Source: Thalassovita litoralis (GTDB taxonomy: Bacteria; Pseudomonadota; Alphaproteobacteria; Rhodobacterales; Rhodobacteraceae). From it: DNA of 64,000 bases. The stretch is taken from assembly GCF_900182725.1 (NCBI RefSeq), contig NZ_FXTO01000004.1:62001-126000 (forward strand), given 5' to 3'. A program made the translations under genes and the position numbers. A model generated the notes under the pieces. It did not search any database. It was not told where the DNA came from and saw nothing but the letters and a program-made list of their open reading frames with translations. Positions 1-64,000 of the stretch are shown in pieces; within the stretch, counting starts at the first letter, position 1; every line of letters starts with the position of its first letter.

Positions 1-24
1 AACCCTACCGAAATTGGCAGGGTT
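1..24 (-). terminator. possible terminator of the crotonase gene (window edge)
   Basis: An inverted repeat AACCCT...AGGGTT lies just downstream of the minus-strand crotonase gene. Any T-run following it on the minus strand is outside the window, so this cannot be confirmed. Confidence 0.3.
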
Positions 25-39
25 TTCGGGGGTGTGGCA

Positions 40-825
40 TTATTGTTGCCAGTTGGGCGGGCGCTTTTCCAAAAAGGCGGCGATTCCTTCGGCGGTGTCG
101 CGGTACAGCATGTTTTCCACCATCACATCGCCGGTATATGCATAGGCTTGATCCTGCGGCATCTGGATTTGGTTGTAAAACGCCTCTTTGCCGATTTTGA
201 CGGCAGCCCCCAATTTGTTGGCGACTGTTTCGGCCAGATCTTGCGTGGCGGCGGCCAGTTGGTCATGCGGTACAACCCGGTTGATCAGCCCCAGAGTTTC
301 GGCTTTCTCTGCGGCGATAAATGCGCCGGTGCTGAGCATTTCAAACGCTTGTTTGCGTGGAATATTACGCGACAGCGCCACCATTGGCGTGGAGCAAAAC
401 AGGCCGATATTCACGCCATTGACGCCGAATTTCGTGCCTTCTGCCGCGACCGCCATATCGCAAGAGGCCACCATCTGACAGCCTGCGGCGGTGGCAATGC
501 CATGCACCTGCGCAATCACCGGCTGCGGCAATTTCTGGATCGACATCATCATCCGGGCGCAACGGTCGAACAGGTCTTTGAAATAGGCCTTGCCGCCGTC
601 TTCGGCCTGACGACCGGCGGTCATTTCCTTCAGGTCGTGGCCTGCGCAGAATACTTTGCCTTCGCCGGACAGGATCACCGCGCGAATCGTGCTGTCCGTG
701 GCCAGCCGGTCAAATTCGGTTTGCAGTGCTTCCAGCATCGCGTCTGACAGGGCGTTCAGCGATTGGGGGGCGTTCAGTTTCAGGTGGGCAATCGCGCCCG
801 TGTCGTGACGTTCCAGTAATGCCAT
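40..825 (-). CDS. enoyl-CoA hydratase/isomerase (crotonase) family protein, ECHDC3-like
   Basis: A 261-residue crotonase-fold protein of normal family length. The CoA-binding and oxyanion-hole segments are visible (FCAGHDLKEM at about 59-68 and HGIATAAGCQ at about 108-117). The two glutamates that carry out hydration in classical enoyl-CoA hydratase (Glu144 and Glu164 of the rat enzyme) align with Gln117 and Gly137, so plain hydratase chemistry is doubtful. The sequence resembles the ECHDC3-type subgroup, whose reaction is poorly known. It is transcribed away from the thioesterase gene at 883, with a 57-base gap between them. A purine-rich AAGAGGAG-like ribosome site precedes the ATG. A role in acyl-CoA metabolism is the safe statement; substrate unknown. 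Confidence 0.85.
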   Translation of the reverse strand: MALLERHDTGAIAHLKLNAPQSLNALSDAMLEALQTEFDRLATDSTIRAVILSGEGKVFCAGHDLKEMTAGRQAEDGGKAYFKDLFDRCARMMMSIQKLPQPVIAQVHGIATAAGCQMVASCDMAVAAEGTKFGVNGVNIGLFCSTPMVALSRNIPRKQAFEMLSTGAFIAAEKAETLGLINRVVPHDQLAAATQDLAETVANKLGAAVKIGKEAFYNQIQMPQDQAYAYTGDVMVENMLYRDTAEGIAAFLEKRPPNWQQ

Positions 826-882
826 CTTGTTCTTCTCCTCTTTCCCGGCAACTTTAGGGGGAACAGGAAAGGGAGGGAAGCG

Positions 883-1302
883 ATGGCTGTGAAAATGTCA
901 GCGCAGGAATTGATGGACTTCATGGCGCGGGAATTTCCGCAGGTGAAGAACGATTTTATCGTCGAAGATGTGCGCGATATGGGGGTCACTGTGCGGATGC
1001 CCGTGGCGGATCGTCATTTGCGGCCGGGGGGGACGGTATCGGGGCCAAGCATGTTTGGGCTGGCCGATTGTTCCATTTACTTTGCGGTGCTGGCGATGAT
1101 CGGTCCCAAGGGGCTGGCGGTGACGACCAATTGTTCGCTGGATTTCATGCGCAAACCCGAAGCAGGGCGCGACCTGATCGCGGAATGTAAGCTGTTGAAA
1201 CTGGGCCGTGTTTTGGCCGTGGGCGATGTGCTGATCTATTCCGAGGGCAAGCCGGAACCGGTGGCCCGCGCCACCATGACCTATTCGATTCCGCCGAATT
1301 GA
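883..1302 (+). CDS. PaaI family hotdog thioesterase
   Basis: A 139-residue protein with the hotdog-fold pattern of the PaaI/acyl-CoA thioesterase family. It has a central helix segment after RPGGTVSGPSMFGLAD (about 46-61) and a C-terminal strand ending in RATMTYSIP. The family hydrolyses acyl-CoA thioesters in the cytoplasm, often of aromatic or medium-chain acids; the substrate cannot be read from sequence. An AGGGAGG ribosome site lies a few bases before the ATG. The divergent neighbour is a crotonase-fold protein, so both probably serve acyl-CoA metabolism. No transcription terminator with a T-run is visible on this strand before the next gene. Confidence 0.85.
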   Translation: MAVKMSAQELMDFMAREFPQVKNDFIVEDVRDMGVTVRMPVADRHLRPGGTVSGPSMFGLADCSIYFAVLAMIGPKGLAVTTNCSLDFMRKPEAGRDLIAECKLLKLGRVLAVGDVLIYSEGKPEPVARATMTYSIPPN

Positions 1303-1330
1303 TGCGGGGCGCACGGGGCGCAACGGATAA

Positions 1331-1359
1331 GAAAAAAAGCCGGGGACAGGCCCCGGCTT
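1331..1359 (-). terminator. intrinsic terminator of the DUF1127 gene
   Basis: AAGCCGGGG and CCCCGGCTT form a nine-pair stem with a five-base loop. Read on the minus strand it is followed by a run of seven Ts, so it ends the DUF1127 transcript. Confidence 0.8.
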
Positions 1360-1387
1360 CCAGTACATTCCAACGCGGACGGGGTCG

Positions 1388-1621
1388 TTACGCGCGCCAG
1401 AATGGGCGACGGGCCTCCGTATAAGCCACGTCGCGTTCCACGCCGATGTCCCGCAGTTGCGCGTTCGTTAGTTTCGACAGCGCCTTTCGGGTGCGGTATC
1501 GGCTGTCCCATTTCGTCACAGTCACCGCAAATGCCACCGCCCAACGGGCCACGACAGGGGCCGGATGCCCCAGATCGTAGGTGATGACTTGTGCGGCAAG
1601 CAGGGCTGGCTGCTGTGACAT
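1388..1621 (-). CDS. DUF1127 domain-containing small protein
   Basis: A 77-residue basic protein, counted from the ATG that follows a good AAAGGA site; an upstream ATG at 1651 would add ten unlikely residues. The C-terminal half shows the DUF1127 (YjiS-like) pattern: RTRKALSKLTNAQLRDIGVERD, split here as RTRKALSKLT and NAQLRDIGVE, with the arginine-rich helix preceding DIG. Such proteins are small, and some alphaproteobacterial members influence phosphate and carbon metabolism or RNA turnover; this one cannot be assigned. It is divergent from a MocR regulator, a recurrent arrangement in alphaproteobacteria that suggests the regulator controls it. An intrinsic terminator follows. Confidence 0.85.
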   Translation of the reverse strand: MSQQPALLAAQVITYDLGHPAPVVARWAVAFAVTVTKWDSRYRTRKALSKLTNAQLRDIGVERDVAYTEARRPFWRA

Positions 1622-1637
1622 AGGACAAATCCTTTGA

Positions 1638-1696
1638 TTGTATTGACACAATGTAGCGTGATTGCTACGTCATTATAGATACAATTCCGGATACAA
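1638..1696. promoter_or_regulatory. MocR operator repeats and DUF1127 promoter region
   Basis: Between the divergent DUF1127 and MocR genes, ATACAA occurs at 1679-1684 and 1691-1696 as direct repeats 12 bases apart, and inverted (TTGTAT) at 1638-1643. A minus-strand TATAAT box lies at 1672-1677, so the two direct repeats sit over its -35 region, as expected for a regulator controlling DUF1127. GTAGC...GCTAC (1653-1668) is an additional inverted repeat. Assignment to MocR is inference. Confidence 0.5.
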
Positions 1697-1717
1697 AGCG
1701 TCTAGGAAAACATTGTT

Positions 1718-3094
1718 ATGGGTACAAATTGGCGCCCTGAGCTGTCGATGGCGGGTCGGTCGAAATACAAGACCTTGGCGGATGAAATCCGTAGCGCGGT
1801 TGCTGATCAGCGTCTTGGGGCGGGGGAACAATTGCCGCCTGTGCGGGAACTGGCCTATCAATTGTCGGTCACGCCGGGGACTGTGGCGCGGGCTTATTCG
1901 CTACTGACCGAAGAAGGTGTGCTTCAGGCCGGTGTTGGGCGTGGCACCTTCGTGGCCGAGGCGACGACACAGGCAGACGATGCTATTGCTTGGCCGCAGG
2001 TGTTGAACCTGCGCAGCCCCTTGTTGCCTGATATGGGGCAAAGCCAGCTTTTGCGGGATGCGATGCGAAAAACGGCGGATCACATGCCCGCCGAAGAATT
2101 CATGAACTACCCGGATCGCCGCATGGATTTGCCGCTGCGCCGGGCCTTGCGGCGCTGGATGGCGGATTTGCCGATTGGCAATTTCACCGCCGAGGACATC
2201 GTGCTGGCGCATGGGGCGCAAAACGCCCTGATGCTGGTGATGCAAACCGTGCTGAATGGCCCGGACCCGGCCGTTGCTGTCGAGGGGCTGACCTATCCGG
2301 GGTTTCGCCGGGCGGCGGAATTGTGTCGGGCGCGGGTGGTTGGGGTTGCGTGTGACGACCAAGGGCCAATCCTGTCTGAATTGGAACGGGTGGTGCGCGA
2401 AGAAGGGGTACAATTATTTTGTACCTCTTCCGAAGTGAACAATCCCACCGTGCGGTTCACCAGCGACACCCGGCGGCGTGAAATTGCGGTGCTGGCGCGG
2501 CGTTTGGGGCTGAATATTCTGGATGACGATTGTTATGCAATCGGCCCGCATGGGGCGGAAAGCTATCATTCGCTGCTGCCTGAATTGGGGTGGTATGTGT
2601 CATCGCTGTCCAAGGCGCTGACCCCGGCCTTGCGCGTTGGCTATGTGGTGGCCCCGCGCGAAAGGGTACAGGAATTGGCGCGAACCGCAGCGTTCAGCTT
2701 TTTCGGGATGTCGCGGCCTTTGACGGAAATGACGCTGGAATTCATGTCCGATCACCGTTTGCTAAGCGTGGCCGCCAAGGTCCGGGCGCGGATGAACGAC
2801 TTGATCCGTGATACGGTAAACCATCTGGGGGGGCATCAGGTGGCGTGGCGCGAAGATGTGCCATTCCTGTGGGTGATGCTGCCGGGGGGGTGGCGGTCCG
2901 CCAGTTTCGTTCGCGCCGCCGAGGCACAAGGCGTTGTCCTGAAAAGCGCCGAAGACTTCGTTTTACGCGACGCTCGTGCGCCCCATGCGGTGCGCATTGC
3001 CGTGAACGGGCAGGTCGATACCGCCCGGTACGAGGCCGGAATCGTGCAGCTTCGTGCCTTGTTGGATAACCCGCGGGATGAATTCACGGTCTGA
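1718..3094 (+). CDS. MocR-type (GntR-aminotransferase fusion) transcriptional regulator
   Basis: A 458-residue fusion typical of MocR regulators. Residues about 12-80 are a GntR winged helix (LPPVRELAYQLSVTPGTVAR). Residues about 100-450 are a fold-type I aminotransferase domain, with the acidic DDD at 270-272 that contacts the cofactor nitrogen and the PLP-binding lysine in SSLSKALTPALRVGY (Lys299). MocR proteins use PLP as an effector-sensing group and seldom catalyse transamination. The gene is divergent from the DUF1127 gene and shares an intergenic region with repeated ATACAA motifs, so DUF1127 is its likely target. A start at the internal ATG (residue 11) is possible. Confidence 0.88.
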   Translation: MGTNWRPELSMAGRSKYKTLADEIRSAVADQRLGAGEQLPPVRELAYQLSVTPGTVARAYSLLTEEGVLQAGVGRGTFVAEATTQADDAIAWPQVLNLRSPLLPDMGQSQLLRDAMRKTADHMPAEEFMNYPDRRMDLPLRRALRRWMADLPIGNFTAEDIVLAHGAQNALMLVMQTVLNGPDPAVAVEGLTYPGFRRAAELCRARVVGVACDDQGPILSELERVVREEGVQLFCTSSEVNNPTVRFTSDTRRREIAVLARRLGLNILDDDCYAIGPHGAESYHSLLPELGWYVSSLSKALTPALRVGYVVAPRERVQELARTAAFSFFGMSRPLTEMTLEFMSDHRLLSVAAKVRARMNDLIRDTVNHLGGHQVAWREDVPFLWVMLPGGWRSASFVRAAEAQGVVLKSAEDFVLRDARAPHAVRIAVNGQVDTARYEAGIVQLRALLDNPRDEFTV

Positions 3095-3173
3095 GGGCGG
3101 TGAAAATGTGGGGTATTTTGATACCTATTTTTTAACCATTTGAAAACGCTTATAAAATTCACGAATGGCGCGC

Positions 3174-3201
3174 TTGACTGTGGTTTTAGTCCCTATATAA
3201 C
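3174..3201 (+). promoter_or_regulatory. sigma70-type promoter of rplM-rpsI
   Basis: TTGACT (3174-3179), a 16-base spacer and TATAAC (3196-3201) make a strong housekeeping promoter. Transcription would start near 3208, leaving about 58 bases of leader before rplM. Confidence 0.75.
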
Positions 3202-3265
3202 GCCGCAATCGAATTCGGATGGGGGCCTGTGCCGCCATCTTCAACTGAACAAGGGTAATCCCGCG

Positions 3266-3727
3266 ATGAAAACCTTCTCTGCTACTCCGGCAGACATCGA
3301 GAAAAAGTGGATCATCATCGACGCCGAAGGCGTGGTGCTGGGTCGCTTGGCTTCGATCGTCGCCATGCGTCTGCGTGGCAAGCATAAGCCGTCGTTCACC
3401 CCGAACATGGATATGGGCGACAACGTTATCATCATCAACGCCGACAAGGTGCAGATGACTGGCAACAAACGCGCTGACAAAAAATACTACTGGCACACTG
3501 GCCATCCGGGCGGCATCAAGCACCGCACCGCCGGTCAGATCCTGGAAGGCGCATACCCCGAACGCGTGGTGACTGCCGCCGTGAAGCGTATGCTGCCGGG
3601 CAACCGCCTGTCGCGTCAGCAGATGACCAACCTGCGCGTTTATGCCGGGGCCGAGCATCCGCACGCCGCCCAGAACCCCGAAGTTCTGGACGTCAAGTCC
3701 ATGAACTCCAAGAACACCCGGAGCTGA
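3266..3727 (+). CDS. rplM: 50S ribosomal protein L13
   Basis: A 153-residue protein that is clearly ribosomal protein L13. It begins [15 protein letters not shown] and carries the family signature near the C-terminus ([12 protein letters not shown]-like: [19 protein letters not shown], residues about 110-128) followed by [14 protein letters not shown]13 is an early-assembling protein of the large subunit. The ATG at 3266 was chosen over an upstream in-frame TTG because the family starts there and a strong promoter with a short leader precedes it. Its stop lies three bases before rpsI, the universal L13-S9 operon. Confidence 0.98.
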
Positions 3728-3730
3728 TAA

Positions 3731-4216
3731 ATGGCCGATCAAATCAATTCGCTGGAAGAGCTGGGCGCAGCAACCGGTGCCGCTGCTGTGGTCGAAGTTG
3801 AAGCCCCCCGTGAACCCGTTCGTGACGAACTGGGCCGTTCCTACGCCACCGGCAAGCGTAAAGACGCTGTTGCCCGCGTTTGGATCAAGCCGGGTTCGGG
3901 CAAAGTATCCGTGAACGGCAAAGAGATGAATGTCTACTTTGCGCGTCCGGTGCTGCAAATGATCCTGCGTCAGCCGTTCACCGTGGCTGGCGTCGAAGAT
4001 CAGTTCGACGTTGTTGCCACCGTCAAAGGCGGCGGTCTGTCCGGTCAGGCCGGTGCCGTGAAGCACGGTATCTCGAAAGCCCTGCAACTGTACGATCCGT
4101 CGCTGCGTGGCGCACTGAAAGCCGCTGGCTTCCTGACCCGCGACAGCCGCGTTGTGGAACGTAAAAAATACGGTAAGGCCAAAGCCCGCCGTTCGTTCCA
4201 GTTCTCGAAGCGTTAA
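3731..4216 (+). CDS. rpsI: 30S ribosomal protein S9
   Basis: A 161-residue S9 protein. After a short acidic N-terminal extension (about 35 residues, common in alphaproteobacteria) comes the conserved start [14 protein letters not shown]. The extreme C-terminal tail [16 protein letters not shown] reaches into the ribosomal P site in known structures. It is co-transcribed with rplM, three bases upstream, and followed by a strong intrinsic terminator. Its SKR end is the expected family terminus, so the gene is intact. Confidence 0.98.
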
Positions 4217-4240
4217 TTTTCGCTTTATGGAATACGGAAA

Positions 4241-4265
4241 AGGCCGCCTTTGGGCGGCCTTTTTT
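4241..4265 (+). terminator. intrinsic terminator of rplM-rpsI
   Basis: AGGCCGCC pairs with GGCGGCCT around a short loop and is followed by a T-run, 25 bases after the rpsI stop. Confidence 0.9.
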
Positions 4266-4307
4266 GTGTGTTGTGGCGGGGGTTGGCTGGTCGATCTCCG
4301 TAGCCAC

Positions 4308-4339
4308 ATAAAAAGGCGGACCCCGAGGAAGCCCGCCTT
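4308..4339 (-). terminator. intrinsic terminator of the porin-like gene
   Basis: AAGGCGG and CCGCCTT form a stem. On the minus strand it is followed by TTTTTAT, about 35 bases beyond the stop of the minus-strand gene starting at 5003. Confidence 0.75.
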
Positions 4340-4373
4340 CTGACGCCGGATTGGAACGGCGCTGCCTGTATTC

Positions 4374-5003
4374 TTAGCCTGCGATCGAGAAATCGTAGTA
4401 AGCCGTGAAGGTGATCATCGGCGATGCGCTTTCGGAATCTTCGAACAGCACTTCGAAGGATACCTCGTCGGTCAGACCGTAAAGGAAGGACAGTTCGCCA
4501 TAGGTATCGTCTGCGCCGTCAATCCCGACCAGCGGGGTGATGGTCCATTTGTCGTTGACGGCAAATTCCACAGCGATGCTGTTGTCGAACGTGTCGGCAT
4601 CCGGGTCCCAGATCAGTTCGTAGGTGGCTGCAACAGAATCGCTGAACGCATAGGTCAGGTCGGTGGTTACGTCATACGTCCAGTAACCGCTGTCGTCGCC
4701 CCAGTAGCCGGTGACATAGACATCGTAGCTGAAGTTGTCGTTCACATCGCCTGCGTAACCGATGTACAAGTCGTATTCCACATCATCGGCTGGATCGTCC
4801 AAAGAGCCGATCCAGATACCGCCATACAGGCCACCATAGGCGGCTTCGACATAGCCTTCGACGGTTTCGCTGGTGTGGTCCAGATCTTTGTCAAAATACA
4901 GGCTGGCCGCAAGGCCGCCGGACAGTTCTACCGATCCTGCATAAGCGCCCATCGGCAGAAGGCACAGCGCGGTGGCTGCGCAAAGGTTTTTGGGGGTGAA
5001 CAT
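4374..5003 (-). CDS. secreted TorF-like putative outer-membrane porin
   Basis: A 209-residue protein with a clear signal peptide (NLCAATALCLLPMGAYAG, cleavage likely after AYA at about 22). The mature part has no cysteine, is very acidic and is rich in alternating Tyr/Trp/Gly strands such as YVEAAYGGLYGGIWIGSLDD and YDLYIGYAGD. This pattern resembles the TIGR02001/TorF family of small putative outer-membrane porins, and the protein ends in a hydrophobic strand (TFTAYYDFSIAG). Family assignment is by resemblance only. The start follows an AAGGGA-type ribosome site. The region upstream (5004-5275) contains repeated ATGCTG motifs that could control it, and an intrinsic terminator follows. Confidence 0.65.
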   Translation of the reverse strand: MFTPKNLCAATALCLLPMGAYAGSVELSGGLAASLYFDKDLDHTSETVEGYVEAAYGGLYGGIWIGSLDDPADDVEYDLYIGYAGDVNDNFSYDVYVTGYWGDDSGYWTYDVTTDLTYAFSDSVAATYELIWDPDADTFDNSIAVEFAVNDKWTITPLVGIDGADDTYGELSFLYGLTDEVSFEVLFEDSESASPMITFTAYYDFSIAG

Positions 5004-5160
5004 ACGTTGTCCCTTCTTTCCGTATATCGTTATTTTATGCCCGACTGTTGCCTAGTCCGTTCCCGGCAGAAGAGGCCGGTCCGTTTGGGTAAGGGGTCGA
5101 AGCCCGAGTCTTTTACTCTGTCTTCTCGCCATTGTCCCGCCCAGTCGTCATAAATATGTG

Positions 5161-5249
5161 ATGCTGCGATGCGGAATTAGTAAATGCTGCACAATGGCAA
5201 CAGGGACAGCATTCTTGACCTGCTTAAATATGATGCTGATTTAATGCTG
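5161..5249. promoter_or_regulatory. cluster of ATGCTG motifs (candidate operator array)
   Basis: ATGCTG occurs at 5161, 5184, 5233 and 5244, and inverted (CAGCAT) at 5207. Neighbouring copies are about 23 bases apart except the last pair, 11 apart, close to multiples of a helical turn. The array lies 150-240 bases upstream of the porin-like gene and just past the TetR stop. The binding protein is unknown. Confidence 0.35.
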
Positions 5250-5275
5250 TGATGTCTAAGGGATGGGCGGCAATG

Positions 5276-5902
5276 CTATGATGCACTGTCCGCAGGCACC
5301 AACCCCAGTCCCCGCAAATAGATACCGATTCCGCTTTCCAGCAGGTCTTCGGGGGAAAAGGGCGATTGGGTGCCGGGGGAATTACGGGCGTAAAGTTCCA
5401 CAACACCGTGGCTCATCGCCCAGATATGGGCGGAAAACATGCTGGCGGGGGGGCGCTTTTCGGGCGGGATGTGCTGTGACAGGTCGCTGGCCGCCTTTTC
5501 CAGCACTCCACGCGCCTTTTGCGCGATGGCTGCCAATTCCGGGGTGCGGTTCACCGAAATCCCGGATTCGAACATTGCGATATAGTGACCGGGGTGTTTG
5601 CGTGCAAAGGCCAGATAGGCGCGTCCGGTTGCCTCGAACGCGGCCAAGGCCGATGGTTGCCCGGTGTCATAGGCGTATTGCATCACGTCCGCGAAAATCG
5701 CGTATCCCTGCCGGGCGGCTTCGGCGATCAGATCCTCGCGCCCCTCGAAGTGGCGATAAACAGCCGCAGGGGTCACGCCCGCCTGTTTCGCCGCTTCGGA
5801 CAGGGTGAACCCGGTCGGGCCTTTGGCTTCGATCAGGTCCAGCGCGGCCTCGACCAGCGCCTGCCGCAGGTTGCCGTGATGATATCCACGTTTTTTAGGC
5901 AT
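5276..5902 (-). CDS. TetR/AcrR family transcriptional regulator
   Basis: A 208-residue TetR regulator counted from [11 protein letters not shown]. The N-terminal three-helix DNA-binding domain is clear ([20 protein letters not shown], about 32-51), and the C-terminal ligand domain resembles the WHG-type subgroup ([14 protein letters not shown]). The ATG at 5902 lies inside the last codons of ppk2 (overlap of eight bases), implying translational coupling; a start at 5923 would lengthen the overlap. Being distal to ppk2 in the same transcript, it may regulate its own operon. The effector is unknown. Confidence 0.88.
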
Positions 5903-6764
5903 CCCACAGGTCCGGGCCGCCACAGATCAGGGAATCGCATCCGCCAATGGCCTTATCGTCCTTGCGGTCATAGTCGATAGCGTGCAGCACATGGCGGATC
6001 GCGGCCAGACGGGCGCGTTTTTTGTCATCGGACCGGACGATGGTCCACGGGGCGGCATCGCTGTGGGATCGGTCCAGCGTTTCGCGGATTGCAGTGCTGT
6101 AGGCATCCCATTTGCGCAGCCCGTCCACATCTATCTGGCTTAGCTTCCATTGTTTCAGCGGGTCTTGTTCGCGGTCCAGAAACCGCTTTAGCTGCTCGGC
6201 TCGGCCTACGTTCAGCCAGAATTTGAACAGGATAATCCCTTCATCCACCAGCATTTTTTCAAAATCTGTCACCTGCGCAAAGAAATGTTCGCGTTGTGCA
6301 TCGGAACAGAAGCCAAACACATGTTCCACCACGCCACGGTTATACCATGACCGATCATAGAACACGATTTCACCGCCAGCGGGCAGATGGTCAATATAGC
6401 GTTGGAAATACCATTGGGTTTGTTCGGTGTCTGACGGTTTCGACAGCGCCACCAACCGCGCGCCGCGTGGATTCATGTTTTCACGAAACCGCTTGATCGT
6501 GCCGCCCTTGCCAGCGGCATCGCGGCCTTCGAAGACCATTGCAATCCGCGTCCCCGAGGTTTTGGCCCAGGCTTGCAGCTTGGCCAGTTCCACCTGAAGC
6601 TTCTTCATGTCCTTGTCATAGGGCTTGCTGGCCAGACGTTCGGAATGGGGATAATCCGGGTTCAGAATATCGCCCTTTTCCGCGCGTTTGATCGCATCGC
6701 GCACCTCTTTCGGGGCGTCATTTTCATAAAACGCACTGATGGCACCGTCAAAGGGCAGCTGCAT
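5895..6764 (-). CDS. ppk2: polyphosphate kinase 2 family protein
   Basis: A 289-residue PPK2 enzyme, which moves phosphate between polyphosphate and nucleotides (NDP or NMP to NTP or NDP). Walker [10 protein letters not shown] is at about 80-88, and the Walker B/lid region [17 protein letters not shown] follows. Its single-domain length fits PPK2 class I; nucleotide preference cannot be read from sequence. The start was placed at MQLPFDG because GGAGAA stands just before it; a start 12 bases upstream (6776) is possible. The 3' end overlaps the TetR gene, so the two form an operon. Confidence 0.93.
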
Positions 6765-6814
6765 GGGCTTCTCCATTTGTTTTCAAAGTAATATGGCGAT
6801 GCGGGGCGGTTTGT

Positions 6815-7780
6815 TCAATCCGGCTGTTGCAGCCCGGCCCGTGTCGTTGCGCGATCAATGGCGGCCATAACCTGTGGTTTGGCGTTATGCTGCGGGGTGT
6901 GGCCAATGCCGGGCAGGGTGGTCAGATGGGCGTTTGGGATTTGCCGGGTCAGTGGTTCGGAATGGATATGCAGCCCCACAATCGTATCGGCATCGCCATG
7001 CAGGATTTCCACCGGAACGCTGATCTGCGGATAGTGCGGCACCTGCGCGCGAATTTCCTGTTTCAGATTGGCGCGTTGCAGCGCATTGGCCCGCAAACTG
7101 GCGCGGCGCAGCGTCAGACCTGCGCCGATATGATGGTTATACCCTTTGGGGGGGTGTTGCGGGGTAAAGATGGATTCTAATTCGCGGGTCACGCGCGCTT
7201 CAGGGACAAAGGCGGTCAAATAGGGGGCGGCCAAAGGCCCAAGGATCGGATGCGACAGCGTGCGGTAATACCGATCCAAACCGCCGTCCCATATTTGCGA
7301 TGCTGCCGACAGCAACACCAGCGCGGCGATATTGGCGGGGCAATAAACGGCCCAAGCCAGCGCGACTGCCCCGCCATAGGATTGCCCCAGCACCACGGGC
7401 CGTTGCGCCCCCAGTTGCATCGCCGCCTCGGCCAGTATTTCCGCCTGTTGCCAGATCGTAGCCCCCCGGCGGTTCACGGGATCGGAATATCCCAATCCGG
7501 GGCGATCAAACACGATCACGCGATACCGCGCGGCCAGTTGATGCGCCAGATCATGTGTGAAGTCGCGGGTATTGCCCGAAGCGCCGTGGATCAGCACCAG
7601 ATCAGGACCAGCGCCCAAGACCACCGCATGAATGCGGTGGCCCTGCACGGTCAGAAACTGCCCCTCGGGGGGAAATGCGGCCTCGGCCCGGCGTTCATGC
7701 CGTTCGGCACGCAGATGCGTCAGGCCATGCGCCAGACCAAACAGGCCCAGTGATGTGCCTATCATCCCCAGCAAGGACAT
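6815..7780 (-). CDS. alpha/beta hydrolase, membrane-anchored
   Basis: A 321-residue alpha/beta-hydrolase. The N-terminus (residues about 1-20, hydrophobic) looks like a membrane anchor or uncleaved signal. The oxyanion motif HGASGN is at 65-70, the nucleophile elbow GQSYGG carries Ser134, and the likely acid and base are the Asp in HGDADTIV and the His in GIGHTPQ near 297. Together these form a complete catalytic triad. The substrate is unknown; this class includes many esterases and lipases. It lies nine bases downstream of metA on the same strand and may be co-transcribed, though no functional link is evident. Confidence 0.85.
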   Translation of the reverse strand: MSLLGMIGTSLGLFGLAHGLTHLRAERHERRAEAAFPPEGQFLTVQGHRIHAVVLGAGPDLVLIHGASGNTRDFTHDLAHQLAARYRVIVFDRPGLGYSDPVNRRGATIWQQAEILAEAAMQLGAQRPVVLGQSYGGAVALAWAVYCPANIAALVLLSAASQIWDGGLDRYYRTLSHPILGPLAAPYLTAFVPEARVTRELESIFTPQHPPKGYNHHIGAGLTLRRASLRANALQRANLKQEIRAQVPHYPQISVPVEILHGDADTIVGLHIHSEPLTRQIPNAHLTTLPGIGHTPQHNAKPQVMAAIDRATTRAGLQQPD

Positions 7781-7789
7781 CCGCGCGCC

Positions 7790-8743
7790 TTATTTCCGCC
7801 AGTCGGTCGAGGCGCTGCCGATCTGATCCATATCATAAGGCGTGGTCAGATAGATTTCTGAAATCCAGTTGCCATACAGCAAATGCGCATGGCTGCGCCA
7901 ACGGTTCTGCGGCTGTTTGCTGGGGTCGTTATCGGGGAAATAGTTCAACGGTAACTGAATTTCCGCGCCTTCGATCTGGTTGCTGGCCAGATCACGCTGA
8001 TATTCCTCGTTCAGCGTGCCGCTGTCATATTCCAGATGGTTGAAGATATAGATTGCCCGATGCGCCGGGTCTTCGACCAGCGCGGGGCCAACCACATCGG
8101 AATGCAGCAGGATCGGCAGGCCAGCGGCTTCGATCTCGTCACGGCGCATTTCCGTCCAACGGCTGACGGGCATAATCAGATCATCAGAAAATCCACGCAA
8201 ATAAGGGCTTTGCGGGGCAAAGTTCATGTGGCGATAACAGCCGAACAGTTTCTTATCCAGAACGTATTTATGGACGTTGTGGAAATAGTGGATCATCGCC
8301 ATGCCACCCCAGCACACGCCAAAGGTGGAATGCACATGGGTTTGGGTCCAGTCGAACACCTGTTTCAGCTCGTCCCAATAGGTCACGTCCTCGAACGGCA
8401 GGTGTTCGATCGGGGCGCCGGTGATGATCAGCCCGTCGAATTTTTCGCCGCTGGCCTTCACCTCGGAAAACGGGCGGTAAAAGCTTTCCAGATGGTCGGC
8501 CCCGGTGTTTTTCGATTCATGTTCGCTCATGCGGATCAGCGAAAATTCGATCTGCAAGGGCGTGGCGCCGATCAGCCGGGCGAACTGATTTTCGGTCTGA
8601 ATCTTCTTTGGCATCAGGTTCAGCAACCCAATCCGCAGCGGGCGAATGTCCTGATGGGCGGCCATCTCCTCGGACATGACCATCACGCCTTCTTGCGTCA
8701 GCACGTTATAGGCAGGCAGATCACGAGGCAGTTTGATGGGCAT
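7790..8743 (-). CDS. metA: homoserine O-acyltransferase MetA (probably acetyltransferase)
   Basis: A 317-residue MetA, the first committed enzyme of methionine biosynthesis. The catalytic cysteine is Cys144 in STFGVCWGG, and the His/Glu pair sits in FNHLEYD. The acyl-CoA specificity position, glycine in the succinyl-CoA-using E. coli enzyme (GAPLGLV), is glutamate here (GAPIEHL, Glu113), which predicts acetyl-CoA use (EC 2.3.1.31). Only 43 bases separate it from the next upstream gene, leaving no room for a SAM-II riboswitch of the kind found before some alphaproteobacterial met genes. Confidence 0.93.
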
Positions 8744-8786
8744 GGTTCTCAGGCTCCGAAGGTAAAAGGATCAGATAGGGCGGGGA

Positions 8787-9647
8787 TCAGCGCCGCTCAA
8801 GCGCGGCGGCAATCAGGGTATCAAAATCATCGGCGGTTTTGACCTGTGCGATTTCATCGGCGGTCACGGTCACACCCCAGTTCCGGGCCATCGCGTCATA
8901 GCGGGGCTGCCGGTGTGCCAACGCCTGTGCATATGTCCAGCGGATAAACGCATCGGGGTCCACACGGGTTTCATCGCCATCGTGGCGGTTTAGGTATTCG
9001 TCCCAGACGCGGGTCAGGAATGCCCCCTGATAGGACATCGGCTTGGGTGCCTTGTCAAAGCGGCGGATCAGTTCGGCGGTATGGGCATCATCGCCTTTGA
9101 TCCACACCATCAGCGTATGGTCCGACAGGGTTTTCAGCACCAGATCATCGGGATCGACGGGGTTGACCCATTCACAAATCGACCCGCCCGTATCGCAGAT
9201 GAAATGCGGATAATTGTACAACGCTTCGGCCCGGTCGATGAAATAGGGCGTGTCCAGCAGGGCCTTGATCTCGGCCTGCCGGAATTGTTCCTGACGGCGG
9301 GTATATTCCACATAGTCCAGCCCACCCTTAGCCGGATTACCGGGTTTGCCCAAATAGGACGACACAGGGGTCAGGTTATGAAAGGTGATGTTCGATCCGA
9401 TATAGATCGAATCCGACATCAACAAATCGCGCAGGAACGGCACTTTCATCGCCTCGCGCTTGGCGTTATCGGCGATATATTCGCCCATGTAGCGGGTGCC
9501 GATCCGATAGTCGATCGAGTAGTGAAACCAATCCCCCTGATCGCGCAGCATGTTCGAAATATGGGTTTTGCCCAGCCCGGACATGCCGAAAAACAGCACT
9601 TTCTTTTTCGGCGCGGCCAGCCAGTCTTTTGCGGTATCGTAGATCAT
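8787..9647 (-). CDS. P-loop ATPase-like protein of unknown function
   Basis: A 286-residue protein that I do not recognise beyond its nucleotide-binding loop. GMSGLGKTHISNML (about 21-34) is a clean Walker A motif near the N-terminus, and HFICDTGGSICEW (about 152-164) is a plausible Walker B or switch region. There is no signal peptide and no membrane segment; the C-terminal part is helical and charged. The layout resembles small nucleotide kinases or chaperone-like ATPases. It lies 43 bases upstream of metA on the same strand, so co-expression is possible. The ATG follows a GGGGAAG ribosome site. Confidence 0.7.
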   Translation of the reverse strand: MIYDTAKDWLAAPKKKVLFFGMSGLGKTHISNMLRDQGDWFHYSIDYRIGTRYMGEYIADNAKREAMKVPFLRDLLMSDSIYIGSNITFHNLTPVSSYLGKPGNPAKGGLDYVEYTRRQEQFRQAEIKALLDTPYFIDRAEALYNYPHFICDTGGSICEWVNPVDPDDLVLKTLSDHTLMVWIKGDDAHTAELIRRFDKAPKPMSYQGAFLTRVWDEYLNRHDGDETRVDPDAFIRWTYAQALAHRQPRYDAMARNWGVTVTADEIAQVKTADDFDTLIAAALERR

Positions 9648-9695
9648 CGAACTTCCCCTTGCGCCGCAAACTCCTAGCCGTGCAGGGCGGGGGGG

Positions 9696-10622
9696 TCAAA
9701 CCCTATTGCGGATGCGCCGGGTGCGCAGCTTGCGCAGTACCCGCCCGTCAATCACGATCAGCCCCGCCGCCAGTAGGGCAAACCCACCATAGGCCCGTGG
9801 CGGCAGCACCTCTTGCAGCGCGATCGCGCCCAGCAGGATCGCAAAAGGCGCGACCATCAGCGTCACCAGCATCAGGTTCCCCGATCCCGCCATGCCCAGA
9901 ACCCGGTAATACAACAGGTAGGCCCCTGCCGTGGCGACCAGCGCCAGATACCCCAGTGCGGCCCATGTCTGGGGCAGGGTGGGCAGATGCGCTGCGCCCT
10001 CGGTCCACAGTGCCAGTGGCACCATGATCAGCGTCGACCCGGTCAACATCCCCGCCGCGGCCAGTTGCGGCGTTTGCCCGCCCAATGTTTTACGCGCCCA
10101 CGCCCCGGCCAAGGCATACGACAGCGCGGCCCCCAGAACTGCCAACTGTCCGGCGGATGCAAGGTTCAACTGTTTCAGCGCGGACAGCCCGATAATCACC
10201 GTTGCCCCGCTAAATCCCAGCGCAACGCCCCACAGCTTGTTCGCGGTCAGGCGTTCGTCTGAAAACACCAGTGCCGCGATCAGCACCCCAAACACCGCCG
10301 TCACCGCATTCAGGATCGAGGCCAGACCGGAACTGATATGCTGCTGCCCCCATGTGATCAGGGTGAACGGAATGGCATTGTTCAGCAGTCCCATAATCAG
10401 AAACGCCCCCCAAACCCGCGCCTGCCGTGGCACCGCAATGCCCCGCCACGCCACATACCCCCACAACACCAGCGCCGCGATCAACACCCGCAACGCCACG
10501 GTCCACATCGGCCCATAGTCCCGCAGGATCACCGCATTGGACAAAAAACTGCCGCCCCAGATCAGGGCCAGCAAGGTCAACTCGGCCCAGGCACGCGGGG
10601 CAATGGATTTCTGTGTCATCAT
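9696..10622 (-). CDS. EamA/DMT family transporter
   Basis: A 308-residue inner-membrane protein with about ten hydrophobic helices and the two EamA repeats of the drug/metabolite transporter superfamily (first repeat starting LLALIWGGSFLSNAV, second after about 160). Such proteins export amino acids, purines or other metabolites; the substrate is unreadable. It has a basic C-terminal tail. A second EamA gene follows upstream on the same strand after a 98-base gap, but the two are only distantly alike and need not act together. Confidence 0.88.
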   Translation of the reverse strand: MMTQKSIAPRAWAELTLLALIWGGSFLSNAVILRDYGPMWTVALRVLIAALVLWGYVAWRGIAVPRQARVWGAFLIMGLLNNAIPFTLITWGQQHISSGLASILNAVTAVFGVLIAALVFSDERLTANKLWGVALGFSGATVIIGLSALKQLNLASAGQLAVLGAALSYALAGAWARKTLGGQTPQLAAAGMLTGSTLIMVPLALWTEGAAHLPTLPQTWAALGYLALVATAGAYLLYYRVLGMAGSGNLMLVTLMVAPFAILLGAIALQEVLPPRAYGGFALLAAGLIVIDGRVLRKLRTRRIRNRV

Positions 10623-10720
10623 GGCGCGACATTAGAAGCGGTTCACAGGCCCGCCAATCCGAAAGCTGCGGAATGTGGGGATGGGCGTTTGGCTACGTCG
10701 GATGATCCGTGTGGTAGGGA

Positions 10721-11593
10721 TCACACCCGCTTGCGGGTTTCGGCCCAGATGTTCAGGTAGTTGCCCCCGAAAATCACCAGCGCGCCGATGATGATCCACA
10801 GATCCAGCGCCTCGCCATACAGGGCCATGCCCACCAGCGCGATCAGCGGCAGGCGGGTGAAATCTATCGGCATGACCACCGTTGCCGGGGCCAGCCCCAA
10901 TGCTGTGGTCAGGCAGAAATGCGCCACCAGACCGGCGCAGCCGATCAGCGCCAGCCAGGGCAGCGACGCCGCCGAAGGCAGTGCAATATCGCCATCGTAC
11001 CCGGCGCAGATCAGGCCGAAAACGGCTTGCATGACCGTCAGATAAAACAGAATGCAGGTGATGGTTTCAGTCCGCGTCAGCTTGCGGGTGAAAATGGCCG
11101 ACCCGGCGAACCCAATCGCGGCCAGCGCCGCCGTGACCTGTCCGAATTGCAGGGTTTCGGGGGTGGGGCGGGCGACGATCAGAATCCCGATAAATCCGAT
11201 GACGGCGGCCAGCGCCCGCACTGGCGTTAGCCGTTCGCCCAGCACCAGTGGCGACAAAACGATTACCCACAGGGGCGAGGTGAACTCCAGCGCAAAGACC
11301 TGCGCCAGCGGGATGACGGTGATGGAATAGAACCACAGGTTTTGCCCGGCGAAATGCGACAGGTTCCGAACCAGATGCAAACCCAGATTGCGCCGCGTGA
11401 TCTGCCCCCAGGTTCCTGCCACCCCGGACACCACCAGCACGATCACCACGCCCACAAAGCTGCGGTACATCATGATTTCGAACGTATCCAGCTCAAAGCT
11501 GACAGCCCGCCCGGCAATGGCCATCGCGGTGAATGAGGCAATCGCACCGATCATCCACAGCGCTGCATTGAATACATTTGCCCGCGGGTCCAT
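10721..11593 (-). CDS. EamA/DMT family transporter
   Basis: A 290-residue inner-membrane protein with about ten transmembrane helices and two EamA repeats (LDTFEIMMYRSFVGVVIVLV in the first; FYLTVMQAVFGLICAGY in the second). It belongs to the RhaT/EamA-type exporters of the drug/metabolite superfamily. No motif fixes its substrate. It is in tandem with another EamA gene downstream. Directly upstream lies a copy of a dispersed palindromic repeat and then guaA. Confidence 0.88.
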   Translation of the reverse strand: MDPRANVFNAALWMIGAIASFTAMAIAGRAVSFELDTFEIMMYRSFVGVVIVLVVSGVAGTWGQITRRNLGLHLVRNLSHFAGQNLWFYSITVIPLAQVFALEFTSPLWVIVLSPLVLGERLTPVRALAAVIGFIGILIVARPTPETLQFGQVTAALAAIGFAGSAIFTRKLTRTETITCILFYLTVMQAVFGLICAGYDGDIALPSAASLPWLALIGCAGLVAHFCLTTALGLAPATVVMPIDFTRLPLIALVGMALYGEALDLWIIIGALVIFGGNYLNIWAETRKRV

Positions 11594-11604
11594 CGTTGCG
11601 TCCG

Positions 11605-11682
11605 TTCTTTCTTGGGGGAAATATTCCGGGGGTGAAGGTTGGAAATCTTAGATTTTCAACCGAGGGGGCAGCGCCCCCTCGA
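11605..11682. repeat. dispersed palindromic intergenic repeat, copy 1
   Basis: Between guaA and the EamA gene. It holds a GAGGGGGC/GCCCCCTC palindrome (11661-11681), an inner inverted repeat around TTAGATTT, and the string CCCCCGGAATATTT...CCAAGAAAGA on the minus strand. The same ordered pieces recur at 20078-20120, so this is a repeat family and not only a terminator. Confidence 0.55.
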
Positions 11683-11701
11683 CCCGCGCGCCGCAGGCGG
11701 C

Positions 11702-13273
11702 TTATTCCAGTTCGATCGTTCCCGGCGGTTTCGAGGTGCAGTCATAGAACACACGGTTCACGCCCTTCACCTCGTTGATGATCCGGGTCGAGGTTTCCCC
11801 AAGGAAGTCATGCGTGAACGGATAATAATCCGCCGTCATCCCATCGACCGAGGTCACTGCCCGCAATGCCAGCGCGTAATCATAGGTCCGCCCGTCGCCC
11901 ATGACCCCCACGGTGCGCATCGGCAGAATCGCCGCGAAGGCCTGCCAGATGTCATCATACAGCCCGTGTTTGCGAATTTGGTCGATATAAACCGCATCCG
12001 CCTTGCGCAGGATTTCCAGCTTGTCGCGGGTGATTTCACCGGGGCAGCGGATCGCCAAACCCGGACCGGGGAAGGGGTGGCGCCCGATGAAGCTGGCGGG
12101 CAGGCCCAGTTCGTGACCCAAGGCACGAACCTCGTCCTTGAACAGTTCGCGCAGCGGTTCCACCAGTTTCAGGCCCATCTTTTCCGGCAGGCCACCGACA
12201 TTGTGGTGCGATTTGATCGTGACCGACGGCCCGCCGCTGAAGGACACCGATTCAATGACATCGGGGTACAGCGTACCTTGGGCCAAAAATTCGGCATCTT
12301 TGATTTCGCTGGCGTATTTCTGGAATACGTCGATGAACAATTTGCCAATTGTTTTGCGCTTTGTTTCCGGGTCGGAAACACCTTCCAGTTCACCCAAGAA
12401 CAGATCGCTTTCGTCGGCGTGGATCAGCTTCAGGTTATAATTTTCGCGGAACATCTGAACGACCTGCTCGGCCTCGTTCAGACGCAACAAACCGTGGTCC
12501 ACGAAAACACAGGTCAACTGATCGCCGATCGCTTCGTGCAGCAGGATTGCGGTGACAGAGCTGTCCACCCCGCCTGACAGGCCGCAGATCACCTGTTTGT
12601 CGCCAACTTGTTCGCGGATTTTCTGGATCATTTCCTCGCGGTAGGCACCCATTGTCCAGTCACCGCTGAAACCGGCCAGCTTGATGAAGTTTTCATACAG
12701 CGTGGCACCGTTGGGGGTGTGGTGTACTTCGGGGTGGAATTGTACCGCGTAGAAACGGCGCTCCAGATCGGCGACCATAGCAAACGGTGCGCCGGGCGAG
12801 GTGCCGAACACCTGAAACCCCGGTGCCAGTTCTGCAACGTGATCGCCGTGCGACATCCAGACTTGTTCTTTGCCCGTCGGGTCCATGAACCAGCCATTGA
12901 AGAAATCGGTGTGCATGTCCGTGGCGGTGACATAGGCCCGCCCGAATTCGGCGGTGTGGCTTTCGCCCGCTTCGATCCGGCCACCAAGATCCTGCATCAT
13001 GACCTGTTGGCCATAGCAGATACCCAAAATCGGCACGCCCAGCGTATAGGCCGATTGCGGCGGTCGGGGGCTGCCCTTGCGCGTGACGGAATCCGGCCCG
13101 CCCGAGAAGATGATCGCCTTGGGGGCGAACTCGGTCAGGAAGGCGTCCGATACGTTCTGATAGGGGTGGATTTCACAATAGACATTCAGTTCGCGCAGGC
13201 GGCGCGCGATAAGCTGCGTCACCTGAGAGCCGAAGTCGATGATAAGAAGGCGGTCATGGGTGTCTTGGGTCAT
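11702..13273 (-). CDS. guaA: GMP synthase (glutamine-hydrolysing)
   Basis: A 523-residue GuaA that converts XMP to GMP using glutamine and ATP. The class I glutamine amidotransferase domain comes first (nucleophile Cys86 in GICYGQQ, with His and Glu in FHPEVHH), then the ATP-pyrophosphatase domain with the PP-loop [10 protein letters not shown] at about 232-241. The dimerisation domain ends in KPPGTIELE, the expected GuaA terminus. Length is normal and all catalytic residues are present. It stands alone, with a palindromic repeat downstream. Confidence 0.97.
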
Positions 13274-13310
13274 GTATGCCCAATACGGCGGGTCGGTTTC
13301 CCGCGCAAGA

Positions 13311-13338
13311 GGCTCTGCGCGGGATCGGGCGCAGAGCC
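13311..13338 (-). terminator. possible terminator of the FadL-type porin gene
   Basis: GGCTCTGCGC and GCGCAGAGCC form a perfect ten-pair stem with an eight-base loop just past the porin stop. The T-run on the minus strand is poor, so termination strength is uncertain. Confidence 0.4.
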
Positions 13339-13354
13339 ATCATTTTAACGGTGT

Positions 13355-14623
13355 TTACCAGCGATAAGTCATGCCAAGGGCAAATTCATTCTGGTTCATC
13401 CGCAGCGTTACGGGCTGGGTCGGTGCAAGGGACGGGTTTGTGCCTGTCACTTCGGCATCCGGCACATGGGTGAAGCTGGCCGTCATGCCCCAGCGCTCGT
13501 TGATTTTGTAGCTGGCACCCACCGAGATGTGCCATTGCGGCGTGGCCGGGGCCAGAATGTTCAGCAAGGCTTCGTCATTCTTGATGAACTTGCTGGAATA
13601 GGACACGCCGCCACGCAGCGTCAGCTTATCTGAATAGCGATAAATAGCGGCCAGACGGATCACATCCATGTCGCCCCAGCCAAAGCCGGGACCGTTGTCT
13701 GCGCCAAACGGGGTAGAGATCACGGCACCGGAATTGGAAATGGATGCCACATCGCTGTAGAAAATCCGCTGATATTCCGTGCTGATCGTCCATTGCGGGG
13801 CAGATGGCGGCGTATAGGCCGCGCCAATGGTTGCCACCGCGGGAATATCGAAATCGCCTTGTTCGGCAAACAATCCCGCGTATTTGTCGAATTTGCTCAT
13901 CTGCATTTTCGACCGATAGGCCAACCCAAAGCTCCATGCGGCGTTGGGTTCATATAGCAAGCCCAGATTGAAACCGCCGCCAGTGGACCAGTCGTCGCCG
14001 TTATTTGTCAAACTGGCGGGGTCCATTGAAAAGCCCGAGAAGTTTTCCAACCCGGTCGCGCTGAACCTTTGGACGGCAAAGACCGGGGCCGCGCCGATGC
14101 TAAGCTGATCATTCACCTGATAGGTATAGTTCACAGCGATGAAAAGCTGTTCCAGATTCACACCCAGCGGGGTGGTGCCTGCGACGCCGAAGCCGGGGAC
14201 GAATACGTTATTGCTGTATTCCGTGTTCATGCCGCCATTGCCGAACATGAACAGGCCCACGGCAGAGCGGTCATTCAGTTTGAAATTCACCCCACCGCAG
14301 GGGATCGCAAATAAGTCATTGCGGCTGTCATAGCTGCCGGGGGCCAGACCGCCTGCGCCCGACACGTCGAAACCACGATCCGGGGCGAATAACGTCAGGC
14401 AGAATCCGGCCTGATTGCCGACTTTCATCCCCATCGCCGGGTTCTGGGCCAGCCCCAGAACGCCAGTGGGAACGGCCACGCCAGACCCGGCCATGCCCTT
14501 TGATCCGCCGCCATAGCCATTGGCGAAATAGCCGTTAGTCGCCTGTGCTGTGCCTGCTGTCATCAGGCCAAGCAGGGCCATCGCGCCGGCAACAGCGTTG
14601 CGGCGCAAGGTTTTGATTTTCAT
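13355..14623 (-). CDS. FadL/OmpP1-type outer-membrane transporter
   Basis: A 422-residue outer-membrane beta-barrel protein counted from MKIKTLRRNAV, which follows a GGGAGAGGAA site; the ATG 27 bases upstream lacks one. The signal peptide ends at TAQA, and the mature protein starts TNGYFANGYGGGSKGMAGSG, matching the NGYFxxGxGxxxxGMGGA-like N-terminus of the FadL/OmpP1/TodX family. FadL proteins carry long-chain fatty acids or hydrophobic compounds across the outer membrane. It ends in a phenylalanine-poor but aromatic strand (GMTYRW), as barrels do. It is divergent from the MttB-family methyltransferase gene. Confidence 0.9.
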   Translation of the reverse strand: MKIKTLRRNAVAGAMALLGLMTAGTAQATNGYFANGYGGGSKGMAGSGVAVPTGVLGLAQNPAMGMKVGNQAGFCLTLFAPDRGFDVSGAGGLAPGSYDSRNDLFAIPCGGVNFKLNDRSAVGLFMFGNGGMNTEYSNNVFVPGFGVAGTTPLGVNLEQLFIAVNYTYQVNDQLSIGAAPVFAVQRFSATGLENFSGFSMDPASLTNNGDDWSTGGGFNLGLLYEPNAAWSFGLAYRSKMQMSKFDKYAGLFAEQGDFDIPAVATIGAAYTPPSAPQWTISTEYQRIFYSDVASISNSGAVISTPFGADNGPGFGWGDMDVIRLAAIYRYSDKLTLRGGVSYSSKFIKNDEALLNILAPATPQWHISVGASYKINERWGMTASFTHVPDAEVTGTNPSLAPTQPVTLRMNQNEFALGMTYRW

Positions 14624-14954
14624 GAAATTTCCTCTCCCTTGGTGGCGCATCCTTCTCCTCTTGATGCGCCCGGTTTTATTGAATCCGCCCCTGTTGCGCC
14701 GGGGCTTGGCGCTTCCTTTTATGTGTGTCCTGTTCGCATTCCGTATTCCGGTTTAAAGATATTTGCATATCAGAATGTGATGTGTCACCCCCCTTTTGCG
14801 TCAAAACGGCGCAAGGGATACCGGGCAGGTTGCAGATTGGCGCACAGCACCGGGCAAAGGTCGCTTTTGCGCCGGAATGGCCGCATTCCATCCAAGATTG
14901 GCAAACTGCACATCGTAAAAAGAAGCCTGACCATCAATTCCAGGAGAATCAGGG
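14624..14954. other. 331-base divergent intergenic region
   Basis: Between the FadL-type porin and the methyltransferase gene. I see no gene in it. It should hold both promoters. The only clear motif is a palindrome GATATTTGCATATC at 14758-14771, centrally placed and a plausible regulator site. The methyltransferase ATG is preceded by CAGGAGAATCAGGG. Confidence 0.5.
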
Positions 14955-16499
14955 ATGAGCGAACAGGCGGTACGCAGACGGACCAGAGGCGGCGGCGGGG
15001 CAGCCCGGCGGGCAGAGCGCAGCGCAGTGTCTTTTGAAACCGCGCGTTTCATCGAACGCAACATCCCCAATCTGGAGATGCTGAACGAAGAGGCGCTGGA
15101 AATCATCGAAACCAACGCCGAAACCATTCTACAGGAAATCGGCGTTAATTTCGTCAACAACCCCGGTGCCTTGGCGCTGTGGCGCGAGGCCGGGGCCGAT
15201 GTGGATGGCGAACGGGTGCGTATTCCGCGCGGATTGGCGCGGGAATTGTGCAAAACCGCGCCGTCATCGTTTACGCAACACGCGCGTAACCCCGAGCGCA
15301 CGGTGGCAATCGGCGGGCGCAATCTGGTGCTGGCCCCGGTTTATGGCCCGCCGTTCGTGCATGACGCCAAAGGCGGACGCCGCTATGCCACGATGGAAGA
15401 TTTCCGCAATTTCGTGAAGCTGGGCTATATGTCCAAATGGCTGCACCATTCCGGCGGCACGGTTTGCGAACCCACGGATATTCCGGTGAACAAGCGCCAT
15501 CTGGATATGCTCTATGCCCATATGACCCTGTCTGATAAGCCGTTCATGGGATCGGTGACGGAACCCAGCCGCGCACAGGATTCCGTGGATATGTGCGAGA
15601 TTCTGTTTGGCAAGGAGTTCGTACAGCAAAACACAGTGATGACATCGCTGATCAACATCAACTCGCCCCTGACGTTTGACGATGTGATGATGGGCAGCCT
15701 GGAGGTCTACGCCCGCAACAATCAGGCCTCGATCATCAGCCCGTTCATTGTGGGCGGGGCGATGGCCCCGGTGTCTGTTGCCGGTACGTTGACGCAGGTC
15801 ATGGCCGAGGTGCTGGCAGGGATCGCCTATAGCCAGTTGGTGCGCAAAGGGGCGCCGGTGATCATGGGGGCGTTTGTGACCTCGATCGACATGAATTCGG
15901 GCGCACCCACCTTTGGCACCCCGGAAGCGGCGCAGATTACCTATGGTGTGGGGCAACTGGCGCGGCGCATGGGGCTGCCGTATCGGTCCTCGGGCGGGTT
16001 TACCGGCTCGAAGTTGCCGGATGCACAGGCCGGATATGAAAGCGCCAATTCGCTGAACATGGGGCTGATGTCTGGCGTCAACTTCATGCTGCACGCCTGT
16101 GGCTGGCTAGAGGGCGGACTGGTGTCGTCCTACGAAAAATTCGTGATGGATGCCGATCAGTTGGGAACGCTGCATAAAATGGCGGCGGGCATTCCCGTGG
16201 ATGAAAACGCTCAAGCGATGGATGCGATCCGCGAGGTCGGCCCCGGTGGGCATTATCTGGGTTGCGCCCACACGCAGGAGAATTTCAAAACTGCGTTCTG
16301 GCGCACCGGCGTTCTGGATTACAAACCCTACGAAGCCTGGGCCGAGGATGGCGCGCGTGACACGATGGCGCTGGCATCCGTCAAGGTTGAAAAGATGCTG
16401 GCCGATTATGTGCAGCCCGCGATTGACCCGGCCACCGCCGAAGCGCTGGCCGCATATGTTGCGCAGAAAAAAGCATCCATGCCGGACGCATTCAGCTAA
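14955..16499 (+). CDS. trimethylamine methyltransferase (MttB) family protein
   Basis: A 514-residue member of the MttB superfamily of corrinoid-dependent methyltransferases. The frame is open throughout with no in-frame amber codon, so this is a non-pyrrolysine homologue like the glycine-betaine methyltransferases (MtgB), not true trimethylamine methyltransferase. The basic N-terminus (RRRTRGGGGAARRAER) is followed by the TIM-barrel family core (LNEEALEIIETNAETILQEI; HDAKGGRRYATMEDF). The methyl donor is probably a quaternary amine or betaine, and the acceptor a cobalamin protein not encoded next to it. A RACE-type corrinoid activator lies at 42470-44503. Confidence 0.88.
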   Translation: MSEQAVRRRTRGGGGAARRAERSAVSFETARFIERNIPNLEMLNEEALEIIETNAETILQEIGVNFVNNPGALALWREAGADVDGERVRIPRGLARELCKTAPSSFTQHARNPERTVAIGGRNLVLAPVYGPPFVHDAKGGRRYATMEDFRNFVKLGYMSKWLHHSGGTVCEPTDIPVNKRHLDMLYAHMTLSDKPFMGSVTEPSRAQDSVDMCEILFGKEFVQQNTVMTSLININSPLTFDDVMMGSLEVYARNNQASIISPFIVGGAMAPVSVAGTLTQVMAEVLAGIAYSQLVRKGAPVIMGAFVTSIDMNSGAPTFGTPEAAQITYGVGQLARRMGLPYRSSGGFTGSKLPDAQAGYESANSLNMGLMSGVNFMLHACGWLEGGLVSSYEKFVMDADQLGTLHKMAAGIPVDENAQAMDAIREVGPGGHYLGCAHTQENFKTAFWRTGVLDYKPYEAWAEDGARDTMALASVKVEKMLADYVQPAIDPATAEALAAYVAQKKASMPDAFS

Positions 16500-16803
16500 C
16501 TGGGTTTTGGGCGCGGGCGTTGTAAGAGCTGCGTAAAATCTGTGCCTCGCCCATCATGGCGATCAATAATTCTACATGCCGCGTGGGGGAATACCGCGCG
16601 GCATTTTCTTTGCGCAGGTCGTTCTGTTCGGTTTCCAGATCCATTAATTTGGCCAGCGCTGCGCCGCTGCGTGGCAGGGTGGCATCCCCCAGAATGCGGC
16701 GCAGATGAATGTCGCGGCGATATTCGGTAACTCCGAACCGGGCTGCCCGGATCAGCAAACGGGGGCGGCGGATGGTGGTCAGCAGGCTTAGCAGGTCCAT
16801 CAT
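16492..16803 (-). CDS. DUF6477 family protein
   Basis: A 103-residue protein with the DUF6477 pattern: RRPRLLIRAARFG near the N-terminus, YRRDIHLRRILG, then PRSGAALAKLMDLE and a C-terminal RHVELLIAMMGEA. No catalytic motif is visible, and it is basic and helical. The start at 16803 follows AAGGATTTTGCC; the neighbouring ATG at 16800 is equally possible. Its 3' end overlaps the convergent methyltransferase gene by eight bases. It is divergent from the DUF6456/GafA-like gene, a pairing that I recall from Rhodobacter capsulatus (rcc01866/rcc01865), suggesting a link to gene-transfer-agent control. Confidence 0.75.
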   Translation of the reverse strand: MMDLLSLLTTIRRPRLLIRAARFGVTEYRRDIHLRRILGDATLPRSGAALAKLMDLETEQNDLRKENAARYSPTRHVELLIAMMGEAQILRSSYNARAQNPVS

Positions 16804-16940
16804 GGCAAAATCCTTTTTCAGCTTTGACGGGAAACAGAATTGCACATGTTTTCGGGTGTTGCGTTCCCGGCCGTTGGGGCGAACGCAATGTTTGAGAGTT
16901 GTTCACCTTTTGGAAACAATTATTGATAAATCGGAAACTG

Positions 16941-16955
16941 TTAACCAACAGGTAA
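16941..16955 (+). promoter_or_regulatory. CtrA-like binding site
   Basis: TTAACCAACAGGTAA matches the CtrA consensus TTAA-N7-TTAA in seven of eight fixed positions, with the extended TTAACCA half-site on the left. It lies between the divergent DUF6477 and DUF6456 genes, about 85 bases before the latter. Binding is inferred from the motif only. Confidence 0.5.
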
Positions 16956-17039
16956 CAATTACACGCGTAGGTTGCGTCCTGTTCTGGGGATAAATTCGTG
17001 GAAATCCCGGACAGTATGAATGACCTAAATGGAGTCGAC

Positions 17040-18176
17040 ATGCCCCGTAGTATGATGTCCGAGTTGTGTGCCTCGTCCCTTCCGTCATGGGTGCCAGAGG
17101 ATGCGTTGCGGTATCTGGCCCATACGGAAACCGGCCTGCCGATCCGGGCGCTTGCGCGTCAGGCGGGCTGCCATGCGTCTACCGTGTTGCGACAGATCCG
17201 AAAATTGGAAAACCGCCGCGAGGATTACCTGGTGGATGAGGCGCTGTGCCGCCTGAGCCGCGAGCATTTCCAGCGGTTGCGGAAAAAGCCTCAGACCAAG
17301 GAAACGGAGACAGTCCCCATGACCGCCCCTTTGCGTATGTCACTTCCCACCGAGACCGAGCAATTTGAAAAAGAAGCTCATCGCATCTTGCGCCGCATGA
17401 CGGAATGCGGGGCGGTTCTGGCGGTGGCACAGGAAATGGAAAAAGCCGTTGTCGTGCGTGATAATGCGGATAGCGGCACCACGACACGCACGGCGGTGGT
17501 GGATCGTGAAATTGCACAGGCTATGGCGCTGAAAGGCTGGATTTCGTGCAAGGCCCCGAGCCGTATTTCGCGCTATGTGATCACGGCCGAAGGGCGCACC
17601 GCGTTGACCGAGCTGATGGCCCGGATGGAAAACCGCGCACAAAGCGGATTTGCCGAAGCACAGGCGGGTTTTGCCCCGGCGTCCTCGGGGTGGCAGGGGG
17701 ACAGCACAGAGGATCGTCGAGGTTCCGGGCGATCCCGTTACGGTGTACCGGATTCGCCGTTGATGTTGCTGGCACGGCGGCGCGATAAAGATGGGCAGCC
17801 CTTCCTGTCCGATGCCTTGGTTGCAGCAGGGGAGCGGCTGCGTGAGGATTTTGAGCTGGCTCAGATCGGTCCCAGCGTTACCCAAAACTGGGACCGTTTT
17901 CTGACCGGGCGCGACAGGTCTGGTTCGGGGCGGGGGCGGGATGTTGATGCCGGGCCTGCGGCGGCACGGGATCGGGTTGCGGCGGCACTGCGGGATCTTG
18001 GGCCGGGGCTTGGGGATATTGCCCTGCGGTGCTGTTGCTATCTGGAAGGACTGGCCAGTACGGAAAAGCGTATGGGGTGGTCCGCGCGATCCGGCAAGAT
18101 CGTGCTGCGCATCGCCCTGCAACGGTTGCGCCGTCACTATGATGAACAAGGTCAGTCCGGGCAGATGATTGGCTAA
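17040..18176 (+). CDS. gafA: DUF6456 helix-turn-helix protein, GafA-like GTA activator
   Basis: About 378 residues. Near residues 25-65 a helix-turn-helix is visible (LPIRALARQAGCHASTVLRQ), followed by a long variable centre. The DUF6456 domain lies at about 235-375 (LARRRDKDGQPFLSDALVAA; GPSVTQNWDRF; KRMGWSARSGKIVLRIALQRL), whose last part reads like a region-4-type recognition helix. In R. capsulatus the related GafA binds the GTA promoter and is controlled by CtrA and quorum sensing; the family match is from memory. The ATG at 17040 follows GGAG; a GTG at 16998 after GGGGA is a real alternative. A CtrA-like box is upstream. Confidence 0.65.
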   Translation: MPRSMMSELCASSLPSWVPEDALRYLAHTETGLPIRALARQAGCHASTVLRQIRKLENRREDYLVDEALCRLSREHFQRLRKKPQTKETETVPMTAPLRMSLPTETEQFEKEAHRILRRMTECGAVLAVAQEMEKAVVVRDNADSGTTTRTAVVDREIAQAMALKGWISCKAPSRISRYVITAEGRTALTELMARMENRAQSGFAEAQAGFAPASSGWQGDSTEDRRGSGRSRYGVPDSPLMLLARRRDKDGQPFLSDALVAAGERLREDFELAQIGPSVTQNWDRFLTGRDRSGSGRGRDVDAGPAAARDRVAAALRDLGPGLGDIALRCCCYLEGLASTEKRMGWSARSGKIVLRIALQRLRRHYDEQGQSGQMIG

Positions 18177-18201
18177 GCGGCGGTGTTGGGCGGTGGTGAT
18201 C

Positions 18202-18918
18202 CTATCCGCCCACCAGCCACCCCACGGCATAGGCCACCCCGGCGCAAAGCGATCCCACCCCGACCGTTTCCAGCACAGCCAAGCGTAGGCGGGTGCCAGT
18301 TGCCAGCCAGCGCAACAGACCAAGGGCCGTTAGCGCGGACAGCGTGGCAAAGGCCGACCAGTACAGGCTGCGTTCTGATGCCTCTTCCAGAAAATAGGGC
18401 AGTAGCGGCAAGCAACCGAAAGCCACGAAAGACAAAAAGGTAACAATCCCGTTCAGGGCCGGGTTGTCGTCCTCTGGGGGATGTACACCATGTTTGTGGC
18501 ATAGCAGAATTTCGGCCATCAATTGTGGTGCGTGGCTCAGGCGGTTGGCCACCTCGGTGGCGTCGGTTCCCGGCAGGCCACGGGCGCACAGCAATTCCCG
18601 CATCATGGCGATTTCATCTTCGGGGGCGACAGTCAGCCGTTGAATGTGCTGCGCCCGGCGCACGCGGTATAAATCCTGCGTGGATCGGGACGATAGGAAT
18701 TCCCCCAATCCCATGCTGACGGCATCGGCGAACAAGTTCGCAAGGCCAAAGATCAGCACAGCCAGACCGCCGATCTGGGCGGCCCCTTCGGCATTGGCAC
18801 CGGCAAATCCGGCTACAATGGCAAAGGTCGTGACGATCCCGTCATTTCCGCCATAAATGATCTCTTTCAGGTAGTCGCGCAGGCTGGAAAGCGGGGACGG
18901 GCGGGGGCGTGTGGTCAT
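18202..18918 (-). CDS. VIT1/CCC1 family metal transporter
   Basis: A 238-residue membrane protein of the VIT1/CCC1 family, which moves Fe2+ or Mn2+. The first segment carries the typical pattern LKEIIYGGNDGIVTTFAIVAGFAGA (shown here in parts: LKEIIYGGNDGIVTTF then AIVAGFAGA), followed by the SMGLGEFLSSRS motif and a soluble loop (about 90-160) before the last three helices. The ATG at 18918 follows AGGA. It is divergent from oxyR with a 216-base shared region, suggesting control of metal stores under peroxide stress, since free iron is harmful when peroxide is present; this is inference. Confidence 0.88.
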   Translation of the reverse strand: MTTRPRPSPLSSLRDYLKEIIYGGNDGIVTTFAIVAGFAGANAEGAAQIGGLAVLIFGLANLFADAVSMGLGEFLSSRSTQDLYRVRRAQHIQRLTVAPEDEIAMMRELLCARGLPGTDATEVANRLSHAPQLMAEILLCHKHGVHPPEDDNPALNGIVTFLSFVAFGCLPLLPYFLEEASERSLYWSAFATLSALTALGLLRWLATGTRLRLAVLETVGVGSLCAGVAYAVGWLVGG

Positions 18919-19120
18919 GAAATATCCTGAGGGTTGGCGCGTCCAGCATACAGCGCAAACGATTGCCCGCAATGACACGCCCACAGGGACGTCCGGTTTC
19001 CCGAACGTCCCCCGACAATCCACAGGCCGCACCTGCCCGGAACTACCGTCCCCGTGGTGGGGATGCGGTGGTTGTGATCGGTTTGATTGATAAATTCCAA
19101 TTGTAGTTTCTTTTAGGTGG

Positions 19121-19126
19121 TATAAT
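19121..19126 (+). promoter_or_regulatory. -10 box of oxyR, very close to the start codon
   Basis: A perfect TATAAT lies eight bases before the oxyR ATG, and there is no ribosome-binding site. The -35 element is weak (TTGTAG or CCAATT). Transcription would begin at or one or two bases before the ATG. Confidence 0.5.
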
Positions 19127-19134
19127 TTTGAGTT

Positions 19135-20067
19135 ATGAATATCACCTTGCGCCAGTTGTCTTACTTCAATGCCTTGGCTCAGCACCGGAATTTCGGGCGG
19201 GCGGCTGAATCTGTGCATATCTCTCAGCCTGCGCTGTCCGTGCAAATCAAGGAATTGGAAACAAGCTTGGGGGGCGCGTTGGTCGAACGTCAGGCCCGCG
19301 ATGTGCTGCTAACCCCGTTCGGACGCCGTATTCTGGCACAGACCCGTAAGGTGCTGGAGGACGTGCGTGTTTTGGAAGAGGCCGCGCGGTGGAAAGGCGG
19401 GTTGTCGGGGCGGCTGGCGTTGGGGGTGATCCCGACCATCGCGCCTTATCTGTTGCCGGGGGCGCTGGCGGCATTGCGGGCTGGTGACATCCATCTGGAT
19501 GTGCAGATCCAAGAAGGCAAAACCCTGCGCCTGATCGAGGCGCTAAAGGCGGGGATGCTGGATGCGGCTGTGATGGCGCTGCCCGCCGGGGAACCCGGCC
19601 TGGTCGAGGAGCCCCTGTTCGAGGATCGGTTTCTTCTAGCGGGGACGGCGGCGCGGCTGACCTCGGCAGGTAATCCCGAAACCCTACGCCCGACCGAGTT
19701 GGAGCCGGGGCATCTGCTTTTGTTGGAGGATGGCCATTGTCTGACAGAGCAAGCGCTGGAGGTCTGTGGGCGTGACCGGGAAAATGCTCAGATCAATATG
19801 GGGGCATCGTCGCTGGCAACATTATCGCGCTTGGTGGCTGCAGGGTTCGGATTGACCCTGATGCCGGAAATGGCGGCCCTGTCGGAACGCCGTGCTGCCC
19901 CCGACATGCAACTGATGCGATTTTCCGGGCCAGAACCGTTTCGTACCATCGGATTGGTTCGGCGGGCATCGTCCATTGATGATGGATGGTTCAGCGATCT
20001 GGCAGGGGTGTTGCGGCAGACCGGCCAAGCGTTGATCGGTGAGCTGCGGCAATCGGACGTGGCGTAA
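19135..20067 (+). CDS. oxyR: LysR-type hydrogen-peroxide sensor OxyR
   Basis: A 310-residue LysR regulator. The N-terminal winged helix is typical (NFGRAAESVHISQPALSVQI). The sensing domain keeps both redox cysteines: EDGHCLTEQALEVCGRDR has Cys202 and Cys211 with eight residues between, the same spacing as Cys199 and Cys208 of E. coli OxyR. On oxidation these form a disulfide that switches the protein to activation. A VIT-family metal transporter is divergent and a peroxiredoxin lies convergently downstream, both sensible targets. It lacks a ribosome site and has a TATAAT box eight bases upstream, so the mRNA may be leaderless. Confidence 0.92.
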   Translation: MNITLRQLSYFNALAQHRNFGRAAESVHISQPALSVQIKELETSLGGALVERQARDVLLTPFGRRILAQTRKVLEDVRVLEEAARWKGGLSGRLALGVIPTIAPYLLPGALAALRAGDIHLDVQIQEGKTLRLIEALKAGMLDAAVMALPAGEPGLVEEPLFEDRFLLAGTAARLTSAGNPETLRPTELEPGHLLLLEDGHCLTEQALEVCGRDRENAQINMGASSLATLSRLVAAGFGLTLMPEMAALSERRAAPDMQLMRFSGPEPFRTIGLVRRASSIDDGWFSDLAGVLRQTGQALIGELRQSDVA

Positions 20068-20077
20068 GTGGCACACG

Positions 20078-20120
20078 CCGGGGCGCTGCCCCGGACCCCG
20101 GAATATTTGGGCCAAGAAAG
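20078..20120. repeat. dispersed palindromic intergenic repeat, copy 2
   Basis: CCGGGGCGCTGCCCCGG followed by CCCCGGAATATTTGGGCCAAG after the oxyR gene. It shares the CGCTGCCCC palindrome centre, the CCCCGGAATATTT string and the CCAAGAAAG end, in the same order, with the element at 11605-11682 read on the other strand. Confidence 0.55.
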
Positions 20121-20133
20121 AGCCGGAACAGCG

Positions 20134-20161
20134 AAAGGCCCGAAAGTCTGTCCGGGCCTTT
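20134..20161 (-). terminator. hairpin terminator between oxyR and peroxiredoxin genes
   Basis: AAAGGCCCG and CGGGCCTTT form a nine-pair stem between the convergent oxyR and peroxiredoxin genes. A short T-run is present on each side, so it probably serves both directions weakly. Confidence 0.55.
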
Positions 20162-20183
20162 GAAGTCTGAAATCAGGCGGCGC

Positions 20184-20735
20184 TTATTCCGCAGCGACGG
20201 CAGCGTTTTGGGCGTCCAGATATTTCATCAGATTTTCCGGCGAGCTTTCGCCATACGGATCTTCGCCGTGGTTGTCGCCGCGACCGGGTTCTTCGAACCA
20301 TGCTTCGACGATGCCGTTATTCACGATGGCCGCATAGCGCCACGAGCGCATCCCAAAGCCCAGATTATCCTTGGCAACCAGCATCCCGACCTTGCGGGTA
20401 AATTCGCCCGATCCATCGGGGATGACTTTGACGTTGTTCAGGCCTTGGTCCTGCGCCCATTTGTTCATCACAAAGCTGTCATTGACCGACATGCAGTAGA
20501 TGTCATCAATGCCTTTGGCGCGGAACTCATCCGCCATTTTTTCAAAGCCGGGCAATTGGTAGGTCGAACACGTCGGTGTGAAGGCGCCGGGCAGCGAAAA
20601 CAGAATGACGCGTTTGCCTGCAAAATAATCCGCAGTGGTCATGTCCTGCCAGCGGAACGGGTTAGGGCCACCCACGGCTTCGTCGCGGACACGGGTGCGA
20701 AAGGTAACATCGGGCAGTTTCAGGCCAGCTTGCAT
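20184..20735 (-). CDS. Prx5-type peroxiredoxin
   Basis: A 183-residue peroxiredoxin. The peroxidatic cysteine is Cys56 in PGAFTPTCSTYQLPGF, the Prx5-group active-site pattern. A conserved arginine that stabilises the thiolate lies further on in FGMRSWRYAAIV. The protein has no signal peptide and reduces peroxides in the cytoplasm, probably recycled by glutathione/glutaredoxin or thioredoxin. Another cysteine (Cys81 in DIYCMSVND) may not be resolving. The gene lies convergent to oxyR and is a likely member of its regulon, though no OxyR site was identified with confidence. Confidence 0.92.
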   Translation of the reverse strand: MQAGLKLPDVTFRTRVRDEAVGGPNPFRWQDMTTADYFAGKRVILFSLPGAFTPTCSTYQLPGFEKMADEFRAKGIDDIYCMSVNDSFVMNKWAQDQGLNNVKVIPDGSGEFTRKVGMLVAKDNLGFGMRSWRYAAIVNNGIVEAWFEEPGRGDNHGEDPYGESSPENLMKYLDAQNAAVAAE

Positions 20736-20981
20736 TCGTAGATTCCTTTTGGTGCGTTATTTGGGTGATTTAAAACGATTCCAGATTGATACCAAGTGAA
20801 ATTTCTGCATCGCAGTATTCAGAAAATCATATGTTTTTCGATGGTTGTGGGGATAAGTTCATAATGAACAGGGGGTTATGCTGTTGTGCAGCGTCACCGT
20901 TATGCGCCTGTCGCAATGCGGTATTGCGCCGCTGGCGTTTGCGAGGCGTCAGCTTTATAGTAAGGGGATCAAAACAACAGG

Positions 20982-21941
20982 ATGACCAACGTGCGTGACC
21001 TCAAGATCCCCGAGCAACGGCACCCGGAAAAAGCGCATCGCGCCGATAATGCGCAGCCTAAAAAGCCAAGTTGGATTCGCGTAAAAGCGCCTGTGTCTGA
21101 TGGGTATAAGCAGACGCACAAGATCATGCGCGAAAATAAGCTGGTCACGGTCTGCGAAGAAGCGGGATGCCCGAACGCGGGGGAATGCTGGTCGCAGGGC
21201 CATGCCACCATGATGATCATGGGGGAGATTTGCACGCGCGGCTGTACCTTCTGCAATATTGCCACCGGGAAACCGCAATCGTTGGATGCGTTTGAACCGG
21301 GTCGGGTGGCGGATGCGGTGGCCAAGCTGGGGCTGAAACACGTTGTCATCACCAGCGTCGACCGCGACGATCTGGAAGATGGCGGGGCGGAACATTTCGC
21401 GCAAACCATCCGGGCGGTGCGGCATCGTTCGCCGGGGACGACGATTGAAATTCTGACCCCCGATTTCCTGAAATGTGCGCCTTCGGTTCTGGAAACCGTG
21501 GTGGCCGCCAAACCGGATGTGTTTAATCACAATCTGGAAACCGTGCCGGGGTTGTACCCCGAGGTTCGGCCCGGTGCGCGCTATTTCCATTCGCTGCGAC
21601 TGTTGCAACGGGTCAAAGAATTGGACCCGACCATGTTTACCAAATCCGGCATCATGGTGGGGCTGGGCGAAGATAAGCAATCCGTGCATCAGGTGATGGA
21701 CGACATGCGCGCGGCAGAGATTGATTTTCTGACCATCGGCCAATACCTGCAACCCACGCCAAAGCACCACGCGGTTGATCGGTTCGTGCATCCCGATGAA
21801 TTTGCAGCCTATGAAAAGGCGGCCTATGGCAAAGGGTTCCTGATGGTTTCCGCGACGCCGCTGACGCGGTCATCCTATCATGCCGGGGATGATTTCGCGC
21901 GGTTGCGGGAAAACCGGTTGGCGAAGCTGGGGATGAACTAA
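20982..21941 (+). CDS. lipA: lipoyl synthase
   Basis: A 319-residue radical-SAM enzyme that inserts two sulfurs into octanoyl groups on 2-oxoacid dehydrogenases and GcvH. The auxiliary [4Fe-4S] cysteines are in [12 protein letters not shown] (58, 63, 69), and the radical-SAM cluster is CTRGCTFC (84, 88, 91). The C-terminal part ends SSYHAGDDF-like with the conserved serine ligand in LTRSSYHA. All motifs are complete. The start may be the GTG at 20991, which has an AGGA site seven bases before it; the ATG at 20982 has poor spacing. It is convergent with a cytochrome gene. Confidence 0.97.
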
Positions 21942-21958
21942 GCGCCGTTTGGGCGCTT
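21940..21958. other. hairpin spanning both stop codons of convergent lipA and cytochrome genes
   Basis: AAGCGCC...GGCGCTT, a seven-pair stem with a five-base loop. The lipA TAA and the complement of the cytochrome TAA lie at its two feet. No T-run is present, so it may act as a shared boundary and not as a classical terminator. Confidence 0.35.
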
Positions 21959-22838
21959 AGGGCAGGGCTTTCAGATAGGCTGCGATGGCTTGCCTGTCCT
22001 CTTTCGGCAGTTTTGACAGGTTTTGAACCACATCGGCCATTTCACCACCGGCGCTGTCATAGTCGGGGGTGAAACCGCTGGTGAAATACTCCACCAGATC
22101 GGCCTGCGACCATGTCAGGCTTGCGGGGGTGATATCGGGGATAGTGCCACGCCCGGATGGGTTTGGCGCACCCTGTAGCCAACGAGATTTATCCAGACGC
22201 CCCAAAGCGTTACGCGGGGTATGGCATTCGGCGCAATGCCCCAATGCCTCGACCAGATAGCGGCCACGGGCGATTTGGTCTGTCGTGTCTGGCCCGATCC
22301 AGTCATCCGAGAAAAACAGCACCTTCCACCCGCCCAAAGATCGGCGGATATTGAATGGAAAACTCACATCATGCGCTTTGCTGGGGGTCGGATCGGTGGG
22401 CAGGGTTTGCATATAGGCAAACAGGTCCGTGACATCCTGCGGCGCGGCATGGGTATATGTGGTGTAAGGGAAGGCCGGGTAATAATGCTGGCCGTCGGGC
22501 GAGGTGCCTTTGATCATGGCATTTGCCAGATCGGTCAGCCCCCAAGCCCCAATGCCATGCGTTGTATCGGGTGAAATATTCGGCGCGTAGAACGTGCCAA
22601 AATCACTGGCGAAGGCGCGGCCGCCGGATAATACCGGCGGGCCGTCATGTTTACTGTCTGGCGCAGTGTGGCAAGACGCACACCCCGCCGCATCAAAGAC
22701 AAGCTTGCCGTGTTCGGCGTTGCCGTTCAGGCCGCTATACAGCCCGGCATTCACAGTTTGCGGGGCGGTGATAAACCAACCGGCCACCCCGCCCGCAACG
22801 GCCAGACCGATCACTGTTGTAACGATTTTACCGGGCAT
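21957..22838 (-). CDS. dihaem cytochrome c
   Basis: A 293-residue periplasmic dihaem cytochrome. An N-terminal hydrophobic segment (about 4-24) serves as signal or membrane anchor. Two haem-binding sites, CASCH (about 52-56) and CAECH (about 202-206), lie in two similar c-type domains, like the small cytochrome subunits of membrane dehydrogenases such as alcohol or sorbosone dehydrogenase. No dehydrogenase gene is adjacent. It lies nine bases downstream of a cytochrome c' gene on the same strand, so the two are an electron-transfer pair. Partner unknown. CcmE and CcmF, needed to mature such proteins, are encoded at the far end of the window. Confidence 0.88.
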   Translation of the reverse strand: MPGKIVTTVIGLAVAGGVAGWFITAPQTVNAGLYSGLNGNAEHGKLVFDAAGCASCHTAPDSKHDGPPVLSGGRAFASDFGTFYAPNISPDTTHGIGAWGLTDLANAMIKGTSPDGQHYYPAFPYTTYTHAAPQDVTDLFAYMQTLPTDPTPSKAHDVSFPFNIRRSLGGWKVLFFSDDWIGPDTTDQIARGRYLVEALGHCAECHTPRNALGRLDKSRWLQGAPNPSGRGTIPDITPASLTWSQADLVEYFTSGFTPDYDSAGGEMADVVQNLSKLPKEDRQAIAAYLKALP

Positions 22839-22847
22839 GGGCGTGCC

Positions 22848-23315
22848 TTAGCTTTCAGGTGCGCGATAGGCTTTGTGGCAGGCACCACAGGCCCCCCCCA
22901 GCGGACCCATTGCCGCTTGCAGGGATTCCAGCCCGTTTCCGGCTGCGGCTTCCATCGCGGCGGCTGCCTTGGCCAGATCACCGCCTTTGGCCATCACATC
23001 GCCCATGTTTTCCCACATGGCGGGCAGGGCGCGGGTGTTGTCGGCGCTCATGTCATCGGACCCTTCGGGCCACATGCGGGATTGATCCAGCTTGGTCAGC
23101 ATTGCCAGATTGCCTGCTGCTTTCGATGCGGCATCGGCATCATAGGCCACGGCCCCTTTGGCCATTGCACCCAAAGCGCCCAGATTAAAGGCGTATAAAT
23201 CCATTTGGGCCTGCCGGGCCTTGATGGCGGCCTTGGCGGCGTCATCCTGTGCATAGGCGCCGGTGGCGGCTACGGCAGACAGGGTAAGGGTCGTCAGAAA
23301 GGCGCGAAGGGTCAT
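22848..23315 (-). CDS. cytochrome c'
   Basis: A 155-residue cytochrome c' (c-prime) with a signal peptide cleaved around AAATGAYA-Q (shown in sequence as VAATGAYAQDD). The four-helix-bundle body carries the haem site CGACHKAYR at the C-terminus, as the family requires. Cytochromes c' bind NO or CO and are thought to guard against nitrosative stress or carry electrons. The start at 23315 follows GGAGT; an upstream ATG at 23378 is unlikely. It precedes the dihaem cytochrome in the same direction, spaced nine bases apart. Confidence 0.88.
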   Translation of the reverse strand: MTLRAFLTTLTLSAVAATGAYAQDDAAKAAIKARQAQMDLYAFNLGALGAMAKGAVAYDADAASKAAGNLAMLTKLDQSRMWPEGSDDMSADNTRALPAMWENMGDVMAKGGDLAKAAAAMEAAAGNGLESLQAAMGPLGGACGACHKAYRAPES

Positions 23316-23408
23316 TTGGCAATACTCCTTGGGTATGATCCTATACAAAAGGATACAGGCATATATGCAAACGGTCATCGCTGCGGTTTTGACTTTTTCG
23401 TGATCGGT

Positions 23409-23585
23409 TCAGCGCGTGGGGCCACCGCGCGGCAGGTTGTGCGCCGTCAGCCAATCGGGCCAGCCGATCCAGCGTTCGATGACATACAGCCCCAGACACA
23501 GCGCGATGACAACCAGCACTAAGACAACACGTCTGGCCGAGGGCGGCTTGCGCGCCCACATGGCCATGCGCAGCAGCCAATGCAC
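23409..23585 (-). CDS. small single-span membrane protein, GTG start, coupled to hpt
   Basis: A 58-residue ORF that starts with GTG three bases after the hpt stop. It begins MHWLLRMAMWARKPPSARR, followed by a transmembrane stretch (VVLVLVVIALCLGLYVI, about 20-36) and a short tail containing IGWPDWLTAHNLPR. No function can be named. I recall similar small proteins in Rhodobacterales. The tight spacing to hpt and the clean hydrophobic segment support it as real, whereas a longer overlapping frame in the same place has an implausible composition. Confidence 0.55.
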   Translation of the reverse strand: MHWLLRMAMWARKPPSARRVVLVLVVIALCLGLYVIERWIGWPDWLTAHNLPRGGPTR

Positions 23586-23588
23586 GGC

Positions 23589-24134
23589 TCAGGCATCCTC
23601 GGTAAAGCGGACCTTACCGATAAAGGGCAGGTTGCGGTTGCGTTGGGCAAAGTCGATGCCATAGCCCACCACAAATTCATCGGGGATGGAAAAGCCGATC
23701 CAGTCGGCCTTGATGTCCACCTCGCGGCGGGCGGGTTTGTCCAGCAGCGCGATGATCTTCAGCTTGCGGGGGCGACGCCCCGAAAGCAGGTGGCGGACGT
23801 GCGACAGGGTGTATCCGGTATCGACGATATCTTCGACCACCAGCACATCACGGCCTTCGATTTCGCCGCGCAGGTCTTTCAGAATGCGCACCTCGCGCGA
23901 GCTTTCGGTGGAATTCCCGTAAGAGGATGCTTCCAGAAAATCCACCTCGACCGGCAGGTTCAGTTCCCGCACCAGATCCGCGATGAAAACGAAACTGCCC
24001 CGCAGCAGCCCCACCACGACCAATTTATTGGTGTCTGCGTATTCGCGCCCGATTTCGGCGGCCAGTTCCTCGATCCGGGCGGCGATTTGTTTGGCCGAGA
24101 TCATTTCATCAATGACATAAGGACGCTGTGGCAT
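23589..24134 (-). CDS. hpt: hypoxanthine phosphoribosyltransferase
   Basis: A 181-residue purine-salvage enzyme that makes IMP or GMP from hypoxanthine or guanine and PRPP. The PRPP-binding signature is [14 protein letters not shown] (about 96-109), and the family loop [10 protein letters not shown] occurs near 42-51. The start at 24134 follows AAGGGGAAG; the longer upstream frame is unlikely. A 58-residue membrane protein follows three bases after its stop, so the two are coupled. Confidence 0.95.
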
Positions 24135-24204
24135 GTCTTCCCCTTGAATTTTCGGCCACAGTCTACGAAATATCCCCCCACTGTCACGCGAAAAAAGGGG
24201 CGAC

Positions 24205-24660
24205 ATGCCGACCCACTCCGAGACCCGCAAACTGCCATATTCGGCACAGCAGATGTATGATCTGGTGGCCGATGTCGCGGCCTATCCTAAATTTCTGCCG
24301 TGGTGCGCTGCGGCACGGATACGATCCGTGACCCCGCAAGCGGACGGATCACAGATCATGGCGGCGGATCTGGTGATTTCCTTCAAGGTGTTTCGCGAAC
24401 GGTTCGGCAGCCGGGTGACGCTGTGGCCGGACCAGAAAAAGATCGACACCGAATATCTGGACGGGCCTTTCCGTTACATGAAATCGAACTGGGCCTTCCG
24501 TGATGCCGATGGCGGGTGCGAGGTGGATTTTTTCGTGGATTTTGAATTCCGCAATGCCGTGTTGCAGGGGATTATTGGCGTGGTCTTTAACGAAGCCATG
24601 CAGCGTATTGTCCGCGCGTTTGAACGGCGTGCTGCGGATTTATACGGCACTGGGGCGTAA
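24205..24660 (+). CDS. COQ10/RatA family coenzyme Q-binding protein
   Basis: A 151-residue START-domain protein of the COQ10/RatA family. It opens with the typical [21 protein letters not shown] and later has [10 protein letters not shown] and the C-terminal [16 protein letters not shown]. In mitochondria COQ10 binds ubiquinone and helps it function in respiration; E. coli RatA has instead been described as a ribosome-binding toxin. In alphaproteobacteria the COQ10 role is more likely. The divergent neighbour is hpt, with a 70-base gap, and a bidirectional terminator follows. Confidence 0.88.
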
Positions 24661-24696
24661 CTGGGACGTGACAGCAGCGCGATCGTCGCACAGCAA

Positions 24697-24725
24697 AAAG
24701 GCCGCCCGGTTCAGGGGCGGCCTTT
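24697..24725. terminator. bidirectional intrinsic terminator between COQ10-like gene and amt
   Basis: AAAGGCCGCC and GGCGGCCTTT form a ten-pair stem with a nine-base loop, with A- and T-rich flanks on both sides. It serves the plus-strand COQ10-like gene and the minus-strand amt. Confidence 0.8.
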
Positions 24726-24744
24726 GGTTTTGTGTCATGCGTAT

Positions 24745-25923
24745 TTATGAACTGTGGTCGTAGGCGCGTTCGCCGTGAACGCTTAGGTCCAGACCATTGG
24801 TTTCGGTTTCCAGATACACCCGCAAGGGGGTGATCAGCGCCACCAGTTTGGCCAGCGCGACCGATACCACCAGCGTGAAGACCCCGACAATCGCCAGCGT
24901 TCCCAATTGCGCGGTCCAGCTTCCGGCGCCAAAGGCCGCGATCATGATGGTGCCAAAGATACCGCCCACGCCATGCACGGCGAACACGTCCAGCGTATCG
25001 TCGACGCCGATCTTGTTGCGGACCAAATTAACCGCCTCCTGGCACCCGATCCCGGCAATGGCTCCGATGATCAGCGCCTGAACCGGCGTTACAAACCCCG
25101 ATGCCGGTGTGATCGAGGCCAGACCCGCAATCGTTCCCGTGACGATCCCAACAAGCGAGGCTTTGCCGTATTTCACCTTTTCCCACAGCGCCCATGTCAG
25201 CGATGCCGTTGCGGCGGACAGATGGGTGACGGTCAGCGCCATCGCCGCGCCACCATCCGCAGCCAGTTGCGACCCACCGTTAAAGCCAAACCAGCCGACC
25301 CACAGCATCGCGGCGCCGATCATGACGTAACCGGGATTATGTGGCGGGGTGGTTTTGTGTTTGCGCTGCCCCAGCATGACCGCGATCACCAGCGCGGCGA
25401 TGCCTGCGGTTTCATGAACCACGACACCACCCGCGAAATCCTTGACCCCGACAGCCCCGAAAATGCCGCCATCCGACAGAAACCCGCCGCCCCAGATCCA
25501 GTGGGTGACAGGGGCATAGACCAGCACCATCCACAATCCTGAAAACAGCAGGACAAAGCCGAACCCGATCCGTTCCACATAGGCACCAACGATCAGCGCC
25601 GGGGTGATAATGGCGAATGTCATCTGGAAGGCGAAAAACAAAACCTCGGGCAGGGTGCCTGATACGGTGTCGGCCGTGATGCCGCCCAGAAACATTTTGC
25701 CCAATCCGCCCCAATAGGCCCCGCCATCGCCAAACGCGATCGAATAGCCGATGATGAACCAAAGCACGCTCATCAGGCAGGCAATTGCGTAGACATGCAT
25801 AAAGACGCTGAGCACATTGCGCGCCCGCACAAGGCCGCCGTAAAACAGCGCCAGCCCCGGCAATGTCATGAATAGCACCAGCGCCGTTGCCACAATGATC
25901 CAGGCGGTGTCCGCTCCGTTCAT
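24745..25923 (-). CDS. amt: ammonium transporter
   Basis: A 392-residue AmtB-family channel with eleven expected helices. Key family motifs are ALFYGGLVRARNVLS near the N-terminus, the pore region THWIWGGGF (about 145-153, with the conserved Asp/His-containing pore further on) and AVHGVGGIFGTI (about 304-315) bearing the second pore histidine. AmtB passes ammonium and is normally blocked by a PII protein, GlnK. No glnK is adjacent, which is unusual, so control would come from a PII protein encoded elsewhere. The nitrogen regulators ntrBC lie 3 kb away in this window. Confidence 0.95.
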   Translation of the reverse strand: MNGADTAWIIVATALVLFMTLPGLALFYGGLVRARNVLSVFMHVYAIACLMSVLWFIIGYSIAFGDGGAYWGGLGKMFLGGITADTVSGTLPEVLFFAFQMTFAIITPALIVGAYVERIGFGFVLLFSGLWMVLVYAPVTHWIWGGGFLSDGGIFGAVGVKDFAGGVVVHETAGIAALVIAVMLGQRKHKTTPPHNPGYVMIGAAMLWVGWFGFNGGSQLAADGGAAMALTVTHLSAATASLTWALWEKVKYGKASLVGIVTGTIAGLASITPASGFVTPVQALIIGAIAGIGCQEAVNLVRNKIGVDDTLDVFAVHGVGGIFGTIMIAAFGAGSWTAQLGTLAIVGVFTLVVSVALAKLVALITPLRVYLETETNGLDLSVHGERAYDHSS

Positions 25924-26071
25924 GTGTTCCTTCCTTTCGATCCCGTTGGTTTTTTAGTTGGCGGGGATCAAACGGAAACGCGATGCAAAAGAAAGCGGCA
26001 AGGGTGGCTGAGGCTGGTGAAAAAGGGGGCGATTCACAAATTGCGTATAAATTAGGCTTAAAATGGTAGGA

Positions 26072-26093
26072 ATGACGCGTTTTTGCGCGTCAT
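26072..26093 (-). terminator. possible terminator of pncC
   Basis: ATGACGCG and CGCGTCAT form a perfect eight-pair stem over the pncC stop codon. The following minus-strand sequence has only a loose T-rich tract, so this is tentative. Confidence 0.4.
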
Positions 26094-26563
26094 GTGTCTG
26101 CTGCCATTTTCAGCAGATTGAGCGCTTTTTCAACAGATGCGGCGCGGACATTGCCGCGCCCGATTGCGCCAAATTCCACCGTTTCCGTGTGGGTGGGGCG
26201 GTTTTTTATGGCCAGCCCGAAGCAAACCCGGCCTTCTGGTTTGAACTCGGACCCGCCGGGACCGGCGATACCTGTGATGGCTACGGCGATGTCGGCATCG
26301 GAATGGGTCAGCGCCCCTTCGGCCATTTCCTGCGCCACCTGTTCAGAGACTGCGCCGTGCGCGTCCAGCGTGGCGCGGCGGACGCCCAGCATTTGTTCCT
26401 TGGCGTCATTCGTATAGGTGACGAAACCGCGTTCAAACACGGCGGACGATCCGGCCACATCGGTCAGCGCGGCAGACACCATGCCGCCCGTGCAGCTTTC
26501 GGCGGTGGCAATCCGCAGCCCTTTGGCGCGGGCGACGTTCAGGATCTCGGCGGCCAGTGTCAT
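26090..26563 (-). CDS. pncC: CinA family nicotinamide-nucleotide amidase (PncC)
   Basis: A 157-residue CinA C-terminal-domain protein, which deamidates NMN to nicotinate mononucleotide to recycle NAD. Family motifs are TAESCTGGMVSAALTDVAGSS (TAESCTGG at about 20-27), FVTYTNDAKEQMLGV and VAITGIAGPGGS. The catalytic serine is in the ESCTGG element. The ATG overlaps the pgpA stop by one base (TGATG), so it is translationally coupled. The stand-alone form lacks the N-terminal molybdopterin-like domain of full CinA, as usual in proteobacteria. Confidence 0.92.
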   Translation of the reverse strand: MTLAAEILNVARAKGLRIATAESCTGGMVSAALTDVAGSSAVFERGFVTYTNDAKEQMLGVRRATLDAHGAVSEQVAQEMAEGALTHSDADIAVAITGIAGPGGSEFKPEGRVCFGLAIKNRPTHTETVEFGAIGRGNVRAASVEKALNLLKMAADT

Positions 26564-27045
26564 CAGAACAACACGATATGATACAGGGCTGCGGCGATAA
26601 TCGTGGCGACCCCGGCAAAGAGCCCGGCCCACAGGTCATCCAGCATCACGCCGGGCGCATCGCCGCGCCGGTCGGCCTGACCCACCAGCCACGGCTTCCA
26701 GATGTCGAACAGGCGGAAAAACAGGAATGCCCCAATCGGGCCGGGCCACACCATCGACATATCCCGCATCCAGAACCCGGCAGCCGGGAACAGCATGGCC
26801 AGCCACAGACCGGCCACTTCGTCGATCACGATATGGGACGGGTCTTCGCCGGGTTTGTCCTTTAGTTCAACCCCGATGGACCAGAACCCGATTCCAATCG
26901 CCAGCACAGTCGCAATCACCAGCGGGATAAAGCCCAGATAGCGTTCAATCCCCCAGCCCACGATCAGCGCGGCCAAAGACCCCCACGTCCCCGAGGCTGG
27001 ACGCAACAGGCCCGAATAAAAGAATGTGTTGATCAGTTTAATCAT
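26563..27045 (-). CDS. pgpA: phosphatidylglycerophosphatase A
   Basis: A 160-residue membrane phosphatase that removes phosphate from phosphatidylglycerol phosphate in phospholipid synthesis. The N-terminal motif [16 protein letters not shown] is characteristic, and the acidic pair in [11 protein letters not shown] (about 69-79) is typical of the family active site. Several hydrophobic helices follow. It overlaps ispDF by four bases (ATGA) and pncC by one base, forming the ispDF-pgpA-pncC operon that I recall as common in Rhodobacterales. Confidence 0.95.
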
Positions 27046-28181
27046 AGTTTCACCAATGCGGCTGTGGCCAGTGCGGCAATGCCTTCTTCGCGGCCTGTGA
27101 ATCCAAGGCGTTCGCTGGTTGTGGCCTTGATGGATACGCGATCCGGTGTCAGCCCCATGATCCGGGCCATTTCCGCCTGCATCGCGGCGGCATGTGGTCC
27201 GACCTTGGGGTATTCGCAGACCAGCGTACAGTCGATATTGCTGATCTGAAAGCCGCGTTCGCGCACCAGATCGGCGGCATGGCGCAGGAAGATTTCACTG
27301 GCCGCGCCTTTCCATTGCGGATCGGACGGGGGGAAATGGCGGCCAATATCGCCTTCGGCCAAGGCACCATACAGCGCGTCTGTGACTGCGTGCATCCCCA
27401 CATCGGCATCGGAATGCCCCTGAAGGCCGCGTCCGTGCGGGATTTTCACCCCGCACAGGATCACATGATCCCCGTCACCGAAGCGATGCACGTCATAGCC
27501 ATTGCCCAATCGTATATCCATCTGTCCCCGCAGTATTTTTTCGGCCCGGTCAAAATCGCCGGGGTGGGTGATTTTCAGATTATCCTCGTGTCCGTCCACG
27601 ATTTGAACGGACAGGCCAGCCGCGCGGGCGACCTGTACATCATCCGCCGCATCGCCCTGAAATGCGCGGTGCGCGGCAAGCAGATCGGCAAAGCGAAACC
27701 CCTGTGGGGTCTGGGCGCGAAACAGCCCGGTGCGATCCTGCACGCCGCTGACCTGCCCGTGATCCCCACGCCACAGCGCATCGGTGACAGGCAGGGCCGG
27801 GGCCGCGCCGGGGGCGTCAGACAGGGCATCAATCACGGCGTCAATCACGCTTGCCGGAACACAGGGGCGGGCCACATCATGAATCAGCACCAGATCGGGG
27901 GCGGTATCGGCCAATGCCTCTAACCCGTTGCGGACAGACCCGTTGCGGGTATCGCCGCCGTGAACCCCGGTGACACCGGGCAGTGCCAACAGCGGAGCGG
28001 CCAGTTCCATATCGTCCGCGTGATGCACCAGAACCACCTGACTGATCGCCGGATGACTGGCAAAGGCCTGAACCGTCCAGTCCGCCACGGGGCGTCCCGC
28101 GATGTGCCGCCATTGCTTTGGCAGGCCGCCGCCTGCGCGACTGCCCCGTCCGGCTGCAACGATGATGGCCGCGATCCGCAT
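27042..28181 (-). CDS. ispDF: bifunctional IspD/IspF
   Basis: A 379-residue fusion of 2-C-methyl-D-erythritol 4-phosphate cytidylyltransferase (IspD, residues about 1-220, [20 protein letters not shown]) and 2-C-methyl-D-erythritol 2,4-cyclodiphosphate synthase (IspF, about 222-379, [13 protein letters not shown] with metal ligands, then GHSDADV). Together they supply two steps of the non-mevalonate isoprenoid pathway. The fusion is common in alphaproteobacteria. The start at 28181 was chosen for the AAGGGG site and the family N-terminus. It heads the operon with pgpA and pncC. Confidence 0.96.
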
Positions 28182-28374
28182 GAAATCCCCTTGGGTGTGT
28201 CCCATCTAAAGGTGCATATGCGCTGTTGCGACCAAGGGCAATGCGACAGGCGGCTCGGGCGGTCTGATTAAAAAATGGGCAAATGCACCGCCGTGGTCTG
28301 AATTCTGGGCGCGTTTCATTGAAGCGACACGGGGGATCAGCTAGGCCATAGGCAAATGCACAAGGATTAAGCAT

Positions 28375-29358
28375 GTGTCTTTGACGCTTTCGGACAACAT
28401 ATTAACGCCGCCAGTGTTTCTGGCCCCCTTGGCGGGAATCACGGACCTGCCGTTCCGCGATTTGGTATCGCGTTTTGGGGCGGGGCTGGTGGTCAGCGAA
28501 ATGGTGGCCAGTCAGGAAATGGTGCAGGCCAAGCCGGGGGTGCGTGAACGGGCTGAATTGGGGTTCGAGGCGGACAATACCGCCGTACAACTGGCCGGTC
28601 GTGATGCCGAATGGATGGCGCGGGCGGCCCGGATGGTGCAGGATAACGGTGCGAAAATCATCGACATCAACATGGGATGCCCCGCCAAAAAGGTGGTGAA
28701 CGGCTATTCCGGGTCTGCGCTGCTGAAAGATTTGGATCACGCGCTGACCCTGATCGAGGCGGTTGTGAACGCGGTTTCCATTCCGGTGACGCTGAAAACC
28801 CGGCTGGGATGGGATGACGATTTGCTGAACGCAGCCGATCTGGCGCGGCGGGCGGAAAATGCCGGGATACGGATGATCACGATTCACGGGCGGACCCGCT
28901 GCCAGTTCTACAAAGGGCAGGCCGATTGGGCCGCGATTGCCAATGTGAAACAAGCGGTTTCCATCCCGGTCATTGCGAATGGTGACATCGTGGACAGCGC
29001 AACTGCGCGGCAGGCGATGGATCAATCCGGCGCGGATGGCGTGATGGTTGGGCGCGGTGCGCAGGGGCAACCGTGGCTGTTGGCGCAAATCGCGCATGAT
29101 CTGTTCGGCACCCCCGCGCCGGACATTCCCGAAGGACAGGCGTTGGCGGATATGGTGTGCGACCATTATCAGGCGATGTTGCGGTTTTACGGCCCCGATC
29201 TGGGGCTGCGTGTCGCCCGGAAACATCTGGGTTGGTATATGGATCGGGCCGGAACCGATGCGCCGGTGCGGCGCGCGGTATTGACGGCCCGCGATCCGGC
29301 TTTGGTTTTGCGGCTACTGCCGCAGGCCTTGTTGGATGCTGAAAGGGTTGCGGCATGA
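28375..29358 (+). CDS. dusB: tRNA-dihydrouridine synthase DusB (NifR3)
   Basis: A 327-residue flavoenzyme that reduces uridines in the D-loop of tRNA. Signatures are VFLAPLAGITDLPFRDL, the catalytic cysteine region DINMGCPAKKV (about 98-108), and ITIHGRTRCQFYKGQADW. The start is GTG at 28375, preceded by AAGGATTAAGCAT; the ATG two bases earlier runs into a stop in four codons. The next gene, ntrB, overlaps its end by four bases (ATGATGG). The nifR3-ntrB-ntrC order is the classical Rhodobacter nitrogen-control operon. Confidence 0.96.
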   Translation: MSLTLSDNILTPPVFLAPLAGITDLPFRDLVSRFGAGLVVSEMVASQEMVQAKPGVRERAELGFEADNTAVQLAGRDAEWMARAARMVQDNGAKIIDINMGCPAKKVVNGYSGSALLKDLDHALTLIEAVVNAVSIPVTLKTRLGWDDDLLNAADLARRAENAGIRMITIHGRTRCQFYKGQADWAAIANVKQAVSIPVIANGDIVDSATARQAMDQSGADGVMVGRGAQGQPWLLAQIAHDLFGTPAPDIPEGQALADMVCDHYQAMLRFYGPDLGLRVARKHLGWYMDRAGTDAPVRRAVLTARDPALVLRLLPQALLDAERVAA

Positions 29359-30446
29359 TGGACGAATGCGCAGTCTGGTCATCGTTGCCTGTGCCGGGCG
29401 TTTTGGTGGCACCCGATGACACCATCGAAGACATTAACCCCGCCGCCGAGGGGTTCCTGAATGCCTCGGCCAAGTCGATCAAGGGGCAGCCGGTCTGGGA
29501 TCGGATCATGATCGACGCCCCGCTGGAAGAGGCATTTTTGCGGGCGCGGGAAAGCAACACGCCGCTATTCGTCAATGACGTGGACGTTGGCACCGGCGAA
29601 CGTGCGCCGCTGCATTGCAATCTTCAGATTGCACCGATGCAGGGAATGGAAGGGCATATGCTGTTCCTGATTTCCCCGCGTGAACTGGCGGGGCGGATGA
29701 CGCAAAATCATTCGGTCAAATCGGCGGCTAAATCAGCGATCGGTATGGCGGAAATGCTGGCGCATGAAATCAAGAACCCGCTGGCCGGGATCACCGGCGC
29801 GGCGCAGCTTCTTTCCATGAACCTGACGCCCGAGGATCAGGAGCTAACGGATCTGATCGTGGCGGAAAGCCGCCGGATCGTGAAGCTGCTGGAACAGGTG
29901 GAACAGTTCGGAAATCTGACAGCACCGGAACGCAAGCCGGTGAATTTGCATGATGTTCTGGATCGGGCGCGGCGTTCGGCGCTGTTGGGGTTCGGGGCGC
30001 ATATGAAGATCATCGAGGATTATGACCCCTCGCTTCCGCTGGCCTATGGCGACCCGGATCAGTTGCTTCAGGTGATCCTGAACCTGTTGAAAAACGCATC
30101 CGAGGCGGCGGATAAATCCGGTGGCACGATCCGCCTGCACACGTTCTATGAACACAGTTTCCGGCTGCGGCGCAGCGATGGCACCGGGCAGGCGCTGCCG
30201 CTTCAGATCGAAATCATCGACGATGGCCCCGGCCTGCCCGAGGACATCAAAGGCGATATTTTCGATCCTTTCGTGTCCGGGCGCGAAAATGGCACCGGGC
30301 TTGGGCTGGCCTTGGTCAGCAAGATCATTTCCGATCATGACGGCTGGATTTCGGTGAATTCGGTTCCCGGTCGCACGGTGTTCAAAATTTCCCTGCCGAT
30401 GGTGCCGGAAGGCAAGAAACGGCATAAGAAGAAGGAGAGCCAGTAA
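29355..30446 (+). CDS. ntrB: nitrogen-regulation sensor kinase NtrB
   Basis: A 363-residue soluble kinase. A PAS-like domain (about 12-110) is followed by the histidine-kinase core, with His137 in [20 protein letters not shown] and then ATPase boxes ([29 protein letters not shown]). NtrB phosphorylates or dephosphorylates NtrC under control of PII proteins signalling nitrogen status. The ATG overlaps dusB by four bases; its stop overlaps the ntrC ATG (TAATG). It has no membrane segments, as expected. Confidence 0.95.
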
Positions 30447-31816
30447 TGGACGGTACAGTACTTGTTGCAGATGATGACCGCACGATCCGCACGGTTCTGA
30501 CCCAAGCCCTGACTCGGGCCGGGTGCAAGGTTCATGCGACCTCTTCCTTGACGACGCTGATGCGCTGGGTGGCCGAGGGCAAAGGCGATGTGGTCATTTC
30601 CGATGTGGTTATGCCCGACGGTAACGGTTTGGAAATGCTGCCTAAAATCGCGCAGGATCGGCCTGGTTTGCCGGTGATCGTGATTTCGGCGCAAAACACC
30701 ATCATGACCGCCATTCAGGCGGCCGAGGCCGAGGCCTATGATTACCTGCCGAAACCTTTTGATTTGCCCGATCTGATGAAACGCACGGCGCGGGCGTTGG
30801 AACAACGCCGCCGCGCGGCACCTGCGGCCCGTCCGGTAGAAGATAACGAACGGCCCGACGATTTACCGCTGGTGGGGCGCACCCCGGCGATGCAGGCGCT
30901 TTATCGTCTGGTGGCCAAGGTGATGAATACCGATCTGCCGGTGCTGATTGCAGGGGAATCGGGCACGGGGAAATCGCTGATTGCGCGGGCGATCCATGAT
31001 TTTTCGGATCGGCGGACTTTGCCCTTTGTGACTGTGACCGCAGCGGACTTGCAGGACATCGAAGGCCCGGCGCGTGTGCTGGCGCGGGTCAAGGGCGGCA
31101 CGCTGCTGTTCGATGAAATCGGTGATGTCGACCCCGAGGTGCAAGCCCGGATTGTGCGGATGATGGACAGTCCCGGCGATCATGTTCCGCGCTTCATGGC
31201 TACCAGTCAGAGCGATCTGTCGGACGCGTTGGAAAGCGGCAGGATGCGGCAGGATTTGTATTATCGCCTGTCTGGTGCAACGCTTCGGGTGCCCAGCCTG
31301 CGTGAACGGGTCGAAGACATTCCGCTGTTGGCCGAACATTTCCTGACCCGCGCGGAACGGGACGGTGCGCCAAAACGGGTGCTGTCCAAGGACGCGCTGG
31401 AACTGATGCGGGCCTATAGCTGGCCGGGCAACGTGCGCCAGTTGGAAAACGCAATCAAGCGGCTGGTGCTGACATCGCGCGCCGATGAAATCACCCGGCC
31501 CGAGGTCGAGGCGGTGCTGGGCAATCAGCCGGAAATGGAACCCGTGCTGGGCGGGGGCGATACCGAAAAACTGTCTGCGTCCGTCATGCGGCATTTGCGG
31601 CGCTATTTCGATCTGCATGGCAATATGTTGCCCCCCCCCGGTTTGTATGGGCGCATCCTGAAAGAGGTCGAACAGCCGCTGATCGAAATCGCGCTGGAGG
31701 CAACAGGCGGAAATCAGGCCAAATGTGCCGATCTTCTGGGGATCAATCGCAATACTTTGCGCAAGAAGATCACCGATCTGGATATTCGCGTGACACGCCG
31801 CCGGAAGTTGATGTAA
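30446..31816 (+). CDS. ntrC: nitrogen-regulation response regulator NtrC (no GAFTGA loop)
   Basis: A 456-residue regulator. Receiver domain 1-120 has the phosphorylatable Asp53 (SDVVMPDG), then an AAA+ domain with Walker A GESGTGKS (170-177) and Walker [12 protein letters not shown] (217-227), then a C-terminal Fis-type helix-turn-helix ending about 450. Between FVTVTAADL and GGTLLF only a short linker remains: the GAFTGA loop that contacts sigma54 is absent. The Rhodobacter capsulatus NtrC has the same loss and activates sigma70 promoters, so this one likely does too. It overlaps ntrB (TAATG); a hairpin follows before ntrY. Confidence 0.95.
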
Positions 31817-31831
31817 AACCGCAACAGAACA

Positions 31832-31860
31832 GTGGCCCGGCTGCATCGGGCCACAATATT
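31832..31860 (+). terminator. hairpin between ntrC and ntrY
   Basis: GTGGCCCG and CGGGCCAC form a stem with a seven-base loop, followed by AATATTTTG. It may reduce read-through from ntrC into ntrY, or act as an attenuator. Confidence 0.55.
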
Positions 31861-31905
31861 TTGCGGTACAGGCGCATTTGCGCCACATCAGGAAGAGGGT
31901 GGCGG

Positions 31906-34176
31906 GTGGCAACCCGGACACGACACACATCAACCTGGCAGCGGTTCCAGCGGCTTAGGCGTCAGCGGCGGGTGCAGAATGCGGCCACGTTTTCGCTGGT
32001 GTTTCTGGGGCCTGTGCTGGCGTTGTCGACGTTCCTGATTCTGGGACCGCTGGATCAATCCTCGTCCTCGCTCAGCCTGCGGCTGATCCTGCTGGCGGAT
32101 TTCGTCTATGTGCTGGTGGTTGCGGCGCTGGTGTTGCAGCGGATCGTTGCCTTGGTTGCGGCCCGGCGCGCGAAATCGGCCGGATCACGGCTGCATTTAC
32201 GGCTGACGATGGCCTTTGCCATTCTGGCGTTGATCCCCACAGTTTCGGTGGCCATTTTCGCGGCGCTGACGGTGAACGTGGGGTTGGAAGGCTGGTTTTC
32301 GGATCGGGTGCGGCAGGTGGTCGGCAGTTCGTTGGATGCCGCCGAAGCCTATGAGGAGGAACACCGCCGTGATTTGCGTCAGGATGCGCTGGCGCTGGCG
32401 GGGATTCTGGACGCCACCCGAATGGCTACGTTTTTCATGACGGATGCCGATGTGCGCCGGGTTCTGGCGCAGGGGCAGGCCCAAATCCAGCGTGGCCTAC
32501 GCGAAGCCTATGTGATTGATGGTACAGGGGAAATTCGGGCGCGGGGGGATCGGTCCTATCTGTTCGATTTTGAAAAGCCCGCAGCACAACAAATCAGCGA
32601 CGCGACGAAAACCGATCTGTTGATTATCGAGGACTGGGAAAATAATGAATTCCGCGCCTTGGTTCGGCTGACGGCTTTCGTGGATCGGTTTTTATATGTC
32701 AGCCGCGCGGTGGATGGCGATTTGCTTAGCCTGCTGGATGAAACCAAGGAAACCGCGAAATTCTATCAGCAGCTTGAAAGCGAACGCGGGCGGGTGCTGT
32801 TTGAATTTGGTCTGATTTATCTGGGTTTTGCGGTGATCCTGATTCTGGCGGCGATCTGGCTGGGACTGTGGTTTGCCGAACGCCTGTCGCGCCCGGTGGG
32901 GCGGCTGACCGGGGCGGCGCAGCGTGTGGGCGCGGGCGATCTGGATGTGCAGGTGGTCGAAGAAGACGGCGATGACGAAATCGCCATGCTGGGTCGTTAT
33001 TTCAACCAGATGACCAAGCAACTGAAGGTGCAGCGCGAAACGTTGTTGGAAAGCACCCGGCAGATTGAACGGCGGCGGCGGTTGTTTGATTCCGTTCTCA
33101 GTTCCGTGACCTCGGGTGTGGTGGGGCTGGACCCCGAAGGACGGGTGGCCTTTGTGAACCGTTCGGCGGAACGCCTGCTGGATTGGACGGATGAGCAGCA
33201 ATCGCTGGCCTTGGAATTGGCTGTGCCGGAATTTGGCGGTCTGTTTCAGCGGTTGCAGAGCGGCGACAGCGCAGCGGTTCAGGACGAAATCAAGGTCAGC
33301 CGCAACGGGCGGATGGAAAATCTGCTGGTGCGCATGTCCCCCCGTCGCAGCGATGATGGGCGGCTAGAGGGGTATGTGGTGGCCTTTGATGACGTGACAA
33401 ATCTGGTGGCTGCGCAACGGATGGCGGCGTGGGGCGATGTGGCCCGCCGGATTGCCCATGAGATCAAGAACCCACTGACCCCGATCCAGCTTAGCGCGGA
33501 ACGGATTAAGCGCAAATTCAGCCGCCATCTGGACGATTCTCTGGTGACTGATCTGGAGCAGTTGACCGAGGTTATTGTTAGGCAAACCAATGACTTGCGG
33601 CGAATTGTTGATGAGTTTTCCAAATTTGCCCGAATGCCGGAGCCCGAACGCCGTCTTATCAGCCTGACCAAGCTGGTTCAGGATGCGGTGGTGTTGCAGC
33701 AGGCTGGGCAACCCGATGTGAGGATACACGCGGATCTTCTGGAAGATCCGCTGATGGCTGATCTGGATGCAACCATGATCAGTCAGGCGTTGACAAATTT
33801 GATTAAGAATGCCGGGGAAGCTATTGAAACCTTGAAAGAAAAAGGCGTTTCAGATGGGTTTGTTCCTGAAATTCGGGTTCAATCCCGGCGGGACGGGCGT
33901 TGGGCTGAAGTGACCATTGCCGATAACGGTATTGGCCTGCCCGAAGATCGCGCCCGGTTGTTTGAACCTTACGTCACGACACGATCAGAAGGCACGGGAC
34001 TTGGCCTGCCGATCGTGCGTAAGATTGCCGAAGAACATGGCGGCACGCTGGAGCTGGAAGACGCGCCCGCATTTGACCCATCCGGTCGATGCGGTGCGAT
34101 GGCTGTTATCCGGCTGCCCCTGAGCGAAGACACCCCAATCACGGGGTCAGACCAAGAACAAGAACAAGTGATTTGA
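31906..34176 (+). CDS. ntrY: membrane sensor histidine kinase NtrY
   Basis: About 756 residues from a GTG preceded by GGAAGAGG; longer frames upstream run through ntrC and are unlikely. Two N-terminal helices (TFSLVFLGPVLALSTFLI and a second near 60), another pair around a periplasmic sensor segment, then HAMP (RPVGRLTGAAQRVGAGDLDVQV, in parts), a PAS domain, and the kinase core with His in [20 protein letters not shown]. Final ATPase boxes include GTGLGLPIVRKI. NtrY phosphorylates NtrX in response to nitrogen or redox signals, linking nitrate use and, in some species, cell envelope or respiration. Confidence 0.92.
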   Translation: MATRTRHTSTWQRFQRLRRQRRVQNAATFSLVFLGPVLALSTFLILGPLDQSSSSLSLRLILLADFVYVLVVAALVLQRIVALVAARRAKSAGSRLHLRLTMAFAILALIPTVSVAIFAALTVNVGLEGWFSDRVRQVVGSSLDAAEAYEEEHRRDLRQDALALAGILDATRMATFFMTDADVRRVLAQGQAQIQRGLREAYVIDGTGEIRARGDRSYLFDFEKPAAQQISDATKTDLLIIEDWENNEFRALVRLTAFVDRFLYVSRAVDGDLLSLLDETKETAKFYQQLESERGRVLFEFGLIYLGFAVILILAAIWLGLWFAERLSRPVGRLTGAAQRVGAGDLDVQVVEEDGDDEIAMLGRYFNQMTKQLKVQRETLLESTRQIERRRRLFDSVLSSVTSGVVGLDPEGRVAFVNRSAERLLDWTDEQQSLALELAVPEFGGLFQRLQSGDSAAVQDEIKVSRNGRMENLLVRMSPRRSDDGRLEGYVVAFDDVTNLVAAQRMAAWGDVARRIAHEIKNPLTPIQLSAERIKRKFSRHLDDSLVTDLEQLTEVIVRQTNDLRRIVDEFSKFARMPEPERRLISLTKLVQDAVVLQQAGQPDVRIHADLLEDPLMADLDATMISQALTNLIKNAGEAIETLKEKGVSDGFVPEIRVQSRRDGRWAEVTIADNGIGLPEDRARLFEPYVTTRSEGTGLGLPIVRKIAEEHGGTLELEDAPAFDPSGRCGAMAVIRLPLSEDTPITGSDQEQEQVI

Positions 34177-34183
34177 GGACGAT

Positions 34184-35590
34184 ATGAGTGATATTCTGAT
34201 CGTTGATGATGAACGCGATATTCGGGAACTGATCTCGGATATTCTGGAGGATGAGGGCTATACCACTCGTCTGGCCGGTAACTCTGACGATGCGATGAAA
34301 GAAATCAACTCGGAATCACCGGCGCTGATGATTTTGGATATTTGGCTGAAAGACAGCCGGATGGACGGGATCGACATTCTGAAAACGGTGAAACGGGATA
34401 ACCCGGATGTGCCGGTGGTGATCATTTCAGGCCACGGGAATATTGAAATCGCCGTGGCGGCGATCAAGCAGGGGGCGTATGATTTTATCGAAAAGCCCTT
34501 TAATATTGATCAGTTGCTTGTTGTGATCCGTCGCGCGATGGAAGCATCGCGGTTGCGCCGCGAGAATCAGGAATTGCGGCGGCGGGATGTGGCCTCGTCC
34601 GATATGGTAGGGGGATCGGCGTCCTTCCGGGCGCTGTTGGCGCAGTTGGACAAGGTCACGAAATCCAATGGCCGCGTCATGCTGACCGGCCCCGCAGGTG
34701 CGGGCAAAGAGGTGGCGGCGCGTTATATCCATGCCAAGTCCAACCGGGCGTCCGGGCCGTTTGTGACGGTCAGTTGCGCCACGATTGAACCCGACCGCAT
34801 GGAAGAAGTGCTGTTTGGCCGCGAAAGCCCGGAACGCGGACTGGAACCGGGACTGCTGGAACAGGCGCATGGCGGTGTGGTGTTCTTTGACGAGGTGGCG
34901 GACATGCCCCCCGGCACCCAATCGAAAATCCTGCGCGTGTTGGTGGATCAGCAATTCACCCGTGTCGGTGGCACGGATAAAGTACGGGTCGATATGCGGG
35001 TGATTTCATCCACCAACCGCAATCTGGAACATGAAATTGACGCGGGCCGGTTCCGTCAGGAATTGTATCATCGTCTGAACGTGGTGCCGATTGCCGTGCC
35101 GTCATTGGAAGAACGGCGCGAGGATATTCCCGAATTGGCCACCCATTTCATCGAGATGTTCCACCGCACACAAGGCCTGCCCCAGCGCAAATTGTCCGAG
35201 GATGCGGTTGCGCTGATGCAAACGATGATCTGGCCGGGCAACGTGCGCCAGCTACGCAATCTGATTGAACGGGTGCTGATTTTGGGCGAAGGCTCGGGCG
35301 CCATTCAGGCCCGTGAATTGCCGCAGGACAGCGAGAGTGGCGGCGAAGAAGGCAGGGTTGTGCTGACCGGCGCCTTGGCCACGCTGCCCCTGCGCGAGGC
35401 GCGGGAAGTGTTTGAACGCGAATATCTTCTGACGCAGATCAATCGTTTTGGCGGCAATATCAGCCGGACCGCGAATTTCGTGGGTATGGAACGGTCCGCT
35501 TTGCACCGGAAACTGAAATCGCTGAATGTTGTGACCTCGAACAAGGCCGGGGCGCGGGTGGCCTATGTTGAAGGTGATGAAGACGAATAA
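34184..35590 (+). CDS. ntrX: response regulator NtrX
   Basis: A 468-residue regulator, partner of NtrY. The receiver domain has Asp52 in LMILDIWLKDSRMDG. The AAA+ domain carries an unusual Walker A, GPAGAGKE (169-176), and Walker B GGVVFFDEVAD; the GAFTGA loop is absent, replaced by FGRESPERGLEPGLLEQ. The C-terminal DNA-binding helix-turn-helix ends near 455 (RTANFVGMERSALHRKLKSL). With both canonical sigma54 contacts missing, it probably acts on other polymerase forms or as a repressor. It starts seven bases after ntrY. Confidence 0.93.
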   Translation: MSDILIVDDERDIRELISDILEDEGYTTRLAGNSDDAMKEINSESPALMILDIWLKDSRMDGIDILKTVKRDNPDVPVVIISGHGNIEIAVAAIKQGAYDFIEKPFNIDQLLVVIRRAMEASRLRRENQELRRRDVASSDMVGGSASFRALLAQLDKVTKSNGRVMLTGPAGAGKEVAARYIHAKSNRASGPFVTVSCATIEPDRMEEVLFGRESPERGLEPGLLEQAHGGVVFFDEVADMPPGTQSKILRVLVDQQFTRVGGTDKVRVDMRVISSTNRNLEHEIDAGRFRQELYHRLNVVPIAVPSLEERREDIPELATHFIEMFHRTQGLPQRKLSEDAVALMQTMIWPGNVRQLRNLIERVLILGEGSGAIQARELPQDSESGGEEGRVVLTGALATLPLREAREVFEREYLLTQINRFGGNISRTANFVGMERSALHRKLKSLNVVTSNKAGARVAYVEGDEDE

Positions 35591-35596
35591 GGCGGA

Positions 35597-36043
35597 TTAG
35601 CCGGGCGTGGCCGCCCGGTAGCCGGTTTTCGTTTTCACCGCACAGGAATTGGTTGTCAGGCCGGGCATCGTGCCGGGCAGCGTGGTGGGGCGGTTTTCGC
35701 AAATCGGCAGTTCGATCTGCTGATACCCTTTGTTGATCATGCACTGCGCCTCGACCTTTTGGCGCAGGGGCAGGTTGGCGTCATAGGTTTCCACGTCGCC
35801 GCCAAATTCCATATAGACGATCCGGCAATGGCCCCTGCTATTACAGACCTCCCGCGGGAGCGTGCGAATGGGGGTGATCCGGGTGATTTTGTTGACAGGC
35901 ACCTTTTGCAGCGCCTGCACCTGACAGTTCACCTCGTCATTCTGAAGCCGTGTCAGGGTGCCGCCCGCCTTGTGATAGACGGAAACCGGCACACAACCGG
36001 CCAGCAAGATAAGTGTCGCGGAAACAAGCAGATATGGGCGCAT
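35597..36043 (-). CDS. putative lipoprotein
   Basis: A 148-residue protein with a lipobox. MRPYLLVSATLILLAGC gives a type II signal peptide with the lipidated cysteine at 17 (LLAGC). The mature part contains two further cysteine pairs (NCQVQAL, EVCNSRGHCRIVYMEFGGD, AQCMINKGYQQIELPICEN), so disulfides are likely in the periplasm. I do not recognise a domain. It follows a strong GAAGGAGG site. It is convergent with ntrX and divergent from trkA. An outer-membrane or inner-membrane-anchored role is likely. Confidence 0.75.
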   Translation of the reverse strand: MRPYLLVSATLILLAGCVPVSVYHKAGGTLTRLQNDEVNCQVQALQKVPVNKITRITPIRTLPREVCNSRGHCRIVYMEFGGDVETYDANLPLRQKVEAQCMINKGYQQIELPICENRPTTLPGTMPGLTTNSCAVKTKTGYRAATPG

Positions 36044-36154
36044 GGTATCCTCCTTCGCGGATATGCTAAGGGTAGGGCGGAAGCGGCGACAAATCAATTG
36101 ACCGTACGCTGGGGGCATGTCATCCAAAGCCCCTGACAACAGGGGATCGTTGGC

Positions 36155-37531
36155 ATGAAAGTCATCATTTGCGGGGCTGGTCAGGTCGGGTGGCAAATCG
36201 CGCGCCATTTGTCCGGGGAACGCAACGACGTGACCGTGGTGGATAACAACCCGGATCTTGTGCGCCGCGCGACCGATACGTTGGACGTGCAGGGGATTGC
36301 GGGCTTTGCCTCTTATCCCGATGTGCTGGACCGGGCCGGGGCGCGGGACGCCGATATGATCATCGCCGCCACCTATTCGGACGAGGTGAATATGGTCACC
36401 TGTCAGGTGGCGCATTCGGTGTTTTCGATCCCGCGTAAGATCGCCCGCTTGCGCAGTCAAAGCTATCTGAACGCAATTTATTCGGACCTGTACCGCCGGG
36501 ATCACCTGCCGATTGATGTGGTGATCAGCCCCGAACGCGAGGTGGCCGAGGCCGCGTTGCAGCGTTTGGCCTCGCCCGCGGCGTTCGATACGGAACGGTT
36601 TCTGGGCGGGCGGGCGCAACTGCTGGGCATCACCATTGAGGACGATTGCCCGGTGGTGAATACGCCGTTGCGGCAGTTGAATGAGCTGTTTTCGACCCTG
36701 CGCATCGTGGTGGTCGGCATTCGCCGCGAGGGTTCGCTGTTTGCGCCGGAACCGGGCGATCAGATTTTCGTGGGCGATGAATGCTATATTTTCGCCGTGA
36801 ACGAAGATGTGCCGCGCACGATGGAAGTGTTCGGCAAGGTGTCGCAAAAACAGGAACGCGTGGTCATTATCGGCGGGGGCAACGTTGGGCTGGCAGTGGC
36901 GCGGGCCTTGGAAGTGCGGGCTGATCGTGTCCGGGCCAAGGTGATTGAAAAAAATCGCAAAATCGCCGAACGGGCCGCCGATGCGCTGGAACGGACGATT
37001 GTGCTGAACGGCGATGGGCTGGATTCCGCGCTGCTGGCCGAGGCGAATATCAGCCGCGCCGATGCGGTGCTGTGCGTGACGGATGACGATAAAACCAACA
37101 TGCTGGCAGCCGTTCGGGCCAAGACCGAAGGGTGCCCGATGACCATTGCGCTGATCAACGACCCAACGCTGACAACGATGATGGGACCGCTGGGGATTGA
37201 TGCCTATATCAACCCGCGCGCGACCACGGTGTCATCCATTCTGCGCCATATCCGGCATGGTCGGGTGCGCGGCGTATATTCCATCGGCGATGCCGAAGCC
37301 GAGATGATCGAGGCCGAAGTGTTGTCGACCTCGCCCATCGCGGGGCAGCGTATCCGCGATATTGATTTCCCCGAAGGGGTCCTGGTCGGGGGCGTTCTGA
37401 AAGGGGAGAAAGTCGTAAAACCGCAGGCGGATACCCGTGTGGACGAAGGCGATGTGATCGTCATCTTCTCGATGGCGAATGACGTCCCCGAGGTCGAGCG
37501 GCTGCTGCAAGTCTCGATCGACTTTTTCTAA
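36155..37531 (+). CDS. trkA: Trk system potassium regulatory subunit TrkA
   Basis: A 458-residue cytoplasmic NAD(H)-binding regulator of the TrkH potassium channel. Two RCK repeats are visible: MKVIICGAGQVGWQIA at the start and VVIIGGGNVGLAVARALE at about 232-249, each followed by a TrkA_C domain. Nucleotide binding opens or shuts the channel. It sits 17 bases before trkH, an operon. The ntr operon precedes it on the same strand after the inverted lipoprotein gene. Confidence 0.96.
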   Translation: MKVIICGAGQVGWQIARHLSGERNDVTVVDNNPDLVRRATDTLDVQGIAGFASYPDVLDRAGARDADMIIAATYSDEVNMVTCQVAHSVFSIPRKIARLRSQSYLNAIYSDLYRRDHLPIDVVISPEREVAEAALQRLASPAAFDTERFLGGRAQLLGITIEDDCPVVNTPLRQLNELFSTLRIVVVGIRREGSLFAPEPGDQIFVGDECYIFAVNEDVPRTMEVFGKVSQKQERVVIIGGGNVGLAVARALEVRADRVRAKVIEKNRKIAERAADALERTIVLNGDGLDSALLAEANISRADAVLCVTDDDKTNMLAAVRAKTEGCPMTIALINDPTLTTMMGPLGIDAYINPRATTVSSILRHIRHGRVRGVYSIGDAEAEMIEAEVLSTSPIAGQRIRDIDFPEGVLVGGVLKGEKVVKPQADTRVDEGDVIVIFSMANDVPEVERLLQVSIDFF

Positions 37532-37548
37532 GGCCGGGGCGCAACGCC

Positions 37549-39066
37549 ATGTGGGCAAGCATTCGTAACCAACCGCTTTTCCTGTTGCTGATGGGGATCA
37601 GCGCGGTGTCGATGTATGTGCCCGCGTTTCACGCGCTGGTCCTGAAAGAACATTTTGAAGCGCGTGCATTCTTCTATTCGGGGACGCTGTTTTTATTGCT
37701 GGTGTCGCTGATCGGATTGGCGATGCTGGGGCGAAAACGGCACCGTGGGGCGATGGGCGATCTGCTGGCGTTATTCGCCTGTTTTTCGCTGTTGCCGGTG
37801 ATGTTGGCGGTTCCGTTTCACGAAGCGGTGCAAACAACCAGCTTTCTGAATGCCTATGTGGAAATGGTGTCCAGCCTGACCACAACCGGCGCAACCCTGT
37901 TCGATGCGGATCGCCTGACGGCCACACAACATCTGTGGCGGGCGCAGGTTGGCTGGATGGGGGGGCTGCTGATGTGGGTGGCGGCTGCGGCCATTCTGGC
38001 CCCACTAAATCTGGGCGGTTTCGAGGTCACAGCCTCGGCCGAGCCGGGGCAGGGTGACAGTCTGGATATGGGGCTGGATGCGGCGAATCCGCAGCGGCGC
38101 ATTTTGCGGATCACGTCGCAACTGTTCCCGATTTATGTGGGGCTGACGCTGGCGCTGTGGATCATGTTGGTGATCAGCGGGGATACGCCGCTGGTGGCGA
38201 TTTGCCATGCTATGTCTGTGATGGCGACCAGCGGTATTTCGCCGGTGGGCGGCGCGGAAATGGCCCAGTCCGGTATTCCGGGCGAAGCGGTGATGGCGTT
38301 GTTCATGCTGTTCGCATTGTCGCGCCTGACCTTTTCCAGTGACACAATCACCACCGCGCGGCGCGGTATCCATCACGACCCGGAATTCCGTTTGGGGCTG
38401 GTGCTGGTTGTGTGCGTACCGTTGCTGCTGTTCCTGCGGCACTGGGTTGGCACGTTCGAGGGGGAAAACAATGGTGACGGTTTCCTGATGGCGTTGCGGG
38501 CGCTGTGGGGCGGGGTTTTCACAACGCTGTCTTTCCTGTCGACCACCGGATTTGAAAGCGCCGAATGGGCTACGGCCCAAAATTGGTCAGGTCTGAAAAC
38601 GCCGGGGCTGATTTTTCTGGGGCTGGCGCTGATCGGCGGCGGCGTTGCGACCACAGCGGGCGGAGTGAAACTGCTGCGGGTTTGGGCGCTGTATCTGAAC
38701 GGTCTGCGGGAAATGGAGCGTCTGGTGCATCCATCATCTGTTGGGCGGTCCGGTGGGTATTCGCGGCGGCTGCGCAAGCAGGGGGCCTATATCGCGTGGA
38801 TTTTCTTCATGCTATTTGCCCTGTCGATTTCGGCCTTTACCGTGGCCTTTTCCGGGCTGGGGCTGGATTTTGAAAATGCGATCATCCTGTCGATTTCGGC
38901 GCTGTCTACAACGGGGCCGCTGATCGGGCTGGCCCCCGAAGATCCGATCAGCCTGTTGTCTTTGGGCGCGGCGGCCAAGGCGGTTTTCTGTGCAGGCATG
39001 GTATTGGGACGGCTGGAAATGCTGGCGATCATTGCTCTTCTGACAAGCGATGTGTGGCGGTCTTGA
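37549..39066 (+). CDS. trkH: Trk potassium transporter TrkH
   Basis: A 505-residue membrane protein of the TrkH family with four repeated pore modules. The characteristic filter glycines appear in SSLTTTGATL (about 103-112), SVMATSGISP, FLSTTGFESAEW and ISALSTTGPLIG. It moves K+ across the inner membrane as a Na+- or H+-dependent or channel-like system together with TrkA encoded 17 bases upstream. Length is normal. The gene for hfq follows after 129 bases. Confidence 0.95.
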   Translation: MWASIRNQPLFLLLMGISAVSMYVPAFHALVLKEHFEARAFFYSGTLFLLLVSLIGLAMLGRKRHRGAMGDLLALFACFSLLPVMLAVPFHEAVQTTSFLNAYVEMVSSLTTTGATLFDADRLTATQHLWRAQVGWMGGLLMWVAAAAILAPLNLGGFEVTASAEPGQGDSLDMGLDAANPQRRILRITSQLFPIYVGLTLALWIMLVISGDTPLVAICHAMSVMATSGISPVGGAEMAQSGIPGEAVMALFMLFALSRLTFSSDTITTARRGIHHDPEFRLGLVLVVCVPLLLFLRHWVGTFEGENNGDGFLMALRALWGGVFTTLSFLSTTGFESAEWATAQNWSGLKTPGLIFLGLALIGGGVATTAGGVKLLRVWALYLNGLREMERLVHPSSVGRSGGYSRRLRKQGAYIAWIFFMLFALSISAFTVAFSGLGLDFENAIILSISALSTTGPLIGLAPEDPISLLSLGAAAKAVFCAGMVLGRLEMLAIIALLTSDVWRS

Positions 39067-39195
39067 TCCTTTTCGCAATCTACACCGATAACGATTTGAT
39101 TTTTGGGCTGGAAACTCCCTCGATGGCGCGACATACTTGCCCAGAGGAAACGAGGACCGGACCGCGGTCCCACGCAAGAACAAAGGTCTGAATTC

Positions 39196-39435
39196 ATGGC
39201 TTCCGATAAGCAAAACTTGCAGGATGCATTTCTGAACCACACGCGGAAGACCAAGATTCCGGTCACGATCTTTTTGATCAATGGCGTGAAATTGCAGGGT
39301 GTGATCACTTGGTTTGATAATTTCTGCGTTCTTCTGCGCCGCGATGGCCAATCCCAATTGGTCTATAAACATGCGATTTCGACGATCATGCCGGCGCAGC
39401 CCATCAACCTGTACGATGGCGACGACACCAATTGA
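39196..39435 (+). CDS. hfq: RNA chaperone Hfq
   Basis: A 79-residue Hfq, which forms a hexamer matching small RNAs to mRNAs. The Sm1 motif is in [20 protein letters not shown] and Sm2 in [13 protein letters not shown]. It is shorter at the C-terminus than enterobacterial Hfq, as usual in alphaproteobacteria. The ATG was chosen at MASDKQNLQ; an upstream frame adds an implausible N-terminus. An AAAGGT ribosome site precedes it. The stop overlaps the hflX start by four bases, the conserved hfq-hflX pair. Confidence 0.97.
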
Positions 39436-40709
39436 TGACGCATGAGCGGGAGGCGACCCGAGCTTGGGCTCTGCACCCCGATATCAAATCCGAACGCGAC
39501 CGCCGGGGGGCTGAATTTGCCCTTGCTGAAGCTGTGTCCTTGGCTGCGGCCCTGCCTGATCTGGATGTGGTCGGCGCTGAATCCGTGCGCGTCAGCCGCC
39601 CGCATCCGGGGATGCTGTTCGGATCGGGGAAGATCGACGAGCTGAAAGCCAAGTTTCAGGACGCCGAGGTGGATCTGGTGCTGGTTGACGGCCCGGTGAC
39701 GCCGGTGCAGCAGCGAAATCTGGAAAAAGAGTGGAAAGTCAAACTCTTGGACCGGACGGGTCTGATCCTTGAAATCTTCTCCGACCGGGCGCGTACCCGC
39801 GAAGGTGTGTTGCAGGTCGAAATGGCCGCGCTGAGCTATCAGCGCACGCGTCTGGTGCGGGCGTGGACCCACCTTGAACGCCAGCGCGGGGGATTGGGGT
39901 TTGTTGGCGGTCCCGGCGAAACCCAGATCGAAGCAGACCGCCGCGCGATTGATGAACAGCTTGTTCGGCTGCGGCGGCAATTGGATAAGGTGGTGAAAAC
40001 CCGCGAACTGCATCGTGCAGCGCGGGCCAAGGTGCCGTTCCCGATCGTGGCCTTGGTGGGCTATACCAACGCCGGAAAATCCACCCTGTTCAATCGCCTG
40101 ACCGGGGCGGATGTGATGGCCAAGGATATGTTGTTCGCCACATTGGACCCGACCATGCGCCGTGTGCAATTGCCGGATGGCGGGCCAGAGGTGATTCTGT
40201 CCGATACGGTGGGATTCATCAGCGATTTGCCAACCGAACTGGTGGCGTCCTTCCGTGCGACGCTAGAAGAGGTGCTGGCCGCGAACCTGATCCTGCATGT
40301 CCGCGATATTTCGCATCCTGAAACCGAAAATCAGGCGCGGGATGTTGCGGAAATCATGGACTCTTTGGGTGTGTCCGAAGATGTGCCAGTTCTGGAATTG
40401 TGGAATAAAATAGATAACTTCGGTGACGAAGTTAAAGCTGCGCATATTGGGCGGGCCGCGCGCGAGGATGATGTTTTCGCCATTTCCGCCGTAACCGGCG
40501 AAGGTCTGCCTGATCTGATGGAGCGCATCACCCGCGCCTTGGCATCCGAGCGGCATCTGAGCCAGTTCCATCTGGATTTTTCCGAAGGAAAAAAACGCGC
40601 GTGGCTGTTCGCCGAAGAGGTGGTTGAAAGCGAAGAGCAGGACGAGACAGGGTTTAACCTGACCGTGCGCTGGACGGATCGTCAGGAAAAACGCTTTCGC
40701 GAAATGTGA
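39432..40709 (+). CDS. hflX: GTPase HflX
   Basis: A 425-residue ribosome-binding GTPase that splits stalled ribosomes under stress. The HflX-specific N-terminal domain contains [11 protein letters not shown] and [20 protein letters not shown]. The G domain follows with P-loop [16 protein letters not shown] (about 210-225), switch residues in [10 protein letters not shown], and NKID in ELWNKIDN. The C-terminal region is short. It overlaps hfq by four bases (ATGA), implying coupled translation. A ribosome-splitting or rescue role under heat or antibiotic stress is known for the family. Confidence 0.96.
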
Positions 40710-40715
40710 TAGGCG

Positions 40716-41048
40716 TCAGTGCGGGGCGGTGTTTGAAAACAGGTGGATGATCAATATCCCGCCAAGGATCAGTCCCATGCCCAGAACGGCGGGCAAATCC
40801 AGCTTTTGGCCAAATACGGTTAACCCGATCAGGGCAATCAACACGATTCCGGTGCCGGACCAGATCGCATAGACGATCCCCACAGGCATGACCTTTAGTG
40901 TCAGGGACAGCAGCCAAAAGCTGAAGCCATAGGCCAGCACCACCAGAACCGAGGGCCACAGCCGGGAAAATTGCTGGCTGGCCTGAAGCGCCGTGGTGCC
41001 AATGGTTTCGGCGGCTATGGCCAGGAACAGGATCAGGTAGGTTTGCAT
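40716..41048 (-). CDS. small multidrug resistance (SMR) efflux protein
   Basis: A 110-residue four-helix SMR protein. The obligatory proton/substrate-binding glutamate lies in the first helix (IAAETIGTTALQ, Glu14), and the family motif VYAIWSGTGIVLIALIGL follows at about 60-77. SMR proteins exchange protons for cationic drugs or guanidinium; subtype unknown. It is convergent with hflX. The gene stands alone, so homodimerisation is expected and not a paired SMR. Confidence 0.9.
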   Translation of the reverse strand: MQTYLILFLAIAAETIGTTALQASQQFSRLWPSVLVVLAYGFSFWLLSLTLKVMPVGIVYAIWSGTGIVLIALIGLTVFGQKLDLPAVLGMGLILGGILIIHLFSNTAPH

Positions 41049-41145
41049 ATAGTCTTGTCCATAAAGTGTAAGTTTCCCGACAGACTGCCGCGCGGCAATG
41101 ATATGGGGCTTAAGGGGCGGGGTGGTAGCCCCGCCTAAATCTGGC

Positions 41146-42360
41146 TTAGCCAGTCAGTTGTTCAACCCGCCGCATATGCAGCATCACCAAAAAGGCCGCG
41201 AGTGACGACAGGCCAATGCCGATCGACAGCGGCAAAGGGGTATCGGTGAAGCTCAGGCCGACGGGGATAGCCAGCGCCGCGCCAAAAACAGTGGCAACCG
41301 CGCCGGACACGCTTGCGGCCATGCCTGCGATATGTCCCATCGGTTCCATCGTAATGGCATTCAGGTTGCCTAACGTCAGCCCGGTTTGGAAAAAGACCGA
41401 CGTCATCCAGAACAGAAAGACAAAGAACATGATCCCCTGCGGTAGCCCGGATACCCATGCCAGCGTCATAAGTGAGGACAGGACAACCTGCGCCGCAAGC
41501 GCCGTTGTGGCCAGTTTCCGCATTCCCAACCGCATCACCAGAGCCGCATTCAACAGGCTGGCCGATCCGGCAACCAGCGCCATACCGGCAAACCAGTATG
41601 GAAAATTGACGCTTTCATCAAAGGTGACGTCAAATATTGGCTGAATCAGGGTGATAGACATAAAGAGCAGCGAAAAACACAAGGTTTGCGCCAGAATGGA
41701 CAGGCGCACAGTGGGGTGGGCAAACATTTCTTTTACGGCGGCCCACATGATCGACCAGCGCAACGGACGGCGATTTTCGCGCGGCAGGGATTCGGGTTGG
41801 CGCATTGCCAGCCAGCCCGCAGCGCACAATGCGAATAAAATGAACGCAAGGAAAATGCCTCGCCAGCCGGCCATAGCAATGATGACAGACCCCATAAGCG
41901 GCGCGACCGCTGGCACCAGCGTAAAGACCATCATCACAAAGGACATGATCCGCGCCATTTCACGGCCTGCGTAAACGTCACGGACGATGGCCAACCCCAC
42001 AACCCGAGGCCCGGCAGCCCCCAATCCGCCCAAGAATCGCGCGAACAGGACCAGTTCCAACCCCTGCGCGAAATAGGCCAATATGGCCCCGACGATATAC
42101 AGCGCAGCACCCCCCAGAATGATCGGCTTGCGCCCGAATGTGTCAGACAGCGGGCCGGTAAAAAAGGTGCCGATGCCCATGCCCAGCACGAAACTGGTCA
42201 GGATCAACTGCGCCCGATTGATGTCATCGGGGCTAAGTTCCTGCGCAATTTCCGGCAGGGCGGGCAGCATGGAATCGATAGAGAACGCAATAGTCGCGAA
42301 GAGCATAGCCATAAGGGCGATGAATTCGACGCGAGACAGCGCGGGGCGTGTCTTGGGCAT
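41146..42360 (-). CDS. Bcr/CflA-type multidrug MFS transporter
   Basis: A 404-residue major-facilitator protein with twelve helices. The first is FIALMAMLFATIAFSIDSML, a typical Bcr/CflA start; the MFS loop motif GPLSDTFGRKPIILGG (about 68-83) and the antiporter-like segment GLGAAGPRVVGLAIVRD are clear. Bcr exporters handle bicyclomycin, chloramphenicol or sulfonamide-type drugs. A possible 3' hairpin (GGCGGGG/CCCCGCC, 41116-41135) lacks a T-run. No regulator gene is adjacent. Confidence 0.9.
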   Translation of the reverse strand: MPKTRPALSRVEFIALMAMLFATIAFSIDSMLPALPEIAQELSPDDINRAQLILTSFVLGMGIGTFFTGPLSDTFGRKPIILGGAALYIVGAILAYFAQGLELVLFARFLGGLGAAGPRVVGLAIVRDVYAGREMARIMSFVMMVFTLVPAVAPLMGSVIIAMAGWRGIFLAFILFALCAAGWLAMRQPESLPRENRRPLRWSIMWAAVKEMFAHPTVRLSILAQTLCFSLLFMSITLIQPIFDVTFDESVNFPYWFAGMALVAGSASLLNAALVMRLGMRKLATTALAAQVVLSSLMTLAWVSGLPQGIMFFVFLFWMTSVFFQTGLTLGNLNAITMEPMGHIAGMAASVSGAVATVFGAALAIPVGLSFTDTPLPLSIGIGLSSLAAFLVMLHMRRVEQLTG

Positions 42361-42469
42361 GGGAATGATCCTGTCAAATTACCTGATGCCGCTAACACGT
42401 CCGACCGCGAAGGGCCAGACGTGGGGACTACGGTGTTTAACAGATGAACAGGATGACCTAACGCAAAGT

Positions 42470-44503
42470 TCAGCGCCGCCGCCGTCTGCGGCCGGTTTCG
42501 TCCTGTCCCTTGGTGTTAAAGGACGGGGCGGGCAGGGTGACGGTTTTCGACAATTCCGGGAACGGGTCCGTGGCATGGGGGATCGCATTGGCCGCCACGA
42601 AATGTTCCTGAAAACGCGGTTCAATCGCGGTTTCCACCTTGGTGATCTGGTGAACGGTTTGTTCGATTTCGGACCGGGCAGCGATATTGCACAGCGCAAT
42701 CCGCGCCCCAGTACCGGCGGCATTGCCTGCGCTTTGGACCTTATCCAGCGGGACATCCGGGATCATCCCCAGCACCATCGCGTGTTTAGGGCTGATATGG
42801 GCGCCGAACGCCCCGGCCAGAACCACGCGGTCCACTTTGTCCACGCCCATTTCATCCATCAACAGGCGCGCCCCGGCGTATAGTGCGGATTTGGCCAGTT
42901 GGATCGCGCGAATGTCGCCTTGGGTCACTGTGATCAGGGGACCACCATCCGCTGTGCCATCCCACAGTACATAGGCATTGGTCCGGCCCTGCGGAATGCA
43001 ACGGGGCGTGCCGGTTTGTTCGGCTGATCCGATCAGGCCAGACGGGTCCAGCAGGCCCGCCATCCGCATTTCGGCCACGGCCTCGATAATGCCGGACCCG
43101 CAAATGCCGGTGATGCCGGTTGCGGTTGCGGCCTGCGCAAAGGCGGGATCGTCAGACCACATATCCACGCCGATGATACGGAAACGCGGTTCCTTGGTGG
43201 CGGGGGCAATCTCGACCCGTTCAATCGCGCCGGGGGCGGCACGCTGCCCCGAACTGATTTGCGCCCCTTCAAAGGCGGGACCAGTGGGGGACGAACAGGC
43301 CAGCACGCGGGTTTCATTCCCCAGCAGGATTTCCGCGTTGGTCCCGACATCAACAATAAGCGCCAAATCTTTGGATTTGTTTGGTTCTTCTGACAGGGTA
43401 ACAGCGGCGGCGTCTGCGCCGACATGCCCCGCGATACAGGGCAGGATATAGACCTGCGCACGAGCGTTCAGCGCGCTGAGGTCCAGTTGCGTCGCTGGCA
43501 TGGATATTGAATCCGAAGTCGCCAGCGCAAAGGGTGCTTGCCCCAATTCAACCGGATCAATGCCCAGCAACAGATGGTGCATCACGGGATTACAGACAAA
43601 GACCGCTTCGACCAGCAGGCTTGGGTCAATCTGCGCTTCGTCCGTCAGCGATTTGGCCAGATCGTTTAGCGCCCCGCGCACCGCGTTGGTCATTTCACGA
43701 TCCCCGCCGGGGTTCATCATGGCATAGCTGACGCGGCTCATTAAATCTTCGCCAAAGCGGATTTGCGGATTCATCAACCCGGACGAGGCAATGACATCCC
43801 CGGTTTGCAGATCGCACAGGTGGGCCGCGATGGTGGTGGACCCCAGATCAATCGCCAGACCATACAGCCCGTTTTCATGCAGGCCGGGCCAGATTTCGAT
43901 CAACCGCGCCGGGCCGCCATGATGATCCTGATGCAATGCAACCGTGACCTGCCAGTTCCCCTTGCGCAGGGTGGGCTGCAACTTTGCCAGCACCGACAGA
44001 TCGGCCCGCATGTCGCCAATCTGCCATTGATCGTGCAAGGCCCGTTTCAGACGTTCAAAATCGCCGGTCGGGGTGTGCATGTCGGGTTGTGCCACCTCGA
44101 CGAAAAACAGCCGGGTGGCGGGGTCCATCGTGATGGCGCGGGCGGTGGCAGCTTTGCGGATCACCTGCTTGTGGACCTGGCTTTCGGGCGGCACGTCAAT
44201 CACGACATCGCCCTGAATCGTCGCCTGACATCCCAGACGGCGGCCCGGTTTCAGGCCGCGTTTATCCTGATAGCGTTGTTCGACCGCGTTCCAGTCAGAT
44301 AATGCACCATCGGCGACGGTCACGCCATGTTTGGGGAAATCCCCATAGGACGGCGTGATCTGGCATTTTGAACAAATCCCGCGCCCGCCACAGACCGAAT
44401 CCAGATCGACCCCCAATTGACGGGCGGCGGTCAGCACCGGGGTTCCGACAGGAAAGCGCCCGCGTTTGCCGGACGGGGTAAAAATCACAAGAGGATCAGT
44501 CAT
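42470..44503 (-). CDS. corrinoid protein reductive activator (RACE, ASKHA domain)
   Basis: A 677-residue protein with an N-terminal plant-type [2Fe-2S] ferredoxin domain (Cys38, 44, 47 in VCGGRGICSKC; Cys92 in LGCQA), a linker and a C-terminal ASKHA-fold domain with phosphate loop YGLAIDLGSTTIAAHLCDL (about 205-223) and nearby VDVGTNAEI. These reductive activators use ATP to reduce inactive Co(II) corrinoid of methyltransferases. The start follows GAGGAT. It probably serves corrinoid proteins of MttB/MtgB-type systems such as the homologue at 14955. It ends in a basic tail with RRRRR. Confidence 0.85.
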   Translation of the reverse strand: MTDPLVIFTPSGKRGRFPVGTPVLTAARQLGVDLDSVCGGRGICSKCQITPSYGDFPKHGVTVADGALSDWNAVEQRYQDKRGLKPGRRLGCQATIQGDVVIDVPPESQVHKQVIRKAATARAITMDPATRLFFVEVAQPDMHTPTGDFERLKRALHDQWQIGDMRADLSVLAKLQPTLRKGNWQVTVALHQDHHGGPARLIEIWPGLHENGLYGLAIDLGSTTIAAHLCDLQTGDVIASSGLMNPQIRFGEDLMSRVSYAMMNPGGDREMTNAVRGALNDLAKSLTDEAQIDPSLLVEAVFVCNPVMHHLLLGIDPVELGQAPFALATSDSISMPATQLDLSALNARAQVYILPCIAGHVGADAAAVTLSEEPNKSKDLALIVDVGTNAEILLGNETRVLACSSPTGPAFEGAQISSGQRAAPGAIERVEIAPATKEPRFRIIGVDMWSDDPAFAQAATATGITGICGSGIIEAVAEMRMAGLLDPSGLIGSAEQTGTPRCIPQGRTNAYVLWDGTADGGPLITVTQGDIRAIQLAKSALYAGARLLMDEMGVDKVDRVVLAGAFGAHISPKHAMVLGMIPDVPLDKVQSAGNAAGTGARIALCNIAARSEIEQTVHQITKVETAIEPRFQEHFVAANAIPHATDPFPELSKTVTLPAPSFNTKGQDETGRRRRRR

Positions 44504-44625
44504 GATATATCTGCTTTGGGTGTTCGCGTTGCGCCCGAGCATAAGGCGACAGGGGCGGAAGGAAAGCCAAGAAGCGGCGTTTTGGGATAGCGTCGCGTCA
44601 TTGGGATGTGTGTTGGACACAAAAG

Positions 44626-44656
44626 GGAAAAAGGCCGCGCGGATGGCGCGGCCTTT
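44626..44656 (-). terminator. intrinsic terminator of tkt
   Basis: AAAGGCCGCGC and GCGCGGCCTTT form an eleven-pair stem. On the minus strand it is followed by TTTTTCCCTTTT, 44 bases after the tkt stop. Confidence 0.9.
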
Positions 44657-44699
44657 GGAAAAGGTGGGGGACCGGTGGGCGATCCCCCTGTATTCGGGA

Positions 44700-46715
44700 T
44701 CACAGCAGGGCTTTGACCTTGGCGGCCACGGCCTCGGCCGTGATTCCGAATTTTTCGTACAGCACTTCGGCCGGGGCCGAGGCACCAAAGCTGGACATGC
44801 CGACGAAATCGGCCTTGGCTTCGCGGCCACGTTCGCCCAGCAGCCATTTGTCCCATCCCTGACGCACGCCTGCTTCGACCGCGACGCGAACCGGACCGGC
44901 GGGCAGGACGCGCTTGCGATAGCTGTCTTCCTGTTCTTCGAACAGTTCCATACAGGGCATGGATACAACGCGGGTGCCGATGCCTTCAGCCTGCAACAGG
45001 TCGCGGGCTTTCAAGGCGATTTCCACCTCGGACCCGGTGGCGATCAGGATGGCCTGACGTTTGCCTTCGGCTTCGGCCAGAACATAAGCCCCCTGTGCAA
45101 CAAGGTTTTTCTGGGTGTGGTTGGTGCGCACCGTCGGCAGGTTTTGCCGCGTCAGCGACAGAACCGAAGGCGTTTCTTTGGTCGTCAGGGCGATTTCCCA
45201 GCTTTCGGCGGTTTCCACGGTATCGCAGGGCCGGAACACATAGGTGTTGGGCGTCGCGCGGGAAATGGCAACATGTTCGACCGGCTGGTGGGTTGGACCA
45301 TCTTCGCCCAGACCGATGCTGTCATGGGTCATCACGAACACGGACGGAATGCGCATCAACGCAGCCAGACGCATCGCAGGGCGGGCATAATCAGTGAAGG
45401 CCATGAAGGTGCCGCCATAGGGGCGCATCCCGCCATGTAGGGCCATGCCGTTCATGGCGGCGGCCATGCCGTGTTCGCGGATACCCCAGTGGATGTACCG
45501 CCCACCACGGTTTTCAAGGTCAAAAATGCCCAGATCGCCGGTTTTGGTGTTGTTCGATCCGGTCAGGTCAGCCGAGCCACCAACGGTTTCGGGCATGATC
45601 GGGTTGACCACTTCCAACACCACTTCGCTGGATTTGCGGGTGGCGTATTTGGGCTGTTCCTCGGAAATCTGCTTCTTCAGGGCGCGGATGGTGCTGGACA
45701 GCTTTTTGGGCGCGTCCAGCGCGTACATGCGGGCGAACTCTTCTTGTTTGCGGCCCGAAATGGCGGCAAGCCGATCTTCCCATTCGGCGCGGTCGGCGGC
45801 ACCACGGCTGCCGATGGCTTCCCACGCTTGTTTGATGTCGGCGGGCACCTCGAACGGGCCGGACGCCCAGCCATAGGCTTCCTTGGCATCCGCGATCAGT
45901 TTGGGATCGGTCAGTGCGCCATGCCCCTTGGACGTGTCCTGTGCCGACGATCCCAGCGCGATATGGGTTTTGCAGGCAATCATGGAGGGTTTGTTGGTCG
46001 ATTTCGCCTTGGTGATGGCGGCGTCGATTTCTTCGGGGTTATGGCCGTCGATTTCCTGCACATGCCAACCTGCGGCTTTGAACCGCTGAACCTGATCGGT
46101 GCGGTCCGCCAGATCAACGGTGCCGTCGATGGTGATGTTGTTGTTATCCCAGAAAACGATCAGTTTACCCAACTGGTGACGCCCGGCCAGACCGATGGCT
46201 TCGTGGCTGACGCCTTCCATCAGGCACCCGTCACCGGCGATCACATAGGTATAGTGATCGACGATTTTCTTGCCAAAGCGCGCACGTTGGATTTCTTCGG
46301 CCATCGCAAAACCGACCGCGTTGGAAATACCCTGACCCAGCGGGCCGGTGGTGGTTTCGATCCCTTCGGCATGGCCGTATTCGGGGTGGCCTGCGGTTTT
46401 CGCGCCCCATTGGCGGAAATTGCGGATTTCCTCTAGTGTGATGTCTTTGTATCCGGTCAGGTACAGCAGCGAATACAGCAGCATCGAGCCATGACCCGCA
46501 GACAGAATGAAACGGTCCCGGTCCGGCCAGCGCGGGGCGGATGCGTCGAATTTCAGGTGCTTTTCAAACAGCACGGTGGCGACATCAGCCATGCCCATCG
46601 GCATACCCGAGTGGCCGGAATTGGCGGCATGGATGGCATCCAGCGTCAGGGCGCGGATGGCGGCGGCTTTGAACCAGTGGTCGGGATTGGTGTTACGCAG
46701 TGTAGTGATGTCCAC
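44700..46715 (-). CDS. tkt: transketolase
   Basis: A 671-residue thiamine-diphosphate enzyme of the pentose phosphate and Calvin cycles, moving two-carbon units between sugars. The TPP-binding domain has the [18 protein letters not shown] stretch and [10 protein letters not shown], and the C-terminal half has [17 protein letters not shown], all classical transketolase motifs. The start is GTG (46715) with an AAAGGACAC site; residues upstream in the same frame look non-coding. No other Calvin-cycle genes are in the window. It is divergent from the zauP-like gene, with an intrinsic terminator at its 3' end. Confidence 0.96.
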
Positions 46716-46919
46716 GGCGAGTGTCCTTTGATCCGGGAAACAGGGTGTTTCCTGCTCAATACCAGTCCGGGGCCAGAGTGCAAGACTACCGACTAACCCA
46801 TTGGTGTAGAAGGGGGCGCATTTTTCGAGGTGTTTGGGTACACTTGACCGAAAGCAGAGCAAAATTGATTCGTCTGCCCCGAGGGCGGGCGTCCTGAAAA
46901 GACTTGAAGGTTACAGGCA

Positions 46920-47423
46920 ATGGGCGACATTACCGAATATGAAAGCCGGATCACAGCGGCGCTGGATCGGATCGCAAAGGGGCTGGATGGGCTGGAGGCT
47001 CCGCAATCCGGCCCTTCCGAGGCAGCAGAAGCCGAAATTACCCGGTTGACGCAAGCGCTGGAGGATGAGCGCACCGTGACCGCGCAACTGGAAGAGCGGA
47101 TCAAAGGGATCAAGGACAAGCTGGAAGATCGTGTTTCCGGTATGGAAGCCGCGCTGGAGGAGGCGCGGGCCTCGGTTACTGCGGTGGACACCGAATTGCA
47201 GCAATTGCGCGAAGTGAATGAAAAACTGCGCGAAAGCAACGTGGCGCTGCGCGATGCCAATGCCGAAGGTCTGGCGGATGCCGAACTGATCAACGCATCC
47301 TTGATGGCCGAGGTCGAGGCGCTGCGCGCAGGCCGCGAAGCCGATGCCGCCGAAATGGGGGCTGTGCTGACGCAACTGGATGCGATCCTTGAAGCAACTG
47401 CCATGAAAGAAGAGGACGCGTAA
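46920..47423 (+). CDS. zauP: ZauP-like coiled-coil protein upstream of zapA
   Basis: A 167-residue soluble protein that is almost entirely helical and heptad-rich from about 35 to 150 (EAEITRLTQALEDERTVTAQ; LREVNEKLRESNVALRDANA). In Caulobacter a similarly placed coiled-coil protein, ZauP, works with ZapA to tighten the cytokinetic Z ring; homology here rests on position and composition, since coiled coils align poorly. Its stop overlaps the zapA ATG (TAATG), so the two are translationally coupled. It is divergent from tkt. Confidence 0.65.
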   Translation: MGDITEYESRITAALDRIAKGLDGLEAPQSGPSEAAEAEITRLTQALEDERTVTAQLEERIKGIKDKLEDRVSGMEAALEEARASVTAVDTELQQLREVNEKLRESNVALRDANAEGLADAELINASLMAEVEALRAGREADAAEMGAVLTQLDAILEATAMKEEDA

Positions 47424-47821
47424 TGCCCGAAGTTGAAATCAAGATCGGCGGTCGTGGGTTTGAAGTGTCCTGTCAGGCGGGTGAAGAACATTACCTGCAT
47501 TCTGCGGCTAAAATGCTGGATGACGAGGCACAGGTTCTGGCGGCACAGATCGGACGTTTGCCCGAGGCGCGAATGCTGTTGATGGCGGGGTTGATGCTGG
47601 CGGATAAAACCGCCGGTGTCGAAGATCGGCTGACCGAAATGACGGCGCAGCTTGAAGAGCTACAGGCCGAAAATGAACGGCTGCGCAACCAACCCGCACC
47701 GGAACCGCAGCGCGTAGAGGTTCCCGTTATGCCGCAAGGTGTGACCGAAGCCTTGGCCGAGGTTGCCGCACGGGCCGAAGCCTTGGCGGGGCAGGTCGAC
47801 GATAAGCTGCGACAGGAATAA
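47423..47821 (+). CDS. zapA: cell division protein ZapA
   Basis: A 132-residue ZapA, which binds FtsZ and bundles its filaments. The N-terminal globular part reads EVEIKIGGRGFEVSCQAGEE (about 3-22) with AAKMLDDEAQVLA following; a C-terminal helix with heptads (EDRLTEMTAQLEELQAENER) forms the coiled coil. It overlaps the upstream coiled-coil gene (TAATG). An intrinsic terminator follows, and the dedA gene is convergent. It is longer than E. coli ZapA because of an Ala/Glu-rich tail. Confidence 0.9.
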   Translation: MPEVEIKIGGRGFEVSCQAGEEHYLHSAAKMLDDEAQVLAAQIGRLPEARMLLMAGLMLADKTAGVEDRLTEMTAQLEELQAENERLRNQPAPEPQRVEVPVMPQGVTEALAEVAARAEALAGQVDDKLRQE

Positions 47822-47827
47822 ACAGGG

Positions 47828-47849
47828 AAGGGGGCTTAGCCCCCTTTTT
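47828..47849 (+). terminator. intrinsic terminator of zapA
   Basis: AAGGGGGC and GCCCCCTT form an eight-pair stem with a three-base loop and a T-run. The dedA stop codon lies within the loop on the other strand. Confidence 0.85.
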
Positions 47850-48456
47850 CCATTTTATGCGCATGGAGCAGGTGGCGCAGGCGCAACGCCAAAAGACCGG
47901 CCACCGCCAATGTCACCAGAATGCCCGAGGCATCGCTGATCAACGGCCACAGCGTTTCCAATTGCTGCGTGGCTCCGGCGCCGATCCCGATATACAGGAC
48001 CACCCAAACGCTTTCGCCAGCGACGCTGGCCGCAGAAAAGCCGCGCCAACCCATGCGGGCGGCCCCGGCGGCAAAGTTTACATATGGTCCCAGTGGGCTA
48101 AGCAACCAACGGGTCAGGAAGACCGCAACACCGCCGCGCTGGCGGGTCAGGTGGCTGGCGCGGGCCAGGGCATGCGCCTGCTTGCCGCCACGGTTTTCCA
48201 TTCGTTTCAGGATGTCGCTACCGCTGCGCCCCAACCAGAACCCAAGTTGATCCCCTGCGACAGCCCCCAGCAGGGCTGCGCTGATAACGGCGGTGTAGCT
48301 CAGATCACCGGCAGCAGCAAAACCGCCTGCTGCCATCATCACCAGCGATGACGGGACCGGCAATGCCAGACAGCTTAGCAATGTGATCGCCGCCAGAAAT
48401 GGCGCGCCATAATCAGGTAAAAGCGCCAGCAAGCTATCGCCAAGGCTTTGCGTCAT
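47836..48456 (-). CDS. DedA family membrane protein
   Basis: A 206-residue DedA/VTT-domain membrane protein. The conserved GDQLGFWLGRSG (about 67-78) and the RWLLSPLGPYVNFAAGAARMGWR region (in parts RWLLSPLGPYVNF and AAGAARMGW) are the family signatures. DedA proteins are thought to flip lipids or support membrane potential-dependent envelope upkeep. It overlaps by four bases (ATGA) with the small membrane protein gene upstream on the same strand. It is convergent with zapA. Confidence 0.88.
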   Translation of the reverse strand: MTQSLGDSLLALLPDYGAPFLAAITLLSCLALPVPSSLVMMAAGGFAAAGDLSYTAVISAALLGAVAGDQLGFWLGRSGSDILKRMENRGGKQAHALARASHLTRQRGGVAVFLTRWLLSPLGPYVNFAAGAARMGWRGFSAASVAGESVWVVLYIGIGAGATQQLETLWPLISDASGILVTLAVAGLLALRLRHLLHAHKMEKGG

Positions 48457-48806
48457 GATGGCGGGGCCATGTGGCTGTGTAGAAAGACCGTCAGATCGGA
48501 TAGCAATGCCTCGACCGGGCGGCCTTGGGATTTGGCAATATCCTCAAGGGTTTGTCGGCGGGAGTCGTCGGGCAGGTGCAGCGCGGCACGGATGTCATCG
48601 GGCGGGATATGCCATGCCTTAGCGATATAGCGCGGGGTCATCCATTCTTCGATCTGGGGGCGGGTGCCTTGCATCTGGTGCCAATAGGCGACGTGCAGCA
48701 CGAACCGCGCCGCGAAAAACAGGGCAAAGACCAAGGCCACGACCAGCAAAAGCAGGGTCGGCTTATGATGCGCCCATAATACGCGAAGGGGCGCGGGATG
48801 TTTCAT
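48453..48806 (-). CDS. small membrane protein of unknown function
   Basis: About 117 residues. One transmembrane helix (TLLLLVVALVFALFFAARFVL, in parts TLLLLVVALVFALFF and AARFVL, about 16-36) is followed by a soluble domain with a conserved-looking helix pattern (MTPRYIAKAWHIPPDDIRAA; LEDIAKSQGRPVEALLSDL) that resembles a winged or DNA-binding-like fold. Function unknown. The stop overlaps the dedA start (ATGA), so they are coupled. The start at 48806 or the ATG at 48821 cannot be decided: neither has a good ribosome site. Confidence 0.6.
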   Translation of the reverse strand: MKHPAPLRVLWAHHKPTLLLLVVALVFALFFAARFVLHVAYWHQMQGTRPQIEEWMTPRYIAKAWHIPPDDIRAALHLPDDSRRQTLEDIAKSQGRPVEALLSDLTVFLHSHMAPPS

Positions 48807-48846
48807 ACCCTCGCGCCCCATCTGATCGCATTCATCCGCATCGGGA

Positions 48847-49209
48847 TCAGGCGTTTGCCTCGCGGATTTTATCCGCAGCGTCCTTGGAATATTCCACGCC
48901 GTTCTGATCGAACAGGGTGTCCAGTTCCCCCGAAAGGGTCATTTCCGTGATGATGTCACAGCCGCCAACGAATTCGCCTTTGACGTAAAGCTGGGGAATA
49001 GTGGGCCAATCGGAATAGTCCTTGATCCCCTGACGGATTTCATCATCGGCCAGAACATTCACGTCCATGAAATCGACGCCCATGTAGTTCAGAACCCCCG
49101 CCACGCGCGAGGAGAAGCCACATTGGGGCATCTGCTTGGTGCCTTTCATGAACAGCACCACGTTGTTGTTTTTCACCGCTTCGTCGATACGGGTCTTTGC
49201 GTCGCTCAT
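48847..49209 (-). CDS. grxD: monothiol glutaredoxin Grx4
   Basis: A 120-residue monothiol glutaredoxin of the Grx4/Grx5 type. The active site is CGFS (Cys30 in QMPQCGFSSRV), with family elements such as WPTIPQLYVKGEFVGGCDI. These proteins bind [2Fe-2S] clusters with glutathione and, with BolA, take part in iron-sulfur assembly and iron sensing. bolA lies 24 bases upstream on the same strand, the classical partner. Confidence 0.95.
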   Translation of the reverse strand: MSDAKTRIDEAVKNNNVVLFMKGTKQMPQCGFSSRVAGVLNYMGVDFMDVNVLADDEIRQGIKDYSDWPTIPQLYVKGEFVGGCDIITEMTLSGELDTLFDQNGVEYSKDAADKIREANA

Positions 49210-49233
49210 TCTATTTTGCCTTTCTGAATGCGC

Positions 49234-49470
49234 TTAGTCGGGCGCTTTGGTGGTCAGCGCCAGCGCGTGCAATTCGCCATCGGGGCCGTCCATTTTGCCC
49301 TTCAGGGCGGCGTAAACGGCGCGCTGTTGTTGCACACGGTTCAGGCCGCGAAAACTTTCGTCAACCACCATTGCAGACATATGCCGCCCATCGCTGCCTT
49401 CAACGGCTATCTGCGCGTTGGGAAAGCTTTCGCGGAGCAGGTCTTCGAGTTGTTGGGCGAATATGGCCAT
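49234..49470 (-). CDS. bolA: BolA family protein
   Basis: A 78-residue BolA-like protein. The start at MAIFAQQLEDLL follows GGAGACAC; an upstream frame adds proline-rich, unlikely residues. Family pattern: AVEGSDGRHMSAMVVDESFRG (in parts GSDGRHMSAMVV and DESFRG), then RVQQQRAVYAALKGKM with the ligand histidine ELHALAL. It pairs with Grx4 to ligate [2Fe-2S]. It precedes grxD by 24 bases and follows purL, an order seen in many alphaproteobacteria. Confidence 0.93.
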   Translation of the reverse strand: MAIFAQQLEDLLRESFPNAQIAVEGSDGRHMSAMVVDESFRGLNRVQQQRAVYAALKGKMDGPDGELHALALTTKAPD

Positions 49471-49566
49471 ATGTGTCTCCGGGATTCTTGGGTTCAGGGT
49501 GAATCTAGGGCGCGGTGGGGGCGGTATCAAGCGCCCGGATGTCAGGCGCTTGATCCATTTTACGGC

Positions 49567-51726
49567 TTAGCCAACAGCCTGTTCAAAGGCCGAGCGGTAC
49601 AATGCCGCCAATTCAGCCAGCGATGCCTCGGACCCGCCAAGGCGCACGCTGTCGCCGGTGAATTTGCCGACGGTTTGGATCGTCACACCGGCCTGAGCGG
49701 CGGCGGCCATCAGGGCTTCGGCCTGATCGAAGTTGCAGGCGATCAGATAACGGGCCTGATCTTCGCCGAACAGGCGGGCCATGTCGGTTTCGTCGATTTG
49801 CACGCCAACGCCACCCGCTTCGGCCATTTCAAAGGCCGCAACCGCCAGACCGCCATCGGACAGGTCGGTACAGGCCTTGATCAGTTCGTAATTGGCGCGG
49901 ATGAAATCGCCGTTACGCTTTTCTGCGTCCAGATCGACATGGGGCGCATCGCCGTCTTCGCGGTTGAACACTTCGGCCAGCAGGGCAGATTGCCCCAGAT
50001 GCCCGGCGGTTTCCCCGACCAGCAGCGCGACATGCCCGTCGCGCGCGGTGCCAAGGATGGCCTTTTCCGGGCTGTCGATCAGGCCAACGGCGCAGATCGT
50101 CGGGGTGGGCAGGATGCCCTGACCGTCCGTTTCGTTATACAGCGACACGTTGCCCGACACGATCGGCACGTCCAGCGCGGCAACGGCCTGACCGATGCCC
50201 TGAATGGCGCCCACGAACTGCCCCATGATTTCGGGCTTTTCGGGATTGCCGAAGTTCAGGTTATCGGTGGTGGCCAGCGGCAGCGCGCCCACGGCGGTCA
50301 GGTTGCGATATGCTTCGGCCACGGCTTGCTTGCCGCCCTCAACCGGGTTCGCTTTGACATAGCGGGGGGTCACGTCGCTGGTGAAGGCCACGGATTTGTC
50401 CGTGCCGTGAATGCGCACGATGCCCGCGCCCAGACCGGGGGCTTGCACGGTATCGGCCATCACCATTGTGTCGTATTGCTGATACACCCACTGTTTTGCG
50501 CCATAGTTGGCGGACCCGATCAGCGCCTTCAGCCCGTCGATGGCATCGACGGCGGGAACATCGGCCAGTGCTTCGGCTTCGGGGGTGGCAACCCACGGGC
50601 GGTCATATTCCGGGGCCGAGGACGACAGTTTCGACAGCGGCAGATCGGCCTTTACGTCATTGCCGTGCAGGATCAGGAAGCGGTCTTCGGGGATGGTTTC
50701 CCCGACGATGGCGAAATCCAGATCCCATTTTTCAAATACGGCGCGGGCTTCGGCCTCTTTTTCGGGGCGCAGGACCATCAGCATCCGTTCCTGCGATTCC
50801 GACAACATCATTTCATAGGCGGTCATGTTCTGTTCGCGCTGGGGAACATCGTCCAGTTGCAGCTTGATGCCCAACTGCCCTTTGTCGCCCATTTCCACGG
50901 CAGAGCAGGTCAGACCAGCCGCGCCCATGTCCTGAATGGAAATCACGGCGCCGGTTTTCATCAGCTCCAGCGTTGCTTCCATCAGGCGTTTTTCGGTGAA
51001 CGGGTCGCCCACCTGAACGGTGGGGCGCTTTTCTTCGATGGTTTCATCGAATTCGGCGCTGGCCATTGTCGCGCCGCCCACACCATCGCGCCCGGTTTTT
51101 GCGCCCAGATACACAACCGGCATCCCCACGCCCGACGCGGCCGAGTAGAAAATCTTGTCCGCATCTGCCAGACCGGCGGCAAAAGCGTTCACAAGGCAGT
51201 TGCCGTTATAGGCGGGGTGAAACCGGACTTCGCCGCCCACGGTGGGAACGCCGAAGCAGTTGCCGTAACCGCCGACACCTTCGACCACGCCATGCACAAG
51301 CTGTTTGGTTTTGGGGTGGGACACTTCGCCAAAGGACAGCGAGTTCATCGCCGCGATGGGGCGGGCGCCCATTGTGAACACATCGCGCAGAATGCCGCCA
51401 ACGCCAGTGGCCGCGCCCTGATAGGGTTCGATATAGGACGGGTGGTTGTGGCTTTCCATCTTGAACACGATGGCTTGACCGTCGCCGATATCCACGACGC
51501 CCGCATTTTCACCGGGGCCACAGATGACCTGTGGGCCGGTCGTGGGCAGGGTGCGCAGCCATTTCTTCGACGACTTATAGGAACAATGTTCGTTCCACAT
51601 GGCGCTGAAGATGCCCAGCTCGGTAAAGGTGGGTTCGCGCCCGATGATTTCCAGAATCCGCTCGTATTCATCCGGCTTCAGGCCGTGGGCTGCAATCAGG
51701 TCGGGCGTGATGGCTGGGTCTTGCAT
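49567..51726 (-). CDS. purL: phosphoribosylformylglycinamidine synthase subunit PurL
   Basis: A 719-residue small-type PurL, the synthetase subunit that works with PurQ and PurS in purine biosynthesis. Family signatures are [21 protein letters not shown] (in parts), [20 protein letters not shown] and later [15 protein letters not shown]. The ATP and FGAR sites look complete. The start at 51726 follows GGAGAGAGACCC; an earlier upstream frame is unlikely. bolA and grxD follow downstream in the same direction, so they may share a transcript. A perfect hairpin (49526-49554) without a T-run separates purL from bolA. Confidence 0.97.
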
Positions 51727-51888
51727 GGGTCTCTCTCCGCAGGCGCGCTGTTTGGGCGCTTCTTTAGGGCAAAGGGACGTCAGGGAAAAGAGGCAACACA
51801 GCTTTGCGGGGGCGTGGGATTGACGCAAGCGGCGATTTTAGCGTGAACTTTACCGATCCGGGGCGGAAGCTGGCGAAAAGGGAACGGA

Positions 51889-53016
51889 ATGCAGCGGGGA
51901 TTCGACGTATCGGAATACCGGGCGCGGGTGGTGGCGGCGCAGACCGGAATGGCGCGGGCCGGGGTGGGGGCGCTGCTGGTGATGACGGAACCCGAGGTGC
52001 GATATTTCACGGGCTTCCTGACCCGGTTTTGGGAAAGCCCATCCCGCCCGTGGTTTCTGGTGGTGCCTGCGGCGGGCGATCCCGTCGCGGTGATCCCGTC
52101 TATCGGGGCGGCACTGATGGGGCAAAGCTGGATTTCGGACATACGAACATGGAGCGCCCCGGACCCGGATGACGATGGCGTAAGCCTGCTGGCGGATACG
52201 CTGCGGGAAATCGGTGGGCCGGTGGGGGTTCCATCGGGGCCGGAAACGGTGCTGCGTATGCCGTTGACCGATTTTGAGCGGGTCAAAGCGCAATCAGGGC
52301 TGACGTTTTGCAGCGATCACGGGATCATGGCAGATTTACGGGCGATGAAATCTGAAACCGAGATTGCCAAGATCCGCCACGCCTGCGGCATTGCCGGGCG
52401 GGCCTTTGATCGTGTTGGGGATATTGCCCAACCGGGTGTGCCGCTGTCACGGGTATTTCGGAATTTTCAGCGGCTATTGCTGGAGGAAGGCGCGGATTGG
52501 GTTCCGTATCTGGCGGGCGGTGCCGGGCCGTATGGCTATGCCGATGTGATTTCCCCGGCGACGGATGCACCTTTGCAGTCCGGGGATGTGCTGATGCTGG
52601 ATACGGGCGCGGTTTGGGACGGATATTTTTGCGACTATGATCGGAATTTCGCGATTGGCTCGGTGGACCCGGTTTGTGATGCCGCGCATCGTCGGGTGTT
52701 GGAGGCCACGCAGGCGGGGCTGGAGGCCGCGCGCGCCGGTGCTTTGGCCTGTGATGTCTTTGCGGCAATGGCAGGAATGGTTGAGGGTGGCGAAACCGCC
52801 GGACGTTTGGGGCATGGTTTGGGAATGCAACTAACCGAAGGTCTGTCACTGACGGCAAAGGATCGGACAGTGCTGTGCCCCGGCATGGTGATAACGCTGG
52901 AACCAGGAATCGAGGTCAGGCCCGGACAGTGGATCGTGCATGAAGAAAATATCGTGATCCGTGAAAAAGGCGCTGAAAAGCTGTCCCCGTGGACGACCGA
53001 TCTGGTGCGAATTTGA
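51889..53016 (+). CDS. M24 family (Xaa-Pro) metallopeptidase
   Basis: A 375-residue pita-bread metalloprotein of peptidase family M24 with a creatinase-type N-terminal domain. Metal ligands are recognisable: DTGAVWDGYFCDYDR (two Asp), HGLGMQLTEG (His), TLEPGIEV (Glu) and HEENIVI (Glu). It resembles ectoine hydrolase/Xaa-Pro dipeptidases, but the exact substrate is open. It has no signal peptide. No transcription terminator on the plus strand separates it from the small ORF at 53079. Confidence 0.87.
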   Translation: MQRGFDVSEYRARVVAAQTGMARAGVGALLVMTEPEVRYFTGFLTRFWESPSRPWFLVVPAAGDPVAVIPSIGAALMGQSWISDIRTWSAPDPDDDGVSLLADTLREIGGPVGVPSGPETVLRMPLTDFERVKAQSGLTFCSDHGIMADLRAMKSETEIAKIRHACGIAGRAFDRVGDIAQPGVPLSRVFRNFQRLLLEEGADWVPYLAGGAGPYGYADVISPATDAPLQSGDVLMLDTGAVWDGYFCDYDRNFAIGSVDPVCDAAHRRVLEATQAGLEAARAGALACDVFAAMAGMVEGGETAGRLGHGLGMQLTEGLSLTAKDRTVLCPGMVITLEPGIEVRPGQWIVHEENIVIREKGAEKLSPWTTDLVRI

Positions 53017-53023
53017 TTCGCGC

Positions 53024-53054
53024 AAAAAAAAAAGGCCGAGCACTAAGCTCGGCC
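53024..53054 (-). terminator. strong intrinsic terminator on the minus strand
   Basis: GGCCGAGC and GCTCGGCC form an eight-pair stem with a five-base loop, followed on the minus strand by ten Ts. It lies 164 bases beyond the LysR stop and would end that transcript, or an antisense RNA covering the small ORF. Confidence 0.8.
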
Positions 53055-53078
53055 GAAGTCCAACAGGGAGGTATGAAG

Positions 53079-53213
53079 ATGATGCGAGAAGTATCAGCAT
53101 CACCGTCGATTGATGAAATAGGCATCGAAATTGAATCGATCAAGCCTGAACATGCCGCAGTCGCAGCATGGCCGCTATGCAATCGGTGCATAACTCGTTT
53201 GATCTGCGCTTAA
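53079..53213 (+). CDS. candidate 44-residue protein with Cys motif
   Basis: A short ORF from an ATG seven bases after a strong GGGAGG site (in AACAGGGAGG); nearby ATGs at 53073 and 53082 are also in frame. The protein is acidic at first (SIDEIGIEIESIKPEH) and ends with a cysteine-rich tail PLCNRCITRLICA. No function recognised. It may be co-transcribed after the M24 gene. Its strong ribosome site and clean length favour coding, but short ORFs arise by chance and no homologue can be checked here. Confidence 0.4.
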   Translation: MMREVSASPSIDEIGIEIESIKPEHAAVAAWPLCNRCITRLICA

Positions 53214-53217
53214 CCTG

Positions 53218-54123
53218 TTAGTTAAGTTCCTGATCTTTCATCTGTTTACGGTAAGAGATGATTTCATCCTGCACGAAATCCCGGAAGGCTGAAATCCGTT
53301 TCGAATGGCGTAGCTCCTCGGGGTAGGCAAGGAAAACCGGCACTTCAATAGATTGCACGTCTGGCAAAACGCGCACCAGATTCGGGAAATCCTGCAAAAG
53401 ATAGTCCGGCAATACCCCGATCCCCAGATGGTTGATCACCGCCTGAAGCACCCCGAAGTAGTTATTCACCGTCAGGGTTGAATGAACGTCATAGGTCATC
53501 AGGTGTTGCACCAGATTGGCGCCCGCGCCGACCTGAGTCGAGTTCGGGTTCTGGCAAATCAAACGATGCGCGCCGATTTCCTCGATCGTTTCGGGGGTGC
53601 CGTGGCGTTCCAGATATTCGCGCGACGCATAAAGCAGCATCCGCACAGACATCAGCCGTTTGCGGATCAGATCGGCCTGACTGGGTTCCTTCATGCGAAT
53701 GGCCACGTCCGCTTCGCGCATGGGAAGGTCCAGAACGCGTTCTTCCAGCATCAGATCAATTTTCAGATCGGGGTATTTTTCATACAGCGCAGGCAGGCGC
53801 GGGGCCAGCCACAGCGATCCGAATCCGGTGGTCGTGGTAACGCGCAATTCGCCGAACACTTCTTCTTCGCTGTCACGAATGCGGGCGGCGGCGGTGTCCA
53901 GCCGTTTGCTCATCGCGCGCGTGGCGTCAAACAGCAGTTCCCCCTGTTCAGTGAGAATCAGCCCCCTTGCATGGCGGTGAAACAGGGTGGTGTTCAGGCT
54001 TTCTTCTAAAGAGCGGACCTGACGGCTGACAGCCGATTGCGACAAATGCAGGATGTCCCCCGCATGAGTCAGGCTGCCCGCATCCGCGACCGCGTGGAAG
54101 ATTCTTAGTTTATCCCAATCCAT
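53218..54123 (-). CDS. LysR family transcriptional regulator
   Basis: A 301-residue LysR-type regulator with the N-terminal winged helix SLTHAGDILHLSQSAVSRQV (about 17-36) and a type-2 periplasmic-binding-like effector domain. It belongs to the GcvA/AmpR-like size class, but no effector can be named. It is divergent from the indolepyruvate oxidoreductase gene with a 169-base gap that contains a perfect TAGGTCA/TGACCTA palindrome, so it likely controls that gene. A strong terminator lies downstream on the minus strand at 53024-53054. Confidence 0.88.
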   Translation of the reverse strand: MDWDKLRIFHAVADAGSLTHAGDILHLSQSAVSRQVRSLEESLNTTLFHRHARGLILTEQGELLFDATRAMSKRLDTAAARIRDSEEEVFGELRVTTTTGFGSLWLAPRLPALYEKYPDLKIDLMLEERVLDLPMREADVAIRMKEPSQADLIRKRLMSVRMLLYASREYLERHGTPETIEEIGAHRLICQNPNSTQVGAGANLVQHLMTYDVHSTLTVNNYFGVLQAVINHLGIGVLPDYLLQDFPNLVRVLPDVQSIEVPVFLAYPEELRHSKRISAFRDFVQDEIISYRKQMKDQELN

Positions 54124-54224
54124 TCCGGTAACTTTCGATTTGAGCGCCCGTCATACACGAAACATATGCAAGTTGTAGGCCTTAGCATTGCGTTACGCCG
54201 CCGGATGTCAAACTTTTCTCTTGG

Positions 54225-54245
54225 TAGGTCAGCTTTTTTGACCTA
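54225..54245. promoter_or_regulatory. perfect palindrome, candidate LysR operator
   Basis: TAGGTCA, seven bases, TGACCTA. It overlaps a possible -35 element (TTGACC, 54238-54243) of the indolepyruvate oxidoreductase gene. The position and dyad symmetry suit a LysR-family operator; binding is inferred. Confidence 0.45.
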
Positions 54246-54292
54246 ATATTGCCCTATAGTTAAGCACGTGATCCAGCGTTGGGAGGCGCAAG

Positions 54293-57200
54293 ATGACCAG
54301 CCAAAAAGTATCACTGAACGATAAGTTCGATCTGACGAAATCCCCGGTTCTGATGAATGGCACGCAGGCGCTTGTGCGGTTGATGCTGATTCAAAAGGAA
54401 CGGGATCGTCAGGCGGGACTGAATACAGCCGGATATGTGACGGGCTATCGTGGTTCGCCGCTGGGCGCAGTGGATTTGCAGATGACCAAGGCGGAAAAAT
54501 ATCTGACTGCCTCGGATGTGAAATTCCATGAAGGGCTGAACGAAGATCTGGCCGCCACGGCCCTTTGGGGTAGCCAGCAGGCGGAATTGCGCGGCGAAGG
54601 CAAATTCGACGGTGTTTTCGGCCTGTGGTACGGCAAGGGGCCGGGGGTTGATCGTTCGGGTGACGTGATGCGCCACGCGAATATGGCCGGAACATCGCAG
54701 CACGGGGGCGTGCTGATGGCGATGGGGGATGACCATACCGGGGAATCCTCGACCGTTTTGCATCAGTCGGAATGGGCGCTGGTTGATGCCTATATGCCCG
54801 TGGTTAGCCCGGCGGGCGTTCAGGAAATTCTGGATTACGGTGTTTACGGATACGCGCTGTCCCGGTTTGCCGGTGTGTGGGTCGGTCTGAAAACCATGAA
54901 AGACACGATCGAGGCGACGGCGGTGGTGGATGGCCGCCCGGACCGGATGCAATTGGTTGTTCCTGAATTTGACATGCCGCCCGGTGGGTTGAATATCCGG
55001 CTGGGGGATACACCCCACGCACAGGAAGCGCGGGTGATTGATCACAAACGCTTTGCCGCCGAAGCCTTTAGCCATGCCAACAAGATGGACAAACGCATGT
55101 GGGGCAAACCCGGTGCGAAGATCGGATTCGTGGCTGCGGGCAAGAACTGGCTGGACCTGCTGCACGCCATGAGCCTGCTGAACATTGACGAAGCCGAGGC
55201 CGAGCGGTTGGGCATCACGCTGTATAAGGTGGGGCAGACCTTTCCGCTGGATATGCGCGGTTTCCATGACTGGGCCGAAGGTCTGGACCTGATCATTGTG
55301 GTCGAGGAAAAGCGCAAGCTGATCGAAATTCAGGTGAAAGAAGCGATTTTCGATGATCGCCGGGGCCGCCGTGTCTGGGGTTGGCACAAAGGCGGGGGTG
55401 CAGGATCAATGCACGGGCCGGAATTGTTCCAGACCAAGGCCGCGCTGGACCCGATCATGATTGCCGAGCGTCTGGGGGCCATCCTGATCGAAGAAGGGCG
55501 CGGCACAGACGGGATCAAGGCCGGGATGTCCGCGCTGGAGGAAGTCCGCCGCAACGATAACGCGCAGGAAATCGCTACGCGGGTTCCTTACTTTTGTTCG
55601 GGCTGCCCGCATAACAGCTCTACCAAGGTGCCGGATGGCAGCCGGGCTTATGCCGGGATCGGGTGTCACTACATGGTGCAGTGGATGGACCGGAAAACCG
55701 AAGGCTTCACCCATATGGGGGCCGAAGGGGCCAACTGGATCGGCGAAGCGCCGTTTTCCACCCGTGACCATGTGTTCCAGAATTTGGGCGATGGCACCTA
55801 TAACCATTCGGGGGTACAGGCGATCCGGGCGGCTTTGGCCTCGGACGCGAATATCACCTATAAAATCCTGTTCAACGATGCGGTAGCCATGACTGGCGGC
55901 CAACCGAACGAGGGCGGGCTGACCGCCTATCGTATTGTCAATGAAATCAAGGCGATGGGGGTGAAACATATCGCCGTTGTCTACGATGAAAAAGAAGCGG
56001 TCGATCTGGCGGCGTTCCCGTCTGGTGTGGAAAAACACGAACGGGCCGAACTGATGGCCGTTCAGGACAAATTCAGCAAAATCAGCGGTGTATCGGCCAT
56101 TGTTTACATTCAAACCTGTGCCGCTGAAAAACGCCGTCGCCGCAAGCGCGGGAAGTTCCCCGACCCGGATCGCCGGGTGTTCATCAATACCGATGTCTGC
56201 GAAGGCTGTGGCGATTGCGGGGTGCAATCCAACTGTGTGTCCATCGTTCCGGCTGAAACGGAACTGGGACGCAAGCGGGCGATTGATCAATCGTCCTGCA
56301 ACAAGGATTTTTCCTGTCTGAACGGGTTTTGCCCATCCTTTGTGACGCTGGAAGGCGCGCAGGTGAAAAAGGCTGAAACTGCGGCGCTGGACCTGCCGCA
56401 TTTGCCGAAACCCAACCTGCCTGCGATCAACGGCACGTTCAACGTGGTGATTACGGGCGTGGGTGGCACCGGGGTTGTGACCATCGGCGCGGTGATGGCG
56501 CAAGCGGCCCAGATTGATGGTAAGGGGGCGGGCATGATGGAAATGGCCGGGCTGGCCCAAAAGGGCGGCGCGGTGCATATCCATTGCCGGATTGCGGAAA
56601 CGCCCGACGACATCAGCGCCGTACGTGTGGCAACGGGCGAGGCGGATGCGCTGATCGGTGGTGATCTGGTGGTCAGCGCCGGGGCGAAAACGCTGGGTCT
56701 GACGCGCACGGGGAAAACCGGCGCGGTGGTGAACAGCCATGAAATCATCACCGGCGATTTCACGCGGAATACGGAATTCGCGCTGCCCTCGGATCGTTTG
56801 GCGTTGCAATTGCAGGCGCGGTTGCAAGACCGGGTGATGCTGTTCGATGCCTCGGATCTGGCGAAGGTTACGCTGGGGGATTCGATTTTTTCCAACATGA
56901 TGATTTTCGGCGCGGCGTGGCAGAATGGATTGGTGCCGCTTAGCCATGAGGCGATCACCCAAGCCATCGAATTGAATGGTGCGGCGGTTGAACGCAATCT
57001 GCGGGCCTTTGATATCGGTCGTTGGGCGGCGCTGCACCCCGAGGACGCGGCGGCGATGCTGACCCCGAAGGTGGTCGAAAAGCCGAAGTCGCTGGACGAA
57101 AAAATCACCTACCGCGAAGCGAAACTGGTGGATTATCAAGGCAAGCGTCTGGCGAAGAAATACCGCAAACTGGTGGACCGTTTCGACGACCTGCGCCTGA

Positions 57201-57715
57201 AAGAGGCCGTGGCAAAAGGCTATCATAAGCTGTTGGCCTATAAGGACGAATACGAGGTGGCGCGGCTGTTGTTGGATTCCGAATCCAAAGCGCGGGCCGA
57301 ATTTGACGGTGATTTCACCCTGAAATTCCATCTGGCCCCGCCGATCCTGTCCAAAGAAGGGGCAAATGGCCGCCCGGTCAAAAAGGAATTCGGCCCCGGC
57401 ATGATCCGCTGGTTCCGTATTCTGGCCCGGCTCAAGGGGCTGCGCGGCACGCCATTTGACCCGTTCGGGCGCACGGCAGAACGCAAGATGGAACGGGCAC
57501 TGATCAAGCAATACGAGGCCGATATGGCCGAAGTGTTGAAGCGCACCAGCCCGGATAAGATGGATGTCGCCGTGGCCCTGGCGGAATTGCCCATGTCGAT
57601 CCGGGGCTTTGGTCCGGTGAAATTGGCGAATGAGGCCAAGGCTGCGAAACAGCGCGAGGCCTTGCTGGCCGAACTGCGTAATCCTGCGCCGACGATGGCG
57701 AAAGCTGCCGAATAA
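54293..57715 (+). CDS. indolepyruvate:ferredoxin oxidoreductase, fused alpha and beta/gamma parts
   Basis: A 1140-residue fusion. The N-terminal half (about 1-600) is the TPP-dependent alpha part (YVTGYRGSPLGAVDLQM; TPP-site GWHKGGGAGSMHGPE and later DAVAMTGGQPNEGGLT). Then a ferredoxin-like segment with CEGCGDCGVQSNC and a cysteine pair in CNKDFSCLNGFC (about 635-680), followed by the gamma part VVITGVGGTGVVTIGAVMAQ and a C-terminal helical domain. Such enzymes oxidise aryl pyruvates to aryl acetyl-CoA with ferredoxin as acceptor in amino-acid breakdown. The divergent LysR gene likely controls it. Length is normal for the single-chain form. Confidence 0.92.
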   Translation: MTSQKVSLNDKFDLTKSPVLMNGTQALVRLMLIQKERDRQAGLNTAGYVTGYRGSPLGAVDLQMTKAEKYLTASDVKFHEGLNEDLAATALWGSQQAELRGEGKFDGVFGLWYGKGPGVDRSGDVMRHANMAGTSQHGGVLMAMGDDHTGESSTVLHQSEWALVDAYMPVVSPAGVQEILDYGVYGYALSRFAGVWVGLKTMKDTIEATAVVDGRPDRMQLVVPEFDMPPGGLNIRLGDTPHAQEARVIDHKRFAAEAFSHANKMDKRMWGKPGAKIGFVAAGKNWLDLLHAMSLLNIDEAEAERLGITLYKVGQTFPLDMRGFHDWAEGLDLIIVVEEKRKLIEIQVKEAIFDDRRGRRVWGWHKGGGAGSMHGPELFQTKAALDPIMIAERLGAILIEEGRGTDGIKAGMSALEEVRRNDNAQEIATRVPYFCSGCPHNSSTKVPDGSRAYAGIGCHYMVQWMDRKTEGFTHMGAEGANWIGEAPFSTRDHVFQNLGDGTYNHSGVQAIRAALASDANITYKILFNDAVAMTGGQPNEGGLTAYRIVNEIKAMGVKHIAVVYDEKEAVDLAAFPSGVEKHERAELMAVQDKFSKISGVSAIVYIQTCAAEKRRRRKRGKFPDPDRRVFINTDVCEGCGDCGVQSNCVSIVPAETELGRKRAIDQSSCNKDFSCLNGFCPSFVTLEGAQVKKAETAALDLPHLPKPNLPAINGTFNVVITGVGGTGVVTIGAVMAQAAQIDGKGAGMMEMAGLAQKGGAVHIHCRIAETPDDISAVRVATGEADALIGGDLVVSAGAKTLGLTRTGKTGAVVNSHEIITGDFTRNTEFALPSDRLALQLQARLQDRVMLFDASDLAKVTLGDSIFSNMMIFGAAWQNGLVPLSHEAITQAIELNGAAVERNLRAFDIGRWAALHPEDAAAMLTPKVVEKPKSLDEKITYREAKLVDYQGKRLAKKYRKLVDRFDDLRLKEAVAKGYHKLLAYKDEYEVARLLLDSESKARAEFDGDFTLKFHLAPPILSKEGANGRPVKKEFGPGMIRWFRILARLKGLRGTPFDPFGRTAERKMERALIKQYEADMAEVLKRTSPDKMDVAVALAELPMSIRGFGPVKLANEAKAAKQREALLAELRNPAPTMAKAAE

Positions 57716-57809
57716 GTCACAGGACGGGGCCGGGATGATCCGACCCCGTTTCAACGCTGGCGTGATCCGTTCCCACCCCTTATCTGCAAAAGCAGGAGGA
57801 TCGGACGCC

Positions 57810-58697
57810 ATGACCCAGCGCCAGATTGCAAAAGATATCAGTTACGCTCACGCTGCGGCCACCCGATCCGGGCGGGCGGTGATCCGATTGATGGAAAATT
57901 CCACGGGGCGCGTGGGGCTGATCCGGCGGGCGCGGGGCTATGAGCAGGAAACGGCGGCTGGTCGCTGTTTTTGGGATGTCATGGCGGATCGTTATGGGCT
58001 GAGTCTGGATGTGGTGGGCGGTACGCTGGGCAATATTCCCGCCGATGGACCGCTAATCCTGATTGCCAATCATCCGTTCGGGATACTGGACGGGTTGATG
58101 ATGGGGCATCTGCTGGCGCAGCGGCGGGGGGATTTCCGCATTCTGGCGCATCGGGTTTTCCGCAAGGCCGAAGATTTGAACCGCGTGATCCTGCCCGTTG
58201 CCTTTGATGAAACCAAAGAAGCCGTGCAGCAAAATCTTGACACCCGCAAAGAGGCGCTGCGCTATCTGGGGCAGGGCGGTGCGATTGGTGTGTTTCCGGG
58301 CGGCACGGTCAGTACTGGGCGGACACCGTTTTCGTATCCGATGGACCCCGGTTGGCGGGCTTTTACCGCGCGGATGGTCGCAAAATCCGGTGCGCAGGTG
58401 GTGCCGGTGTTTTTTGACGGGCATAACAGCCGTTTGTTTCAGATTGCCAGTCATTGCCACCCGACCTTGCGCATGGGCCTGTTGATCAAGGAATTCGCCC
58501 GCCGGGTCGATCGCCCGGTGCGTGTGGTGATCGGGCGCCCCATCCCGCAGGCGGAATTGCAGGCGCGGGCAAGGGATGCAAAAGCAATGATGGATTTCCT
58601 GCGCGTGGCGACGTATGAGCTGTCACCGACTCCGTTAGTGCCGTATAATTACGGATACGAGTTCGAGGAAAAACATCGCGGCGCACGCGGCAGATAA
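57810..58697 (+). CDS. lysophospholipid acyltransferase family protein
   Basis: A 295-residue acyltransferase. The active-site box is NHPFGILDG (about 88-96), whose histidine and aspartate are five residues apart, as in the COG3176 hemolysin-like subgroup and unlike the four of classical Pls[10 protein letters not shown] (about 161-169) matches the second box. Substrates may be lysophospholipids, or ornithine-lipid or other N-acylation. The ATG at 57810 follows AGGAGGATC. It lies 94 bases after the oxidoreductase gene and 13 before murI. Confidence 0.85.
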
Positions 58698-58710
58698 AGG
58701 ACCGAGGCAG

Positions 58711-59523
58711 ATGGCAGTAGGGATTTTCGACAGCGGTTTAGGCGGGCTGACGGTTCTGGACGCGGTTCAGAGGCGCCTGCCGGATGTGCCGTTTGTGTAT
58801 TTCGGGGATAACGCTCATGCCCCCTATGGGGTGCGCGATGCCGATGACATTTATGCGCTGACCACCCAAGCGGTTGAACGGATGTGGGACGCGGGCTGTG
58901 ATCTGGTCATTCTGGCCTGCAATACGGCCAGCGCGGCGGCGTTGCGGCGGATGCAGGAAAGCTGGATTCCTACGGATAAACGGGTGTTGGGCGTGTTTGT
59001 TCCGCTGATCGAGGCGCTGACGGAACGCAAATGGGGCGACAATTCCCCGCCGCGCGAAGTGGCGGTGAAACATGTGGCCCTGTTCGCGACACCGGCAACG
59101 GTGGCCAGCCGGGCATTCCAGCGGGAACTGGCGTTCCGCGCGATCGGTGTGGATGTCGAAGCGCAGGCTTGTGGCGGTGTGGTGGATGCCATCGAAGACG
59201 GCGACATGATCCTGTCCGAAGCATTGGTGCGGTCGCATGTGGATGCGCTGAAACGCAAAATGCCCCAGCCCGAAGCCGCTATTCTGGGCTGCACCCATTA
59301 CCCGCTAATGCAGGACGTGTTTCAGGACGCGCTGGGGGCGGATGTAACCGTGTATTCGCAGGCCAATCTGGTGGCGGATGCGCTGGCGGATTATCTGGAA
59401 CGGCACCCGAAAATGATTGGGACCGGAACGGACAGCGTGTACCTGACCACGGGCGATCCGCGCAAAGTGTCGTCGCGGGCGACCCAGTTTCTGAAACGCA
59501 AGATCGACTTCCAACAGGCCTGA
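58711..59523 (+). CDS. murI: glutamate racemase
   Basis: A 270-residue MurI, which makes D-glutamate for peptidoglycan. The first catalytic cysteine is Cys70 in [11 protein letters not shown] and the second is in [11 protein letters not shown] (about 192-202). The N-terminus [16 protein letters not shown] and the [11 protein letters not shown] motif are diagnostic. All catalytic features are intact. It starts 13 bases after the acyltransferase gene and probably shares its transcript. Downstream lies a 178-base gap, then an AraC-type gene. Confidence 0.95.
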
Positions 59524-59701
59524 AACCGCGCCCCGGCAAATGCCCTTCTGGAAGAATGGCATCATTTTCAAGGCCGCGAAGGCCCGATGCCGATGCGGTC
59601 GTGGCTTGGCTGCCCACCGGAGAGCGTTGGTGGATCTGACTGATTGAGCGGCGGTATTTCGCAGAGTTGTAAAAGGTGGGTGTCAACAATATCGTGGCGG
59701 A

Positions 59702-60508
59702 ATGGAGATAGAAGTCCCGTTCCTTTCGCCAGAGCGACAAACGCTGATCGAAGCCTATGAACAGGCGGATCGGGCTGCGGTGGGGTTTTCAATGGATTAC
59801 CCCAGTGGCCTGTATACTGGTATGCACAGCCATCCAAAGGCGCAGCTTATCTATGGCATTTCCGGTGTGATGCGCGTTGAAACTGAAACTGCGTTTTTCG
59901 TGCTGCCGCCGACCAAGGCGCTGTTTTTGCCCCCTGACGAGCTGCATTCCATTACGATGGAGGGCGATGTTGCGATGCGGGAGCTGTTCATAGATCGGGG
60001 TCTGGCGGAAAAAGTCGCGTCCGAGGCGCGTGTTATGACTGTTGGGCCGCTGCTGCGCGAATTGCTGCTTGCGCTCTGCAATGAACCTGTCGCGTGGGAC
60101 GAGGCTGGCCGTGCCCCGCATATCGTTGCTCTTATTCTTGACGAAATCGGGCGTGCGAAGACTTTGCTCACGCGCTTGCCGTCCATTCACGAACCCCGAT
60201 TGCTGCGTGTTGCCCAAGCCATTATCGAAAACCCAGCTGATGCCCGGTCCCTTGAGGATTGGGCGGAAATCTGCGGCGCGTCGGATCGGACGCTGGCCCG
60301 GTTATTCCTGCGAGAAACGGGGATGACCTTTGGTCAGTGGCGGTTGCAAGCAAGGTTGAATGCGGCGTTTATCTTGCTGATGACGGAAGGCGACATTCCG
60401 CGGGTGGCGCAAAAGGTCGGGTTCAGCAGCCAATCCGCATTCGGCGTTGCGTTCCGGCGGACGTTTGGCCTGACACCAGCGCAGGCCCGCACGCTGCACC
60501 TTGGGTAG
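59702..60508 (+). CDS. AraC family transcriptional regulator
   Basis: A 268-residue regulator. An N-terminal cupin-like sensing domain (GMHSHPKAQLIYGISGVMRV, about 40-60; FLPPDELHSITMEG) is followed by a double helix-turn-helix AraC domain (CGASDRTLARLFLRETGM; RVAQKVGFSSQSAFGVAFRR). Effector unknown. No ribosome site is obvious near the ATG, so the true start may differ. It is followed by a cupin protein and a GNAT acetyltransferase in the same direction, which may be its targets. The group seems accessory relative to the core genes on either side. Confidence 0.87.
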   Translation: MEIEVPFLSPERQTLIEAYEQADRAAVGFSMDYPSGLYTGMHSHPKAQLIYGISGVMRVETETAFFVLPPTKALFLPPDELHSITMEGDVAMRELFIDRGLAEKVASEARVMTVGPLLRELLLALCNEPVAWDEAGRAPHIVALILDEIGRAKTLLTRLPSIHEPRLLRVAQAIIENPADARSLEDWAEICGASDRTLARLFLRETGMTFGQWRLQARLNAAFILLMTEGDIPRVAQKVGFSSQSAFGVAFRRTFGLTPAQARTLHLG

Positions 60509-60611
60509 TGCGATCGGTTTGTCTGTTTGACGACAAAGCTTGTCCTGCTGTTTTTTGCCCGGCCATGCAAATTGGCAGGCAGATGATCAACGCCGCCAAG
60601 GGGACAAAGCC

Positions 60612-61007
60612 ATGAGTGCAGAACTTTTCAAAGAAATCGGTGTCATCCGATCGGACGAGCTTGAAGACGGTCCGATCACGCCCGGACAAATACGCCGCAA
60701 GGCGCTGGAGGCTGGCGACCTGTGGGTTGGTGAATGCCATGTCACGGCGCTGGATCAGCCAAGCCAATGGCACCACCACAAGGATTTCGACAGCGTGATG
60801 TACATGCTGTCTGGCCGCATCCGTGTCGATCATGGTCCCGGCGGCACGAAGTCTTTTGAAATGGGTGCGGGGGACTACGCCTATTTCCCGCGCCGCCTGA
60901 TCCACCGTGCCCAGATCCTCGAAGGAGGTGACGATGTTCGCTACGTCTTTATTCGGATTGGCAAAGGCGAGACGTTGGAAAACGTCGATGGCCCCGACGC
61001 GGTTTGA
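60612..61007 (+). CDS. cupin domain-containing protein
   Basis: A 131-residue cupin. The metal-binding motif is visible: SQWHHHKDFDSVMYMLSGRIRV (in parts WHHHKDFDSV and MYMLSGRIRV) with histidines at about 58-60, then FPRRLIHRAQILEGG with the last His at about 101. A dioxygenase, isomerase or small-molecule-binding role is possible; none can be chosen. The ATG at 60612 follows AAGGGGAC. It lies between an AraC regulator and a GNAT gene, with 103 and 32 bases spacing. Confidence 0.8.
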   Translation: MSAELFKEIGVIRSDELEDGPITPGQIRRKALEAGDLWVGECHVTALDQPSQWHHHKDFDSVMYMLSGRIRVDHGPGGTKSFEMGAGDYAYFPRRLIHRAQILEGGDDVRYVFIRIGKGETLENVDGPDAV

Positions 61008-61039
61008 GTGACCACAGATTATTGATGAAGGAGCCAGAC

Positions 61040-61723
61040 ATGACCGAAGACCTGTCCCTTTGGACGCCCCGCCCAACCCCCTCGACCAACCCGATGGAAG
61101 GCCGCTTTGTGCGGCTGGAAAAGCTTGAACCAGAAAAGCACGCCGATGGCCTGTTCGACGCCTCGGCCCAGCCCGATGGCGAGGAACGGTTCCGTTGGCT
61201 GCCTGATTTGGTGCCCACGGACCGCGCCGCGTTTCGCACTTGGGTGGAACAGGTCGCGGCCAGCGAAGACCCGATCTTTTTTGCGGTGATCGACAAGGCC
61301 ACAGGGAAAATCGCGGGCCGCCAGACCTTCATGCGGATGGACCCGGCGAATGGGGTTGCGGAGATTGGGCATATCTATTGGGGGCCGCTGGTTTCCCGCA
61401 GGCCCGCCGCGACCGAAGCGCTGTTCCTTTTTGCTCGCCACATTTTCGATGATCTGGGCTATCGCCGCTTCGAGTGGAAATGCAACAACGAGAACCTGCC
61501 ATCGAAGCGCGCCGCTGCCCGATTTGGGTTTCGCCACGAGGGCGTGTTCCATCAGCATATGATCGTGAAGGGACGTAATCGCGATACGGCTTGGTTTGCG
61601 ATGCTGGACAAGGATTGGGCAAAGCTTCGGCCTGCGTATGAGGCGTGGCTGGCGGCGGGCAACTTCGACGAAACGGGCGCACAGCGTCGGAAGCTGGAAG
61701 AGCTGCGGGAGGGGGGCGAGTGA
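61040..61723 (+). CDS. GNAT family N-acetyltransferase
   Basis: A 227-residue acetyltransferase of the RimJ/RimL-like GNAT branch. Family pattern: RFVRLEKLEPEKHADGLFDA near the start and the acetyl-CoA binding region EIGHIYWGPLVSRRPAATEA (about 112-131), then NENLPSKRAAARFGFRHEGV. Such enzymes acetylate amino-terminal residues, aminoglycosides or spermidine-like substrates; the target is unknown. The start at 61040 follows GAAGGAGCC. It may share a transcript with the cupin gene, 32 bases upstream. Confidence 0.87.
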   Translation: MTEDLSLWTPRPTPSTNPMEGRFVRLEKLEPEKHADGLFDASAQPDGEERFRWLPDLVPTDRAAFRTWVEQVAASEDPIFFAVIDKATGKIAGRQTFMRMDPANGVAEIGHIYWGPLVSRRPAATEALFLFARHIFDDLGYRRFEWKCNNENLPSKRAAARFGFRHEGVFHQHMIVKGRNRDTAWFAMLDKDWAKLRPAYEAWLAAGNFDETGAQRRKLEELREGGE

Positions 61724-61965
61724 CGTTGGAACCGACCACCTAAAAATGGTTCGTGGTTCGGTCCTGATATTCGCATTCTGATCGCGAATGCGTTCTGCGA
61801 GCCGTTTGCCGAACTCTCTGGTGATTGCCGCGCGTGTCTGACCTGACAAAAGGTAGCAGGGGGGGCATCTTGCAGAATGCTTGGCCGATGCTACGTGAGG
61901 GAGTAGAAAAGCAAAAAGGCCGGGCGCGGTGCGCGTTCGGCGGCACATTGGAAGGATGCGGGATC

Positions 61966-62409
61966 ATGAAGGGGCTGAAGAAAAAGCGCAGGATACAGGT
62001 GGTTGCGATTGCTGCTGTGGCTTTGGTGCTGGCAACCGGATTGATTGGATACGGGTTGCGCGACGGGATCAATTTCTTTCGCTCGCCCAGTCAGGTGATG
62101 GCGGAACCGCCGTCCGCTTCGGAAACCTTTCGGATTGGCGGGCTGGTCGAGGAAGGCAGCCTGCTGCGCGATCAGGGCGAGGTGATCCGGTTCAACGTCA
62201 CCGATGGCGGGGCGACGGTGCCTGTGGTGTTCAAGGGCATTCTGCCGGATTTGTTCGCTGAAAATCAGGGGATGATCGGCACCGGAAAATATATCAACGG
62301 CGTATTCGAAGCCTCTGAAATCCTTGCCAAACACGACGAGGATTACATGCCCAAGGAAGTGGTGGATGCGCTGAAAGAACAGGGCGTTTATCAAGATCCC
62401 AAAAGCTGA
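61966..62409 (+). CDS. ccmE: cytochrome c maturation haem chaperone CcmE
   Basis: A 147-residue inner-membrane-anchored periplasmic haem chaperone. One N-terminal helix (IQVVAIAAVALVLATGLIGYG, in parts, about 10-30) is followed by an OB-fold beta domain. The covalent haem-binding histidine is His123 in LAKHDEDYMP, with Tyr127 as axial ligand. CcmE passes haem from CcmCD to CcmF. The start follows GGAAGGATGC. Its terminator lies before the endolysin gene, and ccmF lies beyond it, so the ccm genes are split by the lysis genes. Confidence 0.95.
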   Translation: MKGLKKKRRIQVVAIAAVALVLATGLIGYGLRDGINFFRSPSQVMAEPPSASETFRIGGLVEEGSLLRDQGEVIRFNVTDGGATVPVVFKGILPDLFAENQGMIGTGKYINGVFEASEILAKHDEDYMPKEVVDALKEQGVYQDPKS

Positions 62410-62438
62410 CCTGATCGAAGAACGCAGTTCATGGATAG

Positions 62439-62466
62439 CCCCCGGTTTCACGACCGGGGGTTTTTC
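62439..62466 (+). terminator. intrinsic terminator of ccmE
   Basis: CCCCCGGT and ACCGGGGG form an eight-pair stem with a six-base loop, followed by TTTTTC. It isolates ccmE from the endolysin/holin cassette that follows. Confidence 0.9.
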
Positions 62467-62497
62467 GTTGGGCTTAGGGCGCGCTGGTGTGAGGGGA

Positions 62498-62505
62498 GGT
62501 TAACC
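62498..62505. promoter_or_regulatory. GGTTAACC palindrome, possible CtrA half-sites
   Basis: GGTTAACC contains one CtrA half-site (TTAACC) on each strand but no second half-site at the expected spacing. It lies 46 bases upstream of the endolysin ATG. Suggestive only. Confidence 0.25.
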
Positions 62506-62550
62506 TTTGACGGGCAGGGTGATCGCATCGGGCATTACCGGGGTGATACC

Positions 62551-63162
62551 ATGCAGACAGTCAGGCAATTGGCAGAAGAGACTATCGGGCGCGAAGGGGG
62601 CTATGTGAACGACCCGGACGATCCGGGCGGGGCCACGAATTTCGGGGTGACGGTGGGCACGATGCGACGGTTGGGGCTGGACCTGACCGGCGACGGGCTG
62701 GTGGATGCAGAGGATGTGAAAATCCTGTCGCGGGACCAAGCGGTGCAGATTTTCCTGCGCGACTATTACGAAAAGCCCCGGATCGCTAGCCTGCCCGAAG
62801 TGCTGCGGGCGTCGGTTTTTGATATGTATGTCAATGCGGGATCGAATGCAGTGAAAATCCTGCAACGGCTGTTGCGCCAGATGGGAGAAGCGGTGGCTGA
62901 GGATGGGGTGATCGGGCCGTTGACGGCTGCGGCGGCCTATCGCGCGGCGCAGGTGGCCCCGGCTTATCTGGCGGATGCGTATGGAATTGCACGGCGGAAT
63001 TACTATTTCGCGCTGGCGGATGCGCGACCTGCATCCCGGAAATACGCGGTCAGCCGGGCCGGGGGCAAAGGCGGCTGGATCAGGCGGGCCGAAGACTTTA
63101 TTTCGCCGCGCTATCATCTGAGCGAGGCGGCATTTCGGCAAAGGATTTCGGCATGGGGATGA
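62551..63162 (+). CDS. GH108 endolysin (GTA-type)
   Basis: A 203-residue glycoside hydrolase family 108 protein, an N-acetylmuramidase that cuts peptidoglycan. The catalytic Glu15 lies in GREGGYVNDPDDPGGATNFG (about 13-32). The second domain is a peptidoglycan-binding_3 type (FDMYVNAGSNAVKILQRLL; DGVIGPLT). It lacks a signal peptide, as expected for a holin-dependent endolysin. The Rhodobacter GTA endolysin (rcc00555) is, as I recall, of this kind. The ATG is preceded by only a weak GGGGTG site. Its stop overlaps the holin gene by ten bases. Confidence 0.88.
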   Translation: MQTVRQLAEETIGREGGYVNDPDDPGGATNFGVTVGTMRRLGLDLTGDGLVDAEDVKILSRDQAVQIFLRDYYEKPRIASLPEVLRASVFDMYVNAGSNAVKILQRLLRQMGEAVAEDGVIGPLTAAAAYRAAQVAPAYLADAYGIARRNYYFALADARPASRKYAVSRAGGKGGWIRRAEDFISPRYHLSEAAFRQRISAWG

Positions 63163-63650
63163 TGATGCGGGCAATGGAGATGCTGTTTGGCGACGGGCGC
63201 AATCTGATACAGAACACCGCCGAGGTGTTTCGGGTGAATGCCGAAGATGAAGCGGCGCGGCGCGTGGTCTTGCAGCAGGCGGCGCTGGAGCAGTTCGGGG
63301 CGGAATTCGCCCAGCCGCGCAAGGGGGTATTTGATCGGATGGTGGACGGGCTGAACAGGTTGCCGCGCCCCGGTCTGGCGCTGGGAACGCTGGCACTGTT
63401 CATTGGCGCGATGGTGGACCCTGCGTGGTTTGCTGCCCGAATGGAAGGCATCGCCTTGGTGCCGGAACCGCTGTGGTGGTTGCTGGGGGTGATCGTGTCT
63501 TTTTATTTCGGCGCACGTCACCAAGCCAAGGGGCAGGAGTTTCAGACCCGCGTGCTGCGCGACCTGTCCATGCGGTCCGGCGCAGTCCCACCCGAGGAGA
63601 ACGCGGCGCTAAGCGATTGGCAGGCGCAGGGGGCGCTGGCAGGCCGGTAA
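63153..63650 (+). CDS. GTA holin, three-transmembrane type (GTA_holin_3TM-like)
   Basis: A 165-residue holin-like membrane protein. Two strong hydrophobic segments are seen, LALGTLALFIGAMVDPAWF (about 75-93) and LWWLLGVIVSFYFGA (about 109-123), with a possible third weaker segment at the N-terminus. The motif PRPGLALGTLALF followed by FGARHQAKGQEFQTR closely matches the three-helix holin family named for gene-transfer-agent release. The start at 63153 has AAGGA seven bases before it; the internal ATG at 63159 gives an ATGA overlap. It would make the membrane pore that lets the GH108 endolysin reach the wall. Confidence 0.85.
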   Translation: MGMMMRAMEMLFGDGRNLIQNTAEVFRVNAEDEAARRVVLQQAALEQFGAEFAQPRKGVFDRMVDGLNRLPRPGLALGTLALFIGAMVDPAWFAARMEGIALVPEPLWWLLGVIVSFYFGARHQAKGQEFQTRVLRDLSMRSGAVPPEENAALSDWQAQGALAGR

Positions 63651-63696
63651 AGATGCAGGGCGCGACAATGTGATCAGGGTTAGTGTCCGAATCCGA

Positions 63697-63725
63697 TTGG
63701 ACGGATATGCGCAAAGCACTATAAC
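63697..63725 (+). promoter_or_regulatory. strong promoter immediately before ccmF
   Basis: TTGGAC (63697-63702), a 17-base spacer and TATAAC (63720-63725). Only six bases follow before the ccmF ATG (63732), so transcription would begin at or beside the start codon. Confidence 0.7.
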
Positions 63726-63731
63726 CACCGC

Positions 63732-64000
63732 ATGATTACAGAGCTTGGCCACTTCGCCCTTATCCTTGCCTTTCTGGTCGCCTGTGTACAGGCGGTCGTT
63801 CCTTTGATTGGCGCCCAGAAACGCTGGCCCGGCTGGATGGCCGTCGCCGAACCTGCTGCAAATTTGCAGTTCTTGCTGACGGCATTTTCCTTTGCCGCGC
63901 TGACTTATGCCTTTGTCACCTCGGACTTTTCGCTGCGTCTGGTGGTGCTGAATTCCCATTCGCTGAAACCGATGCTGTACAAGGTGTCGGGCGTGTGGGG
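63732..64000 (+). CDS. ccmF: cytochrome c maturation haem lyase CcmF (partial, 5' end)
   Basis: The first 89 residues of CcmF, cut off by the window edge. The N-terminus MITELGHFALILAFLVACVQ is the usual CcmF start, followed by a hydrophobic second helix (LQFLLTAFSFAALTYAFVTSD) and LVVLNSHSLKPMLYKVSGVWG, leading to the HxW haem-handling region. CcmF attaches haem to apocytochromes c. There is no ribosome site; a strong promoter ends six bases before the ATG, suggesting a leaderless mRNA. The gene is separated from ccmE by the GTA-type lysis cassette. Confidence 0.93.
   Translation, partial: MITELGHFALILAFLVACVQAVVPLIGAQKRWPGWMAVAEPAANLQFLLTAFSFAALTYAFVTSDFSLRLVVLNSHSLKPMLYKVSGVW

Follow-up and report, generated by a model that had tools for sequence, protein, structure and literature searches.

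The gafA locus and its products

The stretch of Thalassovita litoralis DNA analysed here (64,000 nt, called the window) contains two divergent genes, gafA and a partner of the rcc01866 type. They form the control pair for a gene transfer agent (GTA) of the RcGTA type, a domesticated virus by which DNA is carried from one bacterium to another. The kind of locus is already known; what is new here is the conserved promoter element and the hairpin of the GTA operon, found elsewhere in the genome. The features of the pair are the following:

16492-16803, minus strand: gene of the DUF6477 protein (rcc01866-type), 102-103 aa; PF20083, E 6e-35
16804-17015: divergent promoter region between the DUF6477 gene and gafA
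16941-16956, plus strand: CtrA-type site TTAAC-N6-GTAAC, exact match, 59 nt before ATG 17016
17016-18176, plus strand: gafA; N-terminal helix-turn-helix, central winged-helix-like domain and C-terminal sigma-4-like DUF6456 domain

ATG 17016 is the best start codon for gafA and gives a protein of 386 aa in a frame that is open from GTG 16998. Residues 247-383 match the DUF6456 profile (PF20057, E 1.3e-62, positions 2-136 of 136), and a helix-turn-helix is recognised at residues 37-73 (HTH_IclR, E 2e-5, above the profile cut-off). Searching the PDB by sequence with GafA yielded no hit below E 0.14, and Foldseek comparison of its AlphaFold model (pLDDT 81.7) with the PDB gave no match at E <= 0.001. 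With VIA-align, sigma region 4 was aligned to the same model within residues 301-385 (Z up to 8.7), a PadR-like fold within 106-217 (Z up to 8.1) and DnaA (3r8f) to 4-88, the last with a modest score (Z 6.8). Membership of the GafA type is supported by family profile, synteny, promoter and structure; the gafA alignment used 43 of 67 rows, leaving out duplicates, odd lengths and one row with an internal stop.

The frame of the divergent partner covers 16492-16845 (GTG 16845), with a likely start at ATG 16800 or 16803. Ten residues are invariant among 51 aligned DUF6477 sequences (51 of 64 rows, duplicates and badly bounded rows being left out). The modelled protein consists of five helices (pLDDT 91) and had no match in the PDB at E <= 0.001; its VIA-align scores (Z at most 5.7) are too low for interpretation. 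Judging by position, rcc01866 itself would be a DUF6477 protein. With regard to viruses, tblastn in phages returned nothing at E 0.01 and a scan of viral_contigs no confirmed relative, the sole convincing match being a 72-aa protein of RDJL Phi 2 (Foldseek prob 1.00, E 0.04).

The arrangement is widespread in the family: gafA was found in 137 of 149 sampled genomes, DUF6477 in 133 and both in 132. Counted by loci (148, some genomes contributing twice), both genes are present in 139 and divergent in every one of these. Among 123 distinct intergenic regions of the pair, the CtrA-type site is exact in 51 and has at most one mismatch in 82; the corresponding numbers are 0 and 7 for 1230 mononucleotide shuffles, and 0 and 5 for the reverse orientation in the 123 regions. 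Both a CtrA motif and CtrA binding upstream of gafA have been published in R. capsulatus, and lipA, here at 20982, is also near gafA in the published synteny (PMC6363796). The site at 16941-16956 was absent from the earlier note.

That note had described a plus-strand GafA-like protein with helix-turn-helix and DUF6456 domains and a divergent DUF6477 neighbour, and the profiles bear out both assignments. The likeness to GafA goes beyond a generic helix-turn-helix, since a full DUF6456 domain, a divergent DUF6477 gene, a CtrA site and a nearby lipA are found together. The endolysin/holin cassette which it had placed at 62551-63650 is likewise recognised by its profiles, with a GH108 and peptidoglycan-binding endolysin and a holin:

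62500-62505, plus strand: CtrA half-site-like TTAACC, 51 nt before the endolysin start
62551-63162, plus strand: GTA endolysin (Glyco_hydro_108, E 5e-25; PG_binding_3, E 1e-20; PHROG endolysin)
63153-63650, plus strand: GTA holin (GTA_holin_3TM, PF11351, E 7e-28)

In 26 of 31 lysis loci, vs 25 of 620 mononucleotide shuffles, the sequence TTAAC occurs within the final 100 nt upstream of the endolysin, and the GTA_holin_3TM profile is matched in 127 of the 149 sampled genomes.

The GTA structural cluster

From these two loci a functional or remnant GTA cluster elsewhere in the genome had been predicted, and an RcGTA-type cluster was indeed found on contigs C17 and C35 (GTA_TIM, E 5e-154). The g1-g15 gene families lie in order, and among those recognised are terminase (terL), portal, protease, connector, tail, NlpC and the RcGTA tape measure, distal-tail, hub and megatron families; g1 of this cluster gave no profile match, and the capsid is in pieces. 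The cluster is split over the two contigs by an insertion sequence whose end was found 27 times in the genome. Besides, an inversion of 0.94 kb on C35 (about 571-1508, by comparison with six congeners) runs through the capsid gene and leaves the protease shorter; the capsid profile is matched over 1-161 on the minus strand and over 154-280 on the plus strand. An intact major capsid gene, which is needed for particles, is not present in the assembly.

Because of the split by the insertion sequence, the inversion through the capsid gene and the shortened protease, GTA particles are unlikely to be produced from the cluster as assembled. It is therefore better described as a remnant than as functional, and with the structural cluster interrupted the switch is intact and the machine broken. 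An HK97 capsid on C38 was considered as a second GTA; it is 39% identical to the GTA capsid of a congener, but a different terminase adjoins it and it was taken as a separate prophage remnant.

The promoter and leader of the GTA operon

Between the -35 and -10 boxes of the GTA operon promoter there is a conserved element, CGNNCGNTC, and comparison of promoter regions across the family revealed a hairpin behind it, the spacing of both and compensatory changes in the predicted stem. In this genome they are located as follows:

C17:3358-3382: element, exact copy (putative binding site)
C17:3298-3328: leader hairpin, terminator-like, stem with a bulge

The promoter study started from 86 loci, of which four without a terminase match and one with too little upstream sequence were left out. 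As the 81 regions kept were picked by the authors among hits to GTA_TIM and the capsid, and have common ancestry, their counts are not independent. The pattern TTGAC-N4-CGNNCG-N-TC-N5-TA, derived from the logo of 56 of these same regions, occurs with at most two mismatches in 54 of the 81 (29 of the 44 that formed the first set, 25 of 37 among those fetched later) vs 1 of 405 mononucleotide-shuffled regions. The pattern obtained from the first set, TTGAC.{7,9}CGGTC, recurs in 7 of the 37 later regions vs 0 of 370 shuffled. Of the 27 regions lacking the element, 17 have the hairpin only and 10 have neither. Within the genus, it is missing from four of seven fetched promoters (this genome being one of the seven): G003 has the hairpin only, and G002, G006 and G007 have neither. 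The 64-kb window contains no copy of the full pattern at up to one mismatch. A role as general GafA box was rejected, TTGAC.{7,9}CGGTC being present in 18 of 45 GTA promoters vs none of 123 gafA and none of 31 lysis promoters; the element therefore looks specific to the GTA operon.

A hairpin lies 19-48 nt downstream of the -10 box in 52 of the 54 element-bearing regions, 28 of them at 28-29 nt. Over all regions it was found in 70 of 81 on the sense strand vs 21 of 81 on the antisense strand and 100 of 324 dinucleotide shuffles, which means that about 31% of shuffled 400-nt regions satisfy the same definition. Its stem has covaried: in a MAFFT alignment not fitted to structure, made from 55 of 56 leaders (one being excluded because of its length), there are 33 double changes vs 12.2 +/- 3.3, a value reached in 0 of 500 shuffles, and all slid versions were lower in percentage paired and in covariation score. 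RNAalifold predicted no pairs on this alignment. The leader of this genome folds only moderately better than its shuffles, with z -2.1 and 7 of 200 shuffles folding equally well, and its hairpin, with a bulged stem, was not flagged by a generic terminator scan. Terminator hairpins were detected in 33 of 45 GTA leaders vs 41 of 450 shuffles, and near background in gafA leaders (16/123 vs 112/1230) and lysis leaders (4/31 vs 29/310). Rfam gave no family match at E <= 0.1 in seven loci.

Behind the -10 box there is also a CATGCTAGAAGA-type sequence, conserved at 38-91% per base without gaps, with six positions at >=90% in the alignment and, by eye, a likeness to an extended -10. A promoter-proximal, sigma-dependent pause element is a feature of Q-type antitermination.

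Proposed antitermination by GafA and alternative explanations

An element between -35 and -10 that is followed by a terminator-like hairpin corresponds to the layout of lambda-Q-type antitermination. The best explanation, which we consider likely, is a CtrA-driven gafA/rcc01866-type pair whose GafA antiterminates at the GTA operon promoter. It is somewhat likely, in more specific terms, that GafA, the archetypal activator of Rhodobacterales GTAs, is a Q-type antiterminator, the transcript being a short leader that ends at the conserved hairpin unless promoter-loaded GafA carries the polymerase through. We infer binding of the element by GafA, which probably acts in part by antitermination.

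In the proposed mechanism, CtrA would bind upstream of gafA and drive it, as indicated by the site seen here and the binding known from R. capsulatus. GafA would act on the GTA operon promoter, located on another contig (C17), where the sigma-4-like C-terminal DUF6456 domain would recognise the element between -35 and -10. It would then load onto RNA polymerase in early elongation, and the loaded polymerase would pass the hairpin terminator after the promoter, as with GafZ in Caulobacter and Q in phage lambda. The omega-mediated recruitment of RNA polymerase published for R. capsulatus may operate too. The DUF6477 protein probably acts in the CtrA branch, in maturation and lysis, which is the weakest step of the proposal.

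GafZ, whose homology to the C-terminal part of GafA has been published, acts as an antiterminator from a site located between the -10 and -35 boxes, and GafA-C binds a fragment containing -10, -35 and the TSS (PMC11150451 and PMC9638019). According to Tran and Le (2024), the binding elements of GafA are unmapped at nucleotide resolution and an unrecognised antitermination activity is possible (PMC11150451).

It is possible, although rather doubtful, that GafA works as a conventional activator, recruiting RNA polymerase via omega, with the spacer element as its binding site and the hairpin as a terminator or attenuator answering to something else. Omega is bound directly by GafA and is essential for its action in R. 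capsulatus, where rpoZ deletion abolishes RcGTA production (PMC9638019), and the words terminator and antitermination are absent from the main texts of the two GafA papers. However, such an activator predicts neither that element and hairpin occur together at near-constant spacing (52/54) nor that GafZ, a homologue of GafA, antiterminates from a site at the corresponding position (PMC11150451).

A further question is whether the cluster is really broken. It is unlikely that an assembly artefact or a reversible switch accounts for the capsid inversion and that the strain makes GTA particles normally, even if the assembly is a draft of 81 contigs with the cluster already split by a repeat, and both capsid halves are still open frames close to relatives. 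The inverted segment lies inside a contig, and all six congeners that have a GTA capsid show the collinear order. Furthermore, the breakpoints have no inverted repeat: their best local match is 7, random pairs average 7.24, and 207 of 300 such pairs do at least equally well. This gives no indication of a k-mer mis-join or of a known invertase. Intact regulators together with a broken cluster, the reading preferred here, illustrate a possible order of GTA loss, with the structure lost first and the switch later.

Leader hairpins can protect mRNA, and in many leaders another inverted repeat (CTCTCGTGC ... GCATGAGAG) appears, by eye, to precede g1. The conserved hairpin could be a 5'-UTR stabiliser or a structure controlling g1 translation instead of a terminator, which we judge improbable: a T-run of at least four follows it in 41 of 56 leaders, the sense strand is preferred (70 vs 21 of 81), and it is the distance to the promoter that is kept (28 of 52 at 28-29 nt), the distance to the start codon ranging over 24-80 nt.

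Finally, it is highly improbable that the gafA/DUF6477 pair is an orphan with another role, unrelated to GTA production: among the matches listed, 21 of 137 gafA-bearing genomes of the family lack a full-length GTA_TIM (as judged from E-values), 10 of them any, and congener G004 has gafA and holin without capsid, GTA_TIM or DUF6477, but the same matches associate gafA strongly with GTA_TIM (127 with both and 10 with neither of 149; Fisher P 1e-8), and GTA_TIM occurs without gafA in only two genomes, 82% and 73% complete.

Comparison with known systems

As with gafA (rcc01865) and rcc01866 of Rhodobacter capsulatus, a DUF6456/helix-turn-helix protein has a small divergent partner, with the CtrA site TTAAC-N6-GTAAC, lipA close by, and lysis cassette and structural cluster in separate places; unlike in R. 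capsulatus, the structural cluster is interrupted here by an insertion sequence and an inversion. The GafY/GafZ system of Caulobacter crescentus is similar in that GafZ has its site in the interval between -10 and -35, with a terminator behind it. Nevertheless, GafY and GafZ are two proteins whereas GafA is single, and there an array of repeats behind the first gene forms the terminator, instead of a single leader hairpin before g1.

In lambda Q and phage late-gene antitermination the site is within the promoter, and the terminator tR' is close to it. The layout predicted here is alike, with an element in the promoter and an intrinsic terminator soon after it, both preceding a phage-type structural operon; this likeness is one of layout, seen from sequence alone, and GafA differs from Q in its DnaA-like and sigma-4-like domains. 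If antitermination by GafA is true, the Rhodobacterales GTA switch would share the phage-like late-gene logic of Caulobacter, and the conserved element and leader hairpin are the exact sites at which this can be tested.

Related to this, MW462191.1 was considered as a phage with gafA and rejected: the neighbours of the gene (a DNA-binding gene before, a sulfur acceptor protein after) match the published synteny of Hyphomicrobiales chromosomes, and it is therefore probably bacterial. On the other hand, gp33-gp32-gp31 of the Roseobacter phage RDJL Phi 2 are gafA-like, CtrA DNA-binding-domain and DUF6477-like genes in close succession. Unlike the pair described here, they are phage-borne and on the same strand, with the CtrA fragment in between and the DUF6477 protein in its short, 72-aa form.

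The gafA/DUF6477 locus

The control locus (window 16492-18176) contains, as the earlier note had proposed, a plus-strand protein with an N-terminal helix-turn-helix and a full DUF6456 domain (E 1.3e-62), the family of GafA, the activator of gene transfer agent (GTA) production, together with a divergent neighbour that matches the DUF6477 profile (E 6e-35). The best start choice for gafA is the ATG at 17016, which gives a product of 386 aa. The endolysin/holin cassette described in the same note is also present, with an endolysin and a GTA holin at 62551-63650. Two other features of the window are:

Window 16941-16956: CtrA-type site TTAAC-N6-GTAAC (sequence match)
Window 20982-21941: lipA

Related to this, passages of Fogg 2019 (PMC6363796) report the same CtrA site, bound by CtrA, at the R. 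capsulatus gafA promoter and describe the gafA-lipA synteny.

The arrangement was followed in 148 loci, some genomes being counted twice (67 loci from the genome search, the window, and 80 named relatives labelled mostly as Rhodobacteraceae or genera thereof). Both genes are present in 139 of them and divergent in all 139; in the other nine, DUF6477 or the gafA N-terminus is undetectable, and three of these nine start inside gafA or less than 300 nt away from it. Among the 123 distinct intergenic regions, 51 carry an exact CtrA site and 82 one with at most one mismatch, compared with 0 and 7, respectively, of 1230 mononucleotide shuffles. The intergenic region (e.g. window 16804-17015) also holds conserved blocks additional to the CtrA site (n=123): ACAA-N9-GTGT in 56/123, with GTGTTGCG in 67/123, both toward DUF6477, as well as GTTT-N12-CAAT in 53/123 and GTAA-N14-GGTT in 50/123.

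Element and hairpin at the GTA promoter

Sequence preceding the large terminase gene was collected from the window's own genome (G000) and 85 other stretches picked from hits to the capsid or to GTA_TIM, the profile used as GTA cluster marker. Of these 86 loci, 82 have a terminase match and 81 sufficient upstream sequence; the sampling was not random, and the regions are not independent of one another phylogenetically. On the sense strand, 70/81 regions contain a terminator-like hairpin, compared with 21/81 on the antisense strand and 100/324 dinucleotide shuffles. The motif TTGA[CT] precedes this hairpin by 44-79 nt, mostly 53-54 nt, in 56/81 regions, and occurs in 5/55 in a control window farther upstream. 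The logo of these 56 regions reads TTGAC-N4-C84%G91%-NN-C95%G93%-N-T80%C75%-N5-T95%A96%, so that conservation within the -35/-10 spacer approaches that of the -10.

The whole element, with at most two mismatches, is present in 54/81 regions and in 1/405 mononucleotide-shuffled ones. Because its pattern was derived from the same regions, these were split in two sets, and the element was found in 29/44 of the first and 25/37 of the later-fetched one. The variant TTGAC.{7,9}CGGTC, noticed in the first set, occurs in 17/44 and 7/37, respectively (shuffled: 0/440 and 0/370). In 52/54 element regions the -10 is followed by a hairpin at a distance of 19-48 nt (28-29 nt in 28 of them); of the remaining two, one has a hairpin upstream only and one has none. 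In the own genome the features are:

C17:3358-3382, minus strand: element, exact
C17:3298-3328: hairpin
C17:3243: start of g1, the first gene of the GTA operon

This layout is common, not universal: in 17 of the 81 regions the hairpin occurs alone, in one the element does, and 10 lack both. Within the window's genus, both are found in G000, G005 and G008, the hairpin only in G003, and neither in G002, G006 and G007.

Selection on the stem was examined in a MAFFT alignment of 55 leaders (promoter to g1), which was not fitted to structure. Pairing of a 7-bp stem reaches 86.5%, compared with 78.9 +/- 1.0 in shuffles, and double changes number 33 against 12.2 +/- 3.3, a value reached by 0/500 shuffles. 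When the stem is slid by 1 to 3 columns, pairing and covariation are lower at every shift, but not all measures drop: slide -2 gives 17 further pair types against 16. Two results point in the opposite direction: RNAalifold predicted no pairs on the same alignment, perhaps because loop lengths vary, and a generic terminator scanner did not flag the bulged stem of the own genome's leader. The folding z of this leader is -2.1, and those of two congeners are -4.6 and -3.9. In the gafA and lysis leaders, hairpin frequency is near background.

A probable role of GafA in antitermination

In the passages available of Tran and Le 2024 (PMC11150451), GafZ, a homologue of the C-terminal portion of GafA, is an antiterminator with a site between -10 and -35 like that of lambda Q; the GafA elements are given there as unmapped at nucleotide resolution, and it is suggested that GafA might antiterminate. 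Parts of Sherlock and Fogg 2022 (PMC9638019) report that GafA-C binds a promoter fragment with the -10, the -35 and the TSS, and that omega is needed. Antitermination of the lambda Q/GafZ type predicts a spacer element and a leader hairpin, and both were found at the GTA promoters studied here. The GafA structural model, whose scores are modest, resembles sigma-4 at the C-terminus (Z up to 8.7), PadR in the centre (Z up to 8.1) and DnaA at the N-terminus (Z 6.8), and as a model it fits Q-type antitermination. The PadR-type winged-helix resemblance covers residues 106-217, a domain without assigned function in the literature. GafA would probably bind the element, and the polymerase would then read through the leader hairpin. 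Antitermination in the Bartonella GTA is reportedly the subject of a 2025 eLife paper. A leader terminator of the Rhodobacterales GTA is absent from the passages available of PMC13236601, PMC11841831, PMC11409702, PMC9690577 and PMC6854486, and from titles and abstract openings of the literature on GTA antitermination and terminators, which included few subscription papers.

A GTA structural cluster, broken as assembled

The GTA structural cluster that had been predicted to lie elsewhere in the genome was found on two contigs:

C17: small terminase, large terminase, portal
C35: protease through the 1325-aa megatron

C17 presumably adjoins C35, given the gene order and a shared insertion sequence: at its left, each contig starts with an end of one element flanked by CTAG on both sides. 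We take this element to be of the IS5 family, judging by the residues at the two termini of its transposase. Its left end (e.g. G000:C17:1-135) has 27 genome copies with 99-100% identity, 14 of them at contig base 1, which points to a recent burst.

On C35 the capsid profile is in two pieces, of which one (positions 1-161) reads on the minus strand and the other (154-280) on the plus strand, since the stretch at about 571-1508 is cleanly inverted with respect to 6/6 congeners having a GTA capsid; the inversion also takes away the protease end. It could also, less probably, be a misassembly or a switch; no inverted repeat above chance was found at its breakpoints. Damage to the cluster looks recent, because the remaining scanned structural genes are open frames. 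As assembled, the strain should not make GTA particles. A prophage remnant with its own terminase was also observed (C38:3908-8728); its HK97 capsid shares 39% identity with the GTA capsid of a congener.

Among 149 sampled family genomes, gafA is present in 137, DUF6477 in 133, GTA_TIM in 129 and the holin in 127; gafA and DUF6477 co-occur in 132. Ten genomes have gafA without any GTA_TIM match, and 21 have it without a full-length one, as judged by E-value among the matches listed. Weaker hits to GTA_TIM, the best with E values between about 1e-38 and 1e-41, recur across many genera (e.g. G040, G051, G063, G078, G086, G099, G111, G144, G146, G147, G151, also G001). They could stem from a related tail protein or represent a common remnant; for G001, the one whose extent is known, the match spans profile positions 204-299. 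Decay of GTA genes is seen inside the window's genus. In G001 a frame change splits gafA, the megatron is partial and the capsid profile finds no match. G004 retains gafA and the holin but gives no match to capsid, GTA_TIM or DUF6477, and G006 keeps capsid and GTA_TIM, with DUF6477 undetected in about 850 nt flanking gafA.

DUF6477, CtrA and phage relatives

According to Hynes 2016, as cited in a passage of PMC9638019, knockout of rcc01866, the divergent partner of gafA in R. capsulatus, leaves the particles immature and lysis undetectable, as a cckA knockout does. Phage RDJL Phi 2 has a gafA-like gene (hhalign E 3e-15) and, downstream of it, two genes with a mutual overlap of 4 nt, one DUF6477-like (hhalign E 7e-8) and one encoding a CtrA DNA-binding domain. 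The CtrA-domain gene matches the Rhodobacterales CtrA model at E 8e-26, below the model cut-off because only the C-terminal part is present. This three-gene set in such phages had already been noted by Fogg, in the part consulted of PMC6363796. The CtrA half-site TTAAC stands before the endolysin in 26/31 lysis loci, compared with 25/620 shuffles (window copy at 62500), and half-sites at the R. capsulatus lysis genes were already reported in a passage of PMC9638019. A tentative proposal is that the DUF6477 protein works together with CtrA on late genes. The name 'DUF6477' was not found in the literature searched, which included few subscription papers.

The GTA lysis cassette lies directly behind a gene with a CcmE C-terminal motif in 21/31 lysis loci (window 61825-62409). 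Finally, in MW462191.1, a record listed as a freshwater phage, a sulfur acceptor gene adjoins a DNA-binding gene and a DUF6456-like gene; such an order is the Hyphomicrobiales chromosome arrangement described in a passage of PMC9638019, and from its gene content the record is probably a bacterial contig.
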